Of a stretch of DNA of 60,958 bases, positions 1-60,958 are shown one piece after another (positions within the stretch are counted from its first letter, which is position 1; every line of letters begins with the position of its first letter). Source of the DNA: Candidatus Eisenbergiella stercoravium (GTDB lineage Bacteria; Bacillota; Clostridia; Lachnospirales; Lachnospiraceae); NCBI GenBank assembly GCA_019113175.1, contig DXHY01000032.1, positions 1 to 60,958 on the forward strand, given 5' to 3'. Position numbers and translations under genes: made by a program. The notes under the pieces were generated by a model. That model did not search any database, had not been told where the DNA came from, and saw only the letters and a program-made list of their open reading frames with translations.

Positions 1-2
1 TG

Positions 3-1418
3 AACCGCGCTACTTCTTCACCGAGACAGCCCGGTTCCACGTTCAAGATCGTATCCACCTACGCTCCCGCGCTGGACAGTGCAGGGCTGACGCTGGCGGA
101 CGTCTTCGTGGACGCGCCCTTCAACTATGACAGCGGCCGGCCGGTTTCCAACTGGTACTCTTCCGGCTACCGGGGCATCTGCTCCCTGCGGGAAGGTATT
201 GCCGATTCCCTGAATATCATTGCGGTCAAAACGCTGACCTTTATCGGGCCGCGGACCGGTTATGATTATCTGCTCAACTTCGGTTTTACCACGCTGACGG
301 ACGGGGAGGAAATCAACGGCCAGATCTTTTCAGATGTAGCCCAGCCTCTGGCTCTCGGCGGCATCACCCATGGCGTAACCAATCTGGAACTGAATGCCGC
401 GTATGCTTCGATTGCAAACGGCGGAACCTATATCGAGCCCACCCTGTACACCAAGGTGGTGGATCATGACGGAAACGTGATTCTGGACAACACCCAGCCT
501 CCTTCCCGCCAGGTCATCAAGGAAAGCACCGCTTTCCTGCTGACGGACGCCATGGTGGACGTAGTCACCACAGGTACGGGAACTGCCGTCAACTTCGGCG
601 GCATGTCCATTGCAGGTAAAACCGGAACCACTTCCGATTATAACGATGTATGGTTTGCCGGCTATACGCCCTACTATACCTGTACCACCTGGACAGGCTA
701 TGACAACAACGCAAAGCTTGCCAGCGGAAACGGCGAACGTAACCTGGCAAAGACGCTCTGGCGCGCGGTCATGAGCCAGATTCATGAAAATCTGGAAAAC
801 AGGGCCTTCGAGGTTCCCGGCGATATTGTCACCGCCACCGTATGCGCCCAGTCCGGCAAGCTTCCCATCGACGGGCTCTGCACGGACCTGAAAACCGAAT
901 ATTTTGCTCAGGGTACGGTTCCCACCACAACCTGTGATGTGCATTATCAGGGCTTTGTGTGCGAATATTCCGGTCTGAAGGCTACAGACCTGTGTCCGTT
1001 CAAAGTTCCGGGAACGCTGGAGCTGACGCCTTCCAACGATGCGACACTGTCCGGAAACGTAACCCAGGCGGCCAATGAGTGCCCGCATAATGCGGAATTC
1101 TTTGCGAACCCTACTGCCAATGCCGTCATTGAACAGGAACAGCAGGAAATCAATGCGCGCAATCTGCTGAACAATTATGATGCGCAGATGGCGACCTACC
1201 AGGCCGCGCTTCAGAATGCGCAGACCGCTCTTGCCACAGCACAGCAGCAGGCGGCGGCAGCCACCGATGAGGCCACAAAGGCCGCGGCAGATGCTGCTGT
1301 CACCCAGGCACAGCAGGAAATTGACAGCCTGACCCAGCAGATCACCGCTCTCCAGAGCGCCTACGCGGCGCAGCAGGCCCAGCAGGCGGCCCAGGGGACG
1401 GCGGAAGGAACGCAGTGA
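3..1418 (+). CDS. Class A penicillin-binding protein, C-terminal part (5' end outside window)
   Basis: The reading frame is open from base 3, so the gene begins upstream of the window. The visible 471 residues are the transpeptidase domain of a bifunctional peptidoglycan synthase, which cross-links stem peptides outside the membrane. All three active-site motifs are present: the serine motif STFK at visible residues 12-15, SLN at about residues 69-71, and AGKTGTT near base 620. After the catalytic domain comes a cysteine-containing region and then an Ala/Gln-rich tail (about bases 1120-1418) that reads like a coiled coil. The N-terminal glycosyltransferase domain and membrane anchor are not visible, so class A is inferred from the type of C-terminal domain. 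A strong terminator follows at 1561. Confidence 0.9.
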   Translation, partial: NRATSSPRQPGSTFKIVSTYAPALDSAGLTLADVFVDAPFNYDSGRPVSNWYSSGYRGICSLREGIADSLNIIAVKTLTFIGPRTGYDYLLNFGFTTLTDGEEINGQIFSDVAQPLALGGITHGVTNLELNAAYASIANGGTYIEPTLYTKVVDHDGNVILDNTQPPSRQVIKESTAFLLTDAMVDVVTTGTGTAVNFGGMSIAGKTGTTSDYNDVWFAGYTPYYTCTTWTGYDNNAKLASGNGERNLAKTLWRAVMSQIHENLENRAFEVPGDIVTATVCAQSGKLPIDGLCTDLKTEYFAQGTVPTTTCDVHYQGFVCEYSGLKATDLCPFKVPGTLELTPSNDATLSGNVTQAANECPHNAEFFANPTANAVIEQEQQEINARNLLNNYDAQMATYQAALQNAQTALATAQQQAAAATDEATKAAADAAVTQAQQEIDSLTQQITALQSAYAAQQAQQAAQGTAEGTQ

Positions 1419-1560
1419 GGCAAATGTATGCCTGGCGAAAAGATTTCCTGAAATCGGGAAAGTAATCATATGGCTGGGGATGTACCACCCTTGTATTATA
1501 CAGATACAAGCCGGGAAACATGCCAAAGACGTGAAGAGACATCTTAATGGACAAAACTTT

Positions 1561-1600
1561 AGGAGAGAACGCAGCCAAAAGCGTTCTCTCCTCTTTTTCT
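1561..1600 (+). terminator. Rho-independent terminator after the PBP gene
   Basis: A perfect 12-bp stem (AGGAGAGAACGC with GCGTTCTCTCCT) around an 8-base loop is followed by CTTTTTCTT. It lies 143 bp after the PBP stop codon. The rest of 1419-1832 holds no gene I can support, only a second small hairpin (ACCGGCAC/GTGCCGGT at 1724-1747) without a T-run. Confidence 0.9.
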
Positions 1601-1831
1601 TGTCCTCCGGGTCCAGATGTCGAACATTTTTAAACATACCGCTCTTGAATTTGCCAGGCAAAGCATTTCAAGCACTTACCTGATTATGGCATCCTGTCAA
1701 AATGATTAAACTGCCTCAGCTTTACCGGCACTCGTACAGGTGCCGGTGGTTTGAATAATCACTCAACCATTGACCGGGAGCGCTGGAACAGTGTGTTCAA
1801 CTGACCGTACCCCTCCCGTACCTCTTTTTTT

Positions 1832-1879
1832 GCAAAAAGAAAAATCCGAAAAGCCTGTAATCATCAGGTTTTTCGGACT
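1832..1879 (-). terminator. Terminator downstream of tRNA-Thr
   Basis: On the minus strand a stem of the type TCCGAAAAaCCTG/CAGGcTTTTCGGA is followed by TTTTTCTTTTT, just past the 3' end of the tRNA. It is a typical intrinsic terminator for a single-gene tRNA transcript. Confidence 0.85.
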
Positions 1880-1888
1880 TCTCATGCA

Positions 1889-1961
1889 AGCTGCTGACGG
1901 GAATCGGACCCGTGACCTCCGCCTTACCAAGGCGACGCTCTACCGACTGAGCCACAGCAGC
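1889..1961 (-). tRNA. tRNA-Thr (anticodon GGT)
   Basis: The minus strand folds into a complete cloverleaf: 7-bp acceptor stem GCTGCTG/CAGCAGC, D arm with AGTCGGTAGAGC, anticodon loop TTGGTAA giving anticodon GGT (reads ACC/ACU), and a T arm with GGTCCGATTCC-type loop. The 3' CCA is not encoded. It has its own terminator and stands alone between two unrelated operons. Confidence 0.95.
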
Positions 1962-2156
1962 TTATTCAGTTTGTTTTCAGCGTTTTGCGCTGTCAACGAA
2001 TATGAGTATAGCATAGGGGTCAGGGGTTGTCAACAAATTTTTTTCTTTTTTCTCACTTTTTTCAGGAGCACTGTTTTCCGGCATTTTTCCGGTAAAAGAG
2101 GCCCTGCTTCCGGGCGTAATTCCCGCCGCCCGGAAATTCTCCGCCGCCGTTCCGGT

Positions 2157-3923
2157 TCATTCCTTCACCTGCCAGGCGATGTACATATCGTCCTCAAACA
2201 CCACTTCCATGTGTTCGTTGATCCAGTCCCAGGGGAAATCCTCCGTATCCCGCACGTAGGGCCAGACCAGTCCGTTCCCCTCCGGCCCTGTCTGCACCCT
2301 GTCCAGAAGCACGTAATCCGGCTGTGTTTCATCCACCATGAGCTCCTTCCCGCGGCAGCGGGTGATGTGGAAATATACGTTCTGACTGGCATACACGTCT
2401 CCGGTGAGGATGCTATCCACCTGCGTTTCATCCAGACCGGCAAGAGCGGCATAAATATGATTATCCCTGCTGTCATAGCCCGCATTGTATCCGTCCGAGC
2501 AGAAAGCCGCCGCCATGAACAGAATGGATGCAGCTGCCGCCGCAGCGGAACCCAGCTCCCTTTTTCCGAAGCCCTGACTGCCGGCAGGCTCCTTCCGGCC
2601 GCCTTTTTTCAACGCAGGAATGTGTCCGTCCAGGCTGTGGACCGCTCCCCACGCCGTCAGCACAAACAGCATGGCAAGGACGCTTCCCATATAGGTGAAA
2701 ACGCGCAGATAAGGAAACACGCACTGGACGAACAGAAAAACGGGAACCATGACTGTAAGGACCAGGCAGTACAGGCCGCAGAAGGCAAAGCCGCGCTTCT
2801 TTCTGCGGAAAACGGACAACGTCAGGACGAACAGAATCAGGCAGCAGAGCGGAATCAGGACAGCGAGCACCCGGCTTCCTCCGGAATATACCTGACCGAG
2901 CACCCGGAGCAGATATCCACCGATCCCCTCCAGGAACTCCGCCCTGTCCACACTCTGGATATTGGGATCGGAAAGCATGGCGTTCAGCCCCCGCACAAAC
3001 GCGGCCGCGGGATCGGAAAAGAGCATCTGGAAATGGCTCATGCCATAGAAGGGGCCGCCCTCCTCCTTCACCAGAAAATTGGAGCCGATGGCCAGCCAGA
3101 TAATCGTATACAGGCCAAATGTCACCGCAGCCGCGCAGGCGGACGCCGCAATCAGCCGGATCAGCCTGCCGTACTCCCGGCACAAAAGAAGGAACAGACC
3201 TCCAGCAAGACAGATGGACACCACCCAGTAGAGATTGCTTGGAATGGTGTACAGCCCGCCCACCAGGCAGACGGCAAAGCCGGCGTACAGCCAGAAGCGG
3301 CGGCATTTCCAGAATTCTCTGATTCCACGCCTCGTGGTTCCATGTCCTTCTTTTTCAGCCGCATTCCTTCCACAAAGCGCATCTGTTCCGGGCAGTCCGT
3401 CCTCATCTGCCCCGGAAACGCGGGGCACGCAGATTTCATACAGCAGGTTCGCCGCCGCGATCAGAAAGAAGCCGGAAAGGGCATAGCCTCTTCCCTGGGC
3501 CGCCTGCTGGGTCACGTTGTACATGGCCGCAAACAGGGCGCAGCCCGCCACAGAAAGCGTGGGGGATACCAGCTTTTTCAAAAGACGGTATAAAAGCAGC
3601 AGGCTTCCGGCTGAGGCAAGCAGGGAAACGCCACGCAGTCCGAGGTACGGACTTCCCAGGTGGTTAATCAGGGCTGAAAGGGCCGAATACAGCACATGGT
3701 TATTGGGCAGGGGCCAGTGGATCATGGAATAGATCATGCCCCTGTCGATGAAATTTTCATAGGTATACAGTTCATCGTACCATGGGGGGATGCAGAAAAG
3801 CCTCCACACATAGTACACCGTCACCGCGCAGAAGAAAAGCGCGAACAGACCGTTTTTTCTCCACCAGCTTCCCTGCCTTTTACGTGAAACGGCGCGGGAT
3901 GCAACGCTCTCTTTTTTTCTCAT
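2157..3923 (-). CDS. Glycosyltransferase family 39-like polytopic membrane protein
   Basis: This 588-residue protein has a basic N-terminus and about ten hydrophobic segments. An acidic motif PPWYDELYTYE lies in the first extracytoplasmic loop (about residues 47-57). That layout is characteristic of GT-C enzymes (GT39/GT83, ArnT- and PMT-like), which use polyprenyl-phosphate sugars outside the membrane. The acceptor cannot be predicted. The C-terminal 120 residues form a soluble domain. The ATG follows the TAA of the upstream ABC gene with no gap, so it is the last gene of the MarR-ABC-ABC operon and is probably translationally coupled. Family is fairly sure; substrate unknown. Confidence 0.75.
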   Translation of the reverse strand: MRKKESVASRAVSRKRQGSWWRKNGLFALFFCAVTVYYVWRLFCIPPWYDELYTYENFIDRGMIYSMIHWPLPNNHVLYSALSALINHLGSPYLGLRGVSLLASAGSLLLLYRLLKKLVSPTLSVAGCALFAAMYNVTQQAAQGRGYALSGFFLIAAANLLYEICVPRVSGADEDGLPGTDALCGRNAAEKEGHGTTRRGIREFWKCRRFWLYAGFAVCLVGGLYTIPSNLYWVVSICLAGGLFLLLCREYGRLIRLIAASACAAAVTFGLYTIIWLAIGSNFLVKEEGGPFYGMSHFQMLFSDPAAAFVRGLNAMLSDPNIQSVDRAEFLEGIGGYLLRVLGQVYSGGSRVLAVLIPLCCLILFVLTLSVFRRKKRGFAFCGLYCLVLTVMVPVFLFVQCVFPYLRVFTYMGSVLAMLFVLTAWGAVHSLDGHIPALKKGGRKEPAGSQGFGKRELGSAAAAAASILFMAAAFCSDGYNAGYDSRDNHIYAALAGLDETQVDSILTGDVYASQNVYFHITRCRGKELMVDETQPDYVLLDRVQTGPEGNGLVWPYVRDTEDFPWDWINEHMEVVFEDDMYIAWQVKE

Positions 3924-5792
3924 TTATTCCAGTTCTCTCTTTCCCGTATACAGCTCGTAATATCTTCCTTTCAGTGCCAGCAGCTGCTCGTGGTTTCCCC
4001 GTTCCATGATTTCCCCGTGCTCCAGCACCAGAATGGCGTCGGCGTTGCGGACCGTGGACAGACGGTGAGCGATCACCAGGGTGGTACGGTCGGCCATCAG
4101 CCGGTCCATGCCCTCCTCAATGTGTTTTTCCGTCCGGGTATCCACGGAAGAGGTCGCCTCGTCCAGAATCAGGATGGGGGCCCTGGAAATGGCCGCCCTT
4201 GCGATATTGAGAAGCTGCCTCTGCCCCTGGCTCAGATTGGCACCGTCCCCTTCTATCATGGTATCATACCCTTTTTCCAGACGCATGATGAAGGAATGCG
4301 CGCTGGCGGTTTTCGCCGCCTGCTTCACCTCCTCATCTGTGGCATCCAGCCTGCCGTAGCGAATGTTCTCCCGGACCGTGCCTGTGAAAAGGTGGGTATC
4401 CTGCAGCACCATGGCGATATTCCGGCGCAGACTGTCCCGCCTGATATCCCGGATGTCCACGTCGTCAATGGTGATTTTTCCCCCGTCAATATCATAAAAG
4501 CGGTTGATCAGGTTGGTGATGGTGGTCTTGCCCGCACCGGTGGAACCGACGAAGGCGATCTTCTGGCCCGGTTTTGCATACAGGCTCACATGCTTTAAAA
4601 CCACCTTATCCGGACTGTAGCCGAAGGTCACGTCGTTCAGCCGCACATAGCCTCTGCATGGTTCAAGCTCCACAGCTCCCGGAGCGTCCTCCGCCTCCGG
4701 CGCTTCGTCCATGACGGCAAATACCCGCTCCGCCCCCGCCAGAGCGGAAAAAATGGTGTTCATCTGCATGGAGAGCTCGTTGATAGGGCGGCTGAACTGT
4801 CTGGAATAGTTCACGAATACGGTCAGTCCCCCGATATCAAATCCACGGAGCACGCACAGCAGGCCGCCGATGCAGGCGGTCAGAGAATACCCCACCTGTC
4901 CCAGATTTCCCATGACAGGCCCCATGATGCCGCCAAAAAACTGGGCCTTAATCTGCTTGTCACGCAGGTCATAGTTCAGCCAGGAGAATTCCTCCTGGGC
5001 GGTTTCCTCATGGCAGAACACCTTGACCACCTTCTGCCCCGTTACCGTTTCCTCGATGTATCCGTTCAGCGTTCCCAGAGCTGCCTGCTGCGCCTTATAG
5101 AACCGGCGGCTTCTCATGGTGACGGCTCTGGCCGCAAGCATCATAAACGGCACCATCACCACTGTGATCAGCGTCAGCCACACATTGGTATACATCATCA
5201 GGCAGAAGGTTCCGATCACATTGATGGTGCTGGAGATGATCTGCACCACCGTATTATTCAGCATTTCTCCCACCGCATCCACGTCGTTGGTGAAGCGGCT
5301 CATGATGTCCCCGTGATTGTTCGTATCGTAGAACCGCACCGGCAGCTTCTGGATCCGGGAAAACAGATCGTTTCTCAGCCGGAAGATGGCTCCCTGCGAG
5401 ATGCCGATCATGATCCGGGACTGAAAATACTGGGCAGCAATTCCCACCGCGTAGATGGCCGCCATCCGCAGGAGAGAGGAAAGCAGAATCTGTACGCTTC
5501 CCTCCGCAGAGGTCAGGCTGTTGATGATGGGGCGCAGCATATAGGAACCGGCCAGGGAAGAAAGGGTGTTGAGGATGACGCAGAAAAACACCACTACCAG
5601 TCCCAGACGGTCCTTTTCAATATAGGAAAGGAGCCTGCGGACCGTTTTCGACGCATCCTTCGGCCTTCCGCCCCGGCCGCGGCCTCCCCTCGTCCCCGGG
5701 CCTCCCCTCCCGGGGCCGCGCCCCTGGGCCTCGGCCTGCTTTGCCGCATAGGTATATTTCCGGATCAGGGCTTCTTTTCTCTCCTCATTCAT
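3924..5792 (-). CDS. ABC exporter half-transporter, canonical subunit of a heterodimer
   Basis: This 622-residue protein has a six-helix ABC exporter transmembrane domain (about residues 55-340) followed by an ATPase domain. Visible motifs: Walker A GSTGAGKTT near residue 415, Q-loop VLQDTHLF, signature LSQGQRQLL and Walker B ILILDEATSS, with the catalytic Glu intact, and the H-loop IAHRLS. The N-terminus carries a Gly/Arg-rich extension (about residues 20-45) that is unlike the partner. The start ATG overlaps the TGA of the upstream ABC gene (ATGA). Paired with 5789-7525 it should form a heterodimeric multidrug- or lipid-type exporter. Substrate is unknown. Confidence 0.9.
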   Translation of the reverse strand: MNEERKEALIRKYTYAAKQAEAQGRGPGRGGPGTRGGRGRGGRPKDASKTVRRLLSYIEKDRLGLVVVFFCVILNTLSSLAGSYMLRPIINSLTSAEGSVQILLSSLLRMAAIYAVGIAAQYFQSRIMIGISQGAIFRLRNDLFSRIQKLPVRFYDTNNHGDIMSRFTNDVDAVGEMLNNTVVQIISSTINVIGTFCLMMYTNVWLTLITVVMVPFMMLAARAVTMRSRRFYKAQQAALGTLNGYIEETVTGQKVVKVFCHEETAQEEFSWLNYDLRDKQIKAQFFGGIMGPVMGNLGQVGYSLTACIGGLLCVLRGFDIGGLTVFVNYSRQFSRPINELSMQMNTIFSALAGAERVFAVMDEAPEAEDAPGAVELEPCRGYVRLNDVTFGYSPDKVVLKHVSLYAKPGQKIAFVGSTGAGKTTITNLINRFYDIDGGKITIDDVDIRDIRRDSLRRNIAMVLQDTHLFTGTVRENIRYGRLDATDEEVKQAAKTASAHSFIMRLEKGYDTMIEGDGANLSQGQRQLLNIARAAISRAPILILDEATSSVDTRTEKHIEEGMDRLMADRTTLVIAHRLSTVRNADAILVLEHGEIMERGNHEQLLALKGRYYELYTGKRELE

Positions 5793-7525
5793 GACGCGCT
5801 CACCTCCCTGTCCATCTGGGAATAGCAGATTTCCCGGTAGGCCTCACAGCTCTTAAGAAGCTCTTCATGGCTGCCCTGTCCCACGATTTTTCCCTCGTCC
5901 ATGACCACGATCAGATCCGCCTCCATGACGGAGGTGATCCGCTGCGCGATGATCAGCTTGGTGGTACCTTTCAGCGTGGTGGAAAAGCTCTCCCTTATCT
6001 TCGCCTCTGTCGCCGTATCCACAGCGCTGGTGGAATCGTCCAGAATCAGGATCCGCGGCTTTTTCAGCAGGGCCCTGGCAATGCAGAGCCTCTGCTTCTG
6101 GCCGCCGGAAACGTTTACGCCGCCCTGTCCGAGGAAGGTTTCATACCCCTCCGGGAATGTGCTCAGGAAAGCGTCGGCCTGGGCCGCCTGAGCAGCTTTA
6201 CGCACCTGCTCCTGAGAAGCGTTCTCATCTCCCCAGCGCAGATTTTCCTCCACCGTGCCGGAAAACAGGACATTTTTCTGAAGCACCATGCCAACCCCTT
6301 CCCGAAGGCGCTTCAGGGAATACTCCCTCACATCCACGCCGTCCACCAGCACCTGTCCCTCATCCACATCATACAGCCTGGGGATCATGGAGACAAGCGT
6401 GGTTTTTCCGCAGCCCGTGGAACCGATGATTCCCACCGTCTGTCCGGGCTCTATGGTCAGGCTGATATCATCCAGCACCTTTTCCCGGCTGTCCTTATAA
6501 TACCGGAAGGATACGTGCCGGAATTCAATGCGTCCCTGCTCCACCTCTTTTTCCTTCTGCGACGCGTTTTCATCCGTCAGATCGATTTCCGTATCCAGAA
6601 TCTCATTGATCCGCTTCGCGCTGGCAATGGCGCGGGAGCTCTGAAGAAATACCATGGCGAGCATCATCAGGGACATGAGCACCTGTACGATATATGTGGT
6701 AAATGCGGTCAGATTGCCAACCTGCATATCCCCGGCGAGCACCTCCTGCCCGCCCAGCCAGACCACGGCAAGGGTCGTCACATTCATGAAAAAAGCCACC
6801 AGCGGCATCTGCAGGATGACGATTTTAAACGCCCGGAGGCTCGACTCCTTCAGATCTCCGTTGGATCTGAAAAACCGCTTTTCCTCATAGTCCCCCCGCA
6901 CAAAGGACTTGATCACGCGGACGTTCTGCAGGCACTCCTGAATATTTGAATTGACCCGGTCCAGCTTCTTCTGCATGACCGTAAAACGTGGGAAGGCCGT
7001 CATCATGATGACGGCAATGGTAACCACCATCACCGGAAGGATCACCAGAAAGATTCTCGCAAGTCCCGGATTCATCGCAACCGCCATGATGATGGCTCCG
7101 ATCAGCATGCCCGGCGCGCGCAGCATCATACGAAGTCCCATCATAATCAGATTCTGCACCTGGGTGATGTCGTTGGTAAGCCGGGTTACCAGGGAGCCGG
7201 TGGAAAAGCTGTCGATGTTCTGGAAAGAGAATTTCTGCACCTTCCGGAAACAGTCGTTTCGCAGATCAGCGCCGAAGCTGATGGACGCCTTCGCCGCAAA
7301 CCATGCGCCTCCGATGCCGCCTCCCATCATGATAAACGCGGTGAGGATCATGACGCCTCCCATTTCAATGATATAGGCAATATCGTGATTTGCCGCCCCC
7401 ACATTGATGATCTGCGCCATCAGTGCAGGAAGGACCACCTCTCCCACCACCTCGGTGATCATCAGGATCGGTCCCAGTATGAACGCGTAAAGATAGGGCT
7501 TTACATATTTCCAGTATCTCTTCAT
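5789..7525 (-). CDS. ABC exporter half-transporter, degenerate-site subunit of a heterodimer
   Basis: This 578-residue protein has six transmembrane helices and then an ATPase domain with Walker A GSTGCGKTT, signature VSGGQKQRL and H-loop IAQR. Two features mark it as the non-canonical half of a heterodimeric exporter. The catalytic Glu after Walker B is Asp (ILILDDSTSAVD), and the switch His is Gln (IIAQRITS). In known heterodimers (family knowledge: TM287/288, BmrCD type) one ATP site is degenerate in this way. The start chosen at 7525 forms an ATGA overlap with the MarR stop. A longer frame opening at 7606 would overlap marR by 85 bp and is less likely. Confidence 0.9.
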   Translation of the reverse strand: MKRYWKYVKPYLYAFILGPILMITEVVGEVVLPALMAQIINVGAANHDIAYIIEMGGVMILTAFIMMGGGIGGAWFAAKASISFGADLRNDCFRKVQKFSFQNIDSFSTGSLVTRLTNDITQVQNLIMMGLRMMLRAPGMLIGAIIMAVAMNPGLARIFLVILPVMVVTIAVIMMTAFPRFTVMQKKLDRVNSNIQECLQNVRVIKSFVRGDYEEKRFFRSNGDLKESSLRAFKIVILQMPLVAFFMNVTTLAVVWLGGQEVLAGDMQVGNLTAFTTYIVQVLMSLMMLAMVFLQSSRAIASAKRINEILDTEIDLTDENASQKEKEVEQGRIEFRHVSFRYYKDSREKVLDDISLTIEPGQTVGIIGSTGCGKTTLVSMIPRLYDVDEGQVLVDGVDVREYSLKRLREGVGMVLQKNVLFSGTVEENLRWGDENASQEQVRKAAQAAQADAFLSTFPEGYETFLGQGGVNVSGGQKQRLCIARALLKKPRILILDDSTSAVDTATEAKIRESFSTTLKGTTKLIIAQRITSVMEADLIVVMDEGKIVGQGSHEELLKSCEAYREICYSQMDREVSAS

Positions 7526-8007
7526 TCTTTTCCCTCTTCCCCTTTCTTCTTCCTGTCTTCGGAAACGGCCTTCTCCGCCCGCTCCATATTTTCCTTCACC
7601 CGGCACAGAAAGCCGAAAAACCTCTCAAGCTCCTCCTCGCTGAAGCCTTCAAAAAACAGCCCGTCCGTTTCCGCAAAGATCCGGAGACTCCGGCGGACCA
7701 CATCCTTCCCCTTTTCCGTGATCTCCACATGATTCACCCGGTTGTCCGTCCGGTCCGTCTGTCTTACGATATAGCCGCCCTTTTCCAGCTTTTTCAGCGA
7801 AACTGTGATGGCTGCGGCGGATACCCCGAATTTTTCCGCAAGCTCCATCTGCGCGCACGCCGGATTCCGGTCCAGTTCCATCAGAAGCCGGTGCTGGGTG
7901 GGAAACACGCCCGTGTGCGAAACTTTTTTGTCCAGATAACGGTGGAACATCCCCGCCGTTTTGATCAGGAGCGCAATCGACTCCCGCATCAGAAATTTCC
8001 TCTCCAT
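7522..8007 (-). CDS. MarR-family transcriptional regulator
   Basis: This 161-residue protein has a MarR winged helix: a helical N-terminus, a recognition region near residues 50-75 (QMELAEKFGVSAAAITVSLK), and a wing containing TDRTDNRVNHVEIT, the usual DxR signature. The C-terminus is rich in Glu/Lys and probably forms the dimer helices. It is first in a four-gene operon and overlaps the first ABC gene by four bases, so it most likely represses its own operon and responds to a compound that the exporter handles. The promoter lies at 8058-8086. Confidence 0.9.
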   Translation of the reverse strand: MERKFLMRESIALLIKTAGMFHRYLDKKVSHTGVFPTQHRLLMELDRNPACAQMELAEKFGVSAAAITVSLKKLEKGGYIVRQTDRTDNRVNHVEITEKGKDVVRRSLRIFAETDGLFFEGFSEEELERFFGFLCRVKENMERAEKAVSEDRKKKGEEGKE

Positions 8008-8057
8008 TTCCTTTCCCCTTTTCCCTGATTTTTTTAAAAATACTTATCTGGTTAATT

Positions 8058-8086
8058 ATTTTATCAGCCTGTATGAATACTGTCAA
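8058..8086 (-). promoter_or_regulatory. SigA-type promoter of the MarR-ABC operon
   Basis: On the minus strand a consensus -35 (TTGACA) is followed after 17 bases by TAAAAT. Between the -10 and the gene (8042-8056) the sequence TTATCTGGTTAA with TTA/TAA ends is a possible MarR operator, but its dyad is short and I hold it weakly. Confidence 0.7.
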
Positions 8087-8097
8087 TTTCCGGAGTG

Positions 8098-8502
8098 AAC
8101 CGCAGTTCACTCCGCACAGCTTCCGGTTGCTGTTCACTGACAGGCCGGCGAACAGTAACCGCTTCCGTCTGAACCGTCTCTTCCGTTCTGAACCGTAACG
8201 GAAGATGGCTCCACCTGAATGGCGCAGCGTTTCCGTTTAAACTGGTATGGTTAAAAATATATAAAATGGCACTTTTAGTCATGCCAGTTATGAATATAAT
8301 AAAGTGCATACAGATTTTGAAGCGGAAAACGCTTCGGAATGAAGAATGGCTCAAACCTTCGGTTCGCGCTGTAAATTAAATGCCGCCTGCGGCGGCGGAA
8401 AGAAGAGGATTGCTCGAACCTTTGGTTCGCGCTGAAGAATGGCTCCGCCATTCTTCTCATGATTTTTTATGCCGCCTGCGGCGGCGGAAAGAAGAGGATG
8501 TT
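8098..8502 (+). repeat. Hairpin-rich leader with one and a half copies of the 83-89 bp hairpin/Shine-Dalgarno module
   Basis: No gene is visible in 8087-8502. The stretch begins with a perfect hairpin (AGTGAAC/GTTCACT, 8095-8112) and a longer imperfect one (8124-8162). One full 89-bp module lies at 8380-8468: hairpin GCCGCC/GGCGGC, then GGAAAGAAGAGG, then CGAACC/GGTTCG, then a 10-bp hairpin GAAGAATGGC/GCCATTCTTC followed by a T-run. A partial module (8469-8502) supplies the ribosome binding site of the ECF gene. A truncated earlier copy is seen at about 8325-8375. The same architecture recurs at 26839-27117. Confidence 0.75.
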
Positions 8503-9102
8503 ATGAGAAATGAAAAAGTTCAGAAACTGGTAATGACGGGGGTATTTGCCGCCCTCTCCTATGTGGTGTTCACCTTCCTGCAGATCAAGATCAGCCTGCC
8601 CGGTGGAGACGCCACCTCGATTCATCTGGGGAATGCGGTCTGTGTTCTGGGCGCGCTGATTCTGGGAGGTCTGTATGGCGGCGTCGGCGGCGCCATCGGC
8701 ATGACCATCGGCGATCTGTTTGATCCCGTCTACGTGGTTTATGCGCCAAAGACCTTTCTTTTAAAGCTCTGTATCGGCCTGATCACCGGCTTCATCGCCC
8801 ATCGGCTCGGCCACATCACCCATACGTCCGATAAGCGGAAAATCCTGCTGTGGACCACCCTGGCCGCTGTGGGAGGGCTGGTTTTCAATATGATCGCTGA
8901 TCCGCTGGTGGGATATTTCTACAAGCTGCTGATCCTGGGCAAGCCCGCCGCCGACATTACCCTGGCCTGGAACATCGCGTCCACCTCCATCAATGCCGTT
9001 CTCTCCGCCATCGTGTCCGTGGCCGTTTATATGGCTCTGCGTCCCGCGCTGCAGAAGACTGGGCTGTTCTGGCGGATTGGGAAGGAAGAAAATAAACGGT
9101 GA
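8503..9102 (+). CDS. ECF transporter S component (vitamin/precursor-binding membrane protein)
   Basis: This 199-residue protein has about six hydrophobic helices and a short basic N-terminus. The motif MTGVFAALSYV in helix 1 is the usual S-component signature for docking to the shared ECF module. The Gly-rich stretch around GALILGGLYGGVGGAIGMTIGD and DPVYVVYAPKT resemble the group of Lachnospiraceae S components with unassigned ligand. The start was set at the ATG after AGAAGAGG; upstream in-frame ATGs fall in the repeat module. No EcfA/T genes are nearby, so it would use an energizing module encoded elsewhere. A pyridoxal kinase-like gene lies 10 kb away, but a link to vitamin B6 is speculation. 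Confidence 0.8.
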   Translation: MRNEKVQKLVMTGVFAALSYVVFTFLQIKISLPGGDATSIHLGNAVCVLGALILGGLYGGVGGAIGMTIGDLFDPVYVVYAPKTFLLKLCIGLITGFIAHRLGHITHTSDKRKILLWTTLAAVGGLVFNMIADPLVGYFYKLLILGKPAADITLAWNIASTSINAVLSAIVSVAVYMALRPALQKTGLFWRIGKEENKR

Positions 9103-9152
9103 GCAGACACTGATACTTCTATTCTATATGTTTCCATTTTTTCAAAACATAC

Positions 9153-9198
9153 AAAAAAGGCGTACCGCCAGACTGAACTGGTTTGGCACGCCTTTTTT
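9153..9198. terminator. Bidirectional terminator between the ECF gene and the minus-strand genes
   Basis: A long hairpin starts with AAAAAAGGCGT and ends with ACGCCTTTTTT; both strands therefore present a GC stem followed by six T. It can end the ECF transcript and any transcript arriving from the right. Confidence 0.9.
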
Positions 9199-9234
9199 GA
9201 TTGAGTGAGGAATAAATCCAATCCCATCCCGGTA

Positions 9235-9387
9235 TCACTTTTCCACAATTCTGATAAACTCCTCGTCACAGGCAATGCAGGCACAGCGAACTGTGCTGCG
9301 CAGGGAATCCTCACTATTATAATTGAGGGGTGCGCCCATTCCCTTATGAATTTCTTCTATTGTTGAGGCAACCGCGTTCTCATCCAT
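9235..9387 (-). CDS. Small ORF of unknown function, possibly a remnant
   Basis: A 50-codon frame (starting MDENAVASTIEE) runs up to the stop just before the bidirectional terminator. It contains a CACIAC cysteine motif. The frame stays open upstream into the end of the next gene, so the start is uncertain and there is no good ribosome binding site. I do not recognise a family. It could be the tail of a deleted gene or a real small protein made with the upstream gene. Confidence 0.25.
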   Translation of the reverse strand: MDENAVASTIEEIHKGMGAPLNYNSEDSLRSTVRCACIACDEEFIRIVEK

Positions 9388-9440
9388 ATTCAGCTTTTCC
9401 GGTGCCCGCTTCCACCGTATTAAACAGCATCCCTGCCGCC

Positions 9441-12044
9441 TCAGCCCTCCCCGTCCTTCACCCCGCAGGCCGCATGGGAGCCCGGCGCGTCCATCCACAG
9501 ATATACCTCCATCCCGGCAAGGTCATACACGGAAATCATGGAGGACAGCCCTTCTTCCTGAGGACAGATTTTGGCAAACAGATCCGGACAGTCCGCAAAG
9601 CAGTCCCGGTGGTAGCAGATTTCCTTCCGGTCCGCATAAATGGCCGCATAGAAAATATCCGCTTCCACCAGATCCTGGAACATATGGCTTCCGAAGCTCA
9701 GCTCGGGCATGTATCCGGCCCGGTCGTCGGATACCTCGCAGATGCCGCAGTAGCCGGAAAGCTCGGCGAATGCCGCGGGAATGCCCAGCTCCGGAGAGGA
9801 GGTGCCGATCCGGCCGGGAACCGCAAGGAGGACGTTCTTCTTTTCCGGCTGTGAGAGGAAATACCGGTTGATCCGGCCGATCACGCCCGCCACCTCGGAT
9901 TTTCTCGCATAAGGATATTCATAATATTCCTTCGGATCCACCAGAACCAGAGCGTCCAGCTTTCTGCAGGAGGATCTGCCCATGCAGGTGTCGTAAATGT
10001 CAAAAAAGGTCCGCTCCGCCTTCAGCGCCGGAATCCGTACCGCCTCCCGGTTCTGTCCCACATAGAGCGGCCTGCACTGGAGAAGATTCACCAGAAAATC
10101 CCCGTTTTCCCCGCAGTTTACGGTATATTCGATGTCCACCGGATTTTCATAGACCCGCTGCAGGGTGGCAAGAAGCTTTTTCATCAGTCCGGTGAACGCT
10201 TCGTTTTCCAGCAGGCGCTGACAGCTGATAAACCAGATCTGTCTTGGCCTTCCCATGTCGTAAAGCCGCTGCTCCGCCTCGTAATCATGCTCCAGAAGAA
10301 GGTTTTTCAGCCACCGGGGCAGGACGGGCAGCACCGCGTCCAGCTCCTTTTCACAGAGCGCGTTTTCTTCCAGATCCAGCACATCCAGCTTATGCTGGGA
10401 AAAACGGTGCTTCTCCGCCACGTTTTTCGTCATGGTGACGGCGGGACGGTCCAGGTTCACCAGCCTGGGATAATCGTTCTGGGTCCGGTCCACCGCCTTC
10501 GTTCCAAGCCCCATCACAAGGCGCAGCATGCCCGCGTCCGGATCGATGTCCCGCCGCCACTGGTAGGTGCTGTAGCTGTAGCCCACACCGGCGGCGCAGG
10601 GCATGTAGAGCTTTCCGTAATAGGAGCCGGAGACCCGCTGCACCAGAATGGCCATCTGCTCATCCTTCTTCTCCAGCCCTCTCTGTCTGCGGTATTCCAG
10701 AGCCGACGGGTCCATGGTGCTGGCATAGACCTGACGCACCGCGTTTTCAAAGGCCGCAAGCCGTTCCTCCGGGGTTCCCCGGTTGGCGCAGAACACCGAT
10801 TCATATTTGCCCGCGAAGGCATTCCCGAACCCGTCCTCGAGAAAGCTGGAGGAACGGACGATGATGGGCGTCTGGCCGAAATACTCCAGCATGGAGACGA
10901 ACTGCTCCCGAATGTTGGAGGGGAATGCGCCGGAAAGCAGCCCTTCCCGGAGTTTCTCCGCCCTGGAAAAATATCCCTCCTTTGTCCGCTGCGCGATGCG
11001 AAGTCCCCACAGATCGTTTGCCACGATATAGGTATAGAACACGTCTGAGCCGATATAGAAGGAATCGTGGGGCTCGCAGCGATGCTTTTCCTCCGAAAGC
11101 TCCTTCTCCGCGATTTTTCTGGCGAGCAGCATGCCGCAGGCCTTTCCGCCGATGGCGCCGCTTCCGATCATCCTGTCCCGCAGGGCAAAATAATCCGCCG
11201 GGCCAAAATACTTCCGGATCAGCTGCTGCATGCGCCCGTCCTTTGTCATCGTACTCTCGATGATCTGCGCCTGGGTCTCCTCCGGGAAGCTTCCCGCCGC
11301 ATACTGCAGCCTGGCAAGGGCAAAAAAGCGGTCATAGCTGTCCGTGTTCAGATCCTGCAGCGTGGCCTCCTTCTCCTGCCGGAGCGCATAATAGCGGCCG
11401 ATGCCAAGCCCGTCCTTCACCACCTCAAACCGCCCCTTTCCCTCCGTTCCTTCCACCCATACGTGGGGCAGGAACATGTCGGGAAGATACCTGTTCCACA
11501 CCTTTAAAGGATGCAGGTACAGCTGTCCTCCATCCCCGTACACGTCCAGGAAAAGCTGAGTGGTTTCCCGGATCCGCGCCGTGGCGTCAAAGGAATGCCG
11601 CCCTCTGATCAGCGGAAAAAAGGCCACCGTATCCAGCTGAAACAGATAGGGGCAGGTCACCCGGAAGAAATTTCCCATCATCAGATCCGTATACCAGGCG
11701 GACTGCAGCTCGGAAAGACAGTCGAACACATAAAAGGCGTCCTTCCCTTCCTCCGTAATTCTCTCATGGATCGCCACCGTGAAGGCCTCAAAGCCCAGCT
11801 CCGGCTGAAATTCGCAGATTTTTACCCCTTCCCATTCCTCCGTCAGCACGGGCTCATGCTGGGCGAACCGGATGTAGATCAGGTTTCTCCCATCCTCTAT
11901 GGCCTGACGCGCGAACGCGCGCGCAAAAAAGAAATATTCCTCCAGAGCGGAGACCTGAAACACCACGTTGTCTCCCAGCCGGATATAATCCAACAGCTCA
12001 TCCATACCGCCGATTCCGCTCTTTACCTTATCAAAGGCCGCCAC
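9441..12044 (-). CDS. KaiC/RecA-like domain fused to a PEP-synthase-type ATP-binding domain
   Basis: This 867-residue protein has two recognisable parts. Residues 1 to about 200 look like a KaiC/RadA-type RecA fold (opening KSGIGGMDELLDYIRLGD), but the P-loop is missing. Residues from about 290 match the ATP-grasp half of PEP synthase/pyruvate phosphate dikinase: GAIGGKACGM, IIVRSSSFLEDGFGNAFAGKYES-type loop, MAILVQRVSG and, near residue 650, DIEYTVN followed by LLQCRPL. The phosphohistidine and TIM-barrel domains of PPDK are absent; the last 200 residues are unassigned. The start is GTG (12042-12044) after AAAGAGAGG. The reaction is not predictable; ATP-dependent phosphotransfer is an inference. 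Confidence 0.75.
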   Translation of the reverse strand: MAAFDKVKSGIGGMDELLDYIRLGDNVVFQVSALEEYFFFARAFARQAIEDGRNLIYIRFAQHEPVLTEEWEGVKICEFQPELGFEAFTVAIHERITEEGKDAFYVFDCLSELQSAWYTDLMMGNFFRVTCPYLFQLDTVAFFPLIRGRHSFDATARIRETTQLFLDVYGDGGQLYLHPLKVWNRYLPDMFLPHVWVEGTEGKGRFEVVKDGLGIGRYYALRQEKEATLQDLNTDSYDRFFALARLQYAAGSFPEETQAQIIESTMTKDGRMQQLIRKYFGPADYFALRDRMIGSGAIGGKACGMLLARKIAEKELSEEKHRCEPHDSFYIGSDVFYTYIVANDLWGLRIAQRTKEGYFSRAEKLREGLLSGAFPSNIREQFVSMLEYFGQTPIIVRSSSFLEDGFGNAFAGKYESVFCANRGTPEERLAAFENAVRQVYASTMDPSALEYRRQRGLEKKDEQMAILVQRVSGSYYGKLYMPCAAGVGYSYSTYQWRRDIDPDAGMLRLVMGLGTKAVDRTQNDYPRLVNLDRPAVTMTKNVAEKHRFSQHKLDVLDLEENALCEKELDAVLPVLPRWLKNLLLEHDYEAEQRLYDMGRPRQIWFISCQRLLENEAFTGLMKKLLATLQRVYENPVDIEYTVNCGENGDFLVNLLQCRPLYVGQNREAVRIPALKAERTFFDIYDTCMGRSSCRKLDALVLVDPKEYYEYPYARKSEVAGVIGRINRYFLSQPEKKNVLLAVPGRIGTSSPELGIPAAFAELSGYCGICEVSDDRAGYMPELSFGSHMFQDLVEADIFYAAIYADRKEICYHRDCFADCPDLFAKICPQEEGLSSMISVYDLAGMEVYLWMDAPGSHAACGVKDGEG

Positions 12045-12099
12045 TTAAACCTCTCTTTCCGCCGCCGAAAGCGGCATTCCATTCCTGTTCCTTTCCACG

Positions 12100-12142
12100 A
12101 AAAAAGACGCAGAAAATCCACTCATCGGACTCCTGCGTCTTC
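12100..12142 (-). terminator. Terminator of the Phn/nucleotidase operon
   Basis: On the minus strand AGACGCAG pairs with CTGCGTCT, closed by an inner loop, and is followed by TTTTTT. It lies about 90 bp after the nucleotidase stop. Confidence 0.85.
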
Positions 12143-12227
12143 TATATTATTGTAATCGGACGTGTGCGGACTGTCAAGGAAAAGGCTGCGCCGACATGCA
12201 TCATCGGCCACAGCCCATGCTGTACAT

Positions 12228-13748
12228 TTACCATATAATATCCATATTTACATTATGAGGAAAACGGATTGGACTATTGGCTTTAATATAGCGGGCTGTA
12301 AGATCGGGCATTTCTACGTTCCCGCGCCAGAGCACCGGACATTTACGGAAGAATTCATATCCTCCGGTACCTGTGGCCCTGTAGTTACTGGTGCAAAGTC
12401 TGAATGGTCCTTTTCCCAGAGGGGAGCCGTCCAATCTTGACAGATGTATTACCCTGCTTCCAACTGGCCGGCGCAAATCAAACGTATATGACAGTCCGGC
12501 ATAGAAGTCATAGTTATAATGCTCTACCTTTGGAAACAGAAAAGTTTCTGAAATCTGAGGTACACCATCAACCAGTAAAAAATAGGAAGCACACCGTTCT
12601 AATGCCTGCCGCAGAATTTCCTCTGTTACCTCCAGCACTACCAGAGTATTGGCAAAGAGATATGCCGCCGTTACGCCGCGCATTGTGACAGGAGAAGAAA
12701 GTCCTGTTGGATTGTTTCCGAGACTGGTGCATGAAAACTCTGCACCAGATTCTATTAACTGTACCTGATTAAATAATTCTGCCAGCTGACTGCCCTTCAG
12801 CGCTGCTTCCAGTTTGTCTTCCGGCGGGATAGATTGCGTCAGTATTCCTATGGGTTGATCAAGCCATTCCTGAACTGCTGTTTCCAGGGGAAGCAAACTA
12901 CAGTAAGGCTCCTCCCTGTGTTTTTCACCAACCGGTATCAGATCTGATCGGAACCGACATCTGCCGTTTTCCCATATCCCCCGAATACTGAGAAAATGTC
13001 CGGCATTGGCCGGAGGTTGAGCAGCATAGGTTCCGTGCAGTTCCACGCCTTCCACGACCATATGCTGATGTCCTGTAAGAAGCACATCAAAATCCAGTTC
13101 GCGCGCAATTCTGCATGCAATATTTTCTCCGCTGTCAGAAAGAAGCCGTCCTGTTTCTATGTCTTCTTCGAATCCACTGTGGCAGATGCAGATACTCACA
13201 TCGCAAAAGGGAGCAAAATCTGAAATAGCCTTCTGCGCCGCCGAAAAAGCGTCAGTGATACAAAGGCGGTCCAAGTTTTGCGGATCTTCCCAGACATTTA
13301 CATAATCCGTTACCACACCTGTAATCCCAATACGCAGGCCATTGGCGAGAGTATGTATTTTCCACGGACAGATGGGCAATTTACCATCGATATCTGTTAC
13401 ATTTGCGCACAAACAGACCCCATCCATCTCATTCAGGAACTCGCTCAGGATTTCATATCCAAAGTTAAAATCATGGTTCCCCAATGTAAAATAATCCAGT
13501 TTCAAAGCATTGAACGCAGCTGCCACAGGGTGTTTATATCCTTCTTCCCTATGTGCAAGATAATACTGTACAATCGGCGTCCCCTGCAAGGAATCTCCCC
13601 CGTCGATTATCAGGGTATCTCCGTCCTTTTCAACCTGGTAAGCCATATTCAAAAGTCCTGCTTTTTCCTTGCTATCAGAAGCATAGTCCACTGGGAAAAT
13701 ATGACCATGGGTATCTGAAGTATAATATATATGAAATGATCTGTTCAT
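12228..13748 (-). CDS. 5'-nucleotidase / 2',3'-cyclic phosphodiesterase family hydrolase, cytoplasmic
   Basis: This 506-residue protein has the UshA-type two-domain plan. The metallophosphoesterase domain shows every metal motif in order: SDTHGHIFP, GGDSLQGTP, GNHDFNFGY, CHSGFE and TGHQHMVV. The C-terminal domain (about residues 300-506) contains ATGTGGYEFF, the nucleotide-binding type region. Relatives are usually exported, but this start (ATG after GGGGG, three bases past the permease stop) gives no signal peptide. It is the last gene of a LacI-PhnDCEE operon. The inference is that a phosphoester, perhaps a nucleotide or cyclic phosphate, is imported whole and hydrolysed inside. Confidence 0.85.
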   Translation of the reverse strand: MNRSFHIYYTSDTHGHIFPVDYASDSKEKAGLLNMAYQVEKDGDTLIIDGGDSLQGTPIVQYYLAHREEGYKHPVAAAFNALKLDYFTLGNHDFNFGYEILSEFLNEMDGVCLCANVTDIDGKLPICPWKIHTLANGLRIGITGVVTDYVNVWEDPQNLDRLCITDAFSAAQKAISDFAPFCDVSICICHSGFEEDIETGRLLSDSGENIACRIARELDFDVLLTGHQHMVVEGVELHGTYAAQPPANAGHFLSIRGIWENGRCRFRSDLIPVGEKHREEPYCSLLPLETAVQEWLDQPIGILTQSIPPEDKLEAALKGSQLAELFNQVQLIESGAEFSCTSLGNNPTGLSSPVTMRGVTAAYLFANTLVVLEVTEEILRQALERCASYFLLVDGVPQISETFLFPKVEHYNYDFYAGLSYTFDLRRPVGSRVIHLSRLDGSPLGKGPFRLCTSNYRATGTGGYEFFRKCPVLWRGNVEMPDLTARYIKANSPIRFPHNVNMDIIW

Positions 13749-13750
13749 TC

Positions 13751-14560
13751 TTACCCCCTGGCGAGTTTCACACGAATTTTGGTAGAGATCCACTCCACGA
13801 TAAGCACTAATATAATAAGCCCTGCCAGAATAGCTCCCGCTTCTTCCCAACGATATGCATTCATTGCAAAAATGAGCGGAGCGCCAATACCTCCGGCTCC
13901 CACGAGGCCCAGAACAGTCGCATCCCGTAAATTTATATCAAAGCGATAAATTGCCGTAGAAGCGAAATTTGGCATTAACTGAGGTACAATGCCATAACGT
14001 ATTTTCTGCCATGCAGAGCATCCCGCCGCATCCAGAGCTTCAAGGACCCGCACATCCAGATCTTCAATTGCTTCAATATACATTTTACTGACCATACCAA
14101 CAGAGCACAGTGACATGGTCAGAAGACCTGCAAACGCACCAGGACCGGTAACCCGGATAAACATGAGTCCATAAACAAAAGCAGGCACTGTACGCACTGC
14201 CATGATAATGATACGTCCAAGAAAAGCGACCGGCTTCGGAGTTAAGTTAGATGCCGAGAGAAAGGCTAACGGAATGGAAATGACCGCGCCGACAATTGTA
14301 CCAAGGAAAGCGATACAGATCGTTTCCAGCAAAAGATATGGTACTCCCTGAACAGTCAGATTAAACAAAAGATCGGTGTCCGGATGGAAAATACCCGCCA
14401 GAATATTCCAGGCAATAACCGTGCCGCTCTGTGTAGTTCCTGCCGTTTCAACCGCAGATCCGCTCCAGACCAGCAGGGCAACAACAATAACAGCCACAGA
14501 AAGCTCAAACAGCCAGCGCCGCGGCCGCTTTTCATATGCCTCTTCAATGCGTTTATCCAT
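13751..14560 (-). CDS. phnE: Phosphonate-type ABC transporter permease (second copy)
   Basis: This 269-residue protein has about six membrane segments and a PhnE-type permease core: ISIPLAFLSASNL, TVPAFVYGLMF and, near the C-terminus, GLVGAGGIGAPLIFAMN, part of the EAA-like coupling region. A helical, charged N-terminus precedes the first segment. The start at 14560 was chosen for its AAGGAGG six bases upstream; a longer frame starting at 14596 would overlap the preceding gene. It pairs with the adjacent PhnE as the translocation channel. Confidence 0.9.
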   Translation of the reverse strand: MDKRIEEAYEKRPRRWLFELSVAVIVVALLVWSGSAVETAGTTQSGTVIAWNILAGIFHPDTDLLFNLTVQGVPYLLLETICIAFLGTIVGAVISIPLAFLSASNLTPKPVAFLGRIIIMAVRTVPAFVYGLMFIRVTGPGAFAGLLTMSLCSVGMVSKMYIEAIEDLDVRVLEALDAAGCSAWQKIRYGIVPQLMPNFASTAIYRFDINLRDATVLGLVGAGGIGAPLIFAMNAYRWEEAGAILAGLIILVLIVEWISTKIRVKLARG

Positions 14561-14570
14561 AGCTGCCTCC

Positions 14571-15392
14571 TTATACCAGCCGTTTCCGAATAGCACGGCT
14601 TACAGTTTCAATAATAAATACAGTGAAAAACAGTGCAAGCAGGATCATTCCAACGCTGTCATATTCCCGCCATCCAATCTTCTCATTCAGAATCAGCCCA
14701 AGCCCTCCGGCTCCCACATACCCGAGAATGGAAGCATATCGGACATTTCCCTCAAAACAGAAAAGACAATTGGACAAATAGGAAGGAAGCACCTGAGGTA
14801 TGACAGCACTGATGAATGCCCGTACTTTTGTAGCTCCCATGGCCTCCATTGCTTCAAAGCCTCCCATATCCACCGTTTCAATTTCTTCATAAAGAATTTT
14901 CCCAATGTAGGCAAAGGTAAATACTGCAATCGCCGTGGTTCCTGCCAGAGTGCCTAGTCCAAAAATATAGGTGGCAATCAAAGCACAGACCAGTGTGGGC
15001 AGCGTGCGGATTATACTCAGAAGCAGACGCATCAACGACACAATGATCCGACTGTGGATGATATTGGTTGACGCCATCATGGCAAAGGGCACAACTAAAA
15101 CGGAGCCAATAAAGGAGCCCAGCAGTGACATTTTTATGGTATCAAACAAAGGTGCCCAAATCTGGGGCATATACCCCCAGTCCGGTGGGAACATTTCCTT
15201 CAGTATTACAAAAAACTCATTGATCCGGCTGATCAGAACTCTCATATCGAAACCGGTCACTTCAACAGAAAGTGCTGTCATGGCAAGCAAAACCGCCGCA
15301 GCAAGAGGCGCCCTTGATCTTGGCTTAGCCGCCTGATTTCCATTCGGGAGAGTAAGAACTCTGGGCGGAAATACTTTATCATATATACTCAT
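14571..15392 (-). CDS. phnE: Phosphonate-type ABC transporter permease (first copy)
   Basis: This 273-residue PhnE-family permease shares the motifs of its neighbour: VVPFAMMASTNI, TLPTLVCALIATYIFG and YVGAGGLGLILNEKIGW near the end. It overlaps the ATPase stop by four bases (ATGA). Two different permeases side by side are usual for PhnCDEE systems and point to a heterodimeric channel. Confidence 0.9.
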   Translation of the reverse strand: MSIYDKVFPPRVLTLPNGNQAAKPRSRAPLAAAVLLAMTALSVEVTGFDMRVLISRINEFFVILKEMFPPDWGYMPQIWAPLFDTIKMSLLGSFIGSVLVVPFAMMASTNIIHSRIIVSLMRLLLSIIRTLPTLVCALIATYIFGLGTLAGTTAIAVFTFAYIGKILYEEIETVDMGGFEAMEAMGATKVRAFISAVIPQVLPSYLSNCLFCFEGNVRYASILGYVGAGGLGLILNEKIGWREYDSVGMILLALFFTVFIIETVSRAIRKRLV

Positions 15393-16141
15393 GCCAACGC
15401 CTCCTGTTTTCCCTGGTAGATAGCATTCAATACGTCCTGATCTACCTGAGACGCCGGGCCGTCATAGACAATCTCTCCCGCGCGGATTCCTACCACCCTG
15501 CTTGCATATTGCAGGGCGAGTTCCACATGATGAATATTGATCAGGACGGTTATATGCATTTCACGGTTAATCCGCTGAAAGTCATCCATCACCTGCTTTG
15601 CCGTCACCGGATCCAAAGAAGCTACCGGCTCATCTGCGAGAATAATCTGTGGATTCTGCGCTAAAGTCCTTGCCAGTGCAACACGCTGCTGCTGGCCTCC
15701 GGACAGCTGATCTGCACGGACAAACGCTTTATCCAGAATTCCCATCTGATCGAGGGATTCCAGAGCTTTCATTTTTTCTTCTTTTGTAAAGATTCCAAGC
15801 GCAGCGCGCCACCACGGCAGATCGGGAACAAAAGCCGTAAGAACATTTTTAATGACTGTGGTTCTGGCAATCAGATTAAATGACTGAAAGATCATTCCTA
15901 TCTTCCGCCGGAACTGGCGCAGGCTTTTGCCCTGAAGGGTCATCACATCAGTGCCATCTACTGTAAGCTTTCCCTGGCTGATATCGTGCATTCGGTTTAT
16001 GGTTCGTATCAGGGTTGACTTTCCTGCTCCTGACAGACCAATAATCGCCACGAATTCCCCCTGCTCAATGCCGAGGTTGATATTTTTCAGGGCTTCGTAG
16101 CCATTAGGATATTTTTTCCCAACTTCCTTGAATTCAATCAT
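15389..16141 (-). CDS. phnC: Phosphonate-type ABC transporter ATP-binding protein
   Basis: This 250-residue ATPase has Walker A GLSGAGKST, Q-loop IFQSFNL, signature LSGGQQQRVALART, Walker B IILADEPVASLDP and the switch His in INIHH. The insertion with LPWWRAALGIFTKEEK between Q-loop and signature is typical of PhnC. It lies between the binding protein and the permeases and drives import. Confidence 0.93.
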   Translation of the reverse strand: MIEFKEVGKKYPNGYEALKNINLGIEQGEFVAIIGLSGAGKSTLIRTINRMHDISQGKLTVDGTDVMTLQGKSLRQFRRKIGMIFQSFNLIARTTVIKNVLTAFVPDLPWWRAALGIFTKEEKMKALESLDQMGILDKAFVRADQLSGGQQQRVALARTLAQNPQIILADEPVASLDPVTAKQVMDDFQRINREMHITVLINIHHVELALQYASRVVGIRAGEIVYDGPASQVDQDVLNAIYQGKQEALA

Positions 16142-16218
16142 AATATTCTTCTCCCATCCAAAAGAGGGAGGAAAGCCGCAGCCTTCTTCCCTCTGTTTGA
16201 GTTCATTATTATCCTGGC

Positions 16219-17361
16219 TTATCCCTCACTGTTCAAAGACTGAATCATCTCCTGTGCAGCGCGCTCGGAATCATAGTCAGAGGATTCGGCCGGGAGATAG
16301 CCATTGTGGCTGTAAATAGCAATAACCTCTTTTCCTTCTTCTGTATTGCCAATATTTATAAAGGCTTCAGATAATGCAGACTTAAATGCATCATCCATAA
16401 TGGGAGATGTTTTGCTTACGCTGATAGTATCATTGTAGATGGCGGGAGTAACACCCACTACTGCCGTATCATCCCATATGCTGTTAGTCATTCCGTATTC
16501 AGTCGTCCACTCATCTTCATAATCGCGGCGGGCATCAGCATAAGTGCAGACAATATCAACCTGACCGGATGCCAGCCGTGCGAATGCACTGCCATAAGAA
16601 TCAGACTGGACGGCGTGCGGCAGATCCGTTATATTCATTTCATAATTTTCCTGAAGCCAGAGAGAAGGATAGATATATCCGGCAGGGGAAGAAGAATTCG
16701 CCACGCTCCAGTTTGCGCTGCTCACATCTTCCCAGGTAAGAGCTTCTCCGGCATTTACTTTTGCAGCCAGTTCCTTTCCTTTTTCAGAGGGACCTGCGAT
16801 CAGTAAGGCACGATAGCTCGTAACCTGTTCGGTAGTGGGTTCCGTCGGCGCGTTATCATTCCAGTCCTTTGGATTGTCCGAATCGATAGACAGCCCGTCA
16901 CGGGTAGCAGTTAACAGAACGTCACATCCATCATCATAAAGCACATAGGTTCCTCCGGGTATTAAGCCAACATCGGCAGTTCCGGCAGAAAGCGCTTCTC
17001 CTACAGCTTCATAGCTGGTTCCTACCGTGATATCCACTTCACCCACTTCATACCCCAGCTTTGCCAGTTCATCTGTCAGCATCTGCTTCAGGGGTTCTGT
17101 AGCCGTAATGATTTCCTCTGGCTCCCGTGAAGGAACAAATGCTATCCTCAGTGTATCAATCTTAGTGGAAGCAACTTCTTCCTCACTGGTGGCCGGAGCG
17201 GATGAACCCTCTTCAGAAGATTCAACTGTTGCTTCAGCAGCCGATTCAACTGTTGTTTCAACAGAAGCAGAAGCATTATCACTTCCCGCTCCCCCAGAAC
17301 ATCCAGCCAGCATCCCAATGCAGAGAGCACCAGCCAACAGTAAAGAAACCGTCTTTTTCAT
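16219..17361 (-). CDS. phnD: PhnD-type periplasmic (lipo)protein binding a phosphorylated ligand
   Basis: This 380-residue lipoprotein has a lysine-rich signal peptide, a lipobox ending LAGC at about residue 20, and an Ala/Ser/Glu-rich linker of about 45 residues. The binding domain then starts with IDTLRIAFVPSREPEE. The motifs VGTSYEAVGEALSAGTADVGLIPGGTY and YIYPSLWL match the PhnD family, whose pocket binds phosphonate, phosphite or phosphate-ester groups. It is the first transporter gene after the LacI regulator. The ligand is not fixed by sequence, and no C-P lyase or phosphonatase genes are in the window. Confidence 0.88.
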   Translation of the reverse strand: MKKTVSLLLAGALCIGMLAGCSGGAGSDNASASVETTVESAAEATVESSEEGSSAPATSEEEVASTKIDTLRIAFVPSREPEEIITATEPLKQMLTDELAKLGYEVGEVDITVGTSYEAVGEALSAGTADVGLIPGGTYVLYDDGCDVLLTATRDGLSIDSDNPKDWNDNAPTEPTTEQVTSYRALLIAGPSEKGKELAAKVNAGEALTWEDVSSANWSVANSSSPAGYIYPSLWLQENYEMNITDLPHAVQSDSYGSAFARLASGQVDIVCTYADARRDYEDEWTTEYGMTNSIWDDTAVVGVTPAIYNDTISVSKTSPIMDDAFKSALSEAFINIGNTEEGKEVIAIYSHNGYLPAESSDYDSERAAQEMIQSLNSEG

Positions 17362-17440
17362 TTTAGAATTTCCTCCTTGCTTGTCGTTTGTATGAGTCAG
17401 TATCTATTTTGTAAGAGGATATTTCCTCCTGCAAACAATA

Positions 17441-18418
17441 TCACGCGGTATCACCGATTTTCAGCTGAGGCGGCACCATTACAGTAACCGGCTGCGTACG
17501 CCGCTGGCTGATCCGGCCAAAGAGCAGTTCCAGCGCATTTTCCCATACATAATCGGGATACATTTCCAGACAAGTGCCAGTGGGCCATTTACTTTCCAGT
17601 GTTTGAATATCCTGATAGATAATAACCGCCACATCCTTCGGGATCCGAACCCCCAGTTCCCTGAAAGCGTCAAGAACGCCTTCCGCAACCTCATCGCTGC
17701 CCAGCAGCATGGCCTCAGCCAGGGTATGTTCCTCCACCGCTTTTTTTGCCAGACAATAACCACTCTCCCGGCTGATCTCTCCAACATGGAAGGTACGGGG
17801 ATCATACTGGCCGCGCTCCTGCAGAATTTTTTTAATGGCTGCCAGTCGATGAGTACCGATGGAACCATTCTGGCCATTATATATCCCGCCAATATAGCCA
17901 AGTCCTGTATATCGCTTCTGATCTAGCAGATATGAGACAACCTGTTTCTGTCCCTGGTCAAAATCTATCTGAACCTGATCAAACTCATAATTATTCTGAT
18001 TGGAATTGACAAATACGATGGCGTAGGAAAGTGACCGCAGAAAATCAATTTCCTGACTGGTAAAGATACCAAAGGCAATGATTCCGTCTACCTTCTGTAC
18101 CTCTCCGAAGGCCAGGCGCACAAAACTGACTTCATAGCGGTCAGTCATCATCTGCACCAGGCACGACATGGATGAAAGACGTATATTATGCCGGTCGGGT
18201 CTCACTATTCTCCAGTCTGCTACACCAATGATAAGATGTCTCTTATTTTCCGCCTCCCTGCGCTGACGTGGCGAAACATATCCGAGACTATGCGCTGCGC
18301 GGAATATTCTGGTACGAACCTCTGGGCTGACAGAAATATTGCTATCCTTATTTAATACTCGTGATACCGCAGCCACAGATACCTGAGCTGCCTGTGCGAC
18401 ATCCTTAATAGTTGCCAT
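17441..18418 (-). CDS. LacI-family regulator of the Phn-type operon
   Basis: This 325-residue protein has an N-terminal helix-turn-helix and hinge (TIKDVAQAAQVSVAAVSRVLN) and a periplasmic-binding-protein-like effector domain. It lies 79 bp upstream of phnD in the same direction and could be co-transcribed with it. Control of a PhnDCEE system by LacI rather than by the phosphate-starvation regulon is unusual. It suggests that the trigger is a carbon- or nucleoside-containing ligand. The consensus promoter at 18445-18472 and the dyad at 18488-18508 are its likely control region. Confidence 0.9.
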   Translation of the reverse strand: MATIKDVAQAAQVSVAAVSRVLNKDSNISVSPEVRTRIFRAAHSLGYVSPRQRREAENKRHLIIGVADWRIVRPDRHNIRLSSMSCLVQMMTDRYEVSFVRLAFGEVQKVDGIIAFGIFTSQEIDFLRSLSYAIVFVNSNQNNYEFDQVQIDFDQGQKQVVSYLLDQKRYTGLGYIGGIYNGQNGSIGTHRLAAIKKILQERGQYDPRTFHVGEISRESGYCLAKKAVEEHTLAEAMLLGSDEVAEGVLDAFRELGVRIPKDVAVIIYQDIQTLESKWPTGTCLEMYPDYVWENALELLFGRISQRRTQPVTVMVPPQLKIGDTA

Positions 18419-18444
18419 ATGATCCTCCTGTATTTCTGGTTCCC

Positions 18445-18472
18445 ATTATATCTGCCATCAAATGGAAGTCAA
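18445..18472 (-). promoter_or_regulatory. Promoter of the LacI-Phn operon
   Basis: On the minus strand TTGACT and TATAAT are separated by 16 bases, about 26 bp before the LacI start codon; the ribosome binding site is AGGAGG. Confidence 0.8.
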
Positions 18473-18487
18473 TATACTTTACTAAAA

Positions 18488-18508
18488 TTTTACTAAATAA
18501 TTAAGTAA
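18488..18508. promoter_or_regulatory. Candidate regulator-binding dyad upstream of the LacI promoter
   Basis: TTTACT-(9 bases)-AGTAAA forms a perfect 6-bp dyad, and a further direct copy of TTTACTAAA begins at 18478. It lies just upstream of the -35 element. It may be an operator for the LacI protein or an activator site; the AT-rich composition keeps confidence low. Confidence 0.4.
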
Positions 18509-18570
18509 AACACATTTTGACTCATAATCGAGCCGTCAACAAAATCCTGTGGAAGAAATCCGTCCGGTCT

Positions 18571-18641
18571 GGTATAATGATTGCGCCCAGCGCAATCCGG
18601 CCCGATGCAATCGGGCCGCCCCGCTGTGCGGGGATTATACC
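18571..18641 (+). repeat. GGTATAAT element, copy A1: 71-base perfect cloverleaf
   Basis: The ends GGTATAAT (18571-18578) and ATTATACC (18634-18641) are perfect inverted repeats. Between them lie three perfect hairpins with no spare bases: 18579-18597 (8 bp, loop CCA), 18598-18618 (9 bp, loop GCA) and 18619-18633 (6 bp, loop TGT). The first TATAAT is preceded by TG as in an extended -10 promoter (TGGTATAAT). Another TGGTATAATT follows at 18667-18676. The element sits in promoter position for the kinase gene at 18773. Related copies are at 26686 and 54355. Confidence 0.85.
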
Positions 18642-18772
18642 CTCCAGGCCACAGCTTGTTCGCATGTGGTATAATTCTGAAGTATCATATAGGGAGGATC
18701 CTGTAGATGAAACAGCGGCACGAATGCACAAAATATAAAAGTAACTCAAATTGTATACAGGAGGGAACGGAT

Positions 18773-19639
18773 ATGCCCTGCCGGATTCCGAAAAAAATAG
18801 CCATGATCAACGACATCGCCGGCTACGGACGCTGCTCCGCCACCGAGTCGATTCCCATCATCAGCGCCATGAAGGTACAGGTCTGTCCGGTACCCACCTC
18901 CCTTTTTTCCAACCACACCGGATTCCCGGTCCATTTCATGCACGACTGTACGCCGTACCTGAGGGATTATCTGGCGAAATGGAAGGAGCTGGGCTTTCGG
19001 TTTGACGGGATTTACTGCGGCTTTCTGGGAAGCGCCGAACAGATCGGGATCGTGCAGGAATTTCTCGCCGGCTGGCCGGACGTTCCCTTCATCCTGGACC
19101 CGGTGATGGGAGATCACGGGAAGCCCTACCGGACGGTCACGCCGGAGCACTGCGAAGGATTGAAATCCCTCCTGTCTCGCGCGGCCATCATCACGCCGAA
19201 CATCACGGAGGCCTGCCTGCTGACGGACACCCCCTACCGGGAAAGCGGCTGGAAGCGGGACGAGCTCTGCCTGCTCGCCAGACAGCTTCACGCCATGGGG
19301 CCGGATAAGGTGGTGATCACGGGGCTTCGGGAAAATGAGGATTACATCAACTTCATCTCCGAGCGGACGGACGGGCTGACCACGGAGGTCAACCGGACCC
19401 ATTCCGCGGGCCATTCCTGGCACGGCACCGGGGATATCTTCGCCTCCATCATCGCGGCGGACGCGGTAAACGGCGTGCCTTTCGGGGAATCGGTGGAAAA
19501 GGCAGCTTCCTTTGTGCGCACCTGCATCAGCGCCTCCATCCGGCTGGGCATTCCGGAGCAGGAGGGCGTCTGCTTTGAAAATTTTCTCGCCCTGCTGGCA
19601 GACGGCAGCTTTCCTTCCGGTAAAACGGACGTGGAATAA
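18773..19639 (+). CDS. Pyridoxal/pyridoxamine kinase-like protein
   Basis: This 288-residue ribokinase-fold protein resembles PdxY/PdxK. An N-terminal INDIAGYGRCS replaces the usual S-H-V-G region. FILDPVMGDHGKPY is the vitamin-kinase signature, TPNITEACLLT binds nucleotide, and the anion-hole motif near residue 215 reads WHGTGDIFAS with the catalytic Asp. It would phosphorylate pyridoxal-type vitamers to salvage vitamin B6. The start at 18773 follows AGGAGGG; an upstream in-frame ATG at 18707 has no ribosome binding site. The A1 element supplies the likely promoter. Confidence 0.85.
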   Translation: MPCRIPKKIAMINDIAGYGRCSATESIPIISAMKVQVCPVPTSLFSNHTGFPVHFMHDCTPYLRDYLAKWKELGFRFDGIYCGFLGSAEQIGIVQEFLAGWPDVPFILDPVMGDHGKPYRTVTPEHCEGLKSLLSRAAIITPNITEACLLTDTPYRESGWKRDELCLLARQLHAMGPDKVVITGLRENEDYINFISERTDGLTTEVNRTHSAGHSWHGTGDIFASIIAADAVNGVPFGESVEKAASFVRTCISASIRLGIPEQEGVCFENFLALLADGSFPSGKTDVE

Positions 19640-19699
19640 CATTTGAATATAGAAGAACCTGTGATTTATGCCGCAGCTCTGCGGCGGAATGGAGATTGC

Positions 19700-20863
19700 A
19701 TGAATAAAAAGGAAATCCTGGAAATCAGGAAACAGTATACCCACGAAAGATGCAGCATTTCACGCATCTGCACCTGCTATGTGGACGGAGAGAAAAACAT
19801 CAAAACCACCATGAAGGAGGCTTTCCTTTCTCTCCCGGAGGAAGAGACGTTCAAATATTTCAACATTTTCAAACAGACCCTTTCCGGTACGCTGGGGAAG
19901 AACCTGCTGAATCTGGAATTTCCCCTGGATGCGGAAAATCCGGGCGGCCCGCAGGAGTTTCTCTTAAAGCTTCGTGACAGCCGCCTGCAGGACGACGCGC
20001 TGCTGGAGGAATTTTACAACAAAATCATTGAAACCTGGTATTTCCCGGAAAATTATTACATCATCCTGATCCATGTGGCCTACGACATCCCCGGAAAGTC
20101 CTCGGACGGCTCCGAAATGTTCGACGCCTCCGACGAGGTGTATGAATACCTGCTGTGCAGTTTGTGTCCGGTGAAGCTTTCCAAGCCCGGCCTTTTCTAC
20201 AACACGGAACATAACCAGATTGAGAACCGCATCCGGGACTGGGTGGTGGAGCCTCCGGTGAAGGGCTTCCTCTTTCCGGCCTTCAATGACCGAAGCAGCG
20301 ACATCCACGGCATGCTCTATTTTTCCAGGCAGGCGGAGGAACTGCAGCCCGATTTCATGGAAAGCATGTTCGGCTGTCAGCTTCCCCTCACCGCGAAGAG
20401 CCAGAAGGAATCCTTCAACACGCTGATCGCGGACACCCTGGGCGAGGACGCGGATTATGAAATGGTGAAAAACATCCACGAGCATCTCACGGAAATGGTG
20501 GAGGAAACCAAGGACTCACCGGATCCCCTCGTGCTCACCCGCCCCGATGTGAAACGGCTGTTTGAATTAAGCGGCGTGCCGGAGGAAAAAATGGAAACCT
20601 TCGACCGGGCCTATGATGCGGCCGCCGGGGAGGATACGGCTCTTCTCGCCTCCAACATCGCAAGCGGACGCAGCTTCAGCATCGAGACGCCGGATGTGGT
20701 GATTAAGGTAAATCCGGAACGCACCGATCTGATCGAAACCAGAATCATCGACGGGAAGGAGTGCCTTGTGATCACCGTCAACGACCGCATCGAGGTGAAC
20801 GGGGTCAATGTGCGCACCATGGCGCTGCCTCGCGGCGGGGAAGAGGAAGATTTGATTGAATAG
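19700..20863 (+). CDS. DUF4317 family protein
   Basis: This 387-residue soluble protein opens with MNKKEILEIRKQYTHERCSI and CTCYVDGEKN, the signature of DUF4317, a family of unknown function common in Lachnospiraceae. It is acidic, has no membrane segment or signal peptide, and ends in a Glu-rich tail. The start was placed at 19700, after GGAATGGAG and the small hairpin GCCGCA/TGCGGC (19669-19684); an upstream frame opening is not needed. It is followed closely by the response regulator gene in the same direction, but a functional link is not evident. Confidence 0.8.
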   Translation: MNKKEILEIRKQYTHERCSISRICTCYVDGEKNIKTTMKEAFLSLPEEETFKYFNIFKQTLSGTLGKNLLNLEFPLDAENPGGPQEFLLKLRDSRLQDDALLEEFYNKIIETWYFPENYYIILIHVAYDIPGKSSDGSEMFDASDEVYEYLLCSLCPVKLSKPGLFYNTEHNQIENRIRDWVVEPPVKGFLFPAFNDRSSDIHGMLYFSRQAEELQPDFMESMFGCQLPLTAKSQKESFNTLIADTLGEDADYEMVKNIHEHLTEMVEETKDSPDPLVLTRPDVKRLFELSGVPEEKMETFDRAYDAAAGEDTALLASNIASGRSFSIETPDVVIKVNPERTDLIETRIIDGKECLVITVNDRIEVNGVNVRTMALPRGGEEEDLIE

Positions 20864-20886
20864 ACTGATTTGAGGAATGACCTGAT

Positions 20887-21594
20887 ATGCAGAATAAAGT
20901 AACGGTACTGATCATTGAAGACGAAAAAAACATCTGTGACTTCATCGCAACCACGCTGAAGGCACAGGGCTATAAAACGATCACCACAGGGCTCGGCAGG
21001 GAAGGCGTTTCTCTGACTGCCTCCCAGTGTCCGGAAATCATCCTTCTGGATCTGGGCCTGCCGGATCTGGACGGGATGGACGTGATCCGCCAGATCCGCG
21101 CCTATACTTCGATTCCCATCCTTGTCATCTCCGCCCGCACACAGGAGAAGGAAAAGGTGACGGCTCTGGATCTGGGCGCGGACGACTATATCACCAAGCC
21201 CTTCGGCTCTTCGGAGCTGATGGCGCGCATCCGCACGGCGCTCCGTCACGGCGCGCAGATGGCAGGTGGTATGGCTGCGGGACATCCCTACCGCTCCGGC
21301 GGACTCTGCATCGATTTTGAGCGGAGACTCGTAACCGTGGAAGGAACCCCCGTACACCTGACCCAGGTGGAATTTAAAATCGTCTCCTTCCTTGCCGTCA
21401 ATTCCGGACGGGTCATGACCTACGATGCCATCATCTCCCATGTGTGGGGGCCCTATGCGGACGACAACAACCGGATTCTCCGGGTCAACATGGCGAACAT
21501 CCGCAGAAAACTGGAAAAAAATCCGGCGGAGCCACATTTCATCCTGACGGAGATCGGCGTGGGTTACCGGATGGCCGAGGACGAGGGGCGCTGA
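20887..21594 (+). CDS. KdpE-like OmpR/PhoB-family response regulator
   Basis: This 235-residue protein has a receiver domain (acidic pair in IIEDE, phospho-Asp in LLDLGLPDLDG, Lys in ITKPF) and a winged-helix effector with LTQVEFKIVSFLAVNSGRV and the C-terminal GVGYRM. Sequence style is closest to KdpE, the potassium-stress regulator. The partner kinase gene lies on the opposite strand, ending 18 bp away. No kdpFABC genes are visible, so the target is unknown. Confidence 0.88.
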   Translation: MQNKVTVLIIEDEKNICDFIATTLKAQGYKTITTGLGREGVSLTASQCPEIILLDLGLPDLDGMDVIRQIRAYTSIPILVISARTQEKEKVTALDLGADDYITKPFGSSELMARIRTALRHGAQMAGGMAAGHPYRSGGLCIDFERRLVTVEGTPVHLTQVEFKIVSFLAVNSGRVMTYDAIISHVWGPYADDNNRILRVNMANIRRKLEKNPAEPHFILTEIGVGYRMAEDEGR

Positions 21595-21612
21595 GGCGTG
21601 CTCAGGCGCGGC

Positions 21613-22788
21613 TTACTGTTGTATGCCTTCGGCGCTGCGCGGCAGCGTAAAATAAAACTGCGCGCCATGCCCGTGATTTCTCGCGCCGATGGTTCCCCCA
21701 TGCGCGGTGACGATGGTTTTGCAGATGGACAGGCCGATTCCCATTCCCTTATGACCGTCCGCCACGCTGTTTTCCGTATGTCCGGTCCCGTCAAAAATGG
21801 CGGTGAGCTTATCCTCCGGAATTCCCACGCCCTGATCCGTCACCAGAAACGTCACATCTCTCTTTGCGATCTGCACGCTGCATTCCACAGGCTCGCTGCT
21901 TCCCGCATGAAAAACCGCATTTTCCAGCAGATTGATCAGAACCTGCTCGATCAGCATGGCGTCCATGGGAATCATGATAAATTCCTCCGGAAGCAGCACC
22001 CTTATGTTCGCGTCCGGAATTCTTTTTTTCAGACGGAATACGGCTTCGCTCATCACTTCTTCCACAGGCTCCAGGGATTTGTTCACGCTGGCGCGGCCCT
22101 CGCTGATCCTGGTCACGGTGAGCAGATTTTCCACCATGTTCAGAAGCCAGTCCGCATCCTCCCCGATATGCCGCACCATCTCCCTTTTTTCCTGATCCGT
22201 AAGACGTTCCTCATTTTCCAGATAGGAACTGCTGGCTCCGATGATTCCCGTCAGCGGCGTGCGCAGATCATGCGACACTGCCCGGAGCAGGTTGGCGCGC
22301 ATTTTCTCCTTTTCCGCCTCCGCCAGAAGCTTTTCCCGTTCCGAAAGCTCGCGGGCCTGTTTTTTCATATGGGAGGTTGCCATGCTGCTCAGGACGGAAA
22401 CCACCATCATGCAGAAAAAGGTGACAGGATAGCCTTCCAGCATGAAATTGAACTTCCAGTATGGATAGGTGAACAGATAGTTGACCGCACACACGCTGAG
22501 AAGAGCCGCAGCGATTCCAGGCACATACCCCTGAGTCGTACGGGACACCAGCAGGATGGCCAGAGTGTAAAACATGATCACGTTCATGGTCTGAGCGGTG
22601 AGGCGGTCATAGATATAGGCGGCGATGGTTGCGACAAAAAGGATGCCAAGGGTAATCCCGACATCCTTCCATGTGACCCTGCAGCCCGCAGGATATTTTT
22701 TCATCCGGGAAATGAGCCGGGACGGCCGAAGCCCGTTCCGGACAGCCCTGCGGCCTCCCGGACGCATCTCCTTCGCTCTTCCCCTCAC
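21613..22788 (-). CDS. KdpD C-terminal-like sensor histidine kinase (no Usp/KdpD N-terminal domain)
   Basis: This 391-residue kinase has a four-helix DUF4118-type membrane domain (about residues 40-135), a short coiled coil, the HisKA site AVSHDLRTPLTG and an ATPase domain with N-box NLLENAVFH and G-boxes DQGVGIPE and GMGIGLSICK. It matches the C-terminal half of KdpD; the long cytoplasmic KdpD sensor is missing. The start is GTG, overlapping the flavin reductase stop by four bases; an alternative ATG lies at 22765. It most likely signals to the convergent regulator at 20887-21594. Confidence 0.85.
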   Translation of the reverse strand: MRGRAKEMRPGGRRAVRNGLRPSRLISRMKKYPAGCRVTWKDVGITLGILFVATIAAYIYDRLTAQTMNVIMFYTLAILLVSRTTQGYVPGIAAALLSVCAVNYLFTYPYWKFNFMLEGYPVTFFCMMVVSVLSSMATSHMKKQARELSEREKLLAEAEKEKMRANLLRAVSHDLRTPLTGIIGASSSYLENEERLTDQEKREMVRHIGEDADWLLNMVENLLTVTRISEGRASVNKSLEPVEEVMSEAVFRLKKRIPDANIRVLLPEEFIMIPMDAMLIEQVLINLLENAVFHAGSSEPVECSVQIAKRDVTFLVTDQGVGIPEDKLTAIFDGTGHTENSVADGHKGMGIGLSICKTIVTAHGGTIGARNHGHGAQFYFTLPRSAEGIQQ

Positions 22789-23291
22789 TGCCTCTGCACC
22801 AGAATTTTTTCAATCTCGACCACATACACCGTATGATAGTCCCGGTTCGGATAGTTCTTTTCAATCAGCTCATGATCCAGGAAGCACGCTTCCTCCATAG
22901 GCTGAGCATAAAGCTTACGGCAGATGAGCACCATGCGGCTTTCCTGAAAAACGGGAGCGCTGTTTACCATTTCCACATGCAGACCGCAGGCTGCGATCTT
23001 ATCCTCATCCCTGCCGGAAACCGTTCCCATATAATTCAGCATTTTCCTGTTTCCATCGTCAAAAAAGCTTAGGGAAAGCTTTTCGCTCTTATCGATCAGT
23101 TCCTTCGTGTAGCGCTGGGGACGGATGAAAACGAACGCGACCTTTTTCCCCCAGAGAATACCCACGCCTCCCCAGCTCGCCGTCATGGCGTTCACCTTCG
23201 TGCCGTCTGAAGCCGCCACCAGCATCCAGTCCTCTCCGATCAGTGAAAAAGGATTCTCATTAAGCTCTTCCGGTTTGATTTTTTCCCACAT
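22785..23291 (-). CDS. Flavin reductase-like (FMN-binding) domain protein
   Basis: This 168-residue single-domain protein fits the flavin reductase family. NPFSLIGEDWMLVAASD, KVNAMTASWGGVGILWGK and the central FVRPQRYT-type strand are the usual FMN-binding features. Relatives reduce or bind FMN for electron transfer. It lies in front of the histidine kinase and overlaps it by four bases, so the two are co-translated; whether the flavoprotein informs the kinase is open. A CCGCC/GGCGG hairpin and GGAAGG precede the start. Confidence 0.85.
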   Translation of the reverse strand: MWEKIKPEELNENPFSLIGEDWMLVAASDGTKVNAMTASWGGVGILWGKKVAFVFIRPQRYTKELIDKSEKLSLSFFDDGNRKMLNYMGTVSGRDEDKIAACGLHVEMVNSAPVFQESRMVLICRKLYAQPMEEACFLDHELIEKNYPNRDYHTVYVVEIEKILVQRQ

Positions 23292-23402
23292 TTTTCTGCC
23301 CTTCCTTTCCTTCCGCCGTAAGGCGGTATTCTAATTTCAGAACCTCTCAGCCGGTTCCCGCCATTCCTGCCGCAGCTGCTTCTGTCAGCGTGAAGCGTTT
23401 AC

Positions 23403-23442
23403 AGCAAGAGAACACAGACCCTCTTCATCAGGATCTGTGTTC
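23403..23442 (-). terminator. Hairpin after the PspC gene, probable terminator
   Basis: GAACACAGA pairs with TCTGTGTTC around a 15-base loop that has a short inner pairing. On the minus strand it is followed by TCTTGCTGT, so the T-run is poor. It lies 12 bp beyond the last gene of the PadR operon. Confidence 0.5.
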
Positions 23443-23453
23443 CCGGTTATCCA

Positions 23454-23918
23454 TTATCTCTCGGGCATGATAACCGCCACGATGAAATAGGCGATCAGCC
23501 CCATAAAGCCAGCGCCGAACAGGAGACTCACTCCCACCCAGATCAGACGAACGATGGTGGGATCCCAGTTAAAATATTCCGCGATTCCCGCGCACACACC
23601 GCAGATCATCCGGTTGGAATAAGATCTGGTCAGCCTTTTGCCGGAGCCGTTTCCATAGCCGTTCGCGCCATAACCGTTTCCGCCGCTCCAGCCGTTTGAT
23701 CCGTTCCCGTTTTCCCAGCCCTGACCGTTGTTCCAGCCGTTTCCGTTATTCCAGCCCTGGCCCTGGTTCCAGCCGCTTCCATTATTCCAGCCCTGGCTCT
23801 GATTCCAGCCGTCTGCTCCCTGACCGCCGTTCTGATTCGCGCCGCCTGACTGCCATCCCTGCCGCGCCTGCTCCGCACCGTTTGCATCATTCTGATTTCT
23901 ATCCTGATATTCTGCCAT
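23454..23918 (-). CDS. PspC-domain membrane protein with a Gly/Asn/Trp-rich N-terminal region
   Basis: This 154-residue protein has a C-terminal PspC domain (about residues 93-154: RLTRSYSNRMICGVCAGIAEYF, then two membrane helices). About 80 residues before it consist of degenerate repeats such as GWNNGSGWNQGQ. PspC-type proteins act in envelope-stress responses at the membrane. It is the last gene of the PadR-HAAS-DUF4097-PspC operon. The repeat zone is low complexity and likely flexible. Confidence 0.85.
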   Translation of the reverse strand: MAEYQDRNQNDANGAEQARQGWQSGGANQNGGQGADGWNQSQGWNNGSGWNQGQGWNNGNGWNNGQGWENGNGSNGWSGGNGYGANGYGNGSGKRLTRSYSNRMICGVCAGIAEYFNWDPTIVRLIWVGVSLLFGAGFMGLIAYFIVAVIMPER

Positions 23919-23989
23919 AATTATTACCTCTTTTCCGGAGTGGAACGAAGCAGTTCGTACCGCTCCCTACGTTTTATTATCCCCTATCC

Positions 23990-24922
23990 TTACGGATTTG
24001 TAAAGTAAATTTCCATGCTGCCCATGGATACATCCAGATCAAAGGTTCCGGCCGCATCATGATCCGCGCCCCACTGGGAGCTCATTCCGGAGATTTCCCT
24101 GTCCCCGATCCGGACGCTGCCCATGGAGGCGGAAACATCATAATTATAATCCTCTTCCTTTCCGGCAAGCTCCATGGTCACGCTTCCCATGCCGCAGGTT
24201 CCGCTCAGATTCCCTGTGATCGCCCCGTTCACATACAGGGAACCCATGCCGATATCCGCAGTCATGTCGGAAACCCTTGTGTCATACAGATTGATTTCTC
24301 CCATTCCCAGATAAATCTCCGCGTCCTGTGCGGTCAGCTTCCTGATATCCATGCTTCCCATGCCCTCATTGCAGTACAGGTGATCCGCGTTCAGCTCATC
24401 CGCAGTGAGCGTTCCGGCTCCCACGCTGAGGTTGGCCGTCTCGAAGGAAAATCCCTTTGGCAGATACAGCGTAAGCTCGCCCACCGTTTCCGTACTTCTT
24501 CTTCCGCCGCCGAATATCCATTTCACCCGTTTCTCCTCACTGTCTGCCCGTACATAAAGCGTTCCATCCTCTACATAGGCCTGCGCTCTTTCGATATTAA
24601 CGCCTTCTATGCTGGCCGTCTTTCTTTCCGCTTCCAGAACGTTCACTACGACATTGCCAACCTCCAGCGTCAGCTTTCCGGATCCGGACTCCGGCAGTGC
24701 GTCCAGCTCCTGCGTAAAATCTCCTGACAGGATCTCATGTCTGCCGTCAAAAACAATTCCGGAGTCCCCGTTATCCGCCGCCGATACCTCCAGCAGCCCC
24801 TGTGCGAGCAGTCCATCCAGGCTTTTCTGTCCTCCGAGCATCATTCCTCCGACTGCCAGCATCCCGCCGGCCGCGATCAGGACCAGCGCAGCAATCAGTA
24901 TTCCCTTAAACCATTTATTCAT
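23990..24922 (-). CDS. DUF4097-family membrane-anchored beta-solenoid-like protein
   Basis: This 310-residue protein has one N-terminal membrane segment (residues 7-30) and an extracytoplasmic domain with repeating beta strands (LTLEVGNVVVNVLEAE, FETANLSVGAGTL, YLGMGEINLYDT, MGSLYVNG), as in the DUF4097 'putative adhesin' family. The same GxMGS-type phrase recurs at least five times. Function is unknown; in related operons these proteins are controlled by PadR together with a HAAS-domain protein and PspC. Confidence 0.8.
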   Translation of the reverse strand: MNKWFKGILIAALVLIAAGGMLAVGGMMLGGQKSLDGLLAQGLLEVSAADNGDSGIVFDGRHEILSGDFTQELDALPESGSGKLTLEVGNVVVNVLEAERKTASIEGVNIERAQAYVEDGTLYVRADSEEKRVKWIFGGGRRSTETVGELTLYLPKGFSFETANLSVGAGTLTADELNADHLYCNEGMGSMDIRKLTAQDAEIYLGMGEINLYDTRVSDMTADIGMGSLYVNGAITGNLSGTCGMGSVTMELAGKEEDYNYDVSASMGSVRIGDREISGMSSQWGADHDAAGTFDLDVSMGSMEIYFTNP

Positions 24923-25068
24923 ATCTTCCCCTTTTCTCCACCTTAAACGGCGGTTATCCGATTTGTTCCATTGTTACTGTTCACAGTCAATTCAGGATGG
25001 ACAGCACGCGCGTCGTCCCTGCGCCGGCTGCGACACATCCCAGTGCCGGCTGTGACCCGTCTGAGCTG

Positions 25069-26148
25069 TTACGCCTCCCGTTTTTTCCTGCGGAAGGGCA
25101 GGCTGCACAGATTGACGAAGCCCCGGCACAGGGCAGGAACCGTTTTAACCGCAAACCAGCACATCAGCAGAGTCAGAAGCAGTCCGATTCCAACACATAC
25201 CAGTCCGCCGCCCAGAATACAGACTGCCGAAGCCGGAAAGACAGTCAGATTAGCGACAGAGAAAAATACCATCGCCCCTCCCACCGCAAGCACGGTGACA
25301 CCTCCTATCACCATGCAGGCAAAGAAAATGAGCACACATAACAGAAAAAGGAATGCGATAATGACAGCGCCAAGTCCCAGAGGAATGAGGATCGGGAGCA
25401 GAAAGATACAGGCCAGAATTATCAGAATAACCTCTCCCGTTCCCCGCCCTTTTGACCTCTCCGGGCCGTAGGCGTTCCCATTCGGACCGGGCGGATTATT
25501 TCCTTCCGGACGGGAGCCACAGGGATTCTGTCCGTATTGGTTCTGTCCGTACAGATTCTGTCCATATGCCCCGGAACTGTATGGGCCTGAATGATACTGG
25601 CCGGAAGCGTACTGACTCTGCCCGTATCCCGGACCGCTCCAGGCTTTTCCCGGCCCGGGACCTCCTGAGCCGGGGCCTCCAGGACCTCCCGGCCCGAAAC
25701 CGGAGGGGCCGGATCCATAAGGGCCGGAACCGGAGCCATTCATTCCAGGGGCGGGGCCTCCATAACCGTTTCCTCCGGGCCCCGCCGCTTCATTTCCCGT
25801 GCCATAATGGAATTCATTCCCAGGACTGCCTTTTTCATCCGGAGCTGTTTTCTCCCCATCCGTTTTTTCCGCCCATCCACTGACGGGAACGGGCTCCCTT
25901 TTCTCTCCTTCATCCATCCGAAATCCCTCTTCCGTAAACTCCCCGAAATTCTCTCCGTCCTGAAGGCCGATCAGGATGCTGTCTGCAATGCGTTCCGGAG
26001 AGCCGAGCGCCGCAAGGGCCGCATTCTCATTTTCCGCTCCGGCATCATCCAGATAATCATTATAATATTGAATCGCGTCCTCCCGTTCCTCCTGAGGAAT
26101 ATCCTCCAGAAGCTCCTGAAGCCGCTCCATAAATTCCGCTCTGTTCAT
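25069..26148 (-). CDS. HAAS (DUF1700) domain membrane protein with long Gly/Pro/Tyr-rich linker
   Basis: This 359-residue protein begins with a DUF1700/HAAS domain (about residues 1-60: EFMERLQELLEDIPQEERED and YYNDYLDDAG). Next is a linker of some 140 residues rich in Gly, Pro, Ser, Tyr and Gln, then about four membrane helices and a basic tail (RRKKREA). HAAS domains pair with PadR repressors in many Bacillota. The linker is far longer than in common family members and is a low-complexity insertion that probably varies among strains. Confidence 0.85.
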   Translation of the reverse strand: MNRAEFMERLQELLEDIPQEEREDAIQYYNDYLDDAGAENENAALAALGSPERIADSILIGLQDGENFGEFTEEGFRMDEGEKREPVPVSGWAEKTDGEKTAPDEKGSPGNEFHYGTGNEAAGPGGNGYGGPAPGMNGSGSGPYGSGPSGFGPGGPGGPGSGGPGPGKAWSGPGYGQSQYASGQYHSGPYSSGAYGQNLYGQNQYGQNPCGSRPEGNNPPGPNGNAYGPERSKGRGTGEVILIILACIFLLPILIPLGLGAVIIAFLFLLCVLIFFACMVIGGVTVLAVGGAMVFFSVANLTVFPASAVCILGGGLVCVGIGLLLTLLMCWFAVKTVPALCRGFVNLCSLPFRRKKREA

Positions 26149-26186
26149 TTCTACCTCTTTCCCGCCGCCATGGACGGCATCCTGTC

Positions 26187-26498
26187 TTACCCCTCAAGCA
26201 GATCCGTGATTCTGCCGGAATATTTTTTCCATTCCTCCAGATACAGCCCGAGCTGCGCGCGTCCCTGCTCTGTTACCTGATAATACCTTCGGTTCCGCCC
26301 TCCATATTCCATGTCGTAGGCATCCAGGCAGCCATCCGCCTGCAGCCTTCTCAGAACCGGATACAGTGTGGACTCCGACAGTTCCACCGCCTGACGCACC
26401 TCCTGAGTAATCCGGTAGCCATAGGCCCCGTCCGGCTCTCTGGAAACCACGGCAAGCACGATCGCATCCAGAAGCGCCGCTCCCGTATTAAAAACCAT
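26187..26498 (-). CDS. PadR-family transcriptional regulator
   Basis: This 103-residue protein has a PadR winged helix: LLDAIVLAVVSREPDGAYGY, then ITQEVRQ, ESTLYPVLRRLQADG and the wing GGRNRRYYQVTEQG. The ATG at 26498 was chosen because AAAGGAG lies upstream and because family members start here. It is the first gene of the operon and probably represses it through the dyad at 26515-26535. Confidence 0.92.
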   Translation of the reverse strand: MVFNTGAALLDAIVLAVVSREPDGAYGYRITQEVRQAVELSESTLYPVLRRLQADGCLDAYDMEYGGRNRRYYQVTEQGRAQLGLYLEEWKKYSGRITDLLEG

Positions 26499-26514
26499 TT
26501 TCCATGCTCCTTTC

Positions 26515-26535
26515 ATATTATATTTGCTATAATAT
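26515..26535. promoter_or_regulatory. Perfect dyad in the PadR promoter, candidate operator
   Basis: ATATTATA-(5 bases)-TATAATAT is a perfect inverted repeat of 8+8 bases, 17 bp upstream of the PadR start codon and containing a TATAAT that can serve as the -10 box. A repressor bound here would block RNA polymerase, as expected for PadR autoregulation. Confidence 0.6.
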
Positions 26536-26685
26536 TGTTTTGTAGCTTTACTATAGAGCAGAGTCCGCAAAACTGCAAGGAAGAAGCCTGGAAGAATCGG
26601 CGAAAAAACTCTGATGAAAAACGAAAGATTTTCTTAAATTAACTTTCTTCCCCTCCGGACGGAATTGTGATCATTTCCGGGGGAT

Positions 26686-26814
26686 GGTATAATGAGTGCG
26701 CGCAGCGCAGGCCGGCACAATGAAATCGTGCTGCACTCGCTCTATCGTGCTGCACTCGCTCTATCGTGCTGCACTCGCTTTATCGTGCCACCCCGCTTCC
26801 GCGGGGATTATACC
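26686..26814 (+). repeat. GGTATAAT element, copy A2, with internal 19-bp triplication
   Basis: The ends GGTATAAT (26686-26693) and ATTATACC (26807-26814) are inverted repeats. Inside are a TGCGC/GCGCA hairpin (26697-26709), a GCAC/GTGC hairpin (26715-26731), three tandem 19-bp units beginning GTGCTGCACTCG (26728-26784) and the CCCCGC/GCGGGG hairpin (26791-26806). TATAAT at 26688-26693 has TG at the extended -10 position and a -35-like TTGTGA 17 bases upstream, so the element plausibly carries the promoter of the VOC operon. Confidence 0.8.
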
Positions 26815-26838
26815 AGCAATCCACGGCTTGTGGAGAAA

Positions 26839-27117
26839 ATGCCGCCTTCGGCGGCGGAAGGAGAGGCGCACGAACCATGTTCGTGCTGAAGAACGGCCTG
26901 CGCCGTTCTTCCTTGATTTTTATGCCGCCTTCGGCGGCGGAAGGAGAGGCGCACGAACCATGTTCGTGCTGAAGAACGGCTTACGCCGTTCTTCCAGGAT
27001 TTTTATGCCGCCTTCGGCGGCGGAAGGAGAGGTGCACGAACCATGTTCGTGCTGAAGAACGGCTTACGCCGTTCTTCCAGGATTTTTATGCCGCCTTCGG
27101 CGGCGGAAGGAGAGGAA
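26839..27117 (+). repeat. Tandem array of the 83-bp hairpin/Shine-Dalgarno module (3 full + 1 partial)
   Basis: Units lie at 26839-26921, 26922-27004 and 27005-27087; 27088-27117 is a partial unit. Each has GCCGCC/GGCGGC, then GGAAGGAGAGG, then hairpin GCACGAAC/GTTCGTGC, then GAAGAACGGC/GCCGTTCTTC followed by GATTTTT, a weak terminator-like end. The partial unit gives the ribosome binding site of the VOC gene. Units differ by only a few bases, so the array expanded recently. In-frame translation gives only short peptides (MFVLKNGLRRSS...), which I do not call genes. Confidence 0.85.
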
Positions 27118-27498
27118 ATGAAACTGGATGCTATCCACCACGTTGCGATCATCGTATCCAATTATGAACGTTCCAGACATTTTTACGTCAATCTGCTCGG
27201 CTTTGAGGTTATCCGGGAAAACTATCGAAAGGAACGGGGCGATTACAAGCTGGATCTGAAGCTGGGCGACTGCGAGCTTGAGATTTTCGGTATTCCGGGA
27301 AGTCCGAAAAGGCCCAGCTATCCCGAGGCATGCGGTCTGCGCCATCTCGCCTTCCGCGTTTCCGACATGGATGAGGCAGTCTCCTGGCTCCATGGGCTCG
27401 GCATTGAAACGGAACCGGTACGGATCGATGAATTCACGCAGAAAAAAATGACCTTTTTCAAGGATCCGGACGGCCTGCCTCTGGAGCTTCATGAATAA
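27118..27498 (+). CDS. VOC (glyoxalase/bleomycin resistance) superfamily protein, YaeR/GloA2-like
   Basis: This 126-residue protein has one VOC domain made of two beta-alpha-beta modules. IHHVAIIV near the start provides the first metal-ligand His, RHLAFRVSD the second His, and PLELHE at the end the last Glu. The layout matches the YaeR/SMU1112c-like group, whose substrate is unknown. The start follows GGAAGGAGAGG of the repeat module; a longer frame that runs back into the repeat is artefactual. It overlaps nothing and leads a three- or four-gene operon. Confidence 0.85.
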   Translation: MKLDAIHHVAIIVSNYERSRHFYVNLLGFEVIRENYRKERGDYKLDLKLGDCELEIFGIPGSPKRPSYPEACGLRHLAFRVSDMDEAVSWLHGLGIETEPVRIDEFTQKKMTFFKDPDGLPLELHE

Positions 27499-27538
27499 AA
27501 TGTCCCGAAAAAACTTTGCGAATGAGAAAGGAGTGTCC

Positions 27539-28522
27539 ATGACGTACGAAACTGACTTTTTCTCCGCCAAAACCCCCGATGGCGGCGGCTTTTCTCCCCT
27601 GTCCATCGCCGTGATGGCGGACATTCACGGAAACGATACTGCGCTGGAGCGCTGCCTTTCGGATGCGGAAAAAAGGGGCATCCGAAACTATCTGTTTCTC
27701 GGCGACTATGCCGGGGAGCTCGCCCATCCCGAGCGGGTGATGCAGCTTCTGTACGGTCTTTCCCGCCGGTACTCCTGTCTTTTTATCCGCGGCAACAAGG
27801 AAAATTACTGGCTGGATCATCGGAAAAATGGGGAAAAGGGCTGGAAGGAAAAGGATTCCATCACCGGCTGCATGTTATACAGCTATCGTCGTCTGACGGA
27901 GGAAGATCTGGATTTCTTCTCCCGGATGGAACCGGTGCGGCAGATTTCCCTGCCCGGACTTCCGCCGTTTATTGCCTGCCATGGCTCTCCAAAACGGATC
28001 AATCAGAAAATGCTTCCCGATAACCCGGAGACGCTTTCCCTCATGGAGGAAAGCCCCTGCCCTCTCATTTTATGCGCCCATACGCATATTCAGCAGAAAA
28101 TCATGCACCGGGGCGTTACCGTCCTCAATCCGGGCTCCGTTGGCGTGCCGCTTTTTCCATCAGACGCGGCCCCTTCCGGCGGCCGGACACAGTATCTGAT
28201 CCTGCATGCGCGTCCCGAAACCTCTCCGGATTCAGCGTATCCGGGACGGTGGGAGGAAGAAATGGTGACTCTGGAGTATGACGCCGCAGAGGCAATCCGG
28301 GAGCTTCATGCCACCGGCCTGTATGACAACGCACCCGTCTGGTGCCGGATCACGGAGCTTCTTCTGCAGGGCTCTCCGCTGTCCCATGGAACCGTGCTGG
28401 GGCGGGCAATGCAGCTTGTCGAGGAAGAAACCGGAAGCTGCCGCTGGCCGGACATTCCGGAGACTTTCATGGAAAGAGCGCTTGTGGAACTGGGCGGCAG
28501 CCTTGCCCCTTCACATGACTGA
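27539..28522 (+). CDS. Calcineurin-like metallophosphoesterase (YfcE/PrpE-like)
   Basis: This 327-residue protein carries metallophosphoesterase motifs: VMADIHGN, FLGDYAGE, IRGNKEN (Lys where many relatives have His), ACHGSP and LCAHTHIQQ. The last 100 residues are helical and not recognised. The ATG at 27539 follows AAAGGAG at a good distance; an earlier ATG (27491) overlaps the VOC stop and is weaker. Substrate could be a phosphodiester, a dinucleotide or a phosphoprotein. Confidence 0.82.
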   Translation: MTYETDFFSAKTPDGGGFSPLSIAVMADIHGNDTALERCLSDAEKRGIRNYLFLGDYAGELAHPERVMQLLYGLSRRYSCLFIRGNKENYWLDHRKNGEKGWKEKDSITGCMLYSYRRLTEEDLDFFSRMEPVRQISLPGLPPFIACHGSPKRINQKMLPDNPETLSLMEESPCPLILCAHTHIQQKIMHRGVTVLNPGSVGVPLFPSDAAPSGGRTQYLILHARPETSPDSAYPGRWEEEMVTLEYDAAEAIRELHATGLYDNAPVWCRITELLLQGSPLSHGTVLGRAMQLVEEETGSCRWPDIPETFMERALVELGGSLAPSHD

Positions 28523-28595
28523 CAATTCTCAGAGAAAGGCGGCCCTGCCGCTTTCCTCAGCGAAGGAGCTGATCCGGAAAGGAGATTGGATTTTA

Positions 28596-29087
28596 ATGGA
28601 TGGAACACTGAATCACATGACAACCATTTACATTCAGCAGGACGACAGAATCCTGCTTCTCTACCGCATCGGCTCTTCCGAGGTTGCGCCATGCTGGTGC
28701 GGGATCGGTGGCCATTTTGAAAAGGAAGAACTGAACGACGCAAAGGCCTGCGTGCTTCGGGAACTGTACGAAGAGCTGGGTGTTCCGGAAAGCGATCTTC
28801 TTCGTCTCCGCCTGAAATATGTAACGCTGCGGCTGCGAAAAGGACAGATCCGGCAGATTTATTATTTCTTTGCGGATCTGAAGCCGGGTGCATCCGTCCG
28901 CCTTTCCAGCGATGAGGGCATTCCGAAATGGTTTCACCTGGATGAGCTTTCCGGACTGGAAATGCCTTTCACCGCCAGATACGTCCTGCAGCATTATCTG
29001 GAAATGGGGCAGACGGATCAGGACGTCTACTGCGGAACTGCCGTGCCGGACGGCGTGAGATTCACCCCGCTCCGGGAGTTTAACTGA
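28596..29087 (+). CDS. Nudix hydrolase
   Basis: This 163-residue protein has a Nudix box with a two-residue spacing variant: GGHFEKEEL, then CVLRELYEELGV, keeping the RE-EE core. GIPKWFHLDEL is a usual strand after the box. Relatives hydrolyse nucleoside diphosphate derivatives such as 8-oxo-dGTP or sugar nucleotides. The start is chosen at 28596 (after GGAAAGGAG). An alternative ATG at 28515 overlaps the phosphoesterase stop by eight bases and would add 27 residues. Confidence 0.85.
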   Translation: MDGTLNHMTTIYIQQDDRILLLYRIGSSEVAPCWCGIGGHFEKEELNDAKACVLRELYEELGVPESDLLRLRLKYVTLRLRKGQIRQIYYFFADLKPGASVRLSSDEGIPKWFHLDELSGLEMPFTARYVLQHYLEMGQTDQDVYCGTAVPDGVRFTPLREFN

Positions 29088-29103
29088 AGAAATGGAGGCT
29101 CGT

Positions 29104-30363
29104 ATGCAAAAGAAATGGCTGATCCTGTGCACCGCCGTCCTCGCTCTGTCCGTTTGTACAGGCTGCGGAGACTGGGTGGCACGAATGAAGAAAAACTGGG
29201 AGCTGGCGGCATCCATGGAATCCACTGGTTCCATGGAATCCACTGGTTCCATGGAATCCTCTGGTTCCATGGAATCCTCTGGTTCCATGGAATCCTCTGG
29301 TTCCATGGAATACACAGAGCCGGAAAGCGAAACGGATTCCGAAGCCCAGCTCCCGGCAGAGACAGAGACACGGACGGAAACAATCTCTGACGATCCGGCG
29401 GAAAAAGGTACGCTCTCACAGGAAGAGCTCGCCGGTTTCGAAAGCTTTCTCAATGACGTGGCAAACAACGGGTTTCTCTGCTGTACCTACGAGGATGTAA
29501 GGCAGGCCGATCTGAATGAAATTTTTTATAACGGCGCAGGTCTTGAGCAGCAGCCGCTGACGGACGGCCTCCGGCAGGCTTATGAAGCGCAGGCGGGAGA
29601 AATTTCCACCGATACGATCCGTCTGACCACTGCACAGATCGACGGATTCCTTCGGGAAAAAACAGGCTACGGATTCTCCGAATTTCAGCCGCCGTCCTGG
29701 TGGACATATCTGGAAGAGTATGACATCTGGATGACCCAGCACGGAGATACGAACATGATGAGCGTCGTCTGTGACAGCGGCGTTCGGACAACGGACGGCA
29801 TGGTCGTCCTTTCCTGTCATATTCCCGGCTACGGGGACGGTTCCGGCGGTTTCTCCCTGACAGTAACTCTCAGAGAAACGGAAAGCGGATACCGGTTCGT
29901 AAAGAATGAAGCTGATACAGGCACTCTTTTGGAAGAGGGAAAAAACAAGGCTGCGCAAATTCCCGGTCAGTCTGACGCTTCCTTCGATCCTGCCTGTATC
30001 TCCGGTTTTTCCACATCGGCGGATACCTCCGCCGTGTCCGATTTTCAGACCTGGGGCGATTTTGGCTCCATCACAGAGGAAGCGCTCTACGGGACCTGGT
30101 ACTGCCCGGCGGATGGAGCGGATACTGAAACGGTCCTGCTTTTATCCGGAACGGGCGCGCGTGTCTACTATCCCCTTCTGGACCTCTACGGAGATCAGTT
30201 CTATTCCTGGGAGGTGGAGGATAGAAGCGCCTCCGGCCTCTGTCCGGTGCTGAAAATTTATTTTCAGGGGACGGACAGCGGACCGCTGGCCTATTATATT
30301 GCAGGCCTGACTCCGGAATACTTCTGGTGCAATTCCCAGCAGTGTATTTTCTACAGACAATAG
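29104..30363 (+). CDS. Lipoprotein with 18-bp-periodic SMESTG/SMESSG repeat
   Basis: This 419-residue protein has a signal peptide with lipobox VCTGC at about residue 20. Residues 36-70 are six copies of a six-residue repeat (S-M-E-S-S/T-G). A Glu/Thr-rich stalk follows, then an unrecognised extracellular domain of about 300 residues with cysteines and aromatic residues. The start after GGAGG at 29104 is preferred over 29092. No enzyme motif is seen. The repeat is encoded by the same 18-bp DNA unit found on the other strand in the MFS gene 2 kb downstream. Confidence 0.75.
   Translation: MQKKWLILCTAVLALSVCTGCGDWVARMKKNWELAASMESTGSMESTGSMESSGSMESSGSMESSGSMEYTEPESETDSEAQLPAETETRTETISDDPAEKGTLSQEELAGFESFLNDVANNGFLCCTYEDVRQADLNEIFYNGAGLEQQPLTDGLRQAYEAQAGEISTDTIRLTTAQIDGFLREKTGYGFSEFQPPSWWTYLEEYDIWMTQHGDTNMMSVVCDSGVRTTDGMVVLSCHIPGYGDGSGGFSLTVTLRETESGYRFVKNEADTGTLLEEGKNKAAQIPGQSDASFDPACISGFSTSADTSAVSDFQTWGDFGSITEEALYGTWYCPADGADTETVLLLSGTGARVYYPLLDLYGDQFYSWEVEDRSASGLCPVLKIYFQGTDSGPLAYYIAGLTPEYFWCNSQQCIFYRQ
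29211..29312 (+). repeat. 18-bp minisatellite (CCATGGAA every 18 bases, six copies)
   Basis: CCATGGAA begins at 29213, 29231, 29249, 29267, 29285 and 29303. Each unit holds the 10-bp palindrome TTCCATGGAA except the first, which is preceded by a different base context. The first two intervals read ATCCACTGG, the next three ATCCTCTGG, showing stepwise duplication. It lies in frame in the lipoprotein gene. Confidence 0.95.
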
Positions 30364-30379
30364 AGGCCCACCGCCTCTC

Positions 30380-31708
30380 CTATTCCTTTGTGAAGCGCTT
30401 CAGGAATCCGGCGGACAGACAGCCCAGAGCCATCAGGGCCGCCGCGGTGGGAAGAAGGACCGGCCAGACGCTTTCGGAAAACAGATCGAACAGCAGGCCG
30501 TAAATCACCTGCCCTGCAGGCTGGGCGCAGGTGGAAAGAGCGATTACACAGGCCATGATTTTCCCGGTCAGATGTTCCGGTGTGCTCTCCTGTATCATGG
30601 ACAGAGCCAAAACGGAAAACATGCTGCAGACCGCCTGCGCGATGCAGAAGCAGGCAAGCAGGAGCAGATATCTGACGATGACGGAAAGGGGCAGAAGGAA
30701 TGCCGCTCCCGCCGGAATCAGAACTGCCCCTGCCATAATCAGCAGGCTCTGCAGACCGTTTTTCTGAAGCCTTCCGGCCAGAAGCCCCACCATCAGCGCC
30801 CCGGCGACGGAAGCACCTCCTATCAGGCTCTCCGCCGCCCCGTAATGACCTGCGGACAGGCCGAGCACATTTCTCACCAGAAACGGCAGGCCCACCACCG
30901 CCGTTCCCACGACAAAGAAGCTGGCCAGCGCCGCCAGAAGGAGCAGCCGGAACACCTCCGGACGTTTTTTCAGCAGAAAATCCTTGCTCTCTCCCAGATC
31001 CTGCCGCAGAATCTGACGGACCTTCTGTCCGCCGGGCCGTCTCTGAAAGCGAAGCCGGATGAAGCATTCCAGCAGGGCCGTCAGGAAAAAGCAGGCCGCA
31101 CACACGGCGAGCACGGGCCGGATACCGACGGCCGTATAGAACAGGCTTCCCAGAAAGGGTGTGACCAGCCCGGCGACTGCCTGAACCTGGCTGACCGCCG
31201 CGTTTCCCTTCAACAGATTTTCTCCCGTCTGCATCTGCCGCACACAGGCCTGTACCGTGGGCGACTCGAAGGCTCCAAGAATTCCCAGAACCACCTGAAG
31301 GATGCCGATGAGAAGAAGGATCGGCCCCTCCTGACCGGGCAGATGGGCCCAGCTGGTTCCATGGAATCCACCGGTTCCATGGAATCCACCGGTTCCATGG
31401 AATCCACTGGTTCCATGGAATCCGCAGATCCCCAGAAGGGTGAGAAAAACTGCCGTTCCCGAAAACGCATCCAGCGCCACCATCATGTTTCTCCGGTTCA
31501 GCCGGTCCGCAAGGAGTCCCCCGATGGGCGCAAGAAGTACCTGAGGAACCGTGGCCACGGCCAGAAGTCCGGCAAAAATGGATGCTGAGCCCGTTTGTTC
31601 CAGCACATACATGGAAAGAGCGAACTTCAGCGTATAGTTCCCGATCAGGGAAAAAACCTGCCCCAGCAGAAGCAGGGTAAAATTTCTGTTGAAAAGCTTT
31701 TCGTTCAT
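30380..31708 (-). CDS. MFS exporter with an inserted GFHGTS/G repeat loop
   Basis: This 442-residue protein has about 12 membrane helices and the MFS loop motif GGLLADRLNRRNMM between helices 2 and 3. It resembles macrolide/siderophore-type efflux proteins (MFS_3). Residues about 96-119, in a loop after helix 3, are four copies of G-F-H-G-T-S/G that family members lack. The DNA behind them is the 18-bp minisatellite. The ATG follows the TAG of the ABC permease directly, so it is the last gene of the TetR-controlled operon. Confidence 0.88.
   Translation of the reverse strand: MNEKLFNRNFTLLLLGQVFSLIGNYTLKFALSMYVLEQTGSASIFAGLLAVATVPQVLLAPIGGLLADRLNRRNMMVALDAFSGTAVFLTLLGICGFHGTSGFHGTGGFHGTGGFHGTSWAHLPGQEGPILLLIGILQVVLGILGAFESPTVQACVRQMQTGENLLKGNAAVSQVQAVAGLVTPFLGSLFYTAVGIRPVLAVCAACFFLTALLECFIRLRFQRRPGGQKVRQILRQDLGESKDFLLKKRPEVFRLLLLAALASFFVVGTAVVGLPFLVRNVLGLSAGHYGAAESLIGGASVAGALMVGLLAGRLQKNGLQSLLIMAGAVLIPAGAAFLLPLSVIVRYLLLLACFCIAQAVCSMFSVLALSMIQESTPEHLTGKIMACVIALSTCAQPAGQVIYGLLFDLFSESVWPVLLPTAAALMALGCLSAGFLKRFTKE
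31353..31424 (-). repeat. 18-bp minisatellite (four copies) inside the MFS gene
   Basis: CCATGGAA begins at 31359, 31377, 31395 and 31413, again with an 18-base period and the palindrome TTCCATGGAA. The unit is the same as at 29211-29312 but is read on the opposite strand, giving GFHGTS/G instead of SMESTG. Confidence 0.95.
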
Positions 31709-32446
31709 CTATCCCTCCATTTCTTCCGCCCGTCTGAGCAGATCCAACACAGCCAGCGCAGCCGCAGCCGTTATAAACGCCGCCCCTGCAGCGGGAGCCT
31801 CCGGAGTCACCATCGCGGCGGAGGCGAGCTGGCAGGCGGCGGAAGCCAGCAGGACGGACGCCACCACCGCAGCGGGAACGGATTTTTTCACAAAACCGAT
31901 CCAGACGGAGACCAGGCCGAGCCCTGCCGCCATCCACGTACAGACGGCCAGAAAAGACACCGCTTTCAATACCGCTTCGCCGTCCAGCCGGTCCGCACAC
32001 AGAGGAAATATCCCTTCTGTCAGAAAGAAAATCCCAAGAACCCCGCATCCGCACAAAAGCATGGCACCCGCCGCGTAGCCGGAAACTGCAAGCAGCTTCG
32101 CTGCCATCAGCCGCCGTCCCGGAACCGGCCAGGAAAGAAGCAGTGCAGCTCTCCCTCCCCGGTATTCCTCCACCACCATCCTGCTTCCCAGCACGGCTTC
32201 CAGAATCGCGAAGGCCGCCATGGAGAGCACTCCGTTCATGACCCCCAGACCCTCATAGGTAATAAAAAGTACCTCGCCGGCATCCGCCGGATCAAAGTGG
32301 GGAATCGCGGCAAGCAGATAAAGCATTCCCAGCAGGCAGAGGGCGATGATGCCCGAAGCCAGATGGAAGGGTCGCAGATTCCCTTTTGCGGCCTCAAGGC
32401 CAATGAGCGTTTTCAGTCTGCAGGCGTTTCCGTCATTCCTTTTCAT
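31709..32446 (-). CDS. ABC-2 type transporter permease
   Basis: This 245-residue protein has about six hydrophobic helices. A conserved-type segment VLGSRMVVEEYRGGRAALLLSWPVPGRRLMAAK reads as the cytoplasmic coupling loop of ABC-2 permeases that work with a single ATPase (lantibiotic-immunity or DrrB-like). It overlaps the ATPase gene by four bases (ATGA). With 32443-33177 it forms an export complex; the substrate is unknown. Confidence 0.82.
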   Translation of the reverse strand: MKRNDGNACRLKTLIGLEAAKGNLRPFHLASGIIALCLLGMLYLLAAIPHFDPADAGEVLFITYEGLGVMNGVLSMAAFAILEAVLGSRMVVEEYRGGRAALLLSWPVPGRRLMAAKLLAVSGYAAGAMLLCGCGVLGIFFLTEGIFPLCADRLDGEAVLKAVSFLAVCTWMAAGLGLVSVWIGFVKKSVPAAVVASVLLASAACQLASAAMVTPEAPAAGAAFITAAAALAVLDLLRRAEEMEG

Positions 32447-33177
32447 AGTTCCTCTCTCCTCTCCGTCACCCGTATAAAAAGCTCCTCCAATCCGCCGGGG
32501 AAGCGCTTCTGCGCCTCCTTCGGAGAGAACTCCTCCAGAAGCCTTCCTTCCTCCAGAATGCCGATGCGGCCGGCGGTCTTCTCCAGTTCCGACAGAATGT
32601 GGCTGGAAAGCAGAATGGTCATCCCCTCTTCCTCTGCCAGTCCCGCAAGGAGCCCGCGCAGCGCCCGGATTCCCAGCGGATCCAGCCCGTTAGCCGGTTC
32701 ATCCAGAATCAGAAGCTCGGGTCTGTGAACGATGGCGCGGGCGATGGCAAGCCGCTGACGCATTCCAAGAGAAAAGGCAGATACAGGCTGCTTTCCTGTA
32801 TCGGAAAGTCCCACCCTTTCCAGCGCATCCCCAATCCGGGAGTCCATTTCCCCGGAAAATCCCATATAAGCCAGATGCAGCCTCAGATTATCCACGGCGG
32901 ACAGATGCTCATAGAAAACCGGCGTCTCGATCAGGCTGCCGGTGCGCCGGAGAATCTCTTCTTTTTCCTTTACACTGTCGAAGCCCAGCACCTGTGCCCG
33001 CCCAGCGGATGGCCGCAGCATGCCGAGAAGCAGCTTGAACAGCGTGGTTTTTCCCGCACCGTTCCGGCCGACCAGGCCGTAGATGCTGCCCTGCTCCACC
33101 CGCAGGCTCACATCCTTCACCACCTCCCTTCCCTCAAAGGCACGCGTCAGCTGTCTGGTTATCACTGTGTCGCTCAT
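32443..33177 (-). CDS. ABC transporter ATP-binding protein (DrrA/CcmA type)
   Basis: This 244-residue ATPase has Walker A GRNGAGKTT, a Q-loop region with SLIETPVFY, signature FSLGMRQRLAIARA, Walker B LLILDEPANGLDPLG and switch His in LLSSHIL. This is typical of ABC-2 export systems. It is the first gene of the three-gene operon and lies just after two TetR-type operators (33202 and 33258). Confidence 0.93.
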   Translation of the reverse strand: MSDTVITRQLTRAFEGREVVKDVSLRVEQGSIYGLVGRNGAGKTTLFKLLLGMLRPSAGRAQVLGFDSVKEKEEILRRTGSLIETPVFYEHLSAVDNLRLHLAYMGFSGEMDSRIGDALERVGLSDTGKQPVSAFSLGMRQRLAIARAIVHRPELLILDEPANGLDPLGIRALRGLLAGLAEEEGMTILLSSHILSELEKTAGRIGILEEGRLLEEFSPKEAQKRFPGGLEELFIRVTERREEL

Positions 33178-33201
33178 AATGACCTCCTTGCTTTCTTTTT
33201 A

Positions 33202-33222
33202 ATACCTTCTGAATGTATGTAT
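33202..33222. promoter_or_regulatory. TetR operator O1, overlapping the export operon promoter
   Basis: ATACCTTC-(5 bases)-half-site ending GTATGTAT; it matches the perfect palindrome at 33258 in most positions. It is 25 bp upstream of the ABC ATPase start and next to a -35-like TTGAAT on the minus strand. Confidence 0.65.
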
Positions 33223-33257
33223 AAATTCAAAAAAGAAAGGAGACTCGTCTCCTGTTT

Positions 33258-33278
33258 ACATACCTTCGAAAGGTATGT
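33258..33278. promoter_or_regulatory. TetR operator O2, perfect palindrome
   Basis: ACATACCTT-CGA-AAGGTATGT is a perfect 9+9 inverted repeat. Related sites are at 33202-33222 and 34151-34171, the latter upstream of the TetR gene itself. Three similar palindromes around one TetR gene and one efflux operon make an operator role likely. Confidence 0.75.
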
Positions 33279-33284
33279 ATCTCT

Positions 33285-33316
33285 TTAAAAAAACTGCCCT
33301 CTCATTCAACAGGGCT
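33285..33316 (-). terminator. Terminator after the TetR gene
   Basis: On the minus strand GCCCT-(10 bases)-AGGGC is followed by AGTTTTTTT. It would end the TetR transcript before the efflux promoter region. Confidence 0.7.
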
Positions 33317-33326
33317 TTTCTTCCAT

Positions 33327-33379
33327 GTGTCGTTAACGTTCAGCGATATACTGATGAAGGTTAACGACACCTTTTTTCT
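33327..33379 (+). terminator. Second hairpin between TetR and the efflux operon
   Basis: GTGTCGTTAAC pairs perfectly with GTTAACGACAC, with an inner stem TTCAG/CTGA, and is followed on the plus strand by CTTTTTTCTT. No plus-strand gene ends here, so it may stop antisense transcription into TetR, or act as a first hairpin for the TetR transcript. Confidence 0.6.
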
Positions 33380-33454
33380 TTTCATTCACGGTGGCCTCTC
33401 CCGGGAATTTCTATTTCAGGGATCCTGTTCCTGGAATATTTATTTCGGGAATAC

Positions 33455-34120
33455 TCATTCCGCATCCTTCTTCTCTTCAGCAGCTTCAAATTTTCTGAAA
33501 TAGCTTTCCGCCAGGCCCAGAATCTCCTCATCGATGACAGGAAGGCCCATCCGGTTCAGCATCTCCCCGATGAACCGGAACTTATGAAGCATCTGCTCCG
33601 CCGAAGCCGGAAAAACGGAAGGGGCAAGCCACAGACTGGTAAGAATCGGAATCAGTTCGGCCAGCTCCCTTGCATACTCCGTATGGATCGAACCGTCCCG
33701 GTTTCCCTCCTCGATCAGCCGGTAAAAATACGGTGTCAGCACACGGCGGTTGGCGTCGATCATGCCCGCCAGCACCCTGGGATTCTTCAGGATTGGGATG
33801 GACTGGATATTCATATCCTGTCTGTCCCGGTCGGACTGATTCAGCCGTATCATCTCCCTGATCTTCTCAAGGCCGTTCAGATCATCCCGCCCCATAACGG
33901 CCTCAAAGGGATTGTTTTCCTCAAACATCCGGTCCCCCACCGCATCCATGATTTCCTCCTTGGATTTGAAATGATGGTAGACCGCTCCTTTTGTCAGCCC
34001 GTCCAGCTCGTCCACGATATCCTGGATCGTGGTGTTCTCATAGCCCTTTTCCAGAAACAGCCGCTGGGCGGCGTCCAGAATCCGCTCCACCGTGATCTCC
34101 GGATATTTGTTCCGCGCCAT
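33455..34120 (-). CDS. TetR/AcrR-family regulator
   Basis: This 221-residue protein has an N-terminal helix-turn-helix (ERILDAAQRLFLEKGYENTT, then KGAVYHHFKSKEEIMDAV) and a helical ligand domain. The start at 34120 follows GGAAAGGAGAGG. Operator-like palindromes lie upstream of its own gene and, downstream, in front of the ABC/MFS export operon, so it most likely represses both and is released by a compound that the pumps export. Confidence 0.92.
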   Translation of the reverse strand: MARNKYPEITVERILDAAQRLFLEKGYENTTIQDIVDELDGLTKGAVYHHFKSKEEIMDAVGDRMFEENNPFEAVMGRDDLNGLEKIREMIRLNQSDRDRQDMNIQSIPILKNPRVLAGMIDANRRVLTPYFYRLIEEGNRDGSIHTEYARELAELIPILTSLWLAPSVFPASAEQMLHKFRFIGEMLNRMGLPVIDEEILGLAESYFRKFEAAEEKKDAE

Positions 34121-34150
34121 GTCAGCCTCTCCTTTCCTGAAAACATTCAT

Positions 34151-34171
34151 ATACATTCTTCTGGTATGTAT
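34151..34171. promoter_or_regulatory. TetR operator O3 upstream of the TetR gene
   Basis: ATACATTCT-TCT-GGTATGTAT, 30 bp upstream of the start codon, resembles O1 and O2 (half-sites of the form ATACCTTC). It suggests autoregulation. Confidence 0.65.
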
Positions 34172-34230
34172 TGAAGTGTAGCATATTCCCGCCGGCCGGT
34201 CAATCCTTTTTTGAGCCGCCAGTTTCCCTT

Positions 34231-35163
34231 TTATCCGCAGATCTCAAGGATAAATTCCGCACACCGGTCCATTGCCTCTATTGCCGTTTTGAACGGAGAC
34301 ATCTGAAAAACATGCCACATCCCCTCGAATATATCCAGCCTCACCGGCACGCCCGCATGATGCATGTTCTTCTGCAGCCGGGAGGAATCGCTCAGGAGCA
34401 CTTCGTTGTCCCCCACCTGGATGTAGGTGGCAGGGAAGCCTGTAAAATCCGCAAAAAGCGGAGAAATATGGGGATCCCTGCAGTCCTCGCCGGGCGCATA
34501 GTTTTCCGTCATTTCCCGCAGATATTCCGCATCCAGCACCGGGTCCACCTCCGCCCTGCTCTCATGACTCTTTCCTGAAGCCGTCAGATCTGTCCAGGGA
34601 GAAAGCAGAACCAGACCGCGGGGCAGAAATCGGCCCTGCTCCTTCAGCGTCAGCGCCAGTGAAAGGGCCAGATTTCCGCCCGCGGAATCGCCAGCGACAA
34701 TTACATCTGACGCGCCGAAGCCCTGCAGCATCAGATAGTTCCATGCTTTCATGGCATCCTGCGGCGCCGCAGGATAAGGATGCTCCGGCGCGAGTCTGTA
34801 ATCAAAGCAGAACACGTCCATGGAAGCGGCGGCGGCGAGCTTCGTTGTCAGCGTTCTCGCATAAATACAGCTTCCCGTAGAATATCCGCCGCCGTGACAG
34901 TAAAGAATCACCCGCCTTTTCACATGCGGACGGCGGACGCGCACCCATTCACAATGCATTCCCTCCACATCCACGGCTTCAATATCCATTTCCCGGCTGT
35001 TTCCCAGAAGCGCCCCGAAGGAATCCTGAGACTGTCTGTGCTTCTGGATGTCTTCGTGCTCCACCACGCTGTGAACCCTTTTGATCAGCTTCATCAGACT
35101 CTGATTCTGCTCCTGTGTACGTCCTGTTTTTTCGTCAACCCTTGCTTTCCGAAAAATTGCCAT
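34231..35163 (-). CDS. Alpha/beta hydrolase, hormone-sensitive lipase (HSL) family
   Basis: This 310-residue esterase/lipase-type enzyme has the HSL oxyanion motif YCHGGGYSTGS, FDYRLAPEHPYPAAPQD, the nucleophile elbow GDSAGGN, the acid in VDPVLDAEYL or QVGDNEVL and the catalytic His in GMWHVFQ. No signal peptide is seen. The start at 35163 has GGAGGTGAAG upstream. It is transcribed away from a condensation-type acyltransferase gene, which fits an acyl-ester turnover theme, but the substrate is unknown. Confidence 0.9.
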   Translation of the reverse strand: MAIFRKARVDEKTGRTQEQNQSLMKLIKRVHSVVEHEDIQKHRQSQDSFGALLGNSREMDIEAVDVEGMHCEWVRVRRPHVKRRVILYCHGGGYSTGSCIYARTLTTKLAAAASMDVFCFDYRLAPEHPYPAAPQDAMKAWNYLMLQGFGASDVIVAGDSAGGNLALSLALTLKEQGRFLPRGLVLLSPWTDLTASGKSHESRAEVDPVLDAEYLREMTENYAPGEDCRDPHISPLFADFTGFPATYIQVGDNEVLLSDSSRLQKNMHHAGVPVRLDIFEGMWHVFQMSPFKTAIEAMDRCAEFILEICG

Positions 35164-35243
35164 CTTCACCTCCATGCCGAAGCGTTCTTATGCTGAGACC
35201 GCGCGGTATTTTCCTCTCATTTTTCCGGCTTTCACCTTTCCCA

Positions 35244-35272
35244 ATCCTATCACAGAACGGCTGATGCGTAAA
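35244..35272 (-). promoter_or_regulatory. Probable promoter of the HSL-type hydrolase gene
   Basis: On the minus strand TTTACG and TAGGAT are 17 bases apart, about 80 bp before the start codon. The match to consensus is moderate. Confidence 0.45.
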
Positions 35273-35325
35273 GCGGAGAAATTCCCCATATACTTAATAT
35301 ACTTATGCCGGATATGCGGGAAGGC

Positions 35326-35400
35326 TTTGCCAAAAGTCCGCCGTGTAGGTTTGTCAAAAGCCCGCCGTCGCTTGCACTGTCTTCCAAAACAGCCTATAAT
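35326..35400 (+). promoter_or_regulatory. Promoter of the acyltransferase operon with an upstream direct repeat
   Basis: TTGCAC (35372-35377) and TATAAT (35395-35400) are separated by 17 bases. Just upstream are two 19-bp direct repeats of the form TTTG(C/T)CAAAAG(T/C)CCGCCGT at 35326-35344 and 35350-35368, spaced by 24 bases centre to centre. Direct repeats ending a few bases before a -35 box are a common activator-site layout. Confidence 0.65.
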
Positions 35401-35489
35401 GAAGAAAAAGACCTGCCGCGACACGTTTTTCACATTACCAGAAAAACACAGCATACTGCTGTCTCCGGCAGAATTTGAAAGGAATCAGC

Positions 35490-36827
35490 ATGCCGTTTGA
35501 GAAAGACGTAAATAAAAAACAGATAAAAACGGGTTCTGCCCCGGCCGGGCAGAGAGACTGGTACCGGCTGGATCTGTCCGCCACGGTTTATCCCACCCTG
35601 CAGAGGAAAAATTTTTCTTCTGTCTACCGTCTTTCCGTTCTCCTGAAGGAGCCCATTCGTCCGGAGGTTCTTCAGAAAGCGGTGGATATTGCGCTGAAGC
35701 GCTTCCCAACCTATAAGGTTGCCATCCACAGGGGACTGTTCTGGCGTTATCTGGAGCCAAACACCCGGCCCGGTCCCTTTGTTCAGCCGGATATTGCCAA
35801 TCCCTGCATGCCCATGTATTTCAAGGCCGGGAACCGCTACCTGCTGCGCATCTACTATTATGACCGCAGAATCTCCCTGGAATGCCATCACTGCCTCGGA
35901 GACGGCACCGGCGGCATGTGTGTGCTGCAGACCATCACTGCGGTCTATCTGCGGCTGCTCGGAGCGGAGATTTCAAACGGCGGCTTTGTGCTCGACGTCA
36001 ATGAGGAACCCGACCCGGAGGAGCTGGAGGACGCCTACATGCGCTATGCGAACGCGCAGGTCTGTCCCCCCAGACCCGCAGAGAAAACCTACCGCGTCCG
36101 CGGTACGCCGGAACCCTTCCACACCTTCAACATCATCGATGGAATCATGTCGGTCAAAGAGGTGAATGCGGCAGCGAAAAAGTATGGGGCCACCATCACG
36201 GAATATCTCAACTCCGTGCTGCTCTATGCCCTTCTGAATAAACAGCTTCAGGACCCTCATTTCCGCCTGTATCCCGTCCGGATCGCCCTGCCCGTGAATC
36301 TGCGGCGTTTTTTCCCATCCAAAACGCTGCGCAATTTCATCACGATGGTATATCCATCCATCGATCCCAGGCTTGGGAACTATACCTTTGAGGAAATCGT
36401 CGTCGAAGTGCGGAATTTCATGCGCTACTATATCAATGAGAAATTCTTACGCGGCGATATCACCACCAACGCGGCAACCAAGCGCAATCCCTTCATCCGC
36501 ATCGTTCCGCTTTTCATTAAGGATATTGTGGTGCGCACCTTCTACCGCCGCGTGCAGGATAGAAATTCCTCCGCGGGACTGACCAACATGGGGGCCCTGA
36601 AGGTACCTGAGGATATGAAGCCCTATATTGAACGGTTCGATATCTACATGGGCCAGCCATTTTCCTCCCGCACCAACTGTGCTATCGTGAGCTTTGAGGA
36701 TACCCTCACCGTCAATTTTGCCAGCTGCATCATTGAGGCGGATGTGGAACGCCTGTTTTTCCGAAAGCTCGTGGAGGACGGCATCCGGGTGAAAATAGAA
36801 AGCAACCGGACCTTTCACGAAGAATAA
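35490..36827 (+). CDS. Condensation-domain-like acyltransferase (alcohol acetyltransferase superfamily)
   Basis: This 445-residue protein starts with RLDLSATVYPTLQRKNFSSV and carries the active-site motif HHCLGDGTGG (HHxxxDG) at about residue 135, as in chloramphenicol acetyltransferase, NRPS condensation and alcohol O-acetyltransferase enzymes. A second-half motif near residue 375 (SAGLTNMGALKVP) fits the DFGWG-region position. It would transfer an acyl group to a hydroxyl or amine. The start follows GAAAGGAA; no signal peptide. It is in an operon with the zinc-ribbon membrane protein and divergent from an HSL esterase. Confidence 0.8.
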   Translation: MPFEKDVNKKQIKTGSAPAGQRDWYRLDLSATVYPTLQRKNFSSVYRLSVLLKEPIRPEVLQKAVDIALKRFPTYKVAIHRGLFWRYLEPNTRPGPFVQPDIANPCMPMYFKAGNRYLLRIYYYDRRISLECHHCLGDGTGGMCVLQTITAVYLRLLGAEISNGGFVLDVNEEPDPEELEDAYMRYANAQVCPPRPAEKTYRVRGTPEPFHTFNIIDGIMSVKEVNAAAKKYGATITEYLNSVLLYALLNKQLQDPHFRLYPVRIALPVNLRRFFPSKTLRNFITMVYPSIDPRLGNYTFEEIVVEVRNFMRYYINEKFLRGDITTNAATKRNPFIRIVPLFIKDIVVRTFYRRVQDRNSSAGLTNMGALKVPEDMKPYIERFDIYMGQPFSSRTNCAIVSFEDTLTVNFASCIIEADVERLFFRKLVEDGIRVKIESNRTFHEE

Positions 36828-36878
36828 AAAAAGCCTGAAAAAGCCGGCCCTCTGCGGCGCCGGCGGAATGGAGCGAAT

Positions 36879-37583
36879 ATGTCATATTGTGTCAACTGCG
36901 GCGTTAAGCTGGACGATTCCCTTGACCGCTGCCCCTTATGCAACACGCCTGTCATCAATCCCAATGAGGTTACCCATCAGAAAGCGGTTCCTCCGTTTCC
37001 AAAGGAACGTGGACAGGTGGAGCCTGTCAAAAACCAGGACGTAATCCTTCTTTATTCCCTGGTTCTGATCGCCGCATCTGTTTCCTGCGGGCTGCTGAAC
37101 TTTTTTGTTTTTAGCTCCACACCCTGGTCCCTGTACATTATCGGGGCCTGTGTCATCCTTTGGGTTGCCGCCATCCCTGTTTTCATGTACACCAGACTGT
37201 CCATCTACTTTTCTCTGCTGCTGGACGGACTGGCGGTCAGCCTCTATGAGTATCTGATCACCTTCAACACGCCGACGGTGGAATGGTTTCTCGTCCTCGC
37301 TCTGCCGATTACGGCCATCACCACTGCACTCGCCATTCTCACCGCCTTTTTAAACCGCCATGTTTCCTCGTCCTTCCTGGCAATGGCGCTGTACATCTTC
37401 GTGGGGATCGCCATTCTCTGCGTGGCGATTGAACTGCTTGTCCGGAATTTTCTCGCTCTGCCCCTGCTTCTCACCTGGTCGGCCGTCGTTCTCACTGCCT
37501 GCGCCATCATCGCCGCAGCTCTGATCACGATTCTTTCCAGAAAGCGCCTGCGGAATGCGGTGCGGAGACGTCTTCACTTCTGA
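36879..37583 (+). CDS. Zinc-ribbon, polytopic membrane protein (DUF6320-like)
   Basis: This 234-residue protein begins with a zinc-ribbon (CVNCGVKLDDSLDRCPLC, residues 4-21) and, after a short linker, has about six membrane helices and a basic C-terminus (RKRLRNAVRRR). It resembles DUF6320 proteins that occur next to acyltransferases of the upstream type in Clostridia (recalled association, not checked here). Function is unknown. A GCCGGC palindrome lies between the two genes. Confidence 0.75.
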   Translation: MSYCVNCGVKLDDSLDRCPLCNTPVINPNEVTHQKAVPPFPKERGQVEPVKNQDVILLYSLVLIAASVSCGLLNFFVFSSTPWSLYIIGACVILWVAAIPVFMYTRLSIYFSLLLDGLAVSLYEYLITFNTPTVEWFLVLALPITAITTALAILTAFLNRHVSSSFLAMALYIFVGIAILCVAIELLVRNFLALPLLLTWSAVVLTACAIIAAALITILSRKRLRNAVRRRLHF

Positions 37584-37704
37584 CCGGACAGCAGGTCGCG
37601 CAAGCGGCAATTACCTTTCCGCCGCAGTGTGATTGCCGTCAGGCAATAATTTTCGGGAAATCTTTGATTGCCTGCGCGCCGAGTGTGCATCTACATCGGA
37701 GCAT

Positions 37705-37780
37705 CTTTTTTATACGACAGGGGAAAAAATCCTGTCGTATAAAAAAGCTCTGAAAACATCTTCAAATGCTTTCAGAGCTT
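37705..37780 (-). terminator. Two tandem terminators downstream of tRNA-Leu(CAG)
   Basis: On the minus strand, reading away from the tRNA, the first hairpin (37745-37780, AAGCTCTGAAA with TTTCAGAGCTT) runs into TTTTTTA. A second, perfect 17-bp stem (37705-37747: CTTTTTTATACGACAGG and its complement) follows at once and shares the T-run. The second can work in both directions and may also end the acyltransferase operon. Confidence 0.85.
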
Positions 37781-37788
37781 CATACCAG

Positions 37789-37872
37789 TGCAGGAAAAGA
37801 GACTTGAACTCTCATGGTATTGCTACCACACGGACCTGAACCGTGCGCGTCTGCCAATTCCGCCATTCCTGC
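37789..37872 (-). tRNA. tRNA-Leu (anticodon CAG), copy 1
   Basis: Class II tRNA of 84 bases with acceptor stem GCAGGAA/TTCCTGC, anticodon loop TTCAGGT (CAG) on a CACGG/CCGTG stem, and a long variable arm (TGGTAGCAATACCA). CCA is not encoded. The sequence is identical to the copy at 46852-46935 on the other strand. Confidence 0.95.
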
Positions 37873-37915
37873 GCGACATGTTGTATTTTATATGATTGAC
37901 GGAAGAAAGTCAAGC

Positions 37916-37980
37916 CTTTTAAAAATTTTTTTTGACAATTTTTTTTTAAAAATTTTGACAATTTTTTTTTAAAAATTTAC
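37916..37980. repeat. AT-rich tandem repeat upstream of tRNA-Leu(AAG)
   Basis: The phrase TTTGACAATTTTTTTTTAA followed by AAATTT occurs twice in tandem with a 23-base period, each copy holding a TTGACA-like hexamer. It precedes the true tRNA promoter and is likely curved DNA or an UP element. Confidence 0.7.
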
Positions 37981-37981
37981 C

Positions 37982-38010
37982 TTGACTTCTGCGGTTCAAA
38001 ATGGTAATAT
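37982..38010 (+). promoter_or_regulatory. Promoter of tRNA-Leu(AAG)
   Basis: TTGACT and TAATAT are 17 bases apart, 37 bp before the tRNA. Confidence 0.65.
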
Positions 38011-38046
38011 ACTATTCGCAGCACGGCAGAACAGACGTGCAGGCAT

Positions 38047-38130
38047 GCGGAAGTGTCGGAATTGGCAGACGAGCAAGACTAAGGATCTTGTGGCAGCAAT
38101 GTCGTGTGGGTTCAAGTCCCATCTTCCGCA
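38047..38130 (+). tRNA. tRNA-Leu (anticodon AAG), integration target
   Basis: Class II tRNA of 84 bases with acceptor stem GCGGAAG/CTTCCGC, anticodon loop CTAAGGA (AAG) on CAAGA/TCTTG, and a long variable arm. The last 21 bases (38110-38130) recur at 40465-40485. A tyrosine recombinase gene begins 136 bp downstream, so this tRNA is the attachment site of the small element. Confidence 0.95.
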
Positions 38131-38266
38131 TTGAATTATTGGAGAATCATTGTATTTACTGGATTTTCGGTAACTACGATGATTTTTTTATTTGCTGAAT
38201 ATGTTCTTCCGACGTACAAGATTCCTGGGCATTTTTTGCCTGATCTTGCGAAACGGAGGTATGAGC

Positions 38267-38863
38267 ATGAGCAACAAAATTCGTATGACCCAACAACAAA
38301 ATCTGTCTATTGAAAAGGCCATGGAATTATATATCCGAAAGGCCAAGGTACGAAATCTTTCAGAAGATACTTTGCGCACCTATCAATGTCATTTTAATAT
38401 CTTCATCCGGTATATCAATAAAGAAACTCCCATATCGGATGTCACCTCGGAATGTCTTGACGGTTTCATCATATATCTGAGAAGCACAAGTAAGGCCAAT
38501 GAAATTACTATTAATACATACCTGAGAACCATGAGAGCCTTTTTATATTTCTGTATGGACTGCGGTTATCTGGAACAATATAAAATAGTAATGCCAAAGG
38601 TGGAGAAAAAAGTCAAAGAAACCTATACGGATCAGGAATTGGAACGTCTGATGAAAAAGCCCAATATCAATAAGTGTTCCTTTACAGAATATCGCATCTG
38701 GGTTTTTGAAAATTACCTGCTCGGTACAGGAAATCGACTTTCCAGCGCATTAAATGTCAGAGTTAAAGATATTGATTTTGACAGCGCCTCTATTCTCATT
38801 CGAAAGACAAAAAACGGAAAACAGCAGATTATCCCCTCTCCCATACTCTTTCCAATAGTTTGA
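38267..38863 (+). pseudogene. Tyrosine integrase, truncated after the start of the catalytic domain
   Basis: The 198 residues contain an N-terminal SAM-like DNA-binding domain (LSIEKAMELYIRKAKVRNLS to MRAFLYFCMDCGYL) and the first catalytic block, including the active-site Arg in LGTGNRLSSALNVRVKDID. The frame is cut off after KTKNGKQQIIP. The His-x-x-Arg, His/Trp and Tyr residues needed for recombination are missing, so it cannot be active. The sequence changes character at about 38840, which suggests a deletion that joined it to the next ORF fragment. Confidence 0.85.
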
Positions 38864-39371
38864 TAAGCTCGATACAGAACAAAAGAAACGCCTGAGTACA
38901 ACTCTGAAACAGATTAAAGAGGAACGGAAGCGGGAGGCGGCAGAATGTTCTAAAAAATGGATATACTCCGTTATCCTGCCCGTGCTGAAGAACTTTGCAA
39001 AGGAGAGCCGCTCTCTTCTCACCATTAAGACACAGGAAAATGGTTTGATTATAGCAGACCTGAAAAATGATTGTGGCTTTCATATTTCAAGAGAATATAT
39101 TCCCATCAAATCCATTTTGAATCTGGCGGTGCACGTTGAAATCGGTATGAGGGACGGAAGTATTGTTTGTCACTTATATATGATTGTGCCCGGATGGAAG
39201 TATAAAAAGAAATTGGGAAGGATGGCTGATACACGGCTATTCCTCTCTTCTGTTCTTTCGTCTTTCGTATTTGTACTTTTATCTGCTACCGCTCTCGTCA
39301 AACTGCGTTTTCCTCAGTTGTTGCCTCTTAGTCGGCAAGCCTCCTGCGAGAGCGATCTTTTTTCTATTTGA
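38859..39371 (+). pseudogene. Unassigned ORF fragment joined to the broken integrase
   Basis: A frame open from 38859 (directly after an in-frame TAG) encodes about 170 residues starting FDKLDTEQKKRLSTTLKQ with a Lys/Glu-rich coil and no start codon near its beginning. The first internal ATG is at 38982. The end is a hydrophobic, low-quality stretch over a hairpin CGCTCTCG/CGAGAGCG (39291-39357) followed by TTTTTT. I do not recognise a family; it looks like the 3' part of a gene whose 5' end was deleted. Confidence 0.5.
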
Positions 39372-39535
39372 ATTTTTCTTAGCATAATAAAAAATCAACC
39401 TAAAATCAGATTGTCTTTTTTTGCGGACGAGCAAAAAAACACGCGAAGCGTCTCCTGTCCAACATAAGCAGAAAGAACACATGACTTTAAGACATTTTCC
39501 ACTTGCATACAGTTTTATACTTCTGCTAAAAATAA

Positions 39536-39564
39536 TTGCCATATCATCAGAAAAATGATACACT
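39536..39564 (+). promoter_or_regulatory. Promoter of the toxin mRNA
   Basis: TTGCCA and TACACT are 17 bases apart, about 95 bp upstream of the toxin start. The leader (39580-39650) contains an inverted repeat (CCCTCC...GGAGGG) that can hide the ribosome binding site AAAGGAGG. Confidence 0.65.
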
Positions 39565-39658
39565 GCCTGTATGGGAAACCAGAGTACATATCAAGGCGGC
39601 CTACCCTCCCATTTTCGGAGGGGCTGACCCTCCAGACGAAAGAAAGGAGGGCAAGCCA

Positions 39659-39751
39659 ATGTATGTTACATATCAGGACTTGGTTCAGATTGGAATATTC
39701 ATTGTGGCCCTTGTAAGTCTGCTTTATCAGATATTCAAGGGTAGAAAATAG
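39659..39751 (+). CDS. Type I toxin, holin-like (TxpA/Hol_Tox type), 30 residues
   Basis: The peptide begins MYVTYQDLVQIGIFIVALVS and ends in a Lys/Arg-rich tail (FKGRK). One hydrophobic helix with the TYxDLxQxG start and a basic end is the pattern of the 'putative holin-like toxin' family, which damages the membrane when made in excess. AAAGGAGG lies 10 bp upstream. An antisense RNA gene overlaps the 3' end. A decayed second copy of the whole unit is at 54577-54780. Confidence 0.85.
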   Translation: MYVTYQDLVQIGIFIVALVSLLYQIFKGRK

Positions 39752-39838
39752 CCGCCCACTACTCGCAATAGTGAACGGCTGTGTAAAACAGTTGTCGTAA
39801 TTATTTGAGGGTAGGCCGTGTGTCTCTGGCTTTCCCTT
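39742..39838 (-). ncRNA. Antisense antitoxin RNA of the type I system
   Basis: A minus-strand promoter (TTGTAA, 17 bases, TATATT at 39845-39873) would start an RNA near 39838. It runs through GGGAAAGCCAGAG and ends at a hairpin AGCCG-TTCACTA/TAGTG-CGGCT followed by ATTTTC at 39742-39780. It overlaps the toxin stop codon region, the same 3'-overlapping arrangement known for TxpA/RatA. The conserved parts (GGGAAAGCCAGAGACA and the hairpin) are kept in the decayed copy at 54.6 kb. Confidence 0.7.
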
Positions 39839-39952
39839 TTTTATAATATAACATATTGGGCAGTCAGTTACAAGGAAAACTCCTAAATTTTTTCTGTTTT
39901 CCTTTTATGTATTTTTCAGCTTTTTGCTTCAATTCATGACGGAATCCTTTTA

Positions 39953-40318
39953 TCATTTAAAATTTTTAACAGGAATATCATGTAGACTTCCAGGTATGGG
40001 CTTTTTCATGTTTTTGTAATACTGATTCAAAGGCTTCAGGATTCCGTTTTTACTGAAAGTCACTTTAACCATCATATGTGCCGGAACTAATTTTTTCTCT
40101 TTGCCAAAGTTCCCCACCTACTTTTCATTCTTTTGTCTATGCCTGAATACAAAATAACCGGTCAATTTGACACAGTAATTCTTAACTATGGAATCTCTTA
40201 ATTCTTCCAAAAAAACATAGATAATCTCTTTCACCACTTTAGGATTGTAAAGGGATAATCTGTCACAACAGCTATCAATCAATTCAGGTAACGTAACTTC
40301 ATCTTTTTCAGATATCAT
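39953..40318 (-). pseudogene. HU/IHF-like DNA-binding protein with an in-frame TAG
   Basis: Residues 1-66 (MISEKDEVTLPELIDSCCDR to GYFVFRHRQKNEK) align in pattern with the HU fold: helical dimer part, then the beta-arm start. A TAG at about 40118 stops it, but the same frame continues to 39953 with LVPAHMMVKVTFSKNG, the usual C-terminal HU block. Read through the stop it is about 120 residues, a little longer than HU. It is therefore most likely an inactivated HU-like gene of the integrated element. Confidence 0.65.
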
Positions 40319-40883
40319 ATGTCCTCCCTTTTCGTATACTTCATAAATATTTATCGGAAACCAAACCTGTTTTTAATCATATGTGCAGGATTTCCTCCTT
40401 TTAAAGTTTCCAGTTCCTTGCACTCAATAATCCTTTATTTACGGGAGCTTTCTCACCCTTCTTCGTTCAAGTCCCATCTTCCGCAGTTATTTTTGTTGGT
40501 TGAAATCCTTGATTTTATGGGGTTTTCAGCCTTTTTTCTTTTCCCGGGAAACGTATTATTGTTAAGTCCCTTTTAGTCCCCCGGATTCCCTCAGTATCTC
40601 CTAAAGCCTTTCTGACAGAGCAGGGATTTCGCTTTTTCCTGTGCCAGGTTTAAAATCAGGCATAATCGCCAAACAAAAGGTATTTGAGGGATTATTTTGG
40701 AGCCGTCGCTCCATTTCCCGCATAAGCCATAAATGTCCTTTCCTGATTTTTGCTGTTCATGCAGGCGATCTTCACTGCCAAACCGGATTCTTCTGATACG
40801 TTCCGATTTTACAAAAATGCGATAGCTCCTTTTTTCCCGCAATGATATACTGTATAAAAAAGACAAAACAGGAGAAAAGCAAA

Positions 40884-42014
40884 GTGGAGAAGAATAAAGG
40901 CTATAAAAAAGGAATAAAACTTTTTATTGCAATAGTTTGTGTCATTATCTTCTTACCAATTATCCTTCTGATGGCGTTTGACCGGTTTATCAATGATACA
41001 GATTTGGTGATAGGAATAACCGGTTTCACTCAAAAGGTAGTTTTCAGAAGCGGACTGAGCCTGGTCGCACTGATTGCCGCAATTGTGTGTCTGATAAAAA
41101 TGTTTCTGTCAGATAAGCGTGTCAAACATATTATCGGATATTTGACAGGGGTCTTAATCTGCGCCGCAGTCATATTCTTTGCTATACGCCCGCTCGTTTT
41201 GGATGTGCCTTATCTTGATCATCCACTCCTGACCTATCTCAATAAATTTGATCTTGACAGGTCGTCCGGGACGGGGGACTCCCCAACACGATATTATTTG
41301 CGTGGCCGGGATGCGGAAGGCAAAAAGCACTCATTTGAAATCAGTAGAGATCGATATGATGAGGGGATTCAGCTGAGAGGAGAAAAAGATATTATTGCCA
41401 AAGCAGCCTATCTGCCCCATACATCCGTATTGATAACGCTGGAATATATGGAAGAACTTGATGGCGCCGGTCGGGAGATGTACCTGCCAAATCCTGAACT
41501 GCCAAACAACTGGGACAGTTTTTCTATTCAGATCGATGACGATGTATACACAATCCCATGCAGGCTTTCCGATTTTCTTGAAAATGGATGGTCGCTGTCA
41601 GAGGGTGATCCTGACAGCAGATTAGCTGGAGCTGATCAACCATATGCCGAATTTCCCAATCGGGATCTGTCGTTGACCAATGATAAGGAGCAAAGCATTT
41701 CAGTCACAGTATATAACACATCGGAATCATCTGTGCCGATCAAGGATGGAACGGTCGGACGTCTGTCTGTATCCAATAGCAACCTCGATTTCTATGGAGC
41801 CGACCTTCAGCTTCCGGGCGGACTGATGCTTGGCTGGGCTACGGCAGAGGATGTGATCAGCCAATATGGCGAGCCGTCATATAGATATGGAAGCGACAGG
41901 CTGACTTATGAGCTAGAAGGCGCTGAATCTACAAAGCACATGGATCTGACTTTTTATAACGGCTTCCTGCGCAGTGCTGTGATTCAAAACCACGAGTATT
42001 TCCGGGAATATTAG
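40884..42014 (+). CDS. Membrane protein of unknown function with a large extracytoplasmic domain
   Basis: This 376-residue protein has three hydrophobic segments in the first 125 residues. A soluble domain of about 250 residues follows, rich in acidic and aromatic residues (e.g. NNWDSFSIQIDDDVYTIPC). The GTG at 40884 is chosen because CAGGAG lies nine bases upstream; an in-frame ATG at 40842 lacks one. The part from about residue 145 (HPLLTYLNKFDLD) resembles lipoprotein-like domains of Clostridia, but I do not recognise the family. It lies just outside attR in AT-rich DNA. Confidence 0.6.
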   Translation: MEKNKGYKKGIKLFIAIVCVIIFLPIILLMAFDRFINDTDLVIGITGFTQKVVFRSGLSLVALIAAIVCLIKMFLSDKRVKHIIGYLTGVLICAAVIFFAIRPLVLDVPYLDHPLLTYLNKFDLDRSSGTGDSPTRYYLRGRDAEGKKHSFEISRDRYDEGIQLRGEKDIIAKAAYLPHTSVLITLEYMEELDGAGREMYLPNPELPNNWDSFSIQIDDDVYTIPCRLSDFLENGWSLSEGDPDSRLAGADQPYAEFPNRDLSLTNDKEQSISVTVYNTSESSVPIKDGTVGRLSVSNSNLDFYGADLQLPGGLMLGWATAEDVISQYGEPSYRYGSDRLTYELEGAESTKHMDLTFYNGFLRSAVIQNHEYFREY

Positions 42015-42338
42015 GTGACATTTCGCAGCAACATGTCGGGGAGAGAACTTTAATCCGTCCCTTCCTGTCCGGATCGCGGATGACCTTTGCAAAAAGCAGG
42101 AACAGCAGCAGGAGCAGTATAACCGAAACAGGGATGGTCAGAAAAACATCGGAGACGAAAGCCTGAACCACCCACACAGGAAAGCCCCAATAGTTCCCCA
42201 AAAGTTCGTGCGGCCATCATTCAGGCCATTTTTCTCGCTCCCGTCTTGCGTATCGGCGGTTCAGGTTTTGGACTATAACAGACCGACAACGGCATGGCAA
42301 CTTATAATTTTAAAGCTTTTTCGGGTAAGCAAGAGGTC
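42015..42338. other. Gene-free stretch with a membrane-helix ORF remnant
   Basis: Minus-strand bases about 42045-42200 can be read as a hydrophobic peptide (FLTIPVSVILLLLLFLLFAKV followed by RDPDRKGR) without a convincing start or ribosome binding site. It is probably the tail of the broken membrane-protein gene to its right. Nothing else is recognisable. Confidence 0.35.
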
Positions 42339-43039
42339 CTAAACCTGTGCTGTCTTTTCATGCAATAAAGCCTGTTCCTGCCCGATTTGGAAAGTGCGGG
42401 GAAGCCACAAGGTTTTCATAAAGGGCCCTTTCTGATGAACAAATCCGCAGACCAGAAAAACGCCGGGGCAAACCAAAAGAGCCAGTATCTTTGGCCGGCG
42501 TAGATATTGTTTCCGTCGAACCGGGTCGGTTTCCAACACCAGCATATCCGACTGAACAGCCCTCTTCCTTTGCGCGTTTTTCCGCGTGTTCTGTTTTGTC
42601 TCCCTGATAACCGGAAACCATCAAAAGAGTAAAAGGAATTAAAAATAACGGCAGGACGGTCAGTGCAATCAAACAGATGAAAACATTGCCTGCGATCCGG
42701 GACAATGGGGCAAATGTTACAATGCAAAAGAACAGCGTCAGCAATTCCAAAATCAGCAGATAGGACCCAATCGGCAGAAATACATTCAAAATCGCTTTGT
42801 CTTTCAGAGAGTAGCGTTTACCTGCAAGAACGGTCAAAATGATTTTGACAATCAGAGTAAGATAGATCGGGCCGAACAGCATGAAAAACATCAAAAAGTT
42901 TTGATATGCTGCCCGGGATAGTCCCAGATGCCAAACAGGTACTTTGTAAAGCAACAAGCCAACAGCAATAAAGATCCCGTAGGATAGCAGCTTTCAGCAG
43001 CCATTTTCCAAATCGAACACTTCCTTTTTTCCGCGTCAT
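42339..43039 (-). pseudogene. Polytopic membrane protein, broken by two frameshifts
   Basis: A good start (AGGAGGGATAC then ATG at 43039) opens a frame MTRKKGSVRFGKWLLKAAIL, but coding continues in another frame from about 42975 (IFIAVGLLLYKVPVWHLG). That part has four hydrophobic helices and ends at about EKRAKEEG. A third frame from about 42545 continues with LRRPKILALLVCPGVFLVCG. Joined, the three pieces make one plausible membrane protein of about 230 residues. The family is unknown to me. Confidence 0.6.
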
Positions 43040-43169
43040 GTATCCCTCCTGTTGATAGTATAGCCGTTTTATGACCGTTATCCTGAACAGGCATAATCCC
43101 AAACGGAGAAGACGAGATCCAGTCTGTACTGCCGCGTGTCAGTTGCTCATGCCATTTCCTCTAAATTTC

Positions 43170-43349
43170 TTAAATAATCGGCTCCAATGTGCTGAAATCT
43201 ATAAAATTTTCCGGTTCATCTTGATCGGAAAGACCTGTGGTGATAAGAATGACCTTTTGTCCATCGCAGAGGGAGAAACCGCGAAAGGTTTTTGCAATGT
43301 CAAGAACACCACCGGCGTACAGGCCATCCATATAGATAATGGCGCGCAT
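43170..43349 (-). pseudogene. Fragment resembling the C-terminal part of a flavodoxin-like protein
   Basis: A 59-residue piece (MRAIIYMDGLYAGGVLDIAK, then QKVILITTGLSDQDEPENF) looks like the second half of a flavodoxin-domain protein; upstream the frame is broken by stops. No start or ribosome binding site is convincing. 43040-43169 and 43350-43459 hold nothing recognisable. Confidence 0.35.
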
Positions 43350-43459
43350 CGCGGAAAGGTCAAATCATCCGCTTCTTGCAAAAAGGCGACATCAGAAATA
43401 ACTCATGATATCATTGAGAAGCATCCTTTTTCAAATAAAATTTCTGCCAAAATCCGGTA

Positions 43460-43519
43460 AGGAAAGGAAACAGCTCCGGGACTTTCGCAAAGCGTTGTCT
43501 CCGGAGCTGTTTTCCTTCT
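43460..43519. terminator. Terminator after the GH38 gene
   Basis: AAACAGCTCCGG pairs with CCGGAGCTGTTT around 21 bases. The plus strand then has TTTTCCTTCTTTTTTT and the minus strand TTTCCTTTCC, so it can work in both directions, more strongly on plus. For the mannosidase (minus strand, stop at 43532) it is the obvious end point. Confidence 0.75.
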
Positions 43520-43531
43520 TTTTTTTATTTT

Positions 43532-46500
43532 TTACTTTTCTCTGGAAATCCGGATGGTTTTAATCTCAAACGGATGGAAGGAAAGAACAAGTGCTCCATC
43601 CGTTACCGGAAGCTCCTCCGTAACATTTTCCAGCATATCGCAGGCATACACATGGCAGTCTGGCGCGCAATCCTCTCCGCCGTTCAAAGCGCTGCCCGCT
43701 CCCAGAAGCTCCGGTGAAAACTGTATTCTGGCAGTGACAGCCGCCTTTTTGCTTTCATACAGACGCAGGATAAGGTCGCCGCTTCCATCTTCAGCGGGTT
43801 TCATGATATCCAGAATGATGTTGCCCCGATCAATGGAAAGCAGGCTGAAGTCCTGTCCGCTTCCGGCCGCCACATAAGGCTTCACATTCAGCTCATAGCC
43901 CTGTCTCACCACATCGGAATCCATGAAGCTTCCTTCCCAGGCTGTAAAGGCATAGGTAAAATGATGTACCTTATTGTCAGCACGCATCTCCGGGCTTGCG
44001 GAAGCGCGCAGAAGAGTCAGCTCCAGGCTGTTCCCGTTCATGGAAATGCCGTATTTGCAGTTGTTGAGCACTGCGGCTCCGCTGTTTCCGTCACAGAAGG
44101 CGCTGTAGCGATGGTTGCATACCTCAAAGCGTTCCTGATCGTAAGGTCTGGAACGGTGCGCAGGTCTCTCCAGATAGCCGAACTGAATCTCGTTTATGCC
44201 GTTTTCCGCATAAACATTTACGGGGAATGCGGTCTTCAGCATACGGTGCAGCTCCTTCCAGTCCACGATCGTTTCAAACTCCAGTCTTCTGCTGTCCGCC
44301 GCCAGACGAATGTACTGAGTATAGGTGGACTGACTGATCTTTCCCGTCACCTTCAGAACCGCTTCCAGCCCTTCTTCTGCAGGCTGCAGTTCAACATCAT
44401 ATGCTCCCTGAACTTCCTGGCAGATATAATTGGAATCAACATCCCAGGCATCGAATTTGCGGGGCACATCCTTAAACAGGCGCAGCCGGTTCATCGGCCC
44501 TGCCGCATACTCGCGGGAAAGTCCGCCTTCCCCTGCGTTTTCGGTCTTCAGACGGAAGGAAGTCACCTCGCCCTGTCCGTTTATCCTGGCGCGTACCAGA
44601 CTGTTTTCCATCACGAAGCCATCCTCCGTCTTCTGAAGAAAAGCGCCCTGTGCTTCAGCCACAGTTTCAGAGCTTTCTTCCGCCGGCATTTTTCCCGCCT
44701 TCGGATAAAGTGACACCGCGCCGCAGGAAGGAAGGGATACCAGCGCCTTCACGCCCTCAGAGGTCCTCTGAACCGGAACGGCGGTTCCGTCCGCTTTAGC
44801 TGCGCCGTCCGCATATTCCTCCGGAAGGGTTATGAGAGCTTTTCTGTCAAAGCTCAGAGAGTTGAATACGGTAACGCCCTCTTTTTTCTCCATCAGAGCT
44901 GCTGCTGCATCCGCCGTGATTCCCGCCGCTTCCGCCTGCAGCTTTTCGTGGGCTGCGTTGGCCTCCACATAAACTCTGGCGATGGAGGAGCCTGGAAGGA
45001 TATCATGGAACTGATGCAGAAGCAGCGTCTTCCAGAGTCCGTCCGCCTGTTCGATGGGATATGTCCAACCCCTAAGGGAAGCTGCACAGGCCCACATCTC
45101 CATTTCACGAAGCATGAGCTCGCTCTTTCTGTTGTTCTTCTTAATATCCGCCTGAGAAGAATAGGTGCCTCTGTGCGCGCTGAAATACAATTCGCCCACA
45201 TAGGTATTCTTCGGTCCGCCCAGCTTCTCCATATCTTCAAAGAATTCCAGCGGTCCGGCCATCTTCACCTTCACGCCGCCCTCGATATCCTTCTGCCTGA
45301 GCGCATATTCCACATAGTCTCTTGCCGGTCCGCCGCCTCCGTCTCCATATCCGAAGGGCAGCAGGAAGGCGTCCAGATCCCTGGCCTGTACACGGTTTTT
45401 CCATACATCGTTGATCTCTTTCGGATCCGTGCGGTAGGTATAGCTGGTGGGCAGGAAGGAGGTTATCTCAGAGCCGTCCATTCCCCTCCAGGTAAAGTAG
45501 TGATAAGGGAACGGTTCCCCGTCATTGTACGACCAGAAAATTTTCTGAGTCACCAGGTATCTCACGCCGCAGCCCTGCAGAATCTGGGGAAGCGCGGCGG
45601 TATAGCCGAAGGTATCGGGCAGCCAGAGAATCACGCTGTCCGTTCCAAGCACATCTTTGTAGTAGCGTTTTCCATGGACGAGCTGCCGGATCAGGGCCTC
45701 TCCGGAAGCCATATTGGTATCCGGCTCCACCCACATGGCGCCTTCCGCAATCCACTGCCCCTTTCCGATGGCATCGCGGATCCGTTCAAACAGCTCGGGA
45801 TAATATTTTCTGCACATTTCATAGGAAGCAGGCTGGCTCTGCAGGAATTTATATTCCGGATATTCCTCCAGCAGCCGCAGCTGAGCGGCAAAGGTGCGGG
45901 AGGTTTTCCTGTGCGTCTCCGCCATGGGCCACAGCCAGGCAAGATCCAGATGGGCGTTTCCGATGGCATAGAATACCGGCTGGGTGGAACCGTTTACCGC
46001 CTCCATCACCGGCCGCAGCTGCGCAGAAGCCTCCCTGTAGGAAGCCTGTCTCGCTTCCCTGTCCTGCTCAAAATCAACGGTCAGAGTGAACTGCTCCAAC
46101 GCCTCCGCAATCTTCGCTGCACGCAGCGAGGAAAGATCCACAACCTCCAGAAGTCCCAGAAGGGTCTGGACGTCCATATAAAGCTGATAAGCATCCTCGT
46201 CCCAGATTCCGAAGGTGCACACGCCCAGGGTACGCCTTCTTCCCTCTTCCAGCGGATCCTGATAAAGTCCTTCGAGCACCGGTCCCGTTGCACACCCTCC
46301 GGTCGGCGCCTCCGGATAATAATGACCCGCATAGGTTTCCATCAGGATATCAAACCGCTCTCCTGCTTTCCCTTCTCTGGTCAGCACATTATCTTCTACA
46401 TAATGATGCTTCTCGCTGACCCAGGAAGCGCGGTAGGTTCCGAAGCTCTTCCCGTTCACAAACAGGGTGGATTCTCCGTCCGGAGCCAGGTTCAGCACGA

Positions 46501-46750
46501 TCCGCTTTCCTTCCGCCTTTGCCGGGAGCGTCACACTTCCCTGAAACCAGCAGTATTCCCATGTGTTTCCCCAGACGAATCCCGGCTGGACAGGAACGAA
46601 TGGCAGCTCCCTGGCCTCCTCCGGACTTAAATGTTCCATGGTGCGCGACGCTTCCCAGGATATTTCCCCCAGGGGTTCATAAAAATCCTCTTTCAGCGTT
46701 CTGACCCAGTGATCAACGCGGTCCCTCCACTCCGCATTCATGACTTTCAT
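43532..46750 (-). CDS. GH38 alpha-mannosidase
   Basis: This 1072-residue enzyme has the GH38 plan: N-terminal beta domain, catalytic domain from about residue 260 (GNAHLDLAWLWPMAETHRKT, with the zinc ligands His and Asp), the nucleophile Asp in LWLPDTFGYTAALPQ, a three-helix bundle, then large beta-sandwich domains. It hydrolyses alpha-mannosides, e.g. from host or yeast N-glycans. No signal peptide is present, so it acts on imported oligosaccharides. ATG at 46750 follows AAGGAGG. Divergent from it, beyond a tRNA, lies an AraC regulator that may control it. Confidence 0.93.
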   Translation of the reverse strand: MKVMNAEWRDRVDHWVRTLKEDFYEPLGEISWEASRTMEHLSPEEARELPFVPVQPGFVWGNTWEYCWFQGSVTLPAKAEGKRIVLNLAPDGESTLFVNGKSFGTYRASWVSEKHHYVEDNVLTREGKAGERFDILMETYAGHYYPEAPTGGCATGPVLEGLYQDPLEEGRRRTLGVCTFGIWDEDAYQLYMDVQTLLGLLEVVDLSSLRAAKIAEALEQFTLTVDFEQDREARQASYREASAQLRPVMEAVNGSTQPVFYAIGNAHLDLAWLWPMAETHRKTSRTFAAQLRLLEEYPEYKFLQSQPASYEMCRKYYPELFERIRDAIGKGQWIAEGAMWVEPDTNMASGEALIRQLVHGKRYYKDVLGTDSVILWLPDTFGYTAALPQILQGCGVRYLVTQKIFWSYNDGEPFPYHYFTWRGMDGSEITSFLPTSYTYRTDPKEINDVWKNRVQARDLDAFLLPFGYGDGGGGPARDYVEYALRQKDIEGGVKVKMAGPLEFFEDMEKLGGPKNTYVGELYFSAHRGTYSSQADIKKNNRKSELMLREMEMWACAASLRGWTYPIEQADGLWKTLLLHQFHDILPGSSIARVYVEANAAHEKLQAEAAGITADAAAALMEKKEGVTVFNSLSFDRKALITLPEEYADGAAKADGTAVPVQRTSEGVKALVSLPSCGAVSLYPKAGKMPAEESSETVAEAQGAFLQKTEDGFVMENSLVRARINGQGEVTSFRLKTENAGEGGLSREYAAGPMNRLRLFKDVPRKFDAWDVDSNYICQEVQGAYDVELQPAEEGLEAVLKVTGKISQSTYTQYIRLAADSRRLEFETIVDWKELHRMLKTAFPVNVYAENGINEIQFGYLERPAHRSRPYDQERFEVCNHRYSAFCDGNSGAAVLNNCKYGISMNGNSLELTLLRASASPEMRADNKVHHFTYAFTAWEGSFMDSDVVRQGYELNVKPYVAAGSGQDFSLLSIDRGNIILDIMKPAEDGSGDLILRLYESKKAAVTARIQFSPELLGAGSALNGGEDCAPDCHVYACDMLENVTEELPVTDGALVLSFHPFEIKTIRISREK

Positions 46751-46811
46751 GCAAAAATCCTCCTTCCGCACGAACCTGTGATTCGTGCCCTTTCTTTTTT
46801 CATTTTTGGTA

Positions 46812-46839
46812 TTGACTTTTTGAAGAAAAAGTATATAAT
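46812..46839 (+). promoter_or_regulatory. Promoter of tRNA-Leu(CAG) copy 2
   Basis: TTGACT and TATAAT with a 16-base spacer, 12 bp before the tRNA. Confidence 0.8.
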
Positions 46840-46851
46840 ATTATTTGTCGC

Positions 46852-46935
46852 GCAGGAATGGCGGAATTGGCAGACGCGCACGGTTCAGGTCCGTGTGGTA
46901 GCAATACCATGAGAGTTCAAGTCTCTTTTCCTGCA
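46852..46935 (+). tRNA. tRNA-Leu (anticodon CAG), copy 2
   Basis: Same 84-base sequence as 37789-37872 in inverted orientation: acceptor stem GCAGGAA/TTCCTGC, anticodon CAG, long variable arm, no CCA. It has its own promoter and terminator. The two copies bracket the AT-rich island and the GH38 gene. Confidence 0.95.
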
Positions 46936-46947
46936 CTTCATGGAAGG

Positions 46948-46979
46948 GCTTCCGGAATGATCCGGAAGCTTCTTTTATT
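46948..46979 (+). terminator. Terminator of tRNA-Leu(CAG) copy 2
   Basis: GCTTCCGGA-ATGA-TCCGGAAGC, a perfect 9-bp stem with a tetraloop, followed by TTCTTTTATT. Confidence 0.9.
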
Positions 46980-47089
46980 ATAAAATCACAGAAAATGTAC
47001 CGCAACCGATTCTATACGCCGTACAAAATTGACATTTACAGCCCCGGCATGAAGAAAAGCAGCATAAAAAGCTTCGGCATGGAGGAAAA

Positions 47090-48070
47090 ATGGAACACGC
47101 AAGAGAAGTAACCGACAGCTATTTTGTCTCCAGATACCGCACCGTCTATACCTGGCAGGAGCTTGGGATTCCGGGTATCCGGATGTTCGGGAAGCACACC
47201 ATGAATCAGGCCTGTGCCCCCCTGTCTCCCCATTTTCACAGAAGCGCCTATGAATTCACCTTTGTGACGGAAGGAGCGATTCATTTCACCACCCAGGAAA
47301 AGGATTACGAGCTTTCCGGCTCCGATGTTTTCATGACCCGCCCCGATGAGATCCACAGCACCAATTTCCGGCCGCTTTCCGCCGGTGAAATCATCTGGTT
47401 TCAGCTGGATATCTCAGACCCGGACCGCTTTCTGTTTCTCTCCCGCGATGCCGCCGAAGCGCTTATCAGAGATCTGGCCGCCATGGACAGTCATGTACTC
47501 CGCCCCGGTAGCCGCGTCTTCGGATACATCCGCCGCGCCTTTGACCTTGCCGGTTCATACAGCCGGCGGCATCTGGTCTGCGCCCATCTGACGCTTGCCC
47601 TGTATGAGCTGACCGCAGCATCCGGAATGCAGGCGGAGCTTCCCGGCATCCGGGAAAAGGCTTTTTCACCTGATATCGAAAAAGCGGTCTCCTATATCCG
47701 TTCCAATCTGAGCCGGGAGCTTTCCATGGAAGAGCTGGCGGGCCTGTGCCGCCTGTCCGTTTCCCAGTTCAAGCAGAAATTCCGCGTCCAGGTGGGCATG
47801 GCCCCCAGGCATTATGTGAACTACCACAAAATCCAGCTTGCAAAAAAAATGCTCTTGGACGGCACCTCTGTCACGGATACCGCCATGGAGCTCGGTTTCG
47901 GAAGCAGCAGCTACTTCACTGTAGTTTTCCGGCGTTACAGCGCCTGTACTCCCTCGGAGTTTCTGCGCGCCCAAAACACTCAAAACACCCCGGATGCGCA
48001 ATCCGTACAATCCGCGCATATTGCACATTCTGCCGCTCCCCGGGACCGGGAAAAACCGGAGGATGACTGA
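47090..48070 (+). CDS. AraC-family regulator with cupin sensor domain
   Basis: This 326-residue protein has an N-terminal cupin (HFHRSAYEFTFVTEGAIHF and GSDVFMTRPDEIH) and a C-terminal double helix-turn-helix (MEELAGLCRLSVSQFKQKFR, then VTDTAMELGFGSSSYFTVVFRR). A disordered Gln/Ser/Ala tail of about 35 residues follows. The pattern is that of sugar-responsive AraC activators. The nearest catabolic target is the divergent GH38 gene. Confidence 0.92.
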   Translation: MEHAREVTDSYFVSRYRTVYTWQELGIPGIRMFGKHTMNQACAPLSPHFHRSAYEFTFVTEGAIHFTTQEKDYELSGSDVFMTRPDEIHSTNFRPLSAGEIIWFQLDISDPDRFLFLSRDAAEALIRDLAAMDSHVLRPGSRVFGYIRRAFDLAGSYSRRHLVCAHLTLALYELTAASGMQAELPGIREKAFSPDIEKAVSYIRSNLSRELSMEELAGLCRLSVSQFKQKFRVQVGMAPRHYVNYHKIQLAKKMLLDGTSVTDTAMELGFGSSSYFTVVFRRYSACTPSEFLRAQNTQNTPDAQSVQSAHIAHSAAPRDREKPEDD

Positions 48071-48080
48071 GATAATCCCA

Positions 48081-49367
48081 TCAGCCGCCCTTTTTTCCCT
48101 TTTTCCGCAGATTTTTTACTGTGAGCAGCTCCGCCCGCTTCTCCTTGTTCAGACCGCCGCTGGTGTGGGAAAGCTCCGTTTTCAGGAAGCTGGCGCGCAT
48201 GACGGAATCCTCTCCGAACCGGGCCCGGATGGTATCGATGGCCTGGTTGCATTTTTCCAGCCGGTCATATTTTTCCCGGTCAAACAGATTGTACTGGCGG
48301 TATTCCTCATAAGAAACCCGGCTGGTGGACACTCCAAGCAGCCGCAGCGGCCGTCCGTCCCAGAGCGACTCCAGAAGGCGGCAGGCAGTGTCATAAATTT
48401 CCTCCGTCACATCCGTCGCGCTGTCCAGCTGCATCTGACGATTCCTGTTCACAAAATCATTGTCTCTGAGCGTAATGCTCACACAGCTGATCTTCGCCTT
48501 ATCCGCACGGATGCGCATGCCCACCGATTCACACAGAGACAAAAGAATCTGTCTGGCATAGTGGATATCCGTCACATTCACCGGCGTGGTGATGCTGTTT
48601 CCGTAGACCTTATTCCCTTCCTTCGCCTCCGGCTCATCCTCTTCCTCCCGCCCCCAGGCATAGTTCCAGATCACCTCACCGTGCTTTTTCAGATGAGCCT
48701 TTATCATCTCCGGATCCGCCTTTGCCAGATCCCCAATGGTATGGATTCCCAGCCCGTTCAGTCTGGCCGCCGCCGATTTTCCCACCAGAAAGAGGTTGCC
48801 GACAGGCTGAGGCCATAGCTTCTTTTCCAGCTCCTCCGGGAACAGGGTATTGACGCAGTCCGGCTTTTTCAGGTCGCCGGCCATTTTTGCGAGCAGCCGG
48901 TTGGTGGAAACGCCGATGTTCACGGTGAATCCGAGCTCCCGCTTTACCTGCTCCTTCAGTCTGTACGCAAAGGCCACCGGCTCACCGTACAGAAGCTCAT
49001 AGCCTGTAAACTCAGCCCATGCCTCATCGATGCTGTACTGGATCACCTGATCAAAATAGCTTTTCAGGAGGCTGATCAGGGAACGGGAGGCCTCCACGTA
49101 CAGGTGAAAATCCGGCGGAATCACGATCAGGCCCGGGCATTTCCGTTTTGCTGAAACGATGGGCTCTCCCGTCACAATTCCGTATTTTTTCGCCGGCGTA
49201 CTCTTGGCGAGCACCACCCCGTGCCGGGCCTCCTGATCGCCGCCCACAATGGAGGGAACCTCCCGGAGATCCTGCTCCTCCCCCAGCACATTTTTCCGGT
49301 AGGACGCGCTCCAGCTTAAAAAGGCGCTGTTCACATCAATATGAAAAACGACCGGCCTCGGTTCCAT
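48081..49367 (-). CDS. dinB: DNA polymerase IV-like Y-family polymerase
   Basis: This 428-residue protein begins with the palm motif FHIDVNSAFLSWSA and has the second catalytic block YSIDEAWAEFTGY, followed by the thumb helix-hairpin-helix (LNGLGIHTIGDLAKADP) and the little-finger domain (VYGNSITTPVNVTD). It copies damaged templates without proofreading. The start at 49367 has AAAGGAGGAG upstream; a longer frame to 49433 is not needed. It ends 10 bp from the AraC stop in convergent orientation. It lies immediately downstream of the split lipoprotein gene, perhaps in the same transcript. Confidence 0.9.
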   Translation of the reverse strand: MEPRPVVFHIDVNSAFLSWSASYRKNVLGEEQDLREVPSIVGGDQEARHGVVLAKSTPAKKYGIVTGEPIVSAKRKCPGLIVIPPDFHLYVEASRSLISLLKSYFDQVIQYSIDEAWAEFTGYELLYGEPVAFAYRLKEQVKRELGFTVNIGVSTNRLLAKMAGDLKKPDCVNTLFPEELEKKLWPQPVGNLFLVGKSAAARLNGLGIHTIGDLAKADPEMIKAHLKKHGEVIWNYAWGREEEDEPEAKEGNKVYGNSITTPVNVTDIHYARQILLSLCESVGMRIRADKAKISCVSITLRDNDFVNRNRQMQLDSATDVTEEIYDTACRLLESLWDGRPLRLLGVSTSRVSYEEYRQYNLFDREKYDRLEKCNQAIDTIRARFGEDSVMRASFLKTELSHTSGGLNKEKRAELLTVKNLRKKGKKGG

Positions 49368-49383
49368 AGGCTCCTCCTTTCCC

Positions 49384-50475
49384 TTAAAACGCGGTTTCGG
49401 TAAACCGGATGGAACGCGCCATTTCCACCACATCTTCCTCTGTAAACAGACTTTCGTTCAAAAACAGAACATACCAGACGTCGCTGTCTTCCTTCCCCAG
49501 AAAAAGATACCAGTAACGGGAAACGCTTTCCCCTTCGTCCGCTTCCGGATTTTCTTTCTGATATTCCTCCCACTCCGATGCGGTGAACAGATCGAACTCG
49601 TACTCTGTCAACGCGGCCGGAACCTCACAGCCCGTAATCATCCTCATTTCCGAGATCTCTTCGCTGTGATTGGCCGGAAGAGTTATCTCCGTCAGCTGCC
49701 CCTCCCGGAAATGCAGTACCTCTCTGGCATTCGCTGCCATTCCGATCCCTCCGGGCGCATACCATGCAGATTCCACCCAGTCACCGTGAGCCGGTTCGTT
49801 TCCCTCCGGTTCATCCCCTCCCGGTTCCGTTCCATTCGGCCCGCTCCCTTCCGGTTCACTTTTATCCGTCACGTCTTCCAGCAGCCATCCGGAAAAACCG
49901 GTCAGATCCGCCGTATACTTTCCAAACGCATATCCCTGCGGAACAGAAAGGGTTAAAAACTACTCCATGCCGTATTCTTTTTCCAGAAATTCTGTCAAAT
50001 CCTCCGCAGGCGTATACCCACTGTCCGTCTGGTACAGAAGAACCGCATCCTCCGTTTTTCTTTCCTTCAGCAGGATACTGTCAATTTCATTTTCCTCATG
50101 TCCATATTCCTGCGCCGTTTCCGGCTTCCAGTAATAAAGCTGAAGCTCGTATTCCCTGCTTTCTCCCTCCCCCGTCTCTGAATCCACAGGGAATTCCAGC
50201 ACACAGGAATACAGTCCTGTCAGCGATTCCGGCCGCGTCTCCACAGGTTTTACATTTTCATATTGCAGAAACCCGTCCAGCCCTTCTGTCTCCGCCATTT
50301 CTGCAAGTGAGCCGTCCTCATACAGGGAAAGCAGCTCATCCATGGTCAGGGTGCCGGATGCGGATTCCTGAAATACAGAATCCACCGCTGTTTCATTCGC
50401 GTTTTTTCTTCCTCCGCATGCCGGAAGGACAGCCAGCAGAATCGCCAGCGGAAGCAGGCGCCATCTTTTGTTCAT
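49384..50475 (-). pseudogene. Lipoprotein gene split by one in-frame TAG stop
   Basis: The first part (50475-49960, 171 residues) has a signal peptide and lipobox LPACGG, then an acidic domain ending FLEKEYGME. A TAG at 49960-49962 follows. The same frame continues without a break as FLTLSVPQGYAFGKYTADLT, a Gly/Glu/Pro linker, and a C-terminal domain ending RSIRFTETAF at 49384. The second part has no good ribosome binding site; a GTG at 49872 is the earliest alternative start. One two-domain lipoprotein of 363 positions with a nonsense mutation is the simplest reading. A functional short lipoprotein plus remnant is the alternative. AGGAGGTAAAA precedes the start at 50475. Confidence 0.6.
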
Positions 50476-50506
50476 TTTTACCTCCATTCCGGAGCGTCGC
50501 AAATCC

Positions 50507-51610
50507 TTATGTCGTTACCTCATATTTTTTCAGAAAGGCCAGAGCCGTTCTCTGATAAAGCTCCGGATCCTGCAGACTTGCCGCCGCATGCACTGCGCCC
50601 GGAACGATCAGAAGCTCCTTCGGCGCTCTGCAGGCCATATAGTTGTCCAGCGTCATCTGCACCGGCACGAAGGAATCCTTTTCTCCATGGATGAACAGCA
50701 CCGGAATCCTGCAGTTCTTCATGGCATCCAGAGTAGAGGCGTCGCTATAGCCGAAGCCCGCGCGCCATCTGGTCAGAAGCTCTGTCAGATTCATGAGCGG
50801 AAAAGCGGGAAGATGATAGTCCCGCTTCAGCACAGTCTTCAGAATCTCCTTCGGAGAAGTGAAGCCGCAGTCCGCAATGATGGCGCGGACGTTGGAAGGC
50901 AGGGGCAGTCCCGCCGCCATGAGCACGGTGGCACAGCCCATGGAAATGCCGGACAGATAGAGATTGCAGTTCTTTCCGGCCAGACGGACAGCATATTCTG
51001 CCCAGTCCCGGCAGTCATAGCGCTCCTTCACGCCAAAGCAGATGTATTTTCCCTCGCTGGGGCCGTGGCTTCTCTGGAAGGGCACCAGCAGGTCGTAGCC
51101 CTGCTCATGGTAAAAACGGTAGAGGCCCGCAAAGTCCGTCAGCCCTCCTGCGCGGTATCCGTGCATCAGGAGCAGAATATTTTTCGCGGGATGGGCCGCC
51201 TCTCCGCTTCCCGCCGCTGCGAATGCCTTTCTTTCCTTCGCTGTGGATGCCTTTTCTCCTGCATCAGCAGAGTTTTCTGACACTTCTGCCCGCTCTTTCC
51301 TGGTTCCTTCTGCGGGAAGATAGTAGGCGCACAGCTTCAGCCCGTCATAGGAGGTGATGGAAACCAGTTCCGGCTCCTGTCCCAGGAACCAGCTCACACC
51401 CTCCTGCACCGTTTTTTCAAACCGGGCACGGGGCTTTTTCGCCCGCTTTCTCTCTTCTCTTCGAAGCTGCCGCTCTGTCTTCTCCTTCTTCCGCTCCGGA
51501 AAGCGGACCACCGAATAATAATAGAAAAAAGCGGCTTCTCCAGCCAGGAGAAGGAGCGGCGTCACTGCCGCCGCTGCTGTCCTGCGGATTTTCTTTTTGT
51601 TTCTTCCCAT
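50507..51610 (-). CDS. Membrane-anchored alpha/beta hydrolase
   Basis: This 367-residue protein has one N-terminal membrane helix (about residues 14-34) after a KKKIRR stretch, then a highly charged segment and an alpha/beta hydrolase domain. Visible: LLLMHGYRAGG (oxyanion region), nucleophile elbow SGISMGCA, acid in FIHGEKDSFVP and the likely catalytic His in GAVHAAA. A Lys/Glu/Ala-rich insertion of about 45 residues (near 115-160) interrupts the usual strand before the oxyanion loop. Substrate unknown. ATG at 51610 follows GGGAGGG. Confidence 0.8.
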   Translation of the reverse strand: MGRNKKKIRRTAAAAVTPLLLLAGEAAFFYYYSVVRFPERKKEKTERQLRREERKRAKKPRARFEKTVQEGVSWFLGQEPELVSITSYDGLKLCAYYLPAEGTRKERAEVSENSADAGEKASTAKERKAFAAAGSGEAAHPAKNILLLMHGYRAGGLTDFAGLYRFYHEQGYDLLVPFQRSHGPSEGKYICFGVKERYDCRDWAEYAVRLAGKNCNLYLSGISMGCATVLMAAGLPLPSNVRAIIADCGFTSPKEILKTVLKRDYHLPAFPLMNLTELLTRWRAGFGYSDASTLDAMKNCRIPVLFIHGEKDSFVPVQMTLDNYMACRAPKELLIVPGAVHAAASLQDPELYQRTALAFLKKYEVTT

Positions 51611-51690
51611 ATACAGACCCTCCCTTTTCAGTATAAGTCTTTTATTCGTGCTGACTCTGCACCGTTCCGGACTCCCCTCCATGCTTTCCG

Positions 51691-54150
51691 CTATTTCAAA
51701 TGCTCCGTCCCCGCCTGCGGAATGCGGAACACCGTCAGCGAAAGGGCCGGAAATACGTAAGAAAAGCTTTCCGATTCCAGTGAGATGCTGCTTTTTGCAG
51801 GACTCACTGCCGTTGGCTGATCAAAGCTGTTTTCCTGCTCCGGTTTTCCGGTCATGGTGAAGATCTGCGCGGTGACGGGAAATTTCCGGGCTGCCGGAGT
51901 CTTTTCCCCGCCAGAACCATTTCGGTCATCTTCTTCCTTCCAGCCTTCCAGCCGGATCTGTGCGGTTTCCTCCCCTTCCTGCAGATTGACCACCTTCAAA
52001 ATCACGGAACCATCCGCCTCGTCCAGAGATGCGGCATAATACAGCCGTTCCACCTCCACCGGATTTTCCGTGACAGCGAGGTATTCCTCCCCATCGATAA
52101 ATACGGTAATACGGCAGTCCTTTACACGGATCTTCAGATCATAAACCCGGCCTTTTTCCGTCTGAAACCACCCTTCCGTCAGATCACAGCCCCGGCCTTT
52201 TACCTGTCTGTGAATGAAAAGGTCCAGATTCTGCCAGCCTCCGAAGGTGGCTGCCAGGTAATTCTCATCATCCTTCCAGCCGAACAGGATCTGGAAGCCC
52301 TTCCAGCCATCCAGCTCGCACGCCTTCAGAGAGATCTCATAATTTTCCCAGTCTTCATATTCCTCATGCTCCGCGCCGTCTGCACAACGCTCCAGCCAGG
52401 CATGCTCTCCCTTCTCCGTCTGGAAGTCTCCGAAGGCAAGGACTTCCTCCGTGTCCAGATTGCGGACGGAAACCTCCTCAAAACGGGAGTCCGTCTCATA
52501 GCCCTCCAGCCGGATCTTTCCTTTGTATTCAGGCGCCAGGCTGCTGACCACGCCGATTCCTTCCGCTGAAACGGAAAGCCTGCGGCTGCCCTGATGGTTC
52601 ATGAACAGCTTCTGCACATAATAGTTGGGCGTGCCGAAGGCCCTGTGGTTATCAAACCAGACCATATCCGGCTTCCAGTTCACATAAGATGCGTTTGCCA
52701 GCATGGGCGCATAGCAGGCCAGTCCCACGGAAGCGGCGTTGCGCTCCAGGGCAGTCATGTAAGAGGCCTCCACCAGCGCATTATACCAGGTGTTTCCCCA
52801 GGAAGCATACTCTCCCAGGAATACCTTCGGCCCATCCTTGGGGAAGGAATCGTAGCGGTGATGGTTCGCCAGAAACCATTCCGGCGCCATGTAATAATGC
52901 TCGTCGATGAGATCGCTTCCATTTTTCCGCGCGCTTCTCCAGCCCCGTTCATATTCCGTTCCGGCGGCGAATGGGCTCGCGGTGTTGATCAGCTTAATTT
53001 CCGGATACTTTTCCCGAACCGCGCGGTGGATCAGCTCATAACGTTCGAAGAAAGCGTCTCCGACCTCTTCGTTTCCGATCCCTAAGTATTCCAGCCCAAA
53101 TGGCGCGGGATGCCCCAGCGAAGCCCGGAAGCTTCCCCATTCGGTGTCCGTCCCTCCGTTTGCGAACTCGATCAGATCCAGCGCATCCTGAATCCATGGC
53201 CCCATCTCATCCAGAGGAACCATTCTCTGATGATGGGGATCATATCCGCCGGGAAGTACGGGAAGGGGCTTTGCGCCGATATCCTCGCAGAACTGAAAAT
53301 ATTCGTAATAGCCCAGTCCCAGCGTCTGGTTATAGCCCCAGTTGCTCCGTCTGGCCGGGCGGTTTTCCGGCTCTCCCAGCGTATTTTTCCAGCGGTACAT
53401 GGAATCCCGGTCCGACGGATTCAGGGAACCGTCATGCACCAGACAGCCGCCGGGAAACCGCATGAATTTCGGCTTCATGTCGCAAAGCAGCTGCGCGATA
53501 TCCCTGCGCAGTCCGTTTTTCCGTCCCAGGAAGGTTTTCTCCGGGAAAAGGGAAACATAATCCAGTGCCAGCCGTCCGGCTTCCGAAAGGGTCAGAAGCA
53601 GCCGCCCGGCTGTGGTGGTCTGCTCCGCGGTCAGACGCAGCTCATATTTTTCCCATTCCGGACTCCGCACCGGAATCGAGGCCAGGGCACAGCAGTCCTT
53701 TTCTTCCACGCTCACCGAAAGCACGCACTCCTGTTCTTCCAGCGCCCTGGCATAGCAGGTGAAAAGATAGGTTTCTCCCTTTTCCAGATAAAAGCCTTCT
53801 CCAAATCCCAGATTTGCAATCCCGGCACGGCCATTCCCCTTCGTTTCCATCACCAGGTAATGCGGGCTGTTTGCATGGTACGGCTGCGCCGTTTCGATCT
53901 CAAGCTGAACCTGCGCCCCTTCCTCCACCTTTTCCCAGGCGTAGAGGGGATGATACTTCGGATTGTCAATTTTTTCAAATTCAAAGGACCGGTTCTGCAC
54001 CATTTCCGCATACAGACCGCCGTCTGCGGCATGATTGATGTCTTCAAAGAAGATACCGAACAGGTCTCCCAGCGGCTCCTGCGGATGGGCAGTATCGATG
54101 GCGAGGATACTGCTTCCGGCTTTCTCTGCAATGTTGTCTGGATGATTCAT
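51691..54150 (-). CDS. GH51-type alpha-L-arabinofuranosidase
   Basis: This 819-residue enzyme has the GH51 layout: an N-terminal LFGIFFEDINHAADGGLYAEMV block, a carbohydrate-binding-like insert (about residues 80-210), FMRFPGGCL, the acid/base Glu in GIGNEEVG and the nucleophile Glu in VFLGEYASWG, then a C-terminal beta-sandwich with an extra LamG-like insertion (about 590-710). It releases arabinofuranose from plant polysaccharide fragments. No signal peptide, so cytoplasmic. The upstream A3 repeat element lies at its promoter position. Confidence 0.9.
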   Translation of the reverse strand: MNHPDNIAEKAGSSILAIDTAHPQEPLGDLFGIFFEDINHAADGGLYAEMVQNRSFEFEKIDNPKYHPLYAWEKVEEGAQVQLEIETAQPYHANSPHYLVMETKGNGRAGIANLGFGEGFYLEKGETYLFTCYARALEEQECVLSVSVEEKDCCALASIPVRSPEWEKYELRLTAEQTTTAGRLLLTLSEAGRLALDYVSLFPEKTFLGRKNGLRRDIAQLLCDMKPKFMRFPGGCLVHDGSLNPSDRDSMYRWKNTLGEPENRPARRSNWGYNQTLGLGYYEYFQFCEDIGAKPLPVLPGGYDPHHQRMVPLDEMGPWIQDALDLIEFANGGTDTEWGSFRASLGHPAPFGLEYLGIGNEEVGDAFFERYELIHRAVREKYPEIKLINTASPFAAGTEYERGWRSARKNGSDLIDEHYYMAPEWFLANHHRYDSFPKDGPKVFLGEYASWGNTWYNALVEASYMTALERNAASVGLACYAPMLANASYVNWKPDMVWFDNHRAFGTPNYYVQKLFMNHQGSRRLSVSAEGIGVVSSLAPEYKGKIRLEGYETDSRFEEVSVRNLDTEEVLAFGDFQTEKGEHAWLERCADGAEHEEYEDWENYEISLKACELDGWKGFQILFGWKDDENYLAATFGGWQNLDLFIHRQVKGRGCDLTEGWFQTEKGRVYDLKIRVKDCRITVFIDGEEYLAVTENPVEVERLYYAASLDEADGSVILKVVNLQEGEETAQIRLEGWKEEDDRNGSGGEKTPAARKFPVTAQIFTMTGKPEQENSFDQPTAVSPAKSSISLESESFSYVFPALSLTVFRIPQAGTEHLK

Positions 54151-54302
54151 GAAATATGTCTCCTTCTTTTTTTAATGCTGTGCAAAATCATCATATTTAT
54201 TGTTCTTCGCCTTCATAGCTTCCCTTTATCTTAAACTTCAAATTTAAAGAATTGATTCTGTGCCCTTTCTATAACCTGTTAAGGCATTATACCGCGTGCG
54301 CA

Positions 54303-54334
54303 CATGAGAAAGCGCCGCCGCAGGCGGTATTTTC
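54303..54334 (-). repeat. Single CCGCC/GGCGG hairpin of the module family, downstream of A3
   Basis: On the minus strand GAGAAAATACCGCCTGCGGC continues into a GGCGG...TTTCTC arm, forming a stem GAGAAA/TTTCTC around CCGCC/GGCGG. The same hairpin follows A2 at 26833, so A and B elements occur together twice. Another TATAAT-containing inverted half (ATTATACC at 54286-54293) lies just beyond. Confidence 0.7.
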
Positions 54335-54354
54335 TCATCAAGCCGCGGGTTATC

Positions 54355-54452
54355 GGTATAATCCCTGCGAAGCGGGGCGGCACGGTAGAACGAGTGCAGC
54401 ACGGTAGAACGAGTGCAGCACGGTAGAACGAGTGCAGCACAATCATTATACC
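54355..54452 (-). repeat. GGTATAAT element, copy A3, with internal 19-bp triplication
   Basis: Read on the minus strand, GGTATAAT (54445-54452) and ATTATACC (54355-54362) bound the element. It contains three exact 19-bp units starting GTGCTGCACTCG (variant TTCTACC ending; A2 has CTCTATC) and the CCCCGC/GCAGGG hairpin with one mismatch. TG precedes TATAAT as in A1 and A2. It points toward the GH51 gene. Confidence 0.8.
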
Positions 54453-54576
54453 ACAAACGCACGTTCGTTTCCACCTCTTCGGATTATTTTCACGGAAGTA
54501 TCCGACATTTTCCACTGGACAGGCAAGGCTTGCGAAAATCCTTGAATTCTCCCCTCTAATATGATATATCGACAAT

Positions 54577-54677
54577 AGAAAGAAAAAGGGAAAGCCAGAG
54601 ACATATGGCCTACCCAAGCTATAGCTTATGTTTTACAAGCCGTCAACTATTTGGGGTAGTTGGCGGCTATTTCTTTC
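54577..54677 (+). ncRNA. Antisense RNA of a decayed second type I toxin-antitoxin copy
   Basis: A promoter (TTGAAT, 17 bases, TATATC at 54542-54570) precedes GGGAAAGCCAGAGACATATG, nearly identical to the antitoxin RNA at 39.8 kb. It ends in the hairpin AGCCG-TCAACTA/TAGTTG-CGGCT followed by ATTTCTTTCC. The RNA gene therefore looks intact although its toxin partner is broken. Confidence 0.6.
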
Positions 54678-54780
54678 CTTTTCATATCTCAATAATGATG
54701 GCTGCAAAAGTCACAATGCCGTTTGTATGAAGGGCAGGCCGCCTATACTATGTACTCTGGTTTTCCGTAAAAAGAGTATA
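54669..54780 (-). pseudogene. Decayed holin-like toxin gene (second copy)
   Basis: The 5' leader is recognisable (ACCAGAGTACATA, then AGGCGGCCTGCCCTTC, matching 39577-39612), as is a -10 TATACT. But the ribosome binding site and N-terminal half are deleted. The remaining frame reads IVTFAAIIIEI, stop, KGKK, stop, equivalent to IVALVSLLYQIFKGRK of the intact copy with TTC changed to TGA. Confidence 0.65.
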
Positions 54781-54883
54781 TCACATTTTATTCGTTTTGT
54801 CGGACTTTTTTATTTTGAATTTCAAATTCAAAAAACATTTATGGCACATGCTTTTCCCAGCGCTGCAGCTGCAGCCTGCAGCC

Positions 54884-55609
54884 TCATCCCACAGCCGCGT
54901 CCAGCTCATAATACTGTGCCTGCGCCCGCCACATGGAAGCGTAAAGGCCGTCTTTCTCCTTCACCAGTTCCTCATGGCTCCCGCGCTGCACCAGGTGCCC
55001 CTGATGAAAGACCAGGATCTCGTCGCAGAAGCGGCAGGAGGAAAGGCGGTGGGAAATGAAGATGGCCGTCCGGCCTCCCACCAGGTTCCGGAAGCCACTG
55101 TAGACCTCATGTTCGGAAACCGGGTCAAGGGCGGCGGTTGGCTCGTCCAGCACCACAATGGGCGCATCCTTGTACAGGGCGCGGGCCAGAGCGATTTTCT
55201 GGGCCTCGCCGCCGGAGATTTCCACGCCGTCCTGATCCATGTTCCGGTAGAGGAAGGTGGAAAGGCCGTCCTTCATCCGCTGCAGGCGCTTTCCAAAGCC
55301 CGCCTTTTCCAGACAGTCACGCACGCGGGCGGCGTCATAGTCCTTTCCTCCCGCCACGTTTTCTCCCAGAGGCAGAGCCAGGAGCTGGAAGTCCTGAAAC
55401 ACCACGGAAAAACCGTCCACCTCAGGCATGCGGATATCCAGAAACAGAACATCAAAGGGCGTCTCTTCGTGCGCCTCAAGCAAAGCCGTTCCACCCGTAT
55501 AGGTTTTTATTTCCGTTTCCGAAAAGTAATGTCCGCACAGCTCCTTCAGCATCGCGGCGAGCTTTTCCAGCACCGGTATATTATCGTCACAGACTGCAAC
55601 TGTTATCAT
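54884..55609 (-). CDS. Chimeric ORF: LytTR-type receiver N-terminus fused to ABC exporter ATPase C-terminus
   Basis: Residues 1-67 are the first part of an AgrA/LytTR-type response regulator receiver (VAVCDDN acidic pair, phospho-Asp58 in LFLDIRMPEVDGF). From residue 68 the frame becomes the second half of an ABC exporter ATPase: Q-loop SVVFQDF, signature ISGGEAQKIALARAL, Walker B IVVLDEPTAALDP and switch His in ISHRL. The Walker A, all membrane helices, the rest of the receiver and the DNA-binding domain are missing. The frame is uninterrupted and starts after GGGAGAG at 55609. It probably arose by an in-frame deletion between two neighbouring genes. A function is doubtful; ATP hydrolysis is impossible without a P-loop. 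Confidence 0.75.
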   Translation of the reverse strand: MITVAVCDDNIPVLEKLAAMLKELCGHYFSETEIKTYTGGTALLEAHEETPFDVLFLDIRMPEVDGFSVVFQDFQLLALPLGENVAGGKDYDAARVRDCLEKAGFGKRLQRMKDGLSTFLYRNMDQDGVEISGGEAQKIALARALYKDAPIVVLDEPTAALDPVSEHEVYSGFRNLVGGRTAIFISHRLSSCRFCDEILVFHQGHLVQRGSHEELVKEKDGLYASMWRAQAQYYELDAAVG

Positions 55610-55773
55610 CCGCTCTCCCGCCCGTCCTTTCCAGATCAGTATACGAAAAAGCGGCCCTGTCCGCAAGGCCGCCGGGACGAATGCTCCGGTTCAGGGACGA
55701 AAAGCAGATCGGTCTGCCAAAGCTCCCGTTCCCGAACGCATTCTCTGTATTCATTTTTCCCCTTATCAGGAAA

Positions 55774-56898
55774 TCAATCCGAACAGTTCTTCCCGGAGGA
55801 GTCTCTGATCACAAGTTCCGGCTGGATCATCTGCACCCTCGGCGGGATTCTCCTCCGCGCAGCCGCATCGCCGGAGAATTCGGCGGCGTCCGCCGGGCCT
55901 TTTTCCTCCGGGGCATCACCCGCCGGACCATGAGCAGCCGGGCCATGTATGGCCTGTACCGCAGTCTCAATGAGCAGTTCGCCCAGCGCATGGTAGTCAT
56001 ATCCCACGCTGGTCAGCTGGGGAGCGCAGGTTTCCGTGATAAAGGTATTATCAAAGCTGACAACGGAGATATCCTCCGGAATCCGGATATTTCTTTCCCT
56101 CAGGACATGGGCTGCGCCCACCGCGGTAAAATCATTGATGGCGATGACCGCCGTAGGCAGCTGCAGGCCCTTCTCCAGGAAATCCGTCATCATTCCTGCT
56201 CCATCCTCCACATCGTAGGTGCTGCCTTCCAGAATATACTCCTCCCGTACCGGTATTCCATATTCCTTCAGCTTTTCCCGATAAATTCTCCGTTTATCCA
56301 CGGTAGATCTGACGGCACTGTGGCCTCCGGCAAGAAGGATTCTTTCATGCCCGTTTTCATGCAGATATTCCATCACAAGCGCCATGGATTTTTCTTCATC
56401 TATGCCGATCCGGTAGCAGTCCGCGCCTTCCAGCCTGCCGGTTGTCAGAAAGGGAATCCTTTCCGCCATCCGGTTCACCGCATCCACATATTCCGGGTCA
56501 GGAACCAGCTCGTCCACCTTTCCGCCAATCTGGATAACAGCATCCACTCTCTGGCCGTAAAATTTATTCAGATAGTACGGCTCCACGCTGTTATCCCCAA
56601 GTGAATTGCATACCATCAGCAGATAACCTCTCCGATAGGCCGCCGCCTCGCATTCCACGGTCAGATTCGAATAGAACGGGTTGCGGATATCAGAAACCAG
56701 CAGGCCGATCATCTTCGTTTCCACGCGGCTTAACCCCTGTGCCATGGCGTTGGGACGGAAATCATATTTTTCAATCAGCGCCTGCACCCGCTGTCTTTTT
56801 TCCTCGCTGACCCGCGCGCTTCCCGTGAGCACACGGGATACGGTCGCCGGAGATACCCCCGCCTCCTTCGCTATGGTATAGATGCTGATGTTTTCCAT
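55774..56898 (-). CDS. LacI-family regulator of the galactoside operon
   Basis: This 374-residue protein has the LacI helix-turn-helix (IYTIAKEAGVSPATVSRVLTG), a hinge with MAQGLS and a sugar-binding effector domain (IGLLVSDIRNPFYSNL). A 30-residue Ala/Gly/Pro-rich insertion (about 325-355) interrupts the end of the effector domain. The start at 56898 follows GGAAGGGAG. It is downstream of GH35 in the same direction; a hairpin GGCCATGC/GCATGGCC (56925-56943) lies between them and may reduce its expression. Confidence 0.92.
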   Translation of the reverse strand: MENISIYTIAKEAGVSPATVSRVLTGSARVSEEKRQRVQALIEKYDFRPNAMAQGLSRVETKMIGLLVSDIRNPFYSNLTVECEAAAYRRGYLLMVCNSLGDNSVEPYYLNKFYGQRVDAVIQIGGKVDELVPDPEYVDAVNRMAERIPFLTTGRLEGADCYRIGIDEEKSMALVMEYLHENGHERILLAGGHSAVRSTVDKRRIYREKLKEYGIPVREEYILEGSTYDVEDGAGMMTDFLEKGLQLPTAVIAINDFTAVGAAHVLRERNIRIPEDISVVSFDNTFITETCAPQLTSVGYDYHALGELLIETAVQAIHGPAAHGPAGDAPEEKGPADAAEFSGDAAARRRIPPRVQMIQPELVIRDSSGKNCSD

Positions 56899-57003
56899 AC
56901 CCTTCTCCCTTCCAAAACAGCGCAGGCCATGCAAAGCATGGCCCGCAGCACCTTCTTTCCGGCCGCACGGCTTCAGGAGCTTCCGCGCCTGTCCGCAGCG
57001 GCT

Positions 57004-58755
57004 TTAACCGATATCCGGCTCATCCATGAGTGTAATTTCTCCGGGCGCCTTCCCATCCGTCTCAAACAGGATGATCTCATTTACTCCCTTTTTCAAAAGC
57101 GGTCCCGGTATGTACAGCCGCTTCTGCGGCCCGATTTCCCAGTATCTTCCCAGATTGAATCCGTTCAGGAACGCACAGCCCTTTCCCCAGCCTGCAAAAT
57201 CCAGCCAGGTGTCGCAGCATTCCTCCGCCTCAAATGTGAAACGGTAAAACGCCGGAAGGCCTTCCTCATATCCTTTTGTGAAATCCAGCTTCTCCAGATT
57301 ATCAAGCGGAAGCGGATACATCTCCCAGTTAAAATGCATATGGCCGTTTAACTGCACGCAGCCGTCGATTCCCTTTCTCTGGCTCTCCATCTTCGGGCCG
57401 AAGTTCACGCGGCCCATGTTTTCCATCAGGATATCCATCCGGGCCGGGCGGTCAAATTCCACCTTTACCTCCGCCTCGGAAAGAAGCTCTCTGTCATACA
57501 GTGTCACCACCGGCTTTCCTTCCACGAAAACGTTGGCCCTGTCGTTCGCTCCCCACAGACGGAGCTTTTCCAGGTTCTGCTCCCGCTCCAGGCTGGTCCG
57601 GTACAGGATATAGCCATAATTCTGATCCAGCTTCTCCATACAGATGGGGAAGGTGTTCTTCACCGGCTCCGACAGGTCGGGAAGGACCTCGAACAGTCCC
57701 ACCTTCTCCTGACACGTCAGTTTTCCATAGGCCTTACGCTTAATCTCCGTGGAGAACTTCATCTCCGGCAGGGGCGCATATTTTCCGACCACCTCCCGGT
57801 ATCTTCTGTATTTTTCAGTGATCTGTCCGTCCTCGGTAAGCACTCCGTCGTAATCGTAGCTGGTCACATCCGGAGTCAGCTCGTCATAGTAATTGGAGCC
57901 GTTCATAAATCCGAAGTTGGTTCCCCCCTCGAACATGTAGATGTTCACATGTCCCATATCCAGCATGTCGTCCAGATCCTGCACGCTTTCCTCCAGGTTT
58001 CCTCTCATATGGCCGCCGTTTCCCCAGTGGTCAAACCAGCCCACCCAGAACTCCGTGCACATCAGAGGGCCTCCGTCCGTATATTTCTTTAATACCTCAA
58101 AACGTTCCTTCGTCCGGGAACCGAAATTTCCCGTAGGAAGCACGCCGAGCAGACGTCCGCAGGAAAGGGATTCATCCATGGGTCCGTCCGAGGTCACAAG
58201 GGGCACCGTCACGCCGCGCTCGATCATATAGCCCTTCATGGTTTCCAGATAGGTTGTATCATCTCCGTAATAACCATACTCATTTTCCACCTGCATCAGA
58301 ATCACCGGACCGCCCTGATCAATCTGGAGGGGCGTTATAATAGGAAATAACACGTCATAATAATCCCGGATGTGCTTCAGAAAAGGCTCATAGCAGCCGC
58401 GCAGGCGCATCCCGTCCTCCTTCAGAAGCCAACCCGGCAGTCCGCCGAACTCCCATTCCGCGCAGATATAGGGAGAGGGACGAAGAATCACATACAGTCC
58501 CACCTCCTGGGCCAGCAGGACGAAGCTTCTGATATCCAGCATACCCTCAAAATGAAATTCTCCCTTCTTCGGCTCATGCATGTTCCAGGGAATATAGGTT
58601 TCCACCGTGTTGGCTCCCATGGCCTTCAGCTTTTCCAGCCGGTCCCTCCAGTACTGGGGTACCGTGCGGAAATAATGAATCGCGCCGGATATGATCTGGA
58701 ATGGTTTTCCATCCAGATAAAAGTTATCAGTAATTTCAAATCTGCCTGTTTTCAT
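57004..58755 (-). CDS. GH35 beta-galactosidase
   Basis: This 583-residue enzyme shows the GH35 signature GGPVILMQVENEYG (acid/base Glu) and the nucleophile Glu in GPLMCTEFWVGWFDHWG; ISGAIHYFRTVPQYW is the typical N-terminal block. The C-terminal jelly-roll domains end with FLNGFNLGRYWEIGPQ. No signal peptide, so it cleaves imported beta-galactosides, fitting its place between an LplA/LplC-type importer and a LacI regulator. Start at 58755; an upstream in-frame ATG at 58797 is less likely. Confidence 0.93.
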   Translation of the reverse strand: MKTGRFEITDNFYLDGKPFQIISGAIHYFRTVPQYWRDRLEKLKAMGANTVETYIPWNMHEPKKGEFHFEGMLDIRSFVLLAQEVGLYVILRPSPYICAEWEFGGLPGWLLKEDGMRLRGCYEPFLKHIRDYYDVLFPIITPLQIDQGGPVILMQVENEYGYYGDDTTYLETMKGYMIERGVTVPLVTSDGPMDESLSCGRLLGVLPTGNFGSRTKERFEVLKKYTDGGPLMCTEFWVGWFDHWGNGGHMRGNLEESVQDLDDMLDMGHVNIYMFEGGTNFGFMNGSNYYDELTPDVTSYDYDGVLTEDGQITEKYRRYREVVGKYAPLPEMKFSTEIKRKAYGKLTCQEKVGLFEVLPDLSEPVKNTFPICMEKLDQNYGYILYRTSLEREQNLEKLRLWGANDRANVFVEGKPVVTLYDRELLSEAEVKVEFDRPARMDILMENMGRVNFGPKMESQRKGIDGCVQLNGHMHFNWEMYPLPLDNLEKLDFTKGYEEGLPAFYRFTFEAEECCDTWLDFAGWGKGCAFLNGFNLGRYWEIGPQKRLYIPGPLLKKGVNEIILFETDGKAPGEITLMDEPDIG

Positions 58756-58834
58756 TTCCAGTTTGCCTGTCCTTTCTGCCGTCCGTCCTCTTTTCACAAT
58801 TCAGGAAAGCCCTTTTTATTCCATATGGATTTAA

Positions 58835-58920
58835 GAAAGCCCGGTTCTTTTCATGCGCCGGGCTTTCCTTATCTTCATCCATATATGCCGGCAGGCTGCA
58901 TACCATGTATACAGCCTGCA
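58835..58920 (-). promoter_or_regulatory. Two hairpins between the binding-protein and GH35 genes
   Basis: GCAGGCTG/CAGCCTGC (58892-58920) and GAAAGCCCGG/CCGGGCTTTC (58835-58867) stand in the 224-bp gap. Neither has a good T-run on the minus strand, so they look like RNA-stabilising or attenuating hairpins that keep the binding-protein mRNA at a higher level than the enzyme mRNA, as in many sugar ABC operons. Confidence 0.55.
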
Positions 58921-58979
58921 GACAGATTTTTGCAGGGACGCGGCCATGTTTCCACTGCCGCGCCCGTAAAAGTTCCGTA

Positions 58980-60683
58980 TTACTGTGCGCCGTACAGCTC
59001 AGTGATCTGTCTCTGAATCTCTGCCGTAACCTCTTCGATACCGGCCTGCTTCAACGCCGCCTGCATTTCAGCTACGATCTCTTCCGCCGTTCCGTTGTAC
59101 TTGCCGTAAGCGATCTGCTTCATGTAGTTTCCGTAGGTCTCGTTTACATTGTTGATCTGCCCCTGAATTGCGTCAATCTCAGGTACGAACTGTCCGTAAG
59201 GATATTCGATGGCGTGGCTCTCCAGCTCCGCGTACATGGCGTCGATCTTGTCCCAGTCGCGGTCCGCAGCACGAATCTCCAGATCGTCGTTACGTCCCCA
59301 CCAGAAGTTGGTGGTATTCGTAACATCCTGCGTATCCGCGTTGTAGCCTTCGGGGGTGATGCGCAGTCCTTCCTCGTTCACATCCCAGGATACGCCCTGC
59401 TCGCCGTAGCAAAGCAGATGGTAGCAGTCAGGATCGTTTCTCAGAAGATCGTAAACCATAAGCGCTCTTTCCGGATTGGCGCTTCCTGCGGAAACAGCCA
59501 TCGCGCCGTGAGTGATGTTCAGAGCCGTCACGTTTCCGGTTTCCTCACCGAACCAGAAGAATCCGCTCTCCGCATCCGGATCATCCTGATAGATCGTGTT
59601 GTTTGCGGTATGGCTTACCAGATCCGTCCAGGTCTGGGTATGATGCTGTTCTGCCGCCACTCTTCCGATTCTGTAGTCGTCACGGTTCGTGGTCGCCTTG
59701 TTGTTCAGAACGTCCGTCGGCCATACGCCGATGGTATCCCATTCCTTCATCAGCTTTGCAAATTCAACCATCATCTCCGTATCGGTATAAGCGGGCGTTA
59801 CTACCGTGTAAAGATCATCTCTTGTGCCGCCCCAGAGAGCGCCGGTGCTCAGTCCGTCGATGGCAACGAAATCGCTGTGAGAGGATACCCAGCCGCCTGC
59901 CATCGTCATCTGAGCAGTACCGTCAGAATCCCAGGGGATGATATCCGGATAAGCTTCCTTCACATAACGGAAGTATTCAGTCATATCTTCCCAGCTGTGT
60001 ACGCCGTCCTCAAGACCGGCTTCCTTCGCCCAGTCAAGACGGTAAATGAAGCCGTGGTTGGTCCACTGTGCGTAGTTATCCTCGGGCATCAGATAGATAT
60101 TGCCGTTGTATTTGCACAGATCCCAGTGCTCAGGGGATACGCTCTGCCAGGTCGCAGGCGCGTAGGTCTGCAGCATTTCCTCGGAAAGCTCCAGGAAAGC
60201 GCCGTTCTTGGAATTCGGCCACGCATCCAGCCAGTCGGAAGCGGTTCCCACCAGATCAACGGAACCGTCCATACGTGCCAGGGTACGGTTGTAGTTGGCA
60301 AGCTGGTCCGTCCATCCGATATAATAGATTTCCAGCTCCGCGTTTACCTTCTCCGTCAGGATCGCGTTCAGCTTCTCCAGCATGGAGTCAACGGTAGCCG
60401 CTTTATCGCCGGAGGGCGCGTCTCCCGTGGTCATATAGGTGATCACCACATGCTCTGAGGTGTCAACATCGGCCCAGCCGGCCCACGGATCGTCCGGATC
60501 CACGGCCGCCTCTTCCGTTCCTTCCGCAGCTTCCGTGGAAGCGGCAGCCTCCTCCGTATCGGCTGCGCTCTCTTCCGCAGGCGCCGCGCTGCTCTCCGAA
60601 GTCGTCGCTTCTGAAGAACCGCATGCTGCCAGGCCGGCAGTCATCACTGCTGCCATTAAGATTGCGAGTAGTCTCCTTTTCAT
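58980..60683 (-). CDS. Extracellular solute-binding lipoprotein (LplA-type) for an oligosaccharide
   Basis: This 567-residue lipoprotein has a signal peptide with lipobox LAAC at about residue 21 and a Ser/Ala/Glu-rich linker of about 45 residues. The large binding domain of the LplA/family 1 type starts at VVITYMTTGDAPSGD. Aromatic-rich loops (NTTNFWWGRND) fit sugar binding. It lies between the LplC-type permease and GH35, so a beta-galactoside or galactose-containing oligosaccharide is the likely ligand. Confidence 0.9.
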   Translation of the reverse strand: MKRRLLAILMAAVMTAGLAACGSSEATTSESSAAPAEESAADTEEAAASTEAAEGTEEAAVDPDDPWAGWADVDTSEHVVITYMTTGDAPSGDKAATVDSMLEKLNAILTEKVNAELEIYYIGWTDQLANYNRTLARMDGSVDLVGTASDWLDAWPNSKNGAFLELSEEMLQTYAPATWQSVSPEHWDLCKYNGNIYLMPEDNYAQWTNHGFIYRLDWAKEAGLEDGVHSWEDMTEYFRYVKEAYPDIIPWDSDGTAQMTMAGGWVSSHSDFVAIDGLSTGALWGGTRDDLYTVVTPAYTDTEMMVEFAKLMKEWDTIGVWPTDVLNNKATTNRDDYRIGRVAAEQHHTQTWTDLVSHTANNTIYQDDPDAESGFFWFGEETGNVTALNITHGAMAVSAGSANPERALMVYDLLRNDPDCYHLLCYGEQGVSWDVNEEGLRITPEGYNADTQDVTNTTNFWWGRNDDLEIRAADRDWDKIDAMYAELESHAIEYPYGQFVPEIDAIQGQINNVNETYGNYMKQIAYGKYNGTAEEIVAEMQAALKQAGIEEVTAEIQRQITELYGAQ

Positions 60684-60766
60684 ACTCTACCTCCATTTTA
60701 TTTTGTTTATTATCAGATCCACTGTCCGTCAGCGGACTAATAACCGCATTTTACAGTTTCCCTCCG

Positions 60767-60958
60767 TCAGCCCTTTACCGCACCGACCGTAATACCGCTG
60801 ATGAAGTATCTCTGCACGAACGGATAGAGGAAAATGATCGGACCTGTTGCAAGAACGGCGTTCGCCATTTTTACACTTTCCGTAGGAATATCCGCCAGCG
60901 TTATGAACTGTCCCGCTACGGAATTTCTCAGAGCATCCGTCTTATTCACGATCTCATA
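60767..60958 (-). CDS. Carbohydrate ABC transporter permease (LplC/YtcP type), C-terminal end
   Basis: Only the last 63 residues are in the window; the frame is open to the edge. The end matches LplC-type permeases: PTESVKMANAVLATGPIIFLYPFVQRYFISGITVGAVKG-style tail, here with the last helix and the usual GAVKG terminus. It is the gene upstream of the binding protein in the same operon. Confidence 0.88.
   Translation of the reverse strand, partial: YEIVNKTDALRNSVAGQFITLADIPTESVKMANAVLATGPIIFLYPFVQRYFISGITVGAVKG

Follow-up and report, generated by a model that had tools for sequence, protein, structure and literature searches.

Short targets read by base pairing are described for the IS200/IS605 group: passages of one account (PMC5934647) state that IS608 inserts 3' of TTAC, and that TTAC stays in the left flank, where it is recognised through pairing with an internal guide. 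The element family reported here is similar to IS608, as those passages portray it, and to the small IS200/IS605 derivatives called PATEs, in its folded ends and in an arm complementary to the hexamer kept on its left. It differs in that its target is a promoter -10 box, and in that Y1 transposase was not found in five of the seven carriers, nor beside a copy; moreover, the IS608 guide is a tetranucleotide next to one hairpin, whereas the present arm has 6 to 8 bases and lies beyond three hairpins. REP sequences and REPINs with TnpA-REP (RAYT) are, in the parts of PMC8266576 and PMC3116915 that concern them, likewise small, non-autonomous intergenic palindromes in many copies, but here the Y1 gene is absent from most carriers and the copies form oriented arrays at -10 boxes; a GTAG-type motif was not noticed in the present element on unsystematic inspection. 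Pneumococcal BOX elements share with it a modular intergenic build, a variable number of units and predicted stem-loops, and sections of PMC3049150 report them as over-represented between convergent genes, whereas the present arrays face the start of a gene on the same strand; the two sets of modules are not alike in anatomy, a separation made by description and not by sequence. Correia elements and promoter-bearing MITEs are also short and lie upstream of genes, some with a sigma-70-like promoter, but in the present family it is the target site that is a -10 box, one being found on either side, and long terminal inverted repeats are missing; the passages of the MITE review in question (PMC10969869) treat promoter-bearing elements but no -10 box targeting.

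The window analysed, a stretch of 60,958 nucleotides from Candidatus Eisenbergiella stercoravium, holds one copy with a cloverleaf at 18571-18641 on the forward strand. A sequence-only reading had described these 71 bases as a perfect cloverleaf with hairpins of 8, 9 and 6 bp, 3-base loops and no junction bases, and coordinates and fold agree with it: the RNA fold has -45.3 kcal/mol (z -6.45), equalled by none of 200 dinucleotide shuffles, and the 131 bases around it, folded as DNA, reach z -5.77 (0/200 shuffles equal). The closing stem, formed by GGTATAAT (18571-18578) and ATTATACC (18634-18641) with zero unpaired junction bases, encloses hairpin 1 (18579-18597, 8 bp, loop CCA, conserved in alignment A1 described below), hairpin 2 (18598-18618, 9 bp, loop GCA, with both-sided changes at 8/9 pairs in A1) and hairpin 3 (18619-18633, 6 bp, loop TGT, seen in the fold and in A1). 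The extended -10 motif reported for the 5' arm is present as TGGTATAAT at 18570-18578. It has an exact second copy at 18667-18675, which the sequence-only reading leaves out, and ATTATACC is complementary to the left and right GGTATAAT alike, thus the repeated unit extends to 18675. Between arm and right hexamer (TATAAT, 18670-18675, 31 nt ahead of an ORF start at 18707) lies a shortened spacer (18642-18669) that keeps only an outer stem, CCACA at 18649-18653 and TGTGG at 18665-18669, of the ~60-nt spacer hairpin of full copies. The fold taken for the whole element is therefore real but makes up about half of a unit of ~131 bp, in which another conserved hairpin and another TATAAT follow. The downstream gene (18707-19639, forward strand) belongs to the phosphomethylpyrimidine kinase family (PF08543, 97.5 bits; "pdxK" below is a label only), and a LacI-type regulator gene (PF00356 and PF13377) lies divergently upstream at 17441-18418 on the reverse strand.

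In Rfam searches the window gave two tRNAs alone at the gathering threshold, none on the element, and four loci with copies, searched up to E 1, gave one weak match, elsewhere in L003 and off the element; the view that no named family has this form is in keeping with this. A terminator, a tRNA-like gene or a chance palindrome, which the strong GC-rich hairpins might bring to mind, has next to no probability given that no U-run follows the hairpins, the copies lie at gene starts, Rfam has no match on the element and copies are many. The last point and the shuffles bear out the earlier judgement that the fold is unlikely to have formed by chance.

In its full form the unit has ~131 bp and consists of the hexamer (TATAAT or TACAAT), hairpins 1-3, the internal arm ATTATACC and a spacer hairpin reaching the next GGTATAAT. 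The spacer, of ~60 nt, folds into a further hairpin, an imperfect one, with an outer stem (CCACG/CGTGG, CTACG/CGTAG or CTGCG/CGCAG) that leads into the next hexamer. Units are single or often tandem, with a period of ~131 bp; a minimal form of hexamer and hairpin 1 alone occurs at L216, L227, L245 and L246, and at L228, which lacks hairpins 2 and 3, the spacer hairpin comes straight after the -10-like hexamer and hairpin 1. Loops are mostly of three bases, a size that suits DNA hairpins. As for terminal inverted repeats, such as a MITE of a DDE transposon would have, the unit ends, GATTGCGC.. and ..CGCACGTGG, show in the alignment only a short TGCGC in inverse order. No autonomous long element appeared among 15 partial or odd places inspected, all being minimal, deleted or variant in appearance. 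The list of copies has 75 rows, some of which are alternative parses of a single copy.

Alignment A1 holds 30 of 33 non-redundant units, drawn from 40 found by a pattern that demands the arms, so that the 100% pairing of its closing stem arises by construction. In A1 98.0% of cells pair and changes on both sides occur at 21 of 51 pairs; the covariation score is 0.205, against 0.095 for shuffles and at most 0.070 for slid structures, and none of 500 shuffles reaches it. Contrary to these measures, a count of further pair types gave no excess over shuffles (327/500). The hairpin arms thus vary with compensation, the opposite of the uncompensated change that the sequence-only reading had named as refuting it. 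Cloverleaf cells comprise 910 Watson-Crick, 4 G-U and 13 mismatched pairs (n=927), and both-sided changes exceed one-sided ones in the cloverleaf (59 vs 4) and in the spacer (41 vs 7). That G-U pairs are so few in the cloverleaf (4/927, a share read without a tRNA yardstick) suggests that the fold is kept up in DNA and not in RNA; where covariation is strong but G-U pairs are missing, its source can be processes acting on the DNA instead of a functional RNA. If the arm is set against the right hexamer instead, 96.3% of cells pair, against 95.8% in shuffles, and covariation is uninformative there.

The same figures bear on the proposal that the repeat is a structured 5' leader, a functional RNA such as an attenuator or stability element, whose presence and absence would reflect loss and not insertion. 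Strong RNA folds, the orientation shared with genes and the fact that some loci are common to several species speak for it, but G-U pairs are very few, Rfam has no match on the element, near-identical copies lie at unrelated loci, and linkage sorts the 60 loci into 28 groups that are mostly small, 21 having one or two loci, although some have 5 and more. If transcription begins about 7 nt after TATAAT, an RNA from the left hexamer would lack the closing stem, as had been foreseen, but would start inside hairpin 1 and not carry all three hairpins. We regard such a leader as quite improbable.

Evidence for insertion comes from relatives without the element. Seventeen loci were sought and 15 were comparable; at 13 the element begins at a hexamer that is single in relatives, and occupied loci have a hexamer at both sides of the element, the second of which may stem from the target, as in a target-site duplication, or from the element. 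Flanks were scored over 25 bases without gaps in 60 chosen pairs of occupied locus and relative; the wrong hexamer was scored in L297, L295, L284, L272, L382, L369, L361 and L434, which were read by eye or left out, and the non-aligning stretches L299, L301, L302, L304, L307, L309, L312, L314, L433, L435 and L437 were left out. Best ungapped left-flank identities per 25 bases were 22 (MBL, ZnR, rapZ, RR), 21 (GT), 20 (pdxK), 19 (Glyc, ddl), 18 (ABC, HD), 17 (SGNH, RpiR) and 16 (rfbD); CYTH and L223g gave 10/25, and the CYTH flank agrees by eye with a shift of one base (ATGACA 17 or 18 bases upstream of the hexamer). The right flanks of 7 comparable loci agree closely at rapZ (25/25) and SGNH (24/25) and moderately at ABC (16), ZnR (15) and MBL (14), while pdxK (5/25) and CYTH (at most 10/25) lack ungapped agreement. 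The window's own site consequently rests on the left flank, where a relative without the element (L157) has a single TATAAT and 20/25 identical bases. The left hexamer at 18570-18578 thus corresponds to the native -10-like hexamer of the kinase gene, so the 5' arm of the closing stem is not simply part of the inserted element.

The single hexamer of relatives is as a rule TATAAT or TACAAT. The exceptions are rapZ, where relatives show at most GACAAT, next to a GGAGG that resembles a ribosome-binding site, and no clear -10 box; rfbD, with TAAAAT in most close relatives; three SGNH relatives without a hexamer at the site; and single relatives off the native type at Glyc (TACAAT in G006), HD (TAAAAT in G008) and GT (TAGAAT in G007). 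The WYL locus was dropped from the 17 because no relative was found. At the GNAT locus G007 and G009 were rejected as empty sites, and the locus was dropped, since both keep TACAATGATTGCGC and look like deletion remnants.

The idea that the repeat has to do with transposition is favoured by these empty sites at orthologous loci, and we think it probable, if by no means assured, that we are dealing with a small, non-autonomous piece of mobile DNA, or with arrays or remnants of it, whose insertion sites are promoter -10 hexamers (TATAAT or TACAAT, in many cases as part of TGnTAYAAT). Comparison of occupied and empty loci shows the insertion sites; on this reading the inserted piece runs from just after the native hexamer to the hexamer adjoining the gene, so that a -10-like box stands on both sides. 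Mobile elements must avoid damage to small, gene-dense genomes, and a repeat that lands in the most sensitive promoter bases and yet leaves a -10-like box on each side would, if this is true, be a striking answer.

The position of the copies was surveyed in seven Eisenbergiella genomes, in which 53 of 60 loci gave 54 arrays and 7 loci had no match at E 0.01 to the covariance model R1. The downstream gene lies on the array strand in 49 of 51 callable arrays, three arrays having no callable downstream gene, and the two exceptions are one orthologous locus with its gene 650 nt off. Three loci in this set (L218, L222, L238) have the called gene more than 1 kb away, and several ORFs reach back into the element. 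At the element start, TATAATGATTGCG (in the window 18577-18597, for example) contains an ATG from which a frame stays open across hairpin 1 (MIA.SAIR); downstream genes may therefore be stretched into the element by gene callers. The gene upstream of the 54 arrays is divergent in 31, co-directional in 18 and lacking in 5. At a further 23 loci, from named records or other genera and with a few mutual orthologues among them, the downstream gene is on the same strand in 21 of 21 callable cases. As judged from these counts, the arrays face genes in one orientation, and the genes downstream are mutually unrelated. For comparison, TATAAT occurs 41 times in the window, and 6 of these have a gene start on their own strand within the next 200 nt, by approximate gene calls (39 genes, 74% coding).

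The context of the hexamers could be read in 41 of the 54 arrays (L214 being out of register); orthologues are included here, as in the co-orientation count and in the comparison of arm and flank (42/54). Left hexamers carry some -35-like signal (score 3.12 vs 2.45 in shuffles, with at least 4 matches in 12/41 where 4.65 are expected), and TGn precedes 32/41 of them. Right hexamers have no -35 signal (1.78 vs 2.23 shuffled, n=41), and TGn precedes 23/41. It might be proposed, as for other modular repeats, that tandem -10 boxes and hairpins tune or switch the downstream gene via copy number, with mobility secondary. While the tandem units of ~131 bp and the TGn before right hexamers fit such a device, the missing -35 signal of the right hexamers and the unrelated downstream genes make it unlikely in our view. 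On the reading as a mobile element, the tandem arrays would arise by repeated insertion at, or duplication between, hexamers, and in Eisenbergiella, Mediterraneibacter and Claveliimonas some promoters come with at least two candidate -10 boxes; any effect on expression is our inference.

Two partners are open to the internal arm, the left hexamer, with the three hairpins enclosed, and the right hexamer, with the spacer hairpin enclosed; in the window it is a candidate guide. Base -1 before the hexamer was compared with the arm base opposite it in 42 first units: G-C is found 33 times, A-T 6 times, A-C twice and C-T once, so that 39/42 pair; base -2 is nearly constant and so tells little. Arms reading ATTGTA occur at three loci with native TACAAT (ddl, GT, HD) and the TATAAT-type arm at nine with native TATAAT (pdxK, CYTH, RpiR, MBL, ZnR, SGNH, ABC, Glyc, RR; ABC reads ATTATG); were arm types dealt at random, this 3/9 split would have a chance of 1 in 220 by our own arithmetic. 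Arm mismatches are found in L259, L233, L234 and L213. Complementarity of arm and flank is thus shown, and its use as a guide is putative.

The mechanism that we favour, a tentative one to which we give a little less than an even chance, is that the DNA addresses itself: single-stranded element DNA would fold, and the arm would pair with the strand exposed at a -10 box, like guide and target of IS608, which would give one orientation, a -10 box at both ends, tandem arrays by targeting of its own hexamers, and TACAAT as the address of ATTGTA arms. The -10 box is the DNA melted by RNA polymerase, and this melting could be what exposes the target strand. We infer both the single-stranded step and the guidance by the arm. 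If true, the family would offer a natural instance, with variation, of target choice guided by DNA, and one open to testing since arm and target change in step. Later on, template switching within the hairpins may keep the arms complementary and account for the compensatory changes; PMC8794818 reports that template switching can create and maintain perfect hairpins.

The same process underlies a competing account, namely that something else draws the element to the side of -10 boxes and that template switching in the hairpin afterwards rewrites the arm to the local flank, complementarity being a by-product. At RR the arm has TT against the native AA, which the empty G010 also has; between the orthologues of G006 and G000 the third base ahead of the hexamer differs, the arm differing accordingly with 9 or 10 bases matched; an arm that tracks its local flank in two orthologues favours local copying or correction, as do the near absence of G-U intermediates and the making and keeping of perfect hairpins reported in PMC8794818. 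Against it, the TACAAT-type units at the unrelated loci GT and rfbD of G005 are 98% identical and the relatives at GT have TACAAT, as if TACAAT-type elements choose TACAAT sites, which favours a match at insertion; furthermore, second units with A at base -1 retain a mismatched C (L141, L024). We hold such rewriting to be possible, though rather unlikely, as the source of the complementarity.

Spread within genomes is recorded in the units themselves: for 21 of 44, where 6.3 would be expected, the nearest non-orthologous copy belongs to the unit's own genome. Species also differ in which sites are occupied, and this, together with near-identical copies at unrelated loci, shows spread. The sole enzyme family searched, Y1_Tnp (PF01797), was not found in the carriers G000, G004, G005, G006 and G007 (81-95% complete) and is present in 19 of 32 genomes, including the carriers G008 and G009 and some non-carriers; 30 Y1 loci, with flanks of up to 1.5 kb, gave no R1 match, so that none of these Y1 genes lies beside a copy. 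A Y1 transposase was thus rejected as the present mover, having been found neither in five of seven carriers nor near copies; the mover may be extinct. We place the family among small palindromic mobile DNAs but in neither the IS200 nor the REP group, because this enzyme was not found in most carriers. A phage or plasmid origin was also set aside, a two-unit array having given no blastn match. Viral contigs hold 3 exact 16-base matches to the element.

A search for further copies in the genome and in related Lachnospiraceae had been suggested as a check, their lack in the genome being named as a refutation, and copies turned up in both. In its own genome a 131-base query has 19 BLAST matches, itself included, and the strict pattern TGGTATAAT-N40-70-ATTATACC matches 5 times, against 0 for the pattern read backwards. 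Carriers number 7 among the 31 genomes searched (its own and 30 relatives), all within the window's genus. R1 at E 0.001 matches 21 of 397 genomes of a sample of the family, with a best E below 1e-18 in six, the own genome included, and weak matches among the 21 may be due to chance. Among the matches listed, strong ones also fall in Mediterraneibacter, Claveliimonas and Fusicatenibacter records, and named strains with copies include C. monacensis DSM 108991 and M. glycyrrhizinilyticus An427, so the family is not merely an artefact of MAGs; the survey of named records took in 92 of the 112 named loci among the matches listed. Among the open-licence papers listed in the literature searches none was seen to describe the family.

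R1 finds three copies in the window, all of them upstream of a same-strand gene. The second (26686-26892, forward strand, 50.9 bits) is degenerate and has a 19-bp tandem repeat inside (26725-26788). The third (54286-54452, reverse strand, 89.2 bits) has a complete spacer hairpin and a short tandem repeat in place of hairpins 1-2, and lies upstream of an alpha-L-arabinofuranosidase-family gene (51691-54150, same strand). The short repeat (~19 bp, TGCTGCACTCG..), at 26725-26788 and at 54382-54440 on the reverse strand, replaces or extends hairpins 1-2, and pieces related to it occur in L215 and L137. A hairpin-rich 83-bp tandem repeat of 3.3 copies with 97% matches occupies 26839-27115 and ends in GGAAGGAGAGG right before an ATG at 27118, so that a ribosome-binding-like sequence lies inside the repeat; similar sequence is found upstream of the CYTH gene in G006 (L296). 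A different palindromic repeat (GGTCTGCGCA..TGCGCAGACC..) lies ahead of genes in several Eisenbergiella genomes (L223, L306, L418, L431), and in a Rikenellaceae contig (L093, 22-201) pairs of GGTATAAT..ATTATACC enclose a different body.
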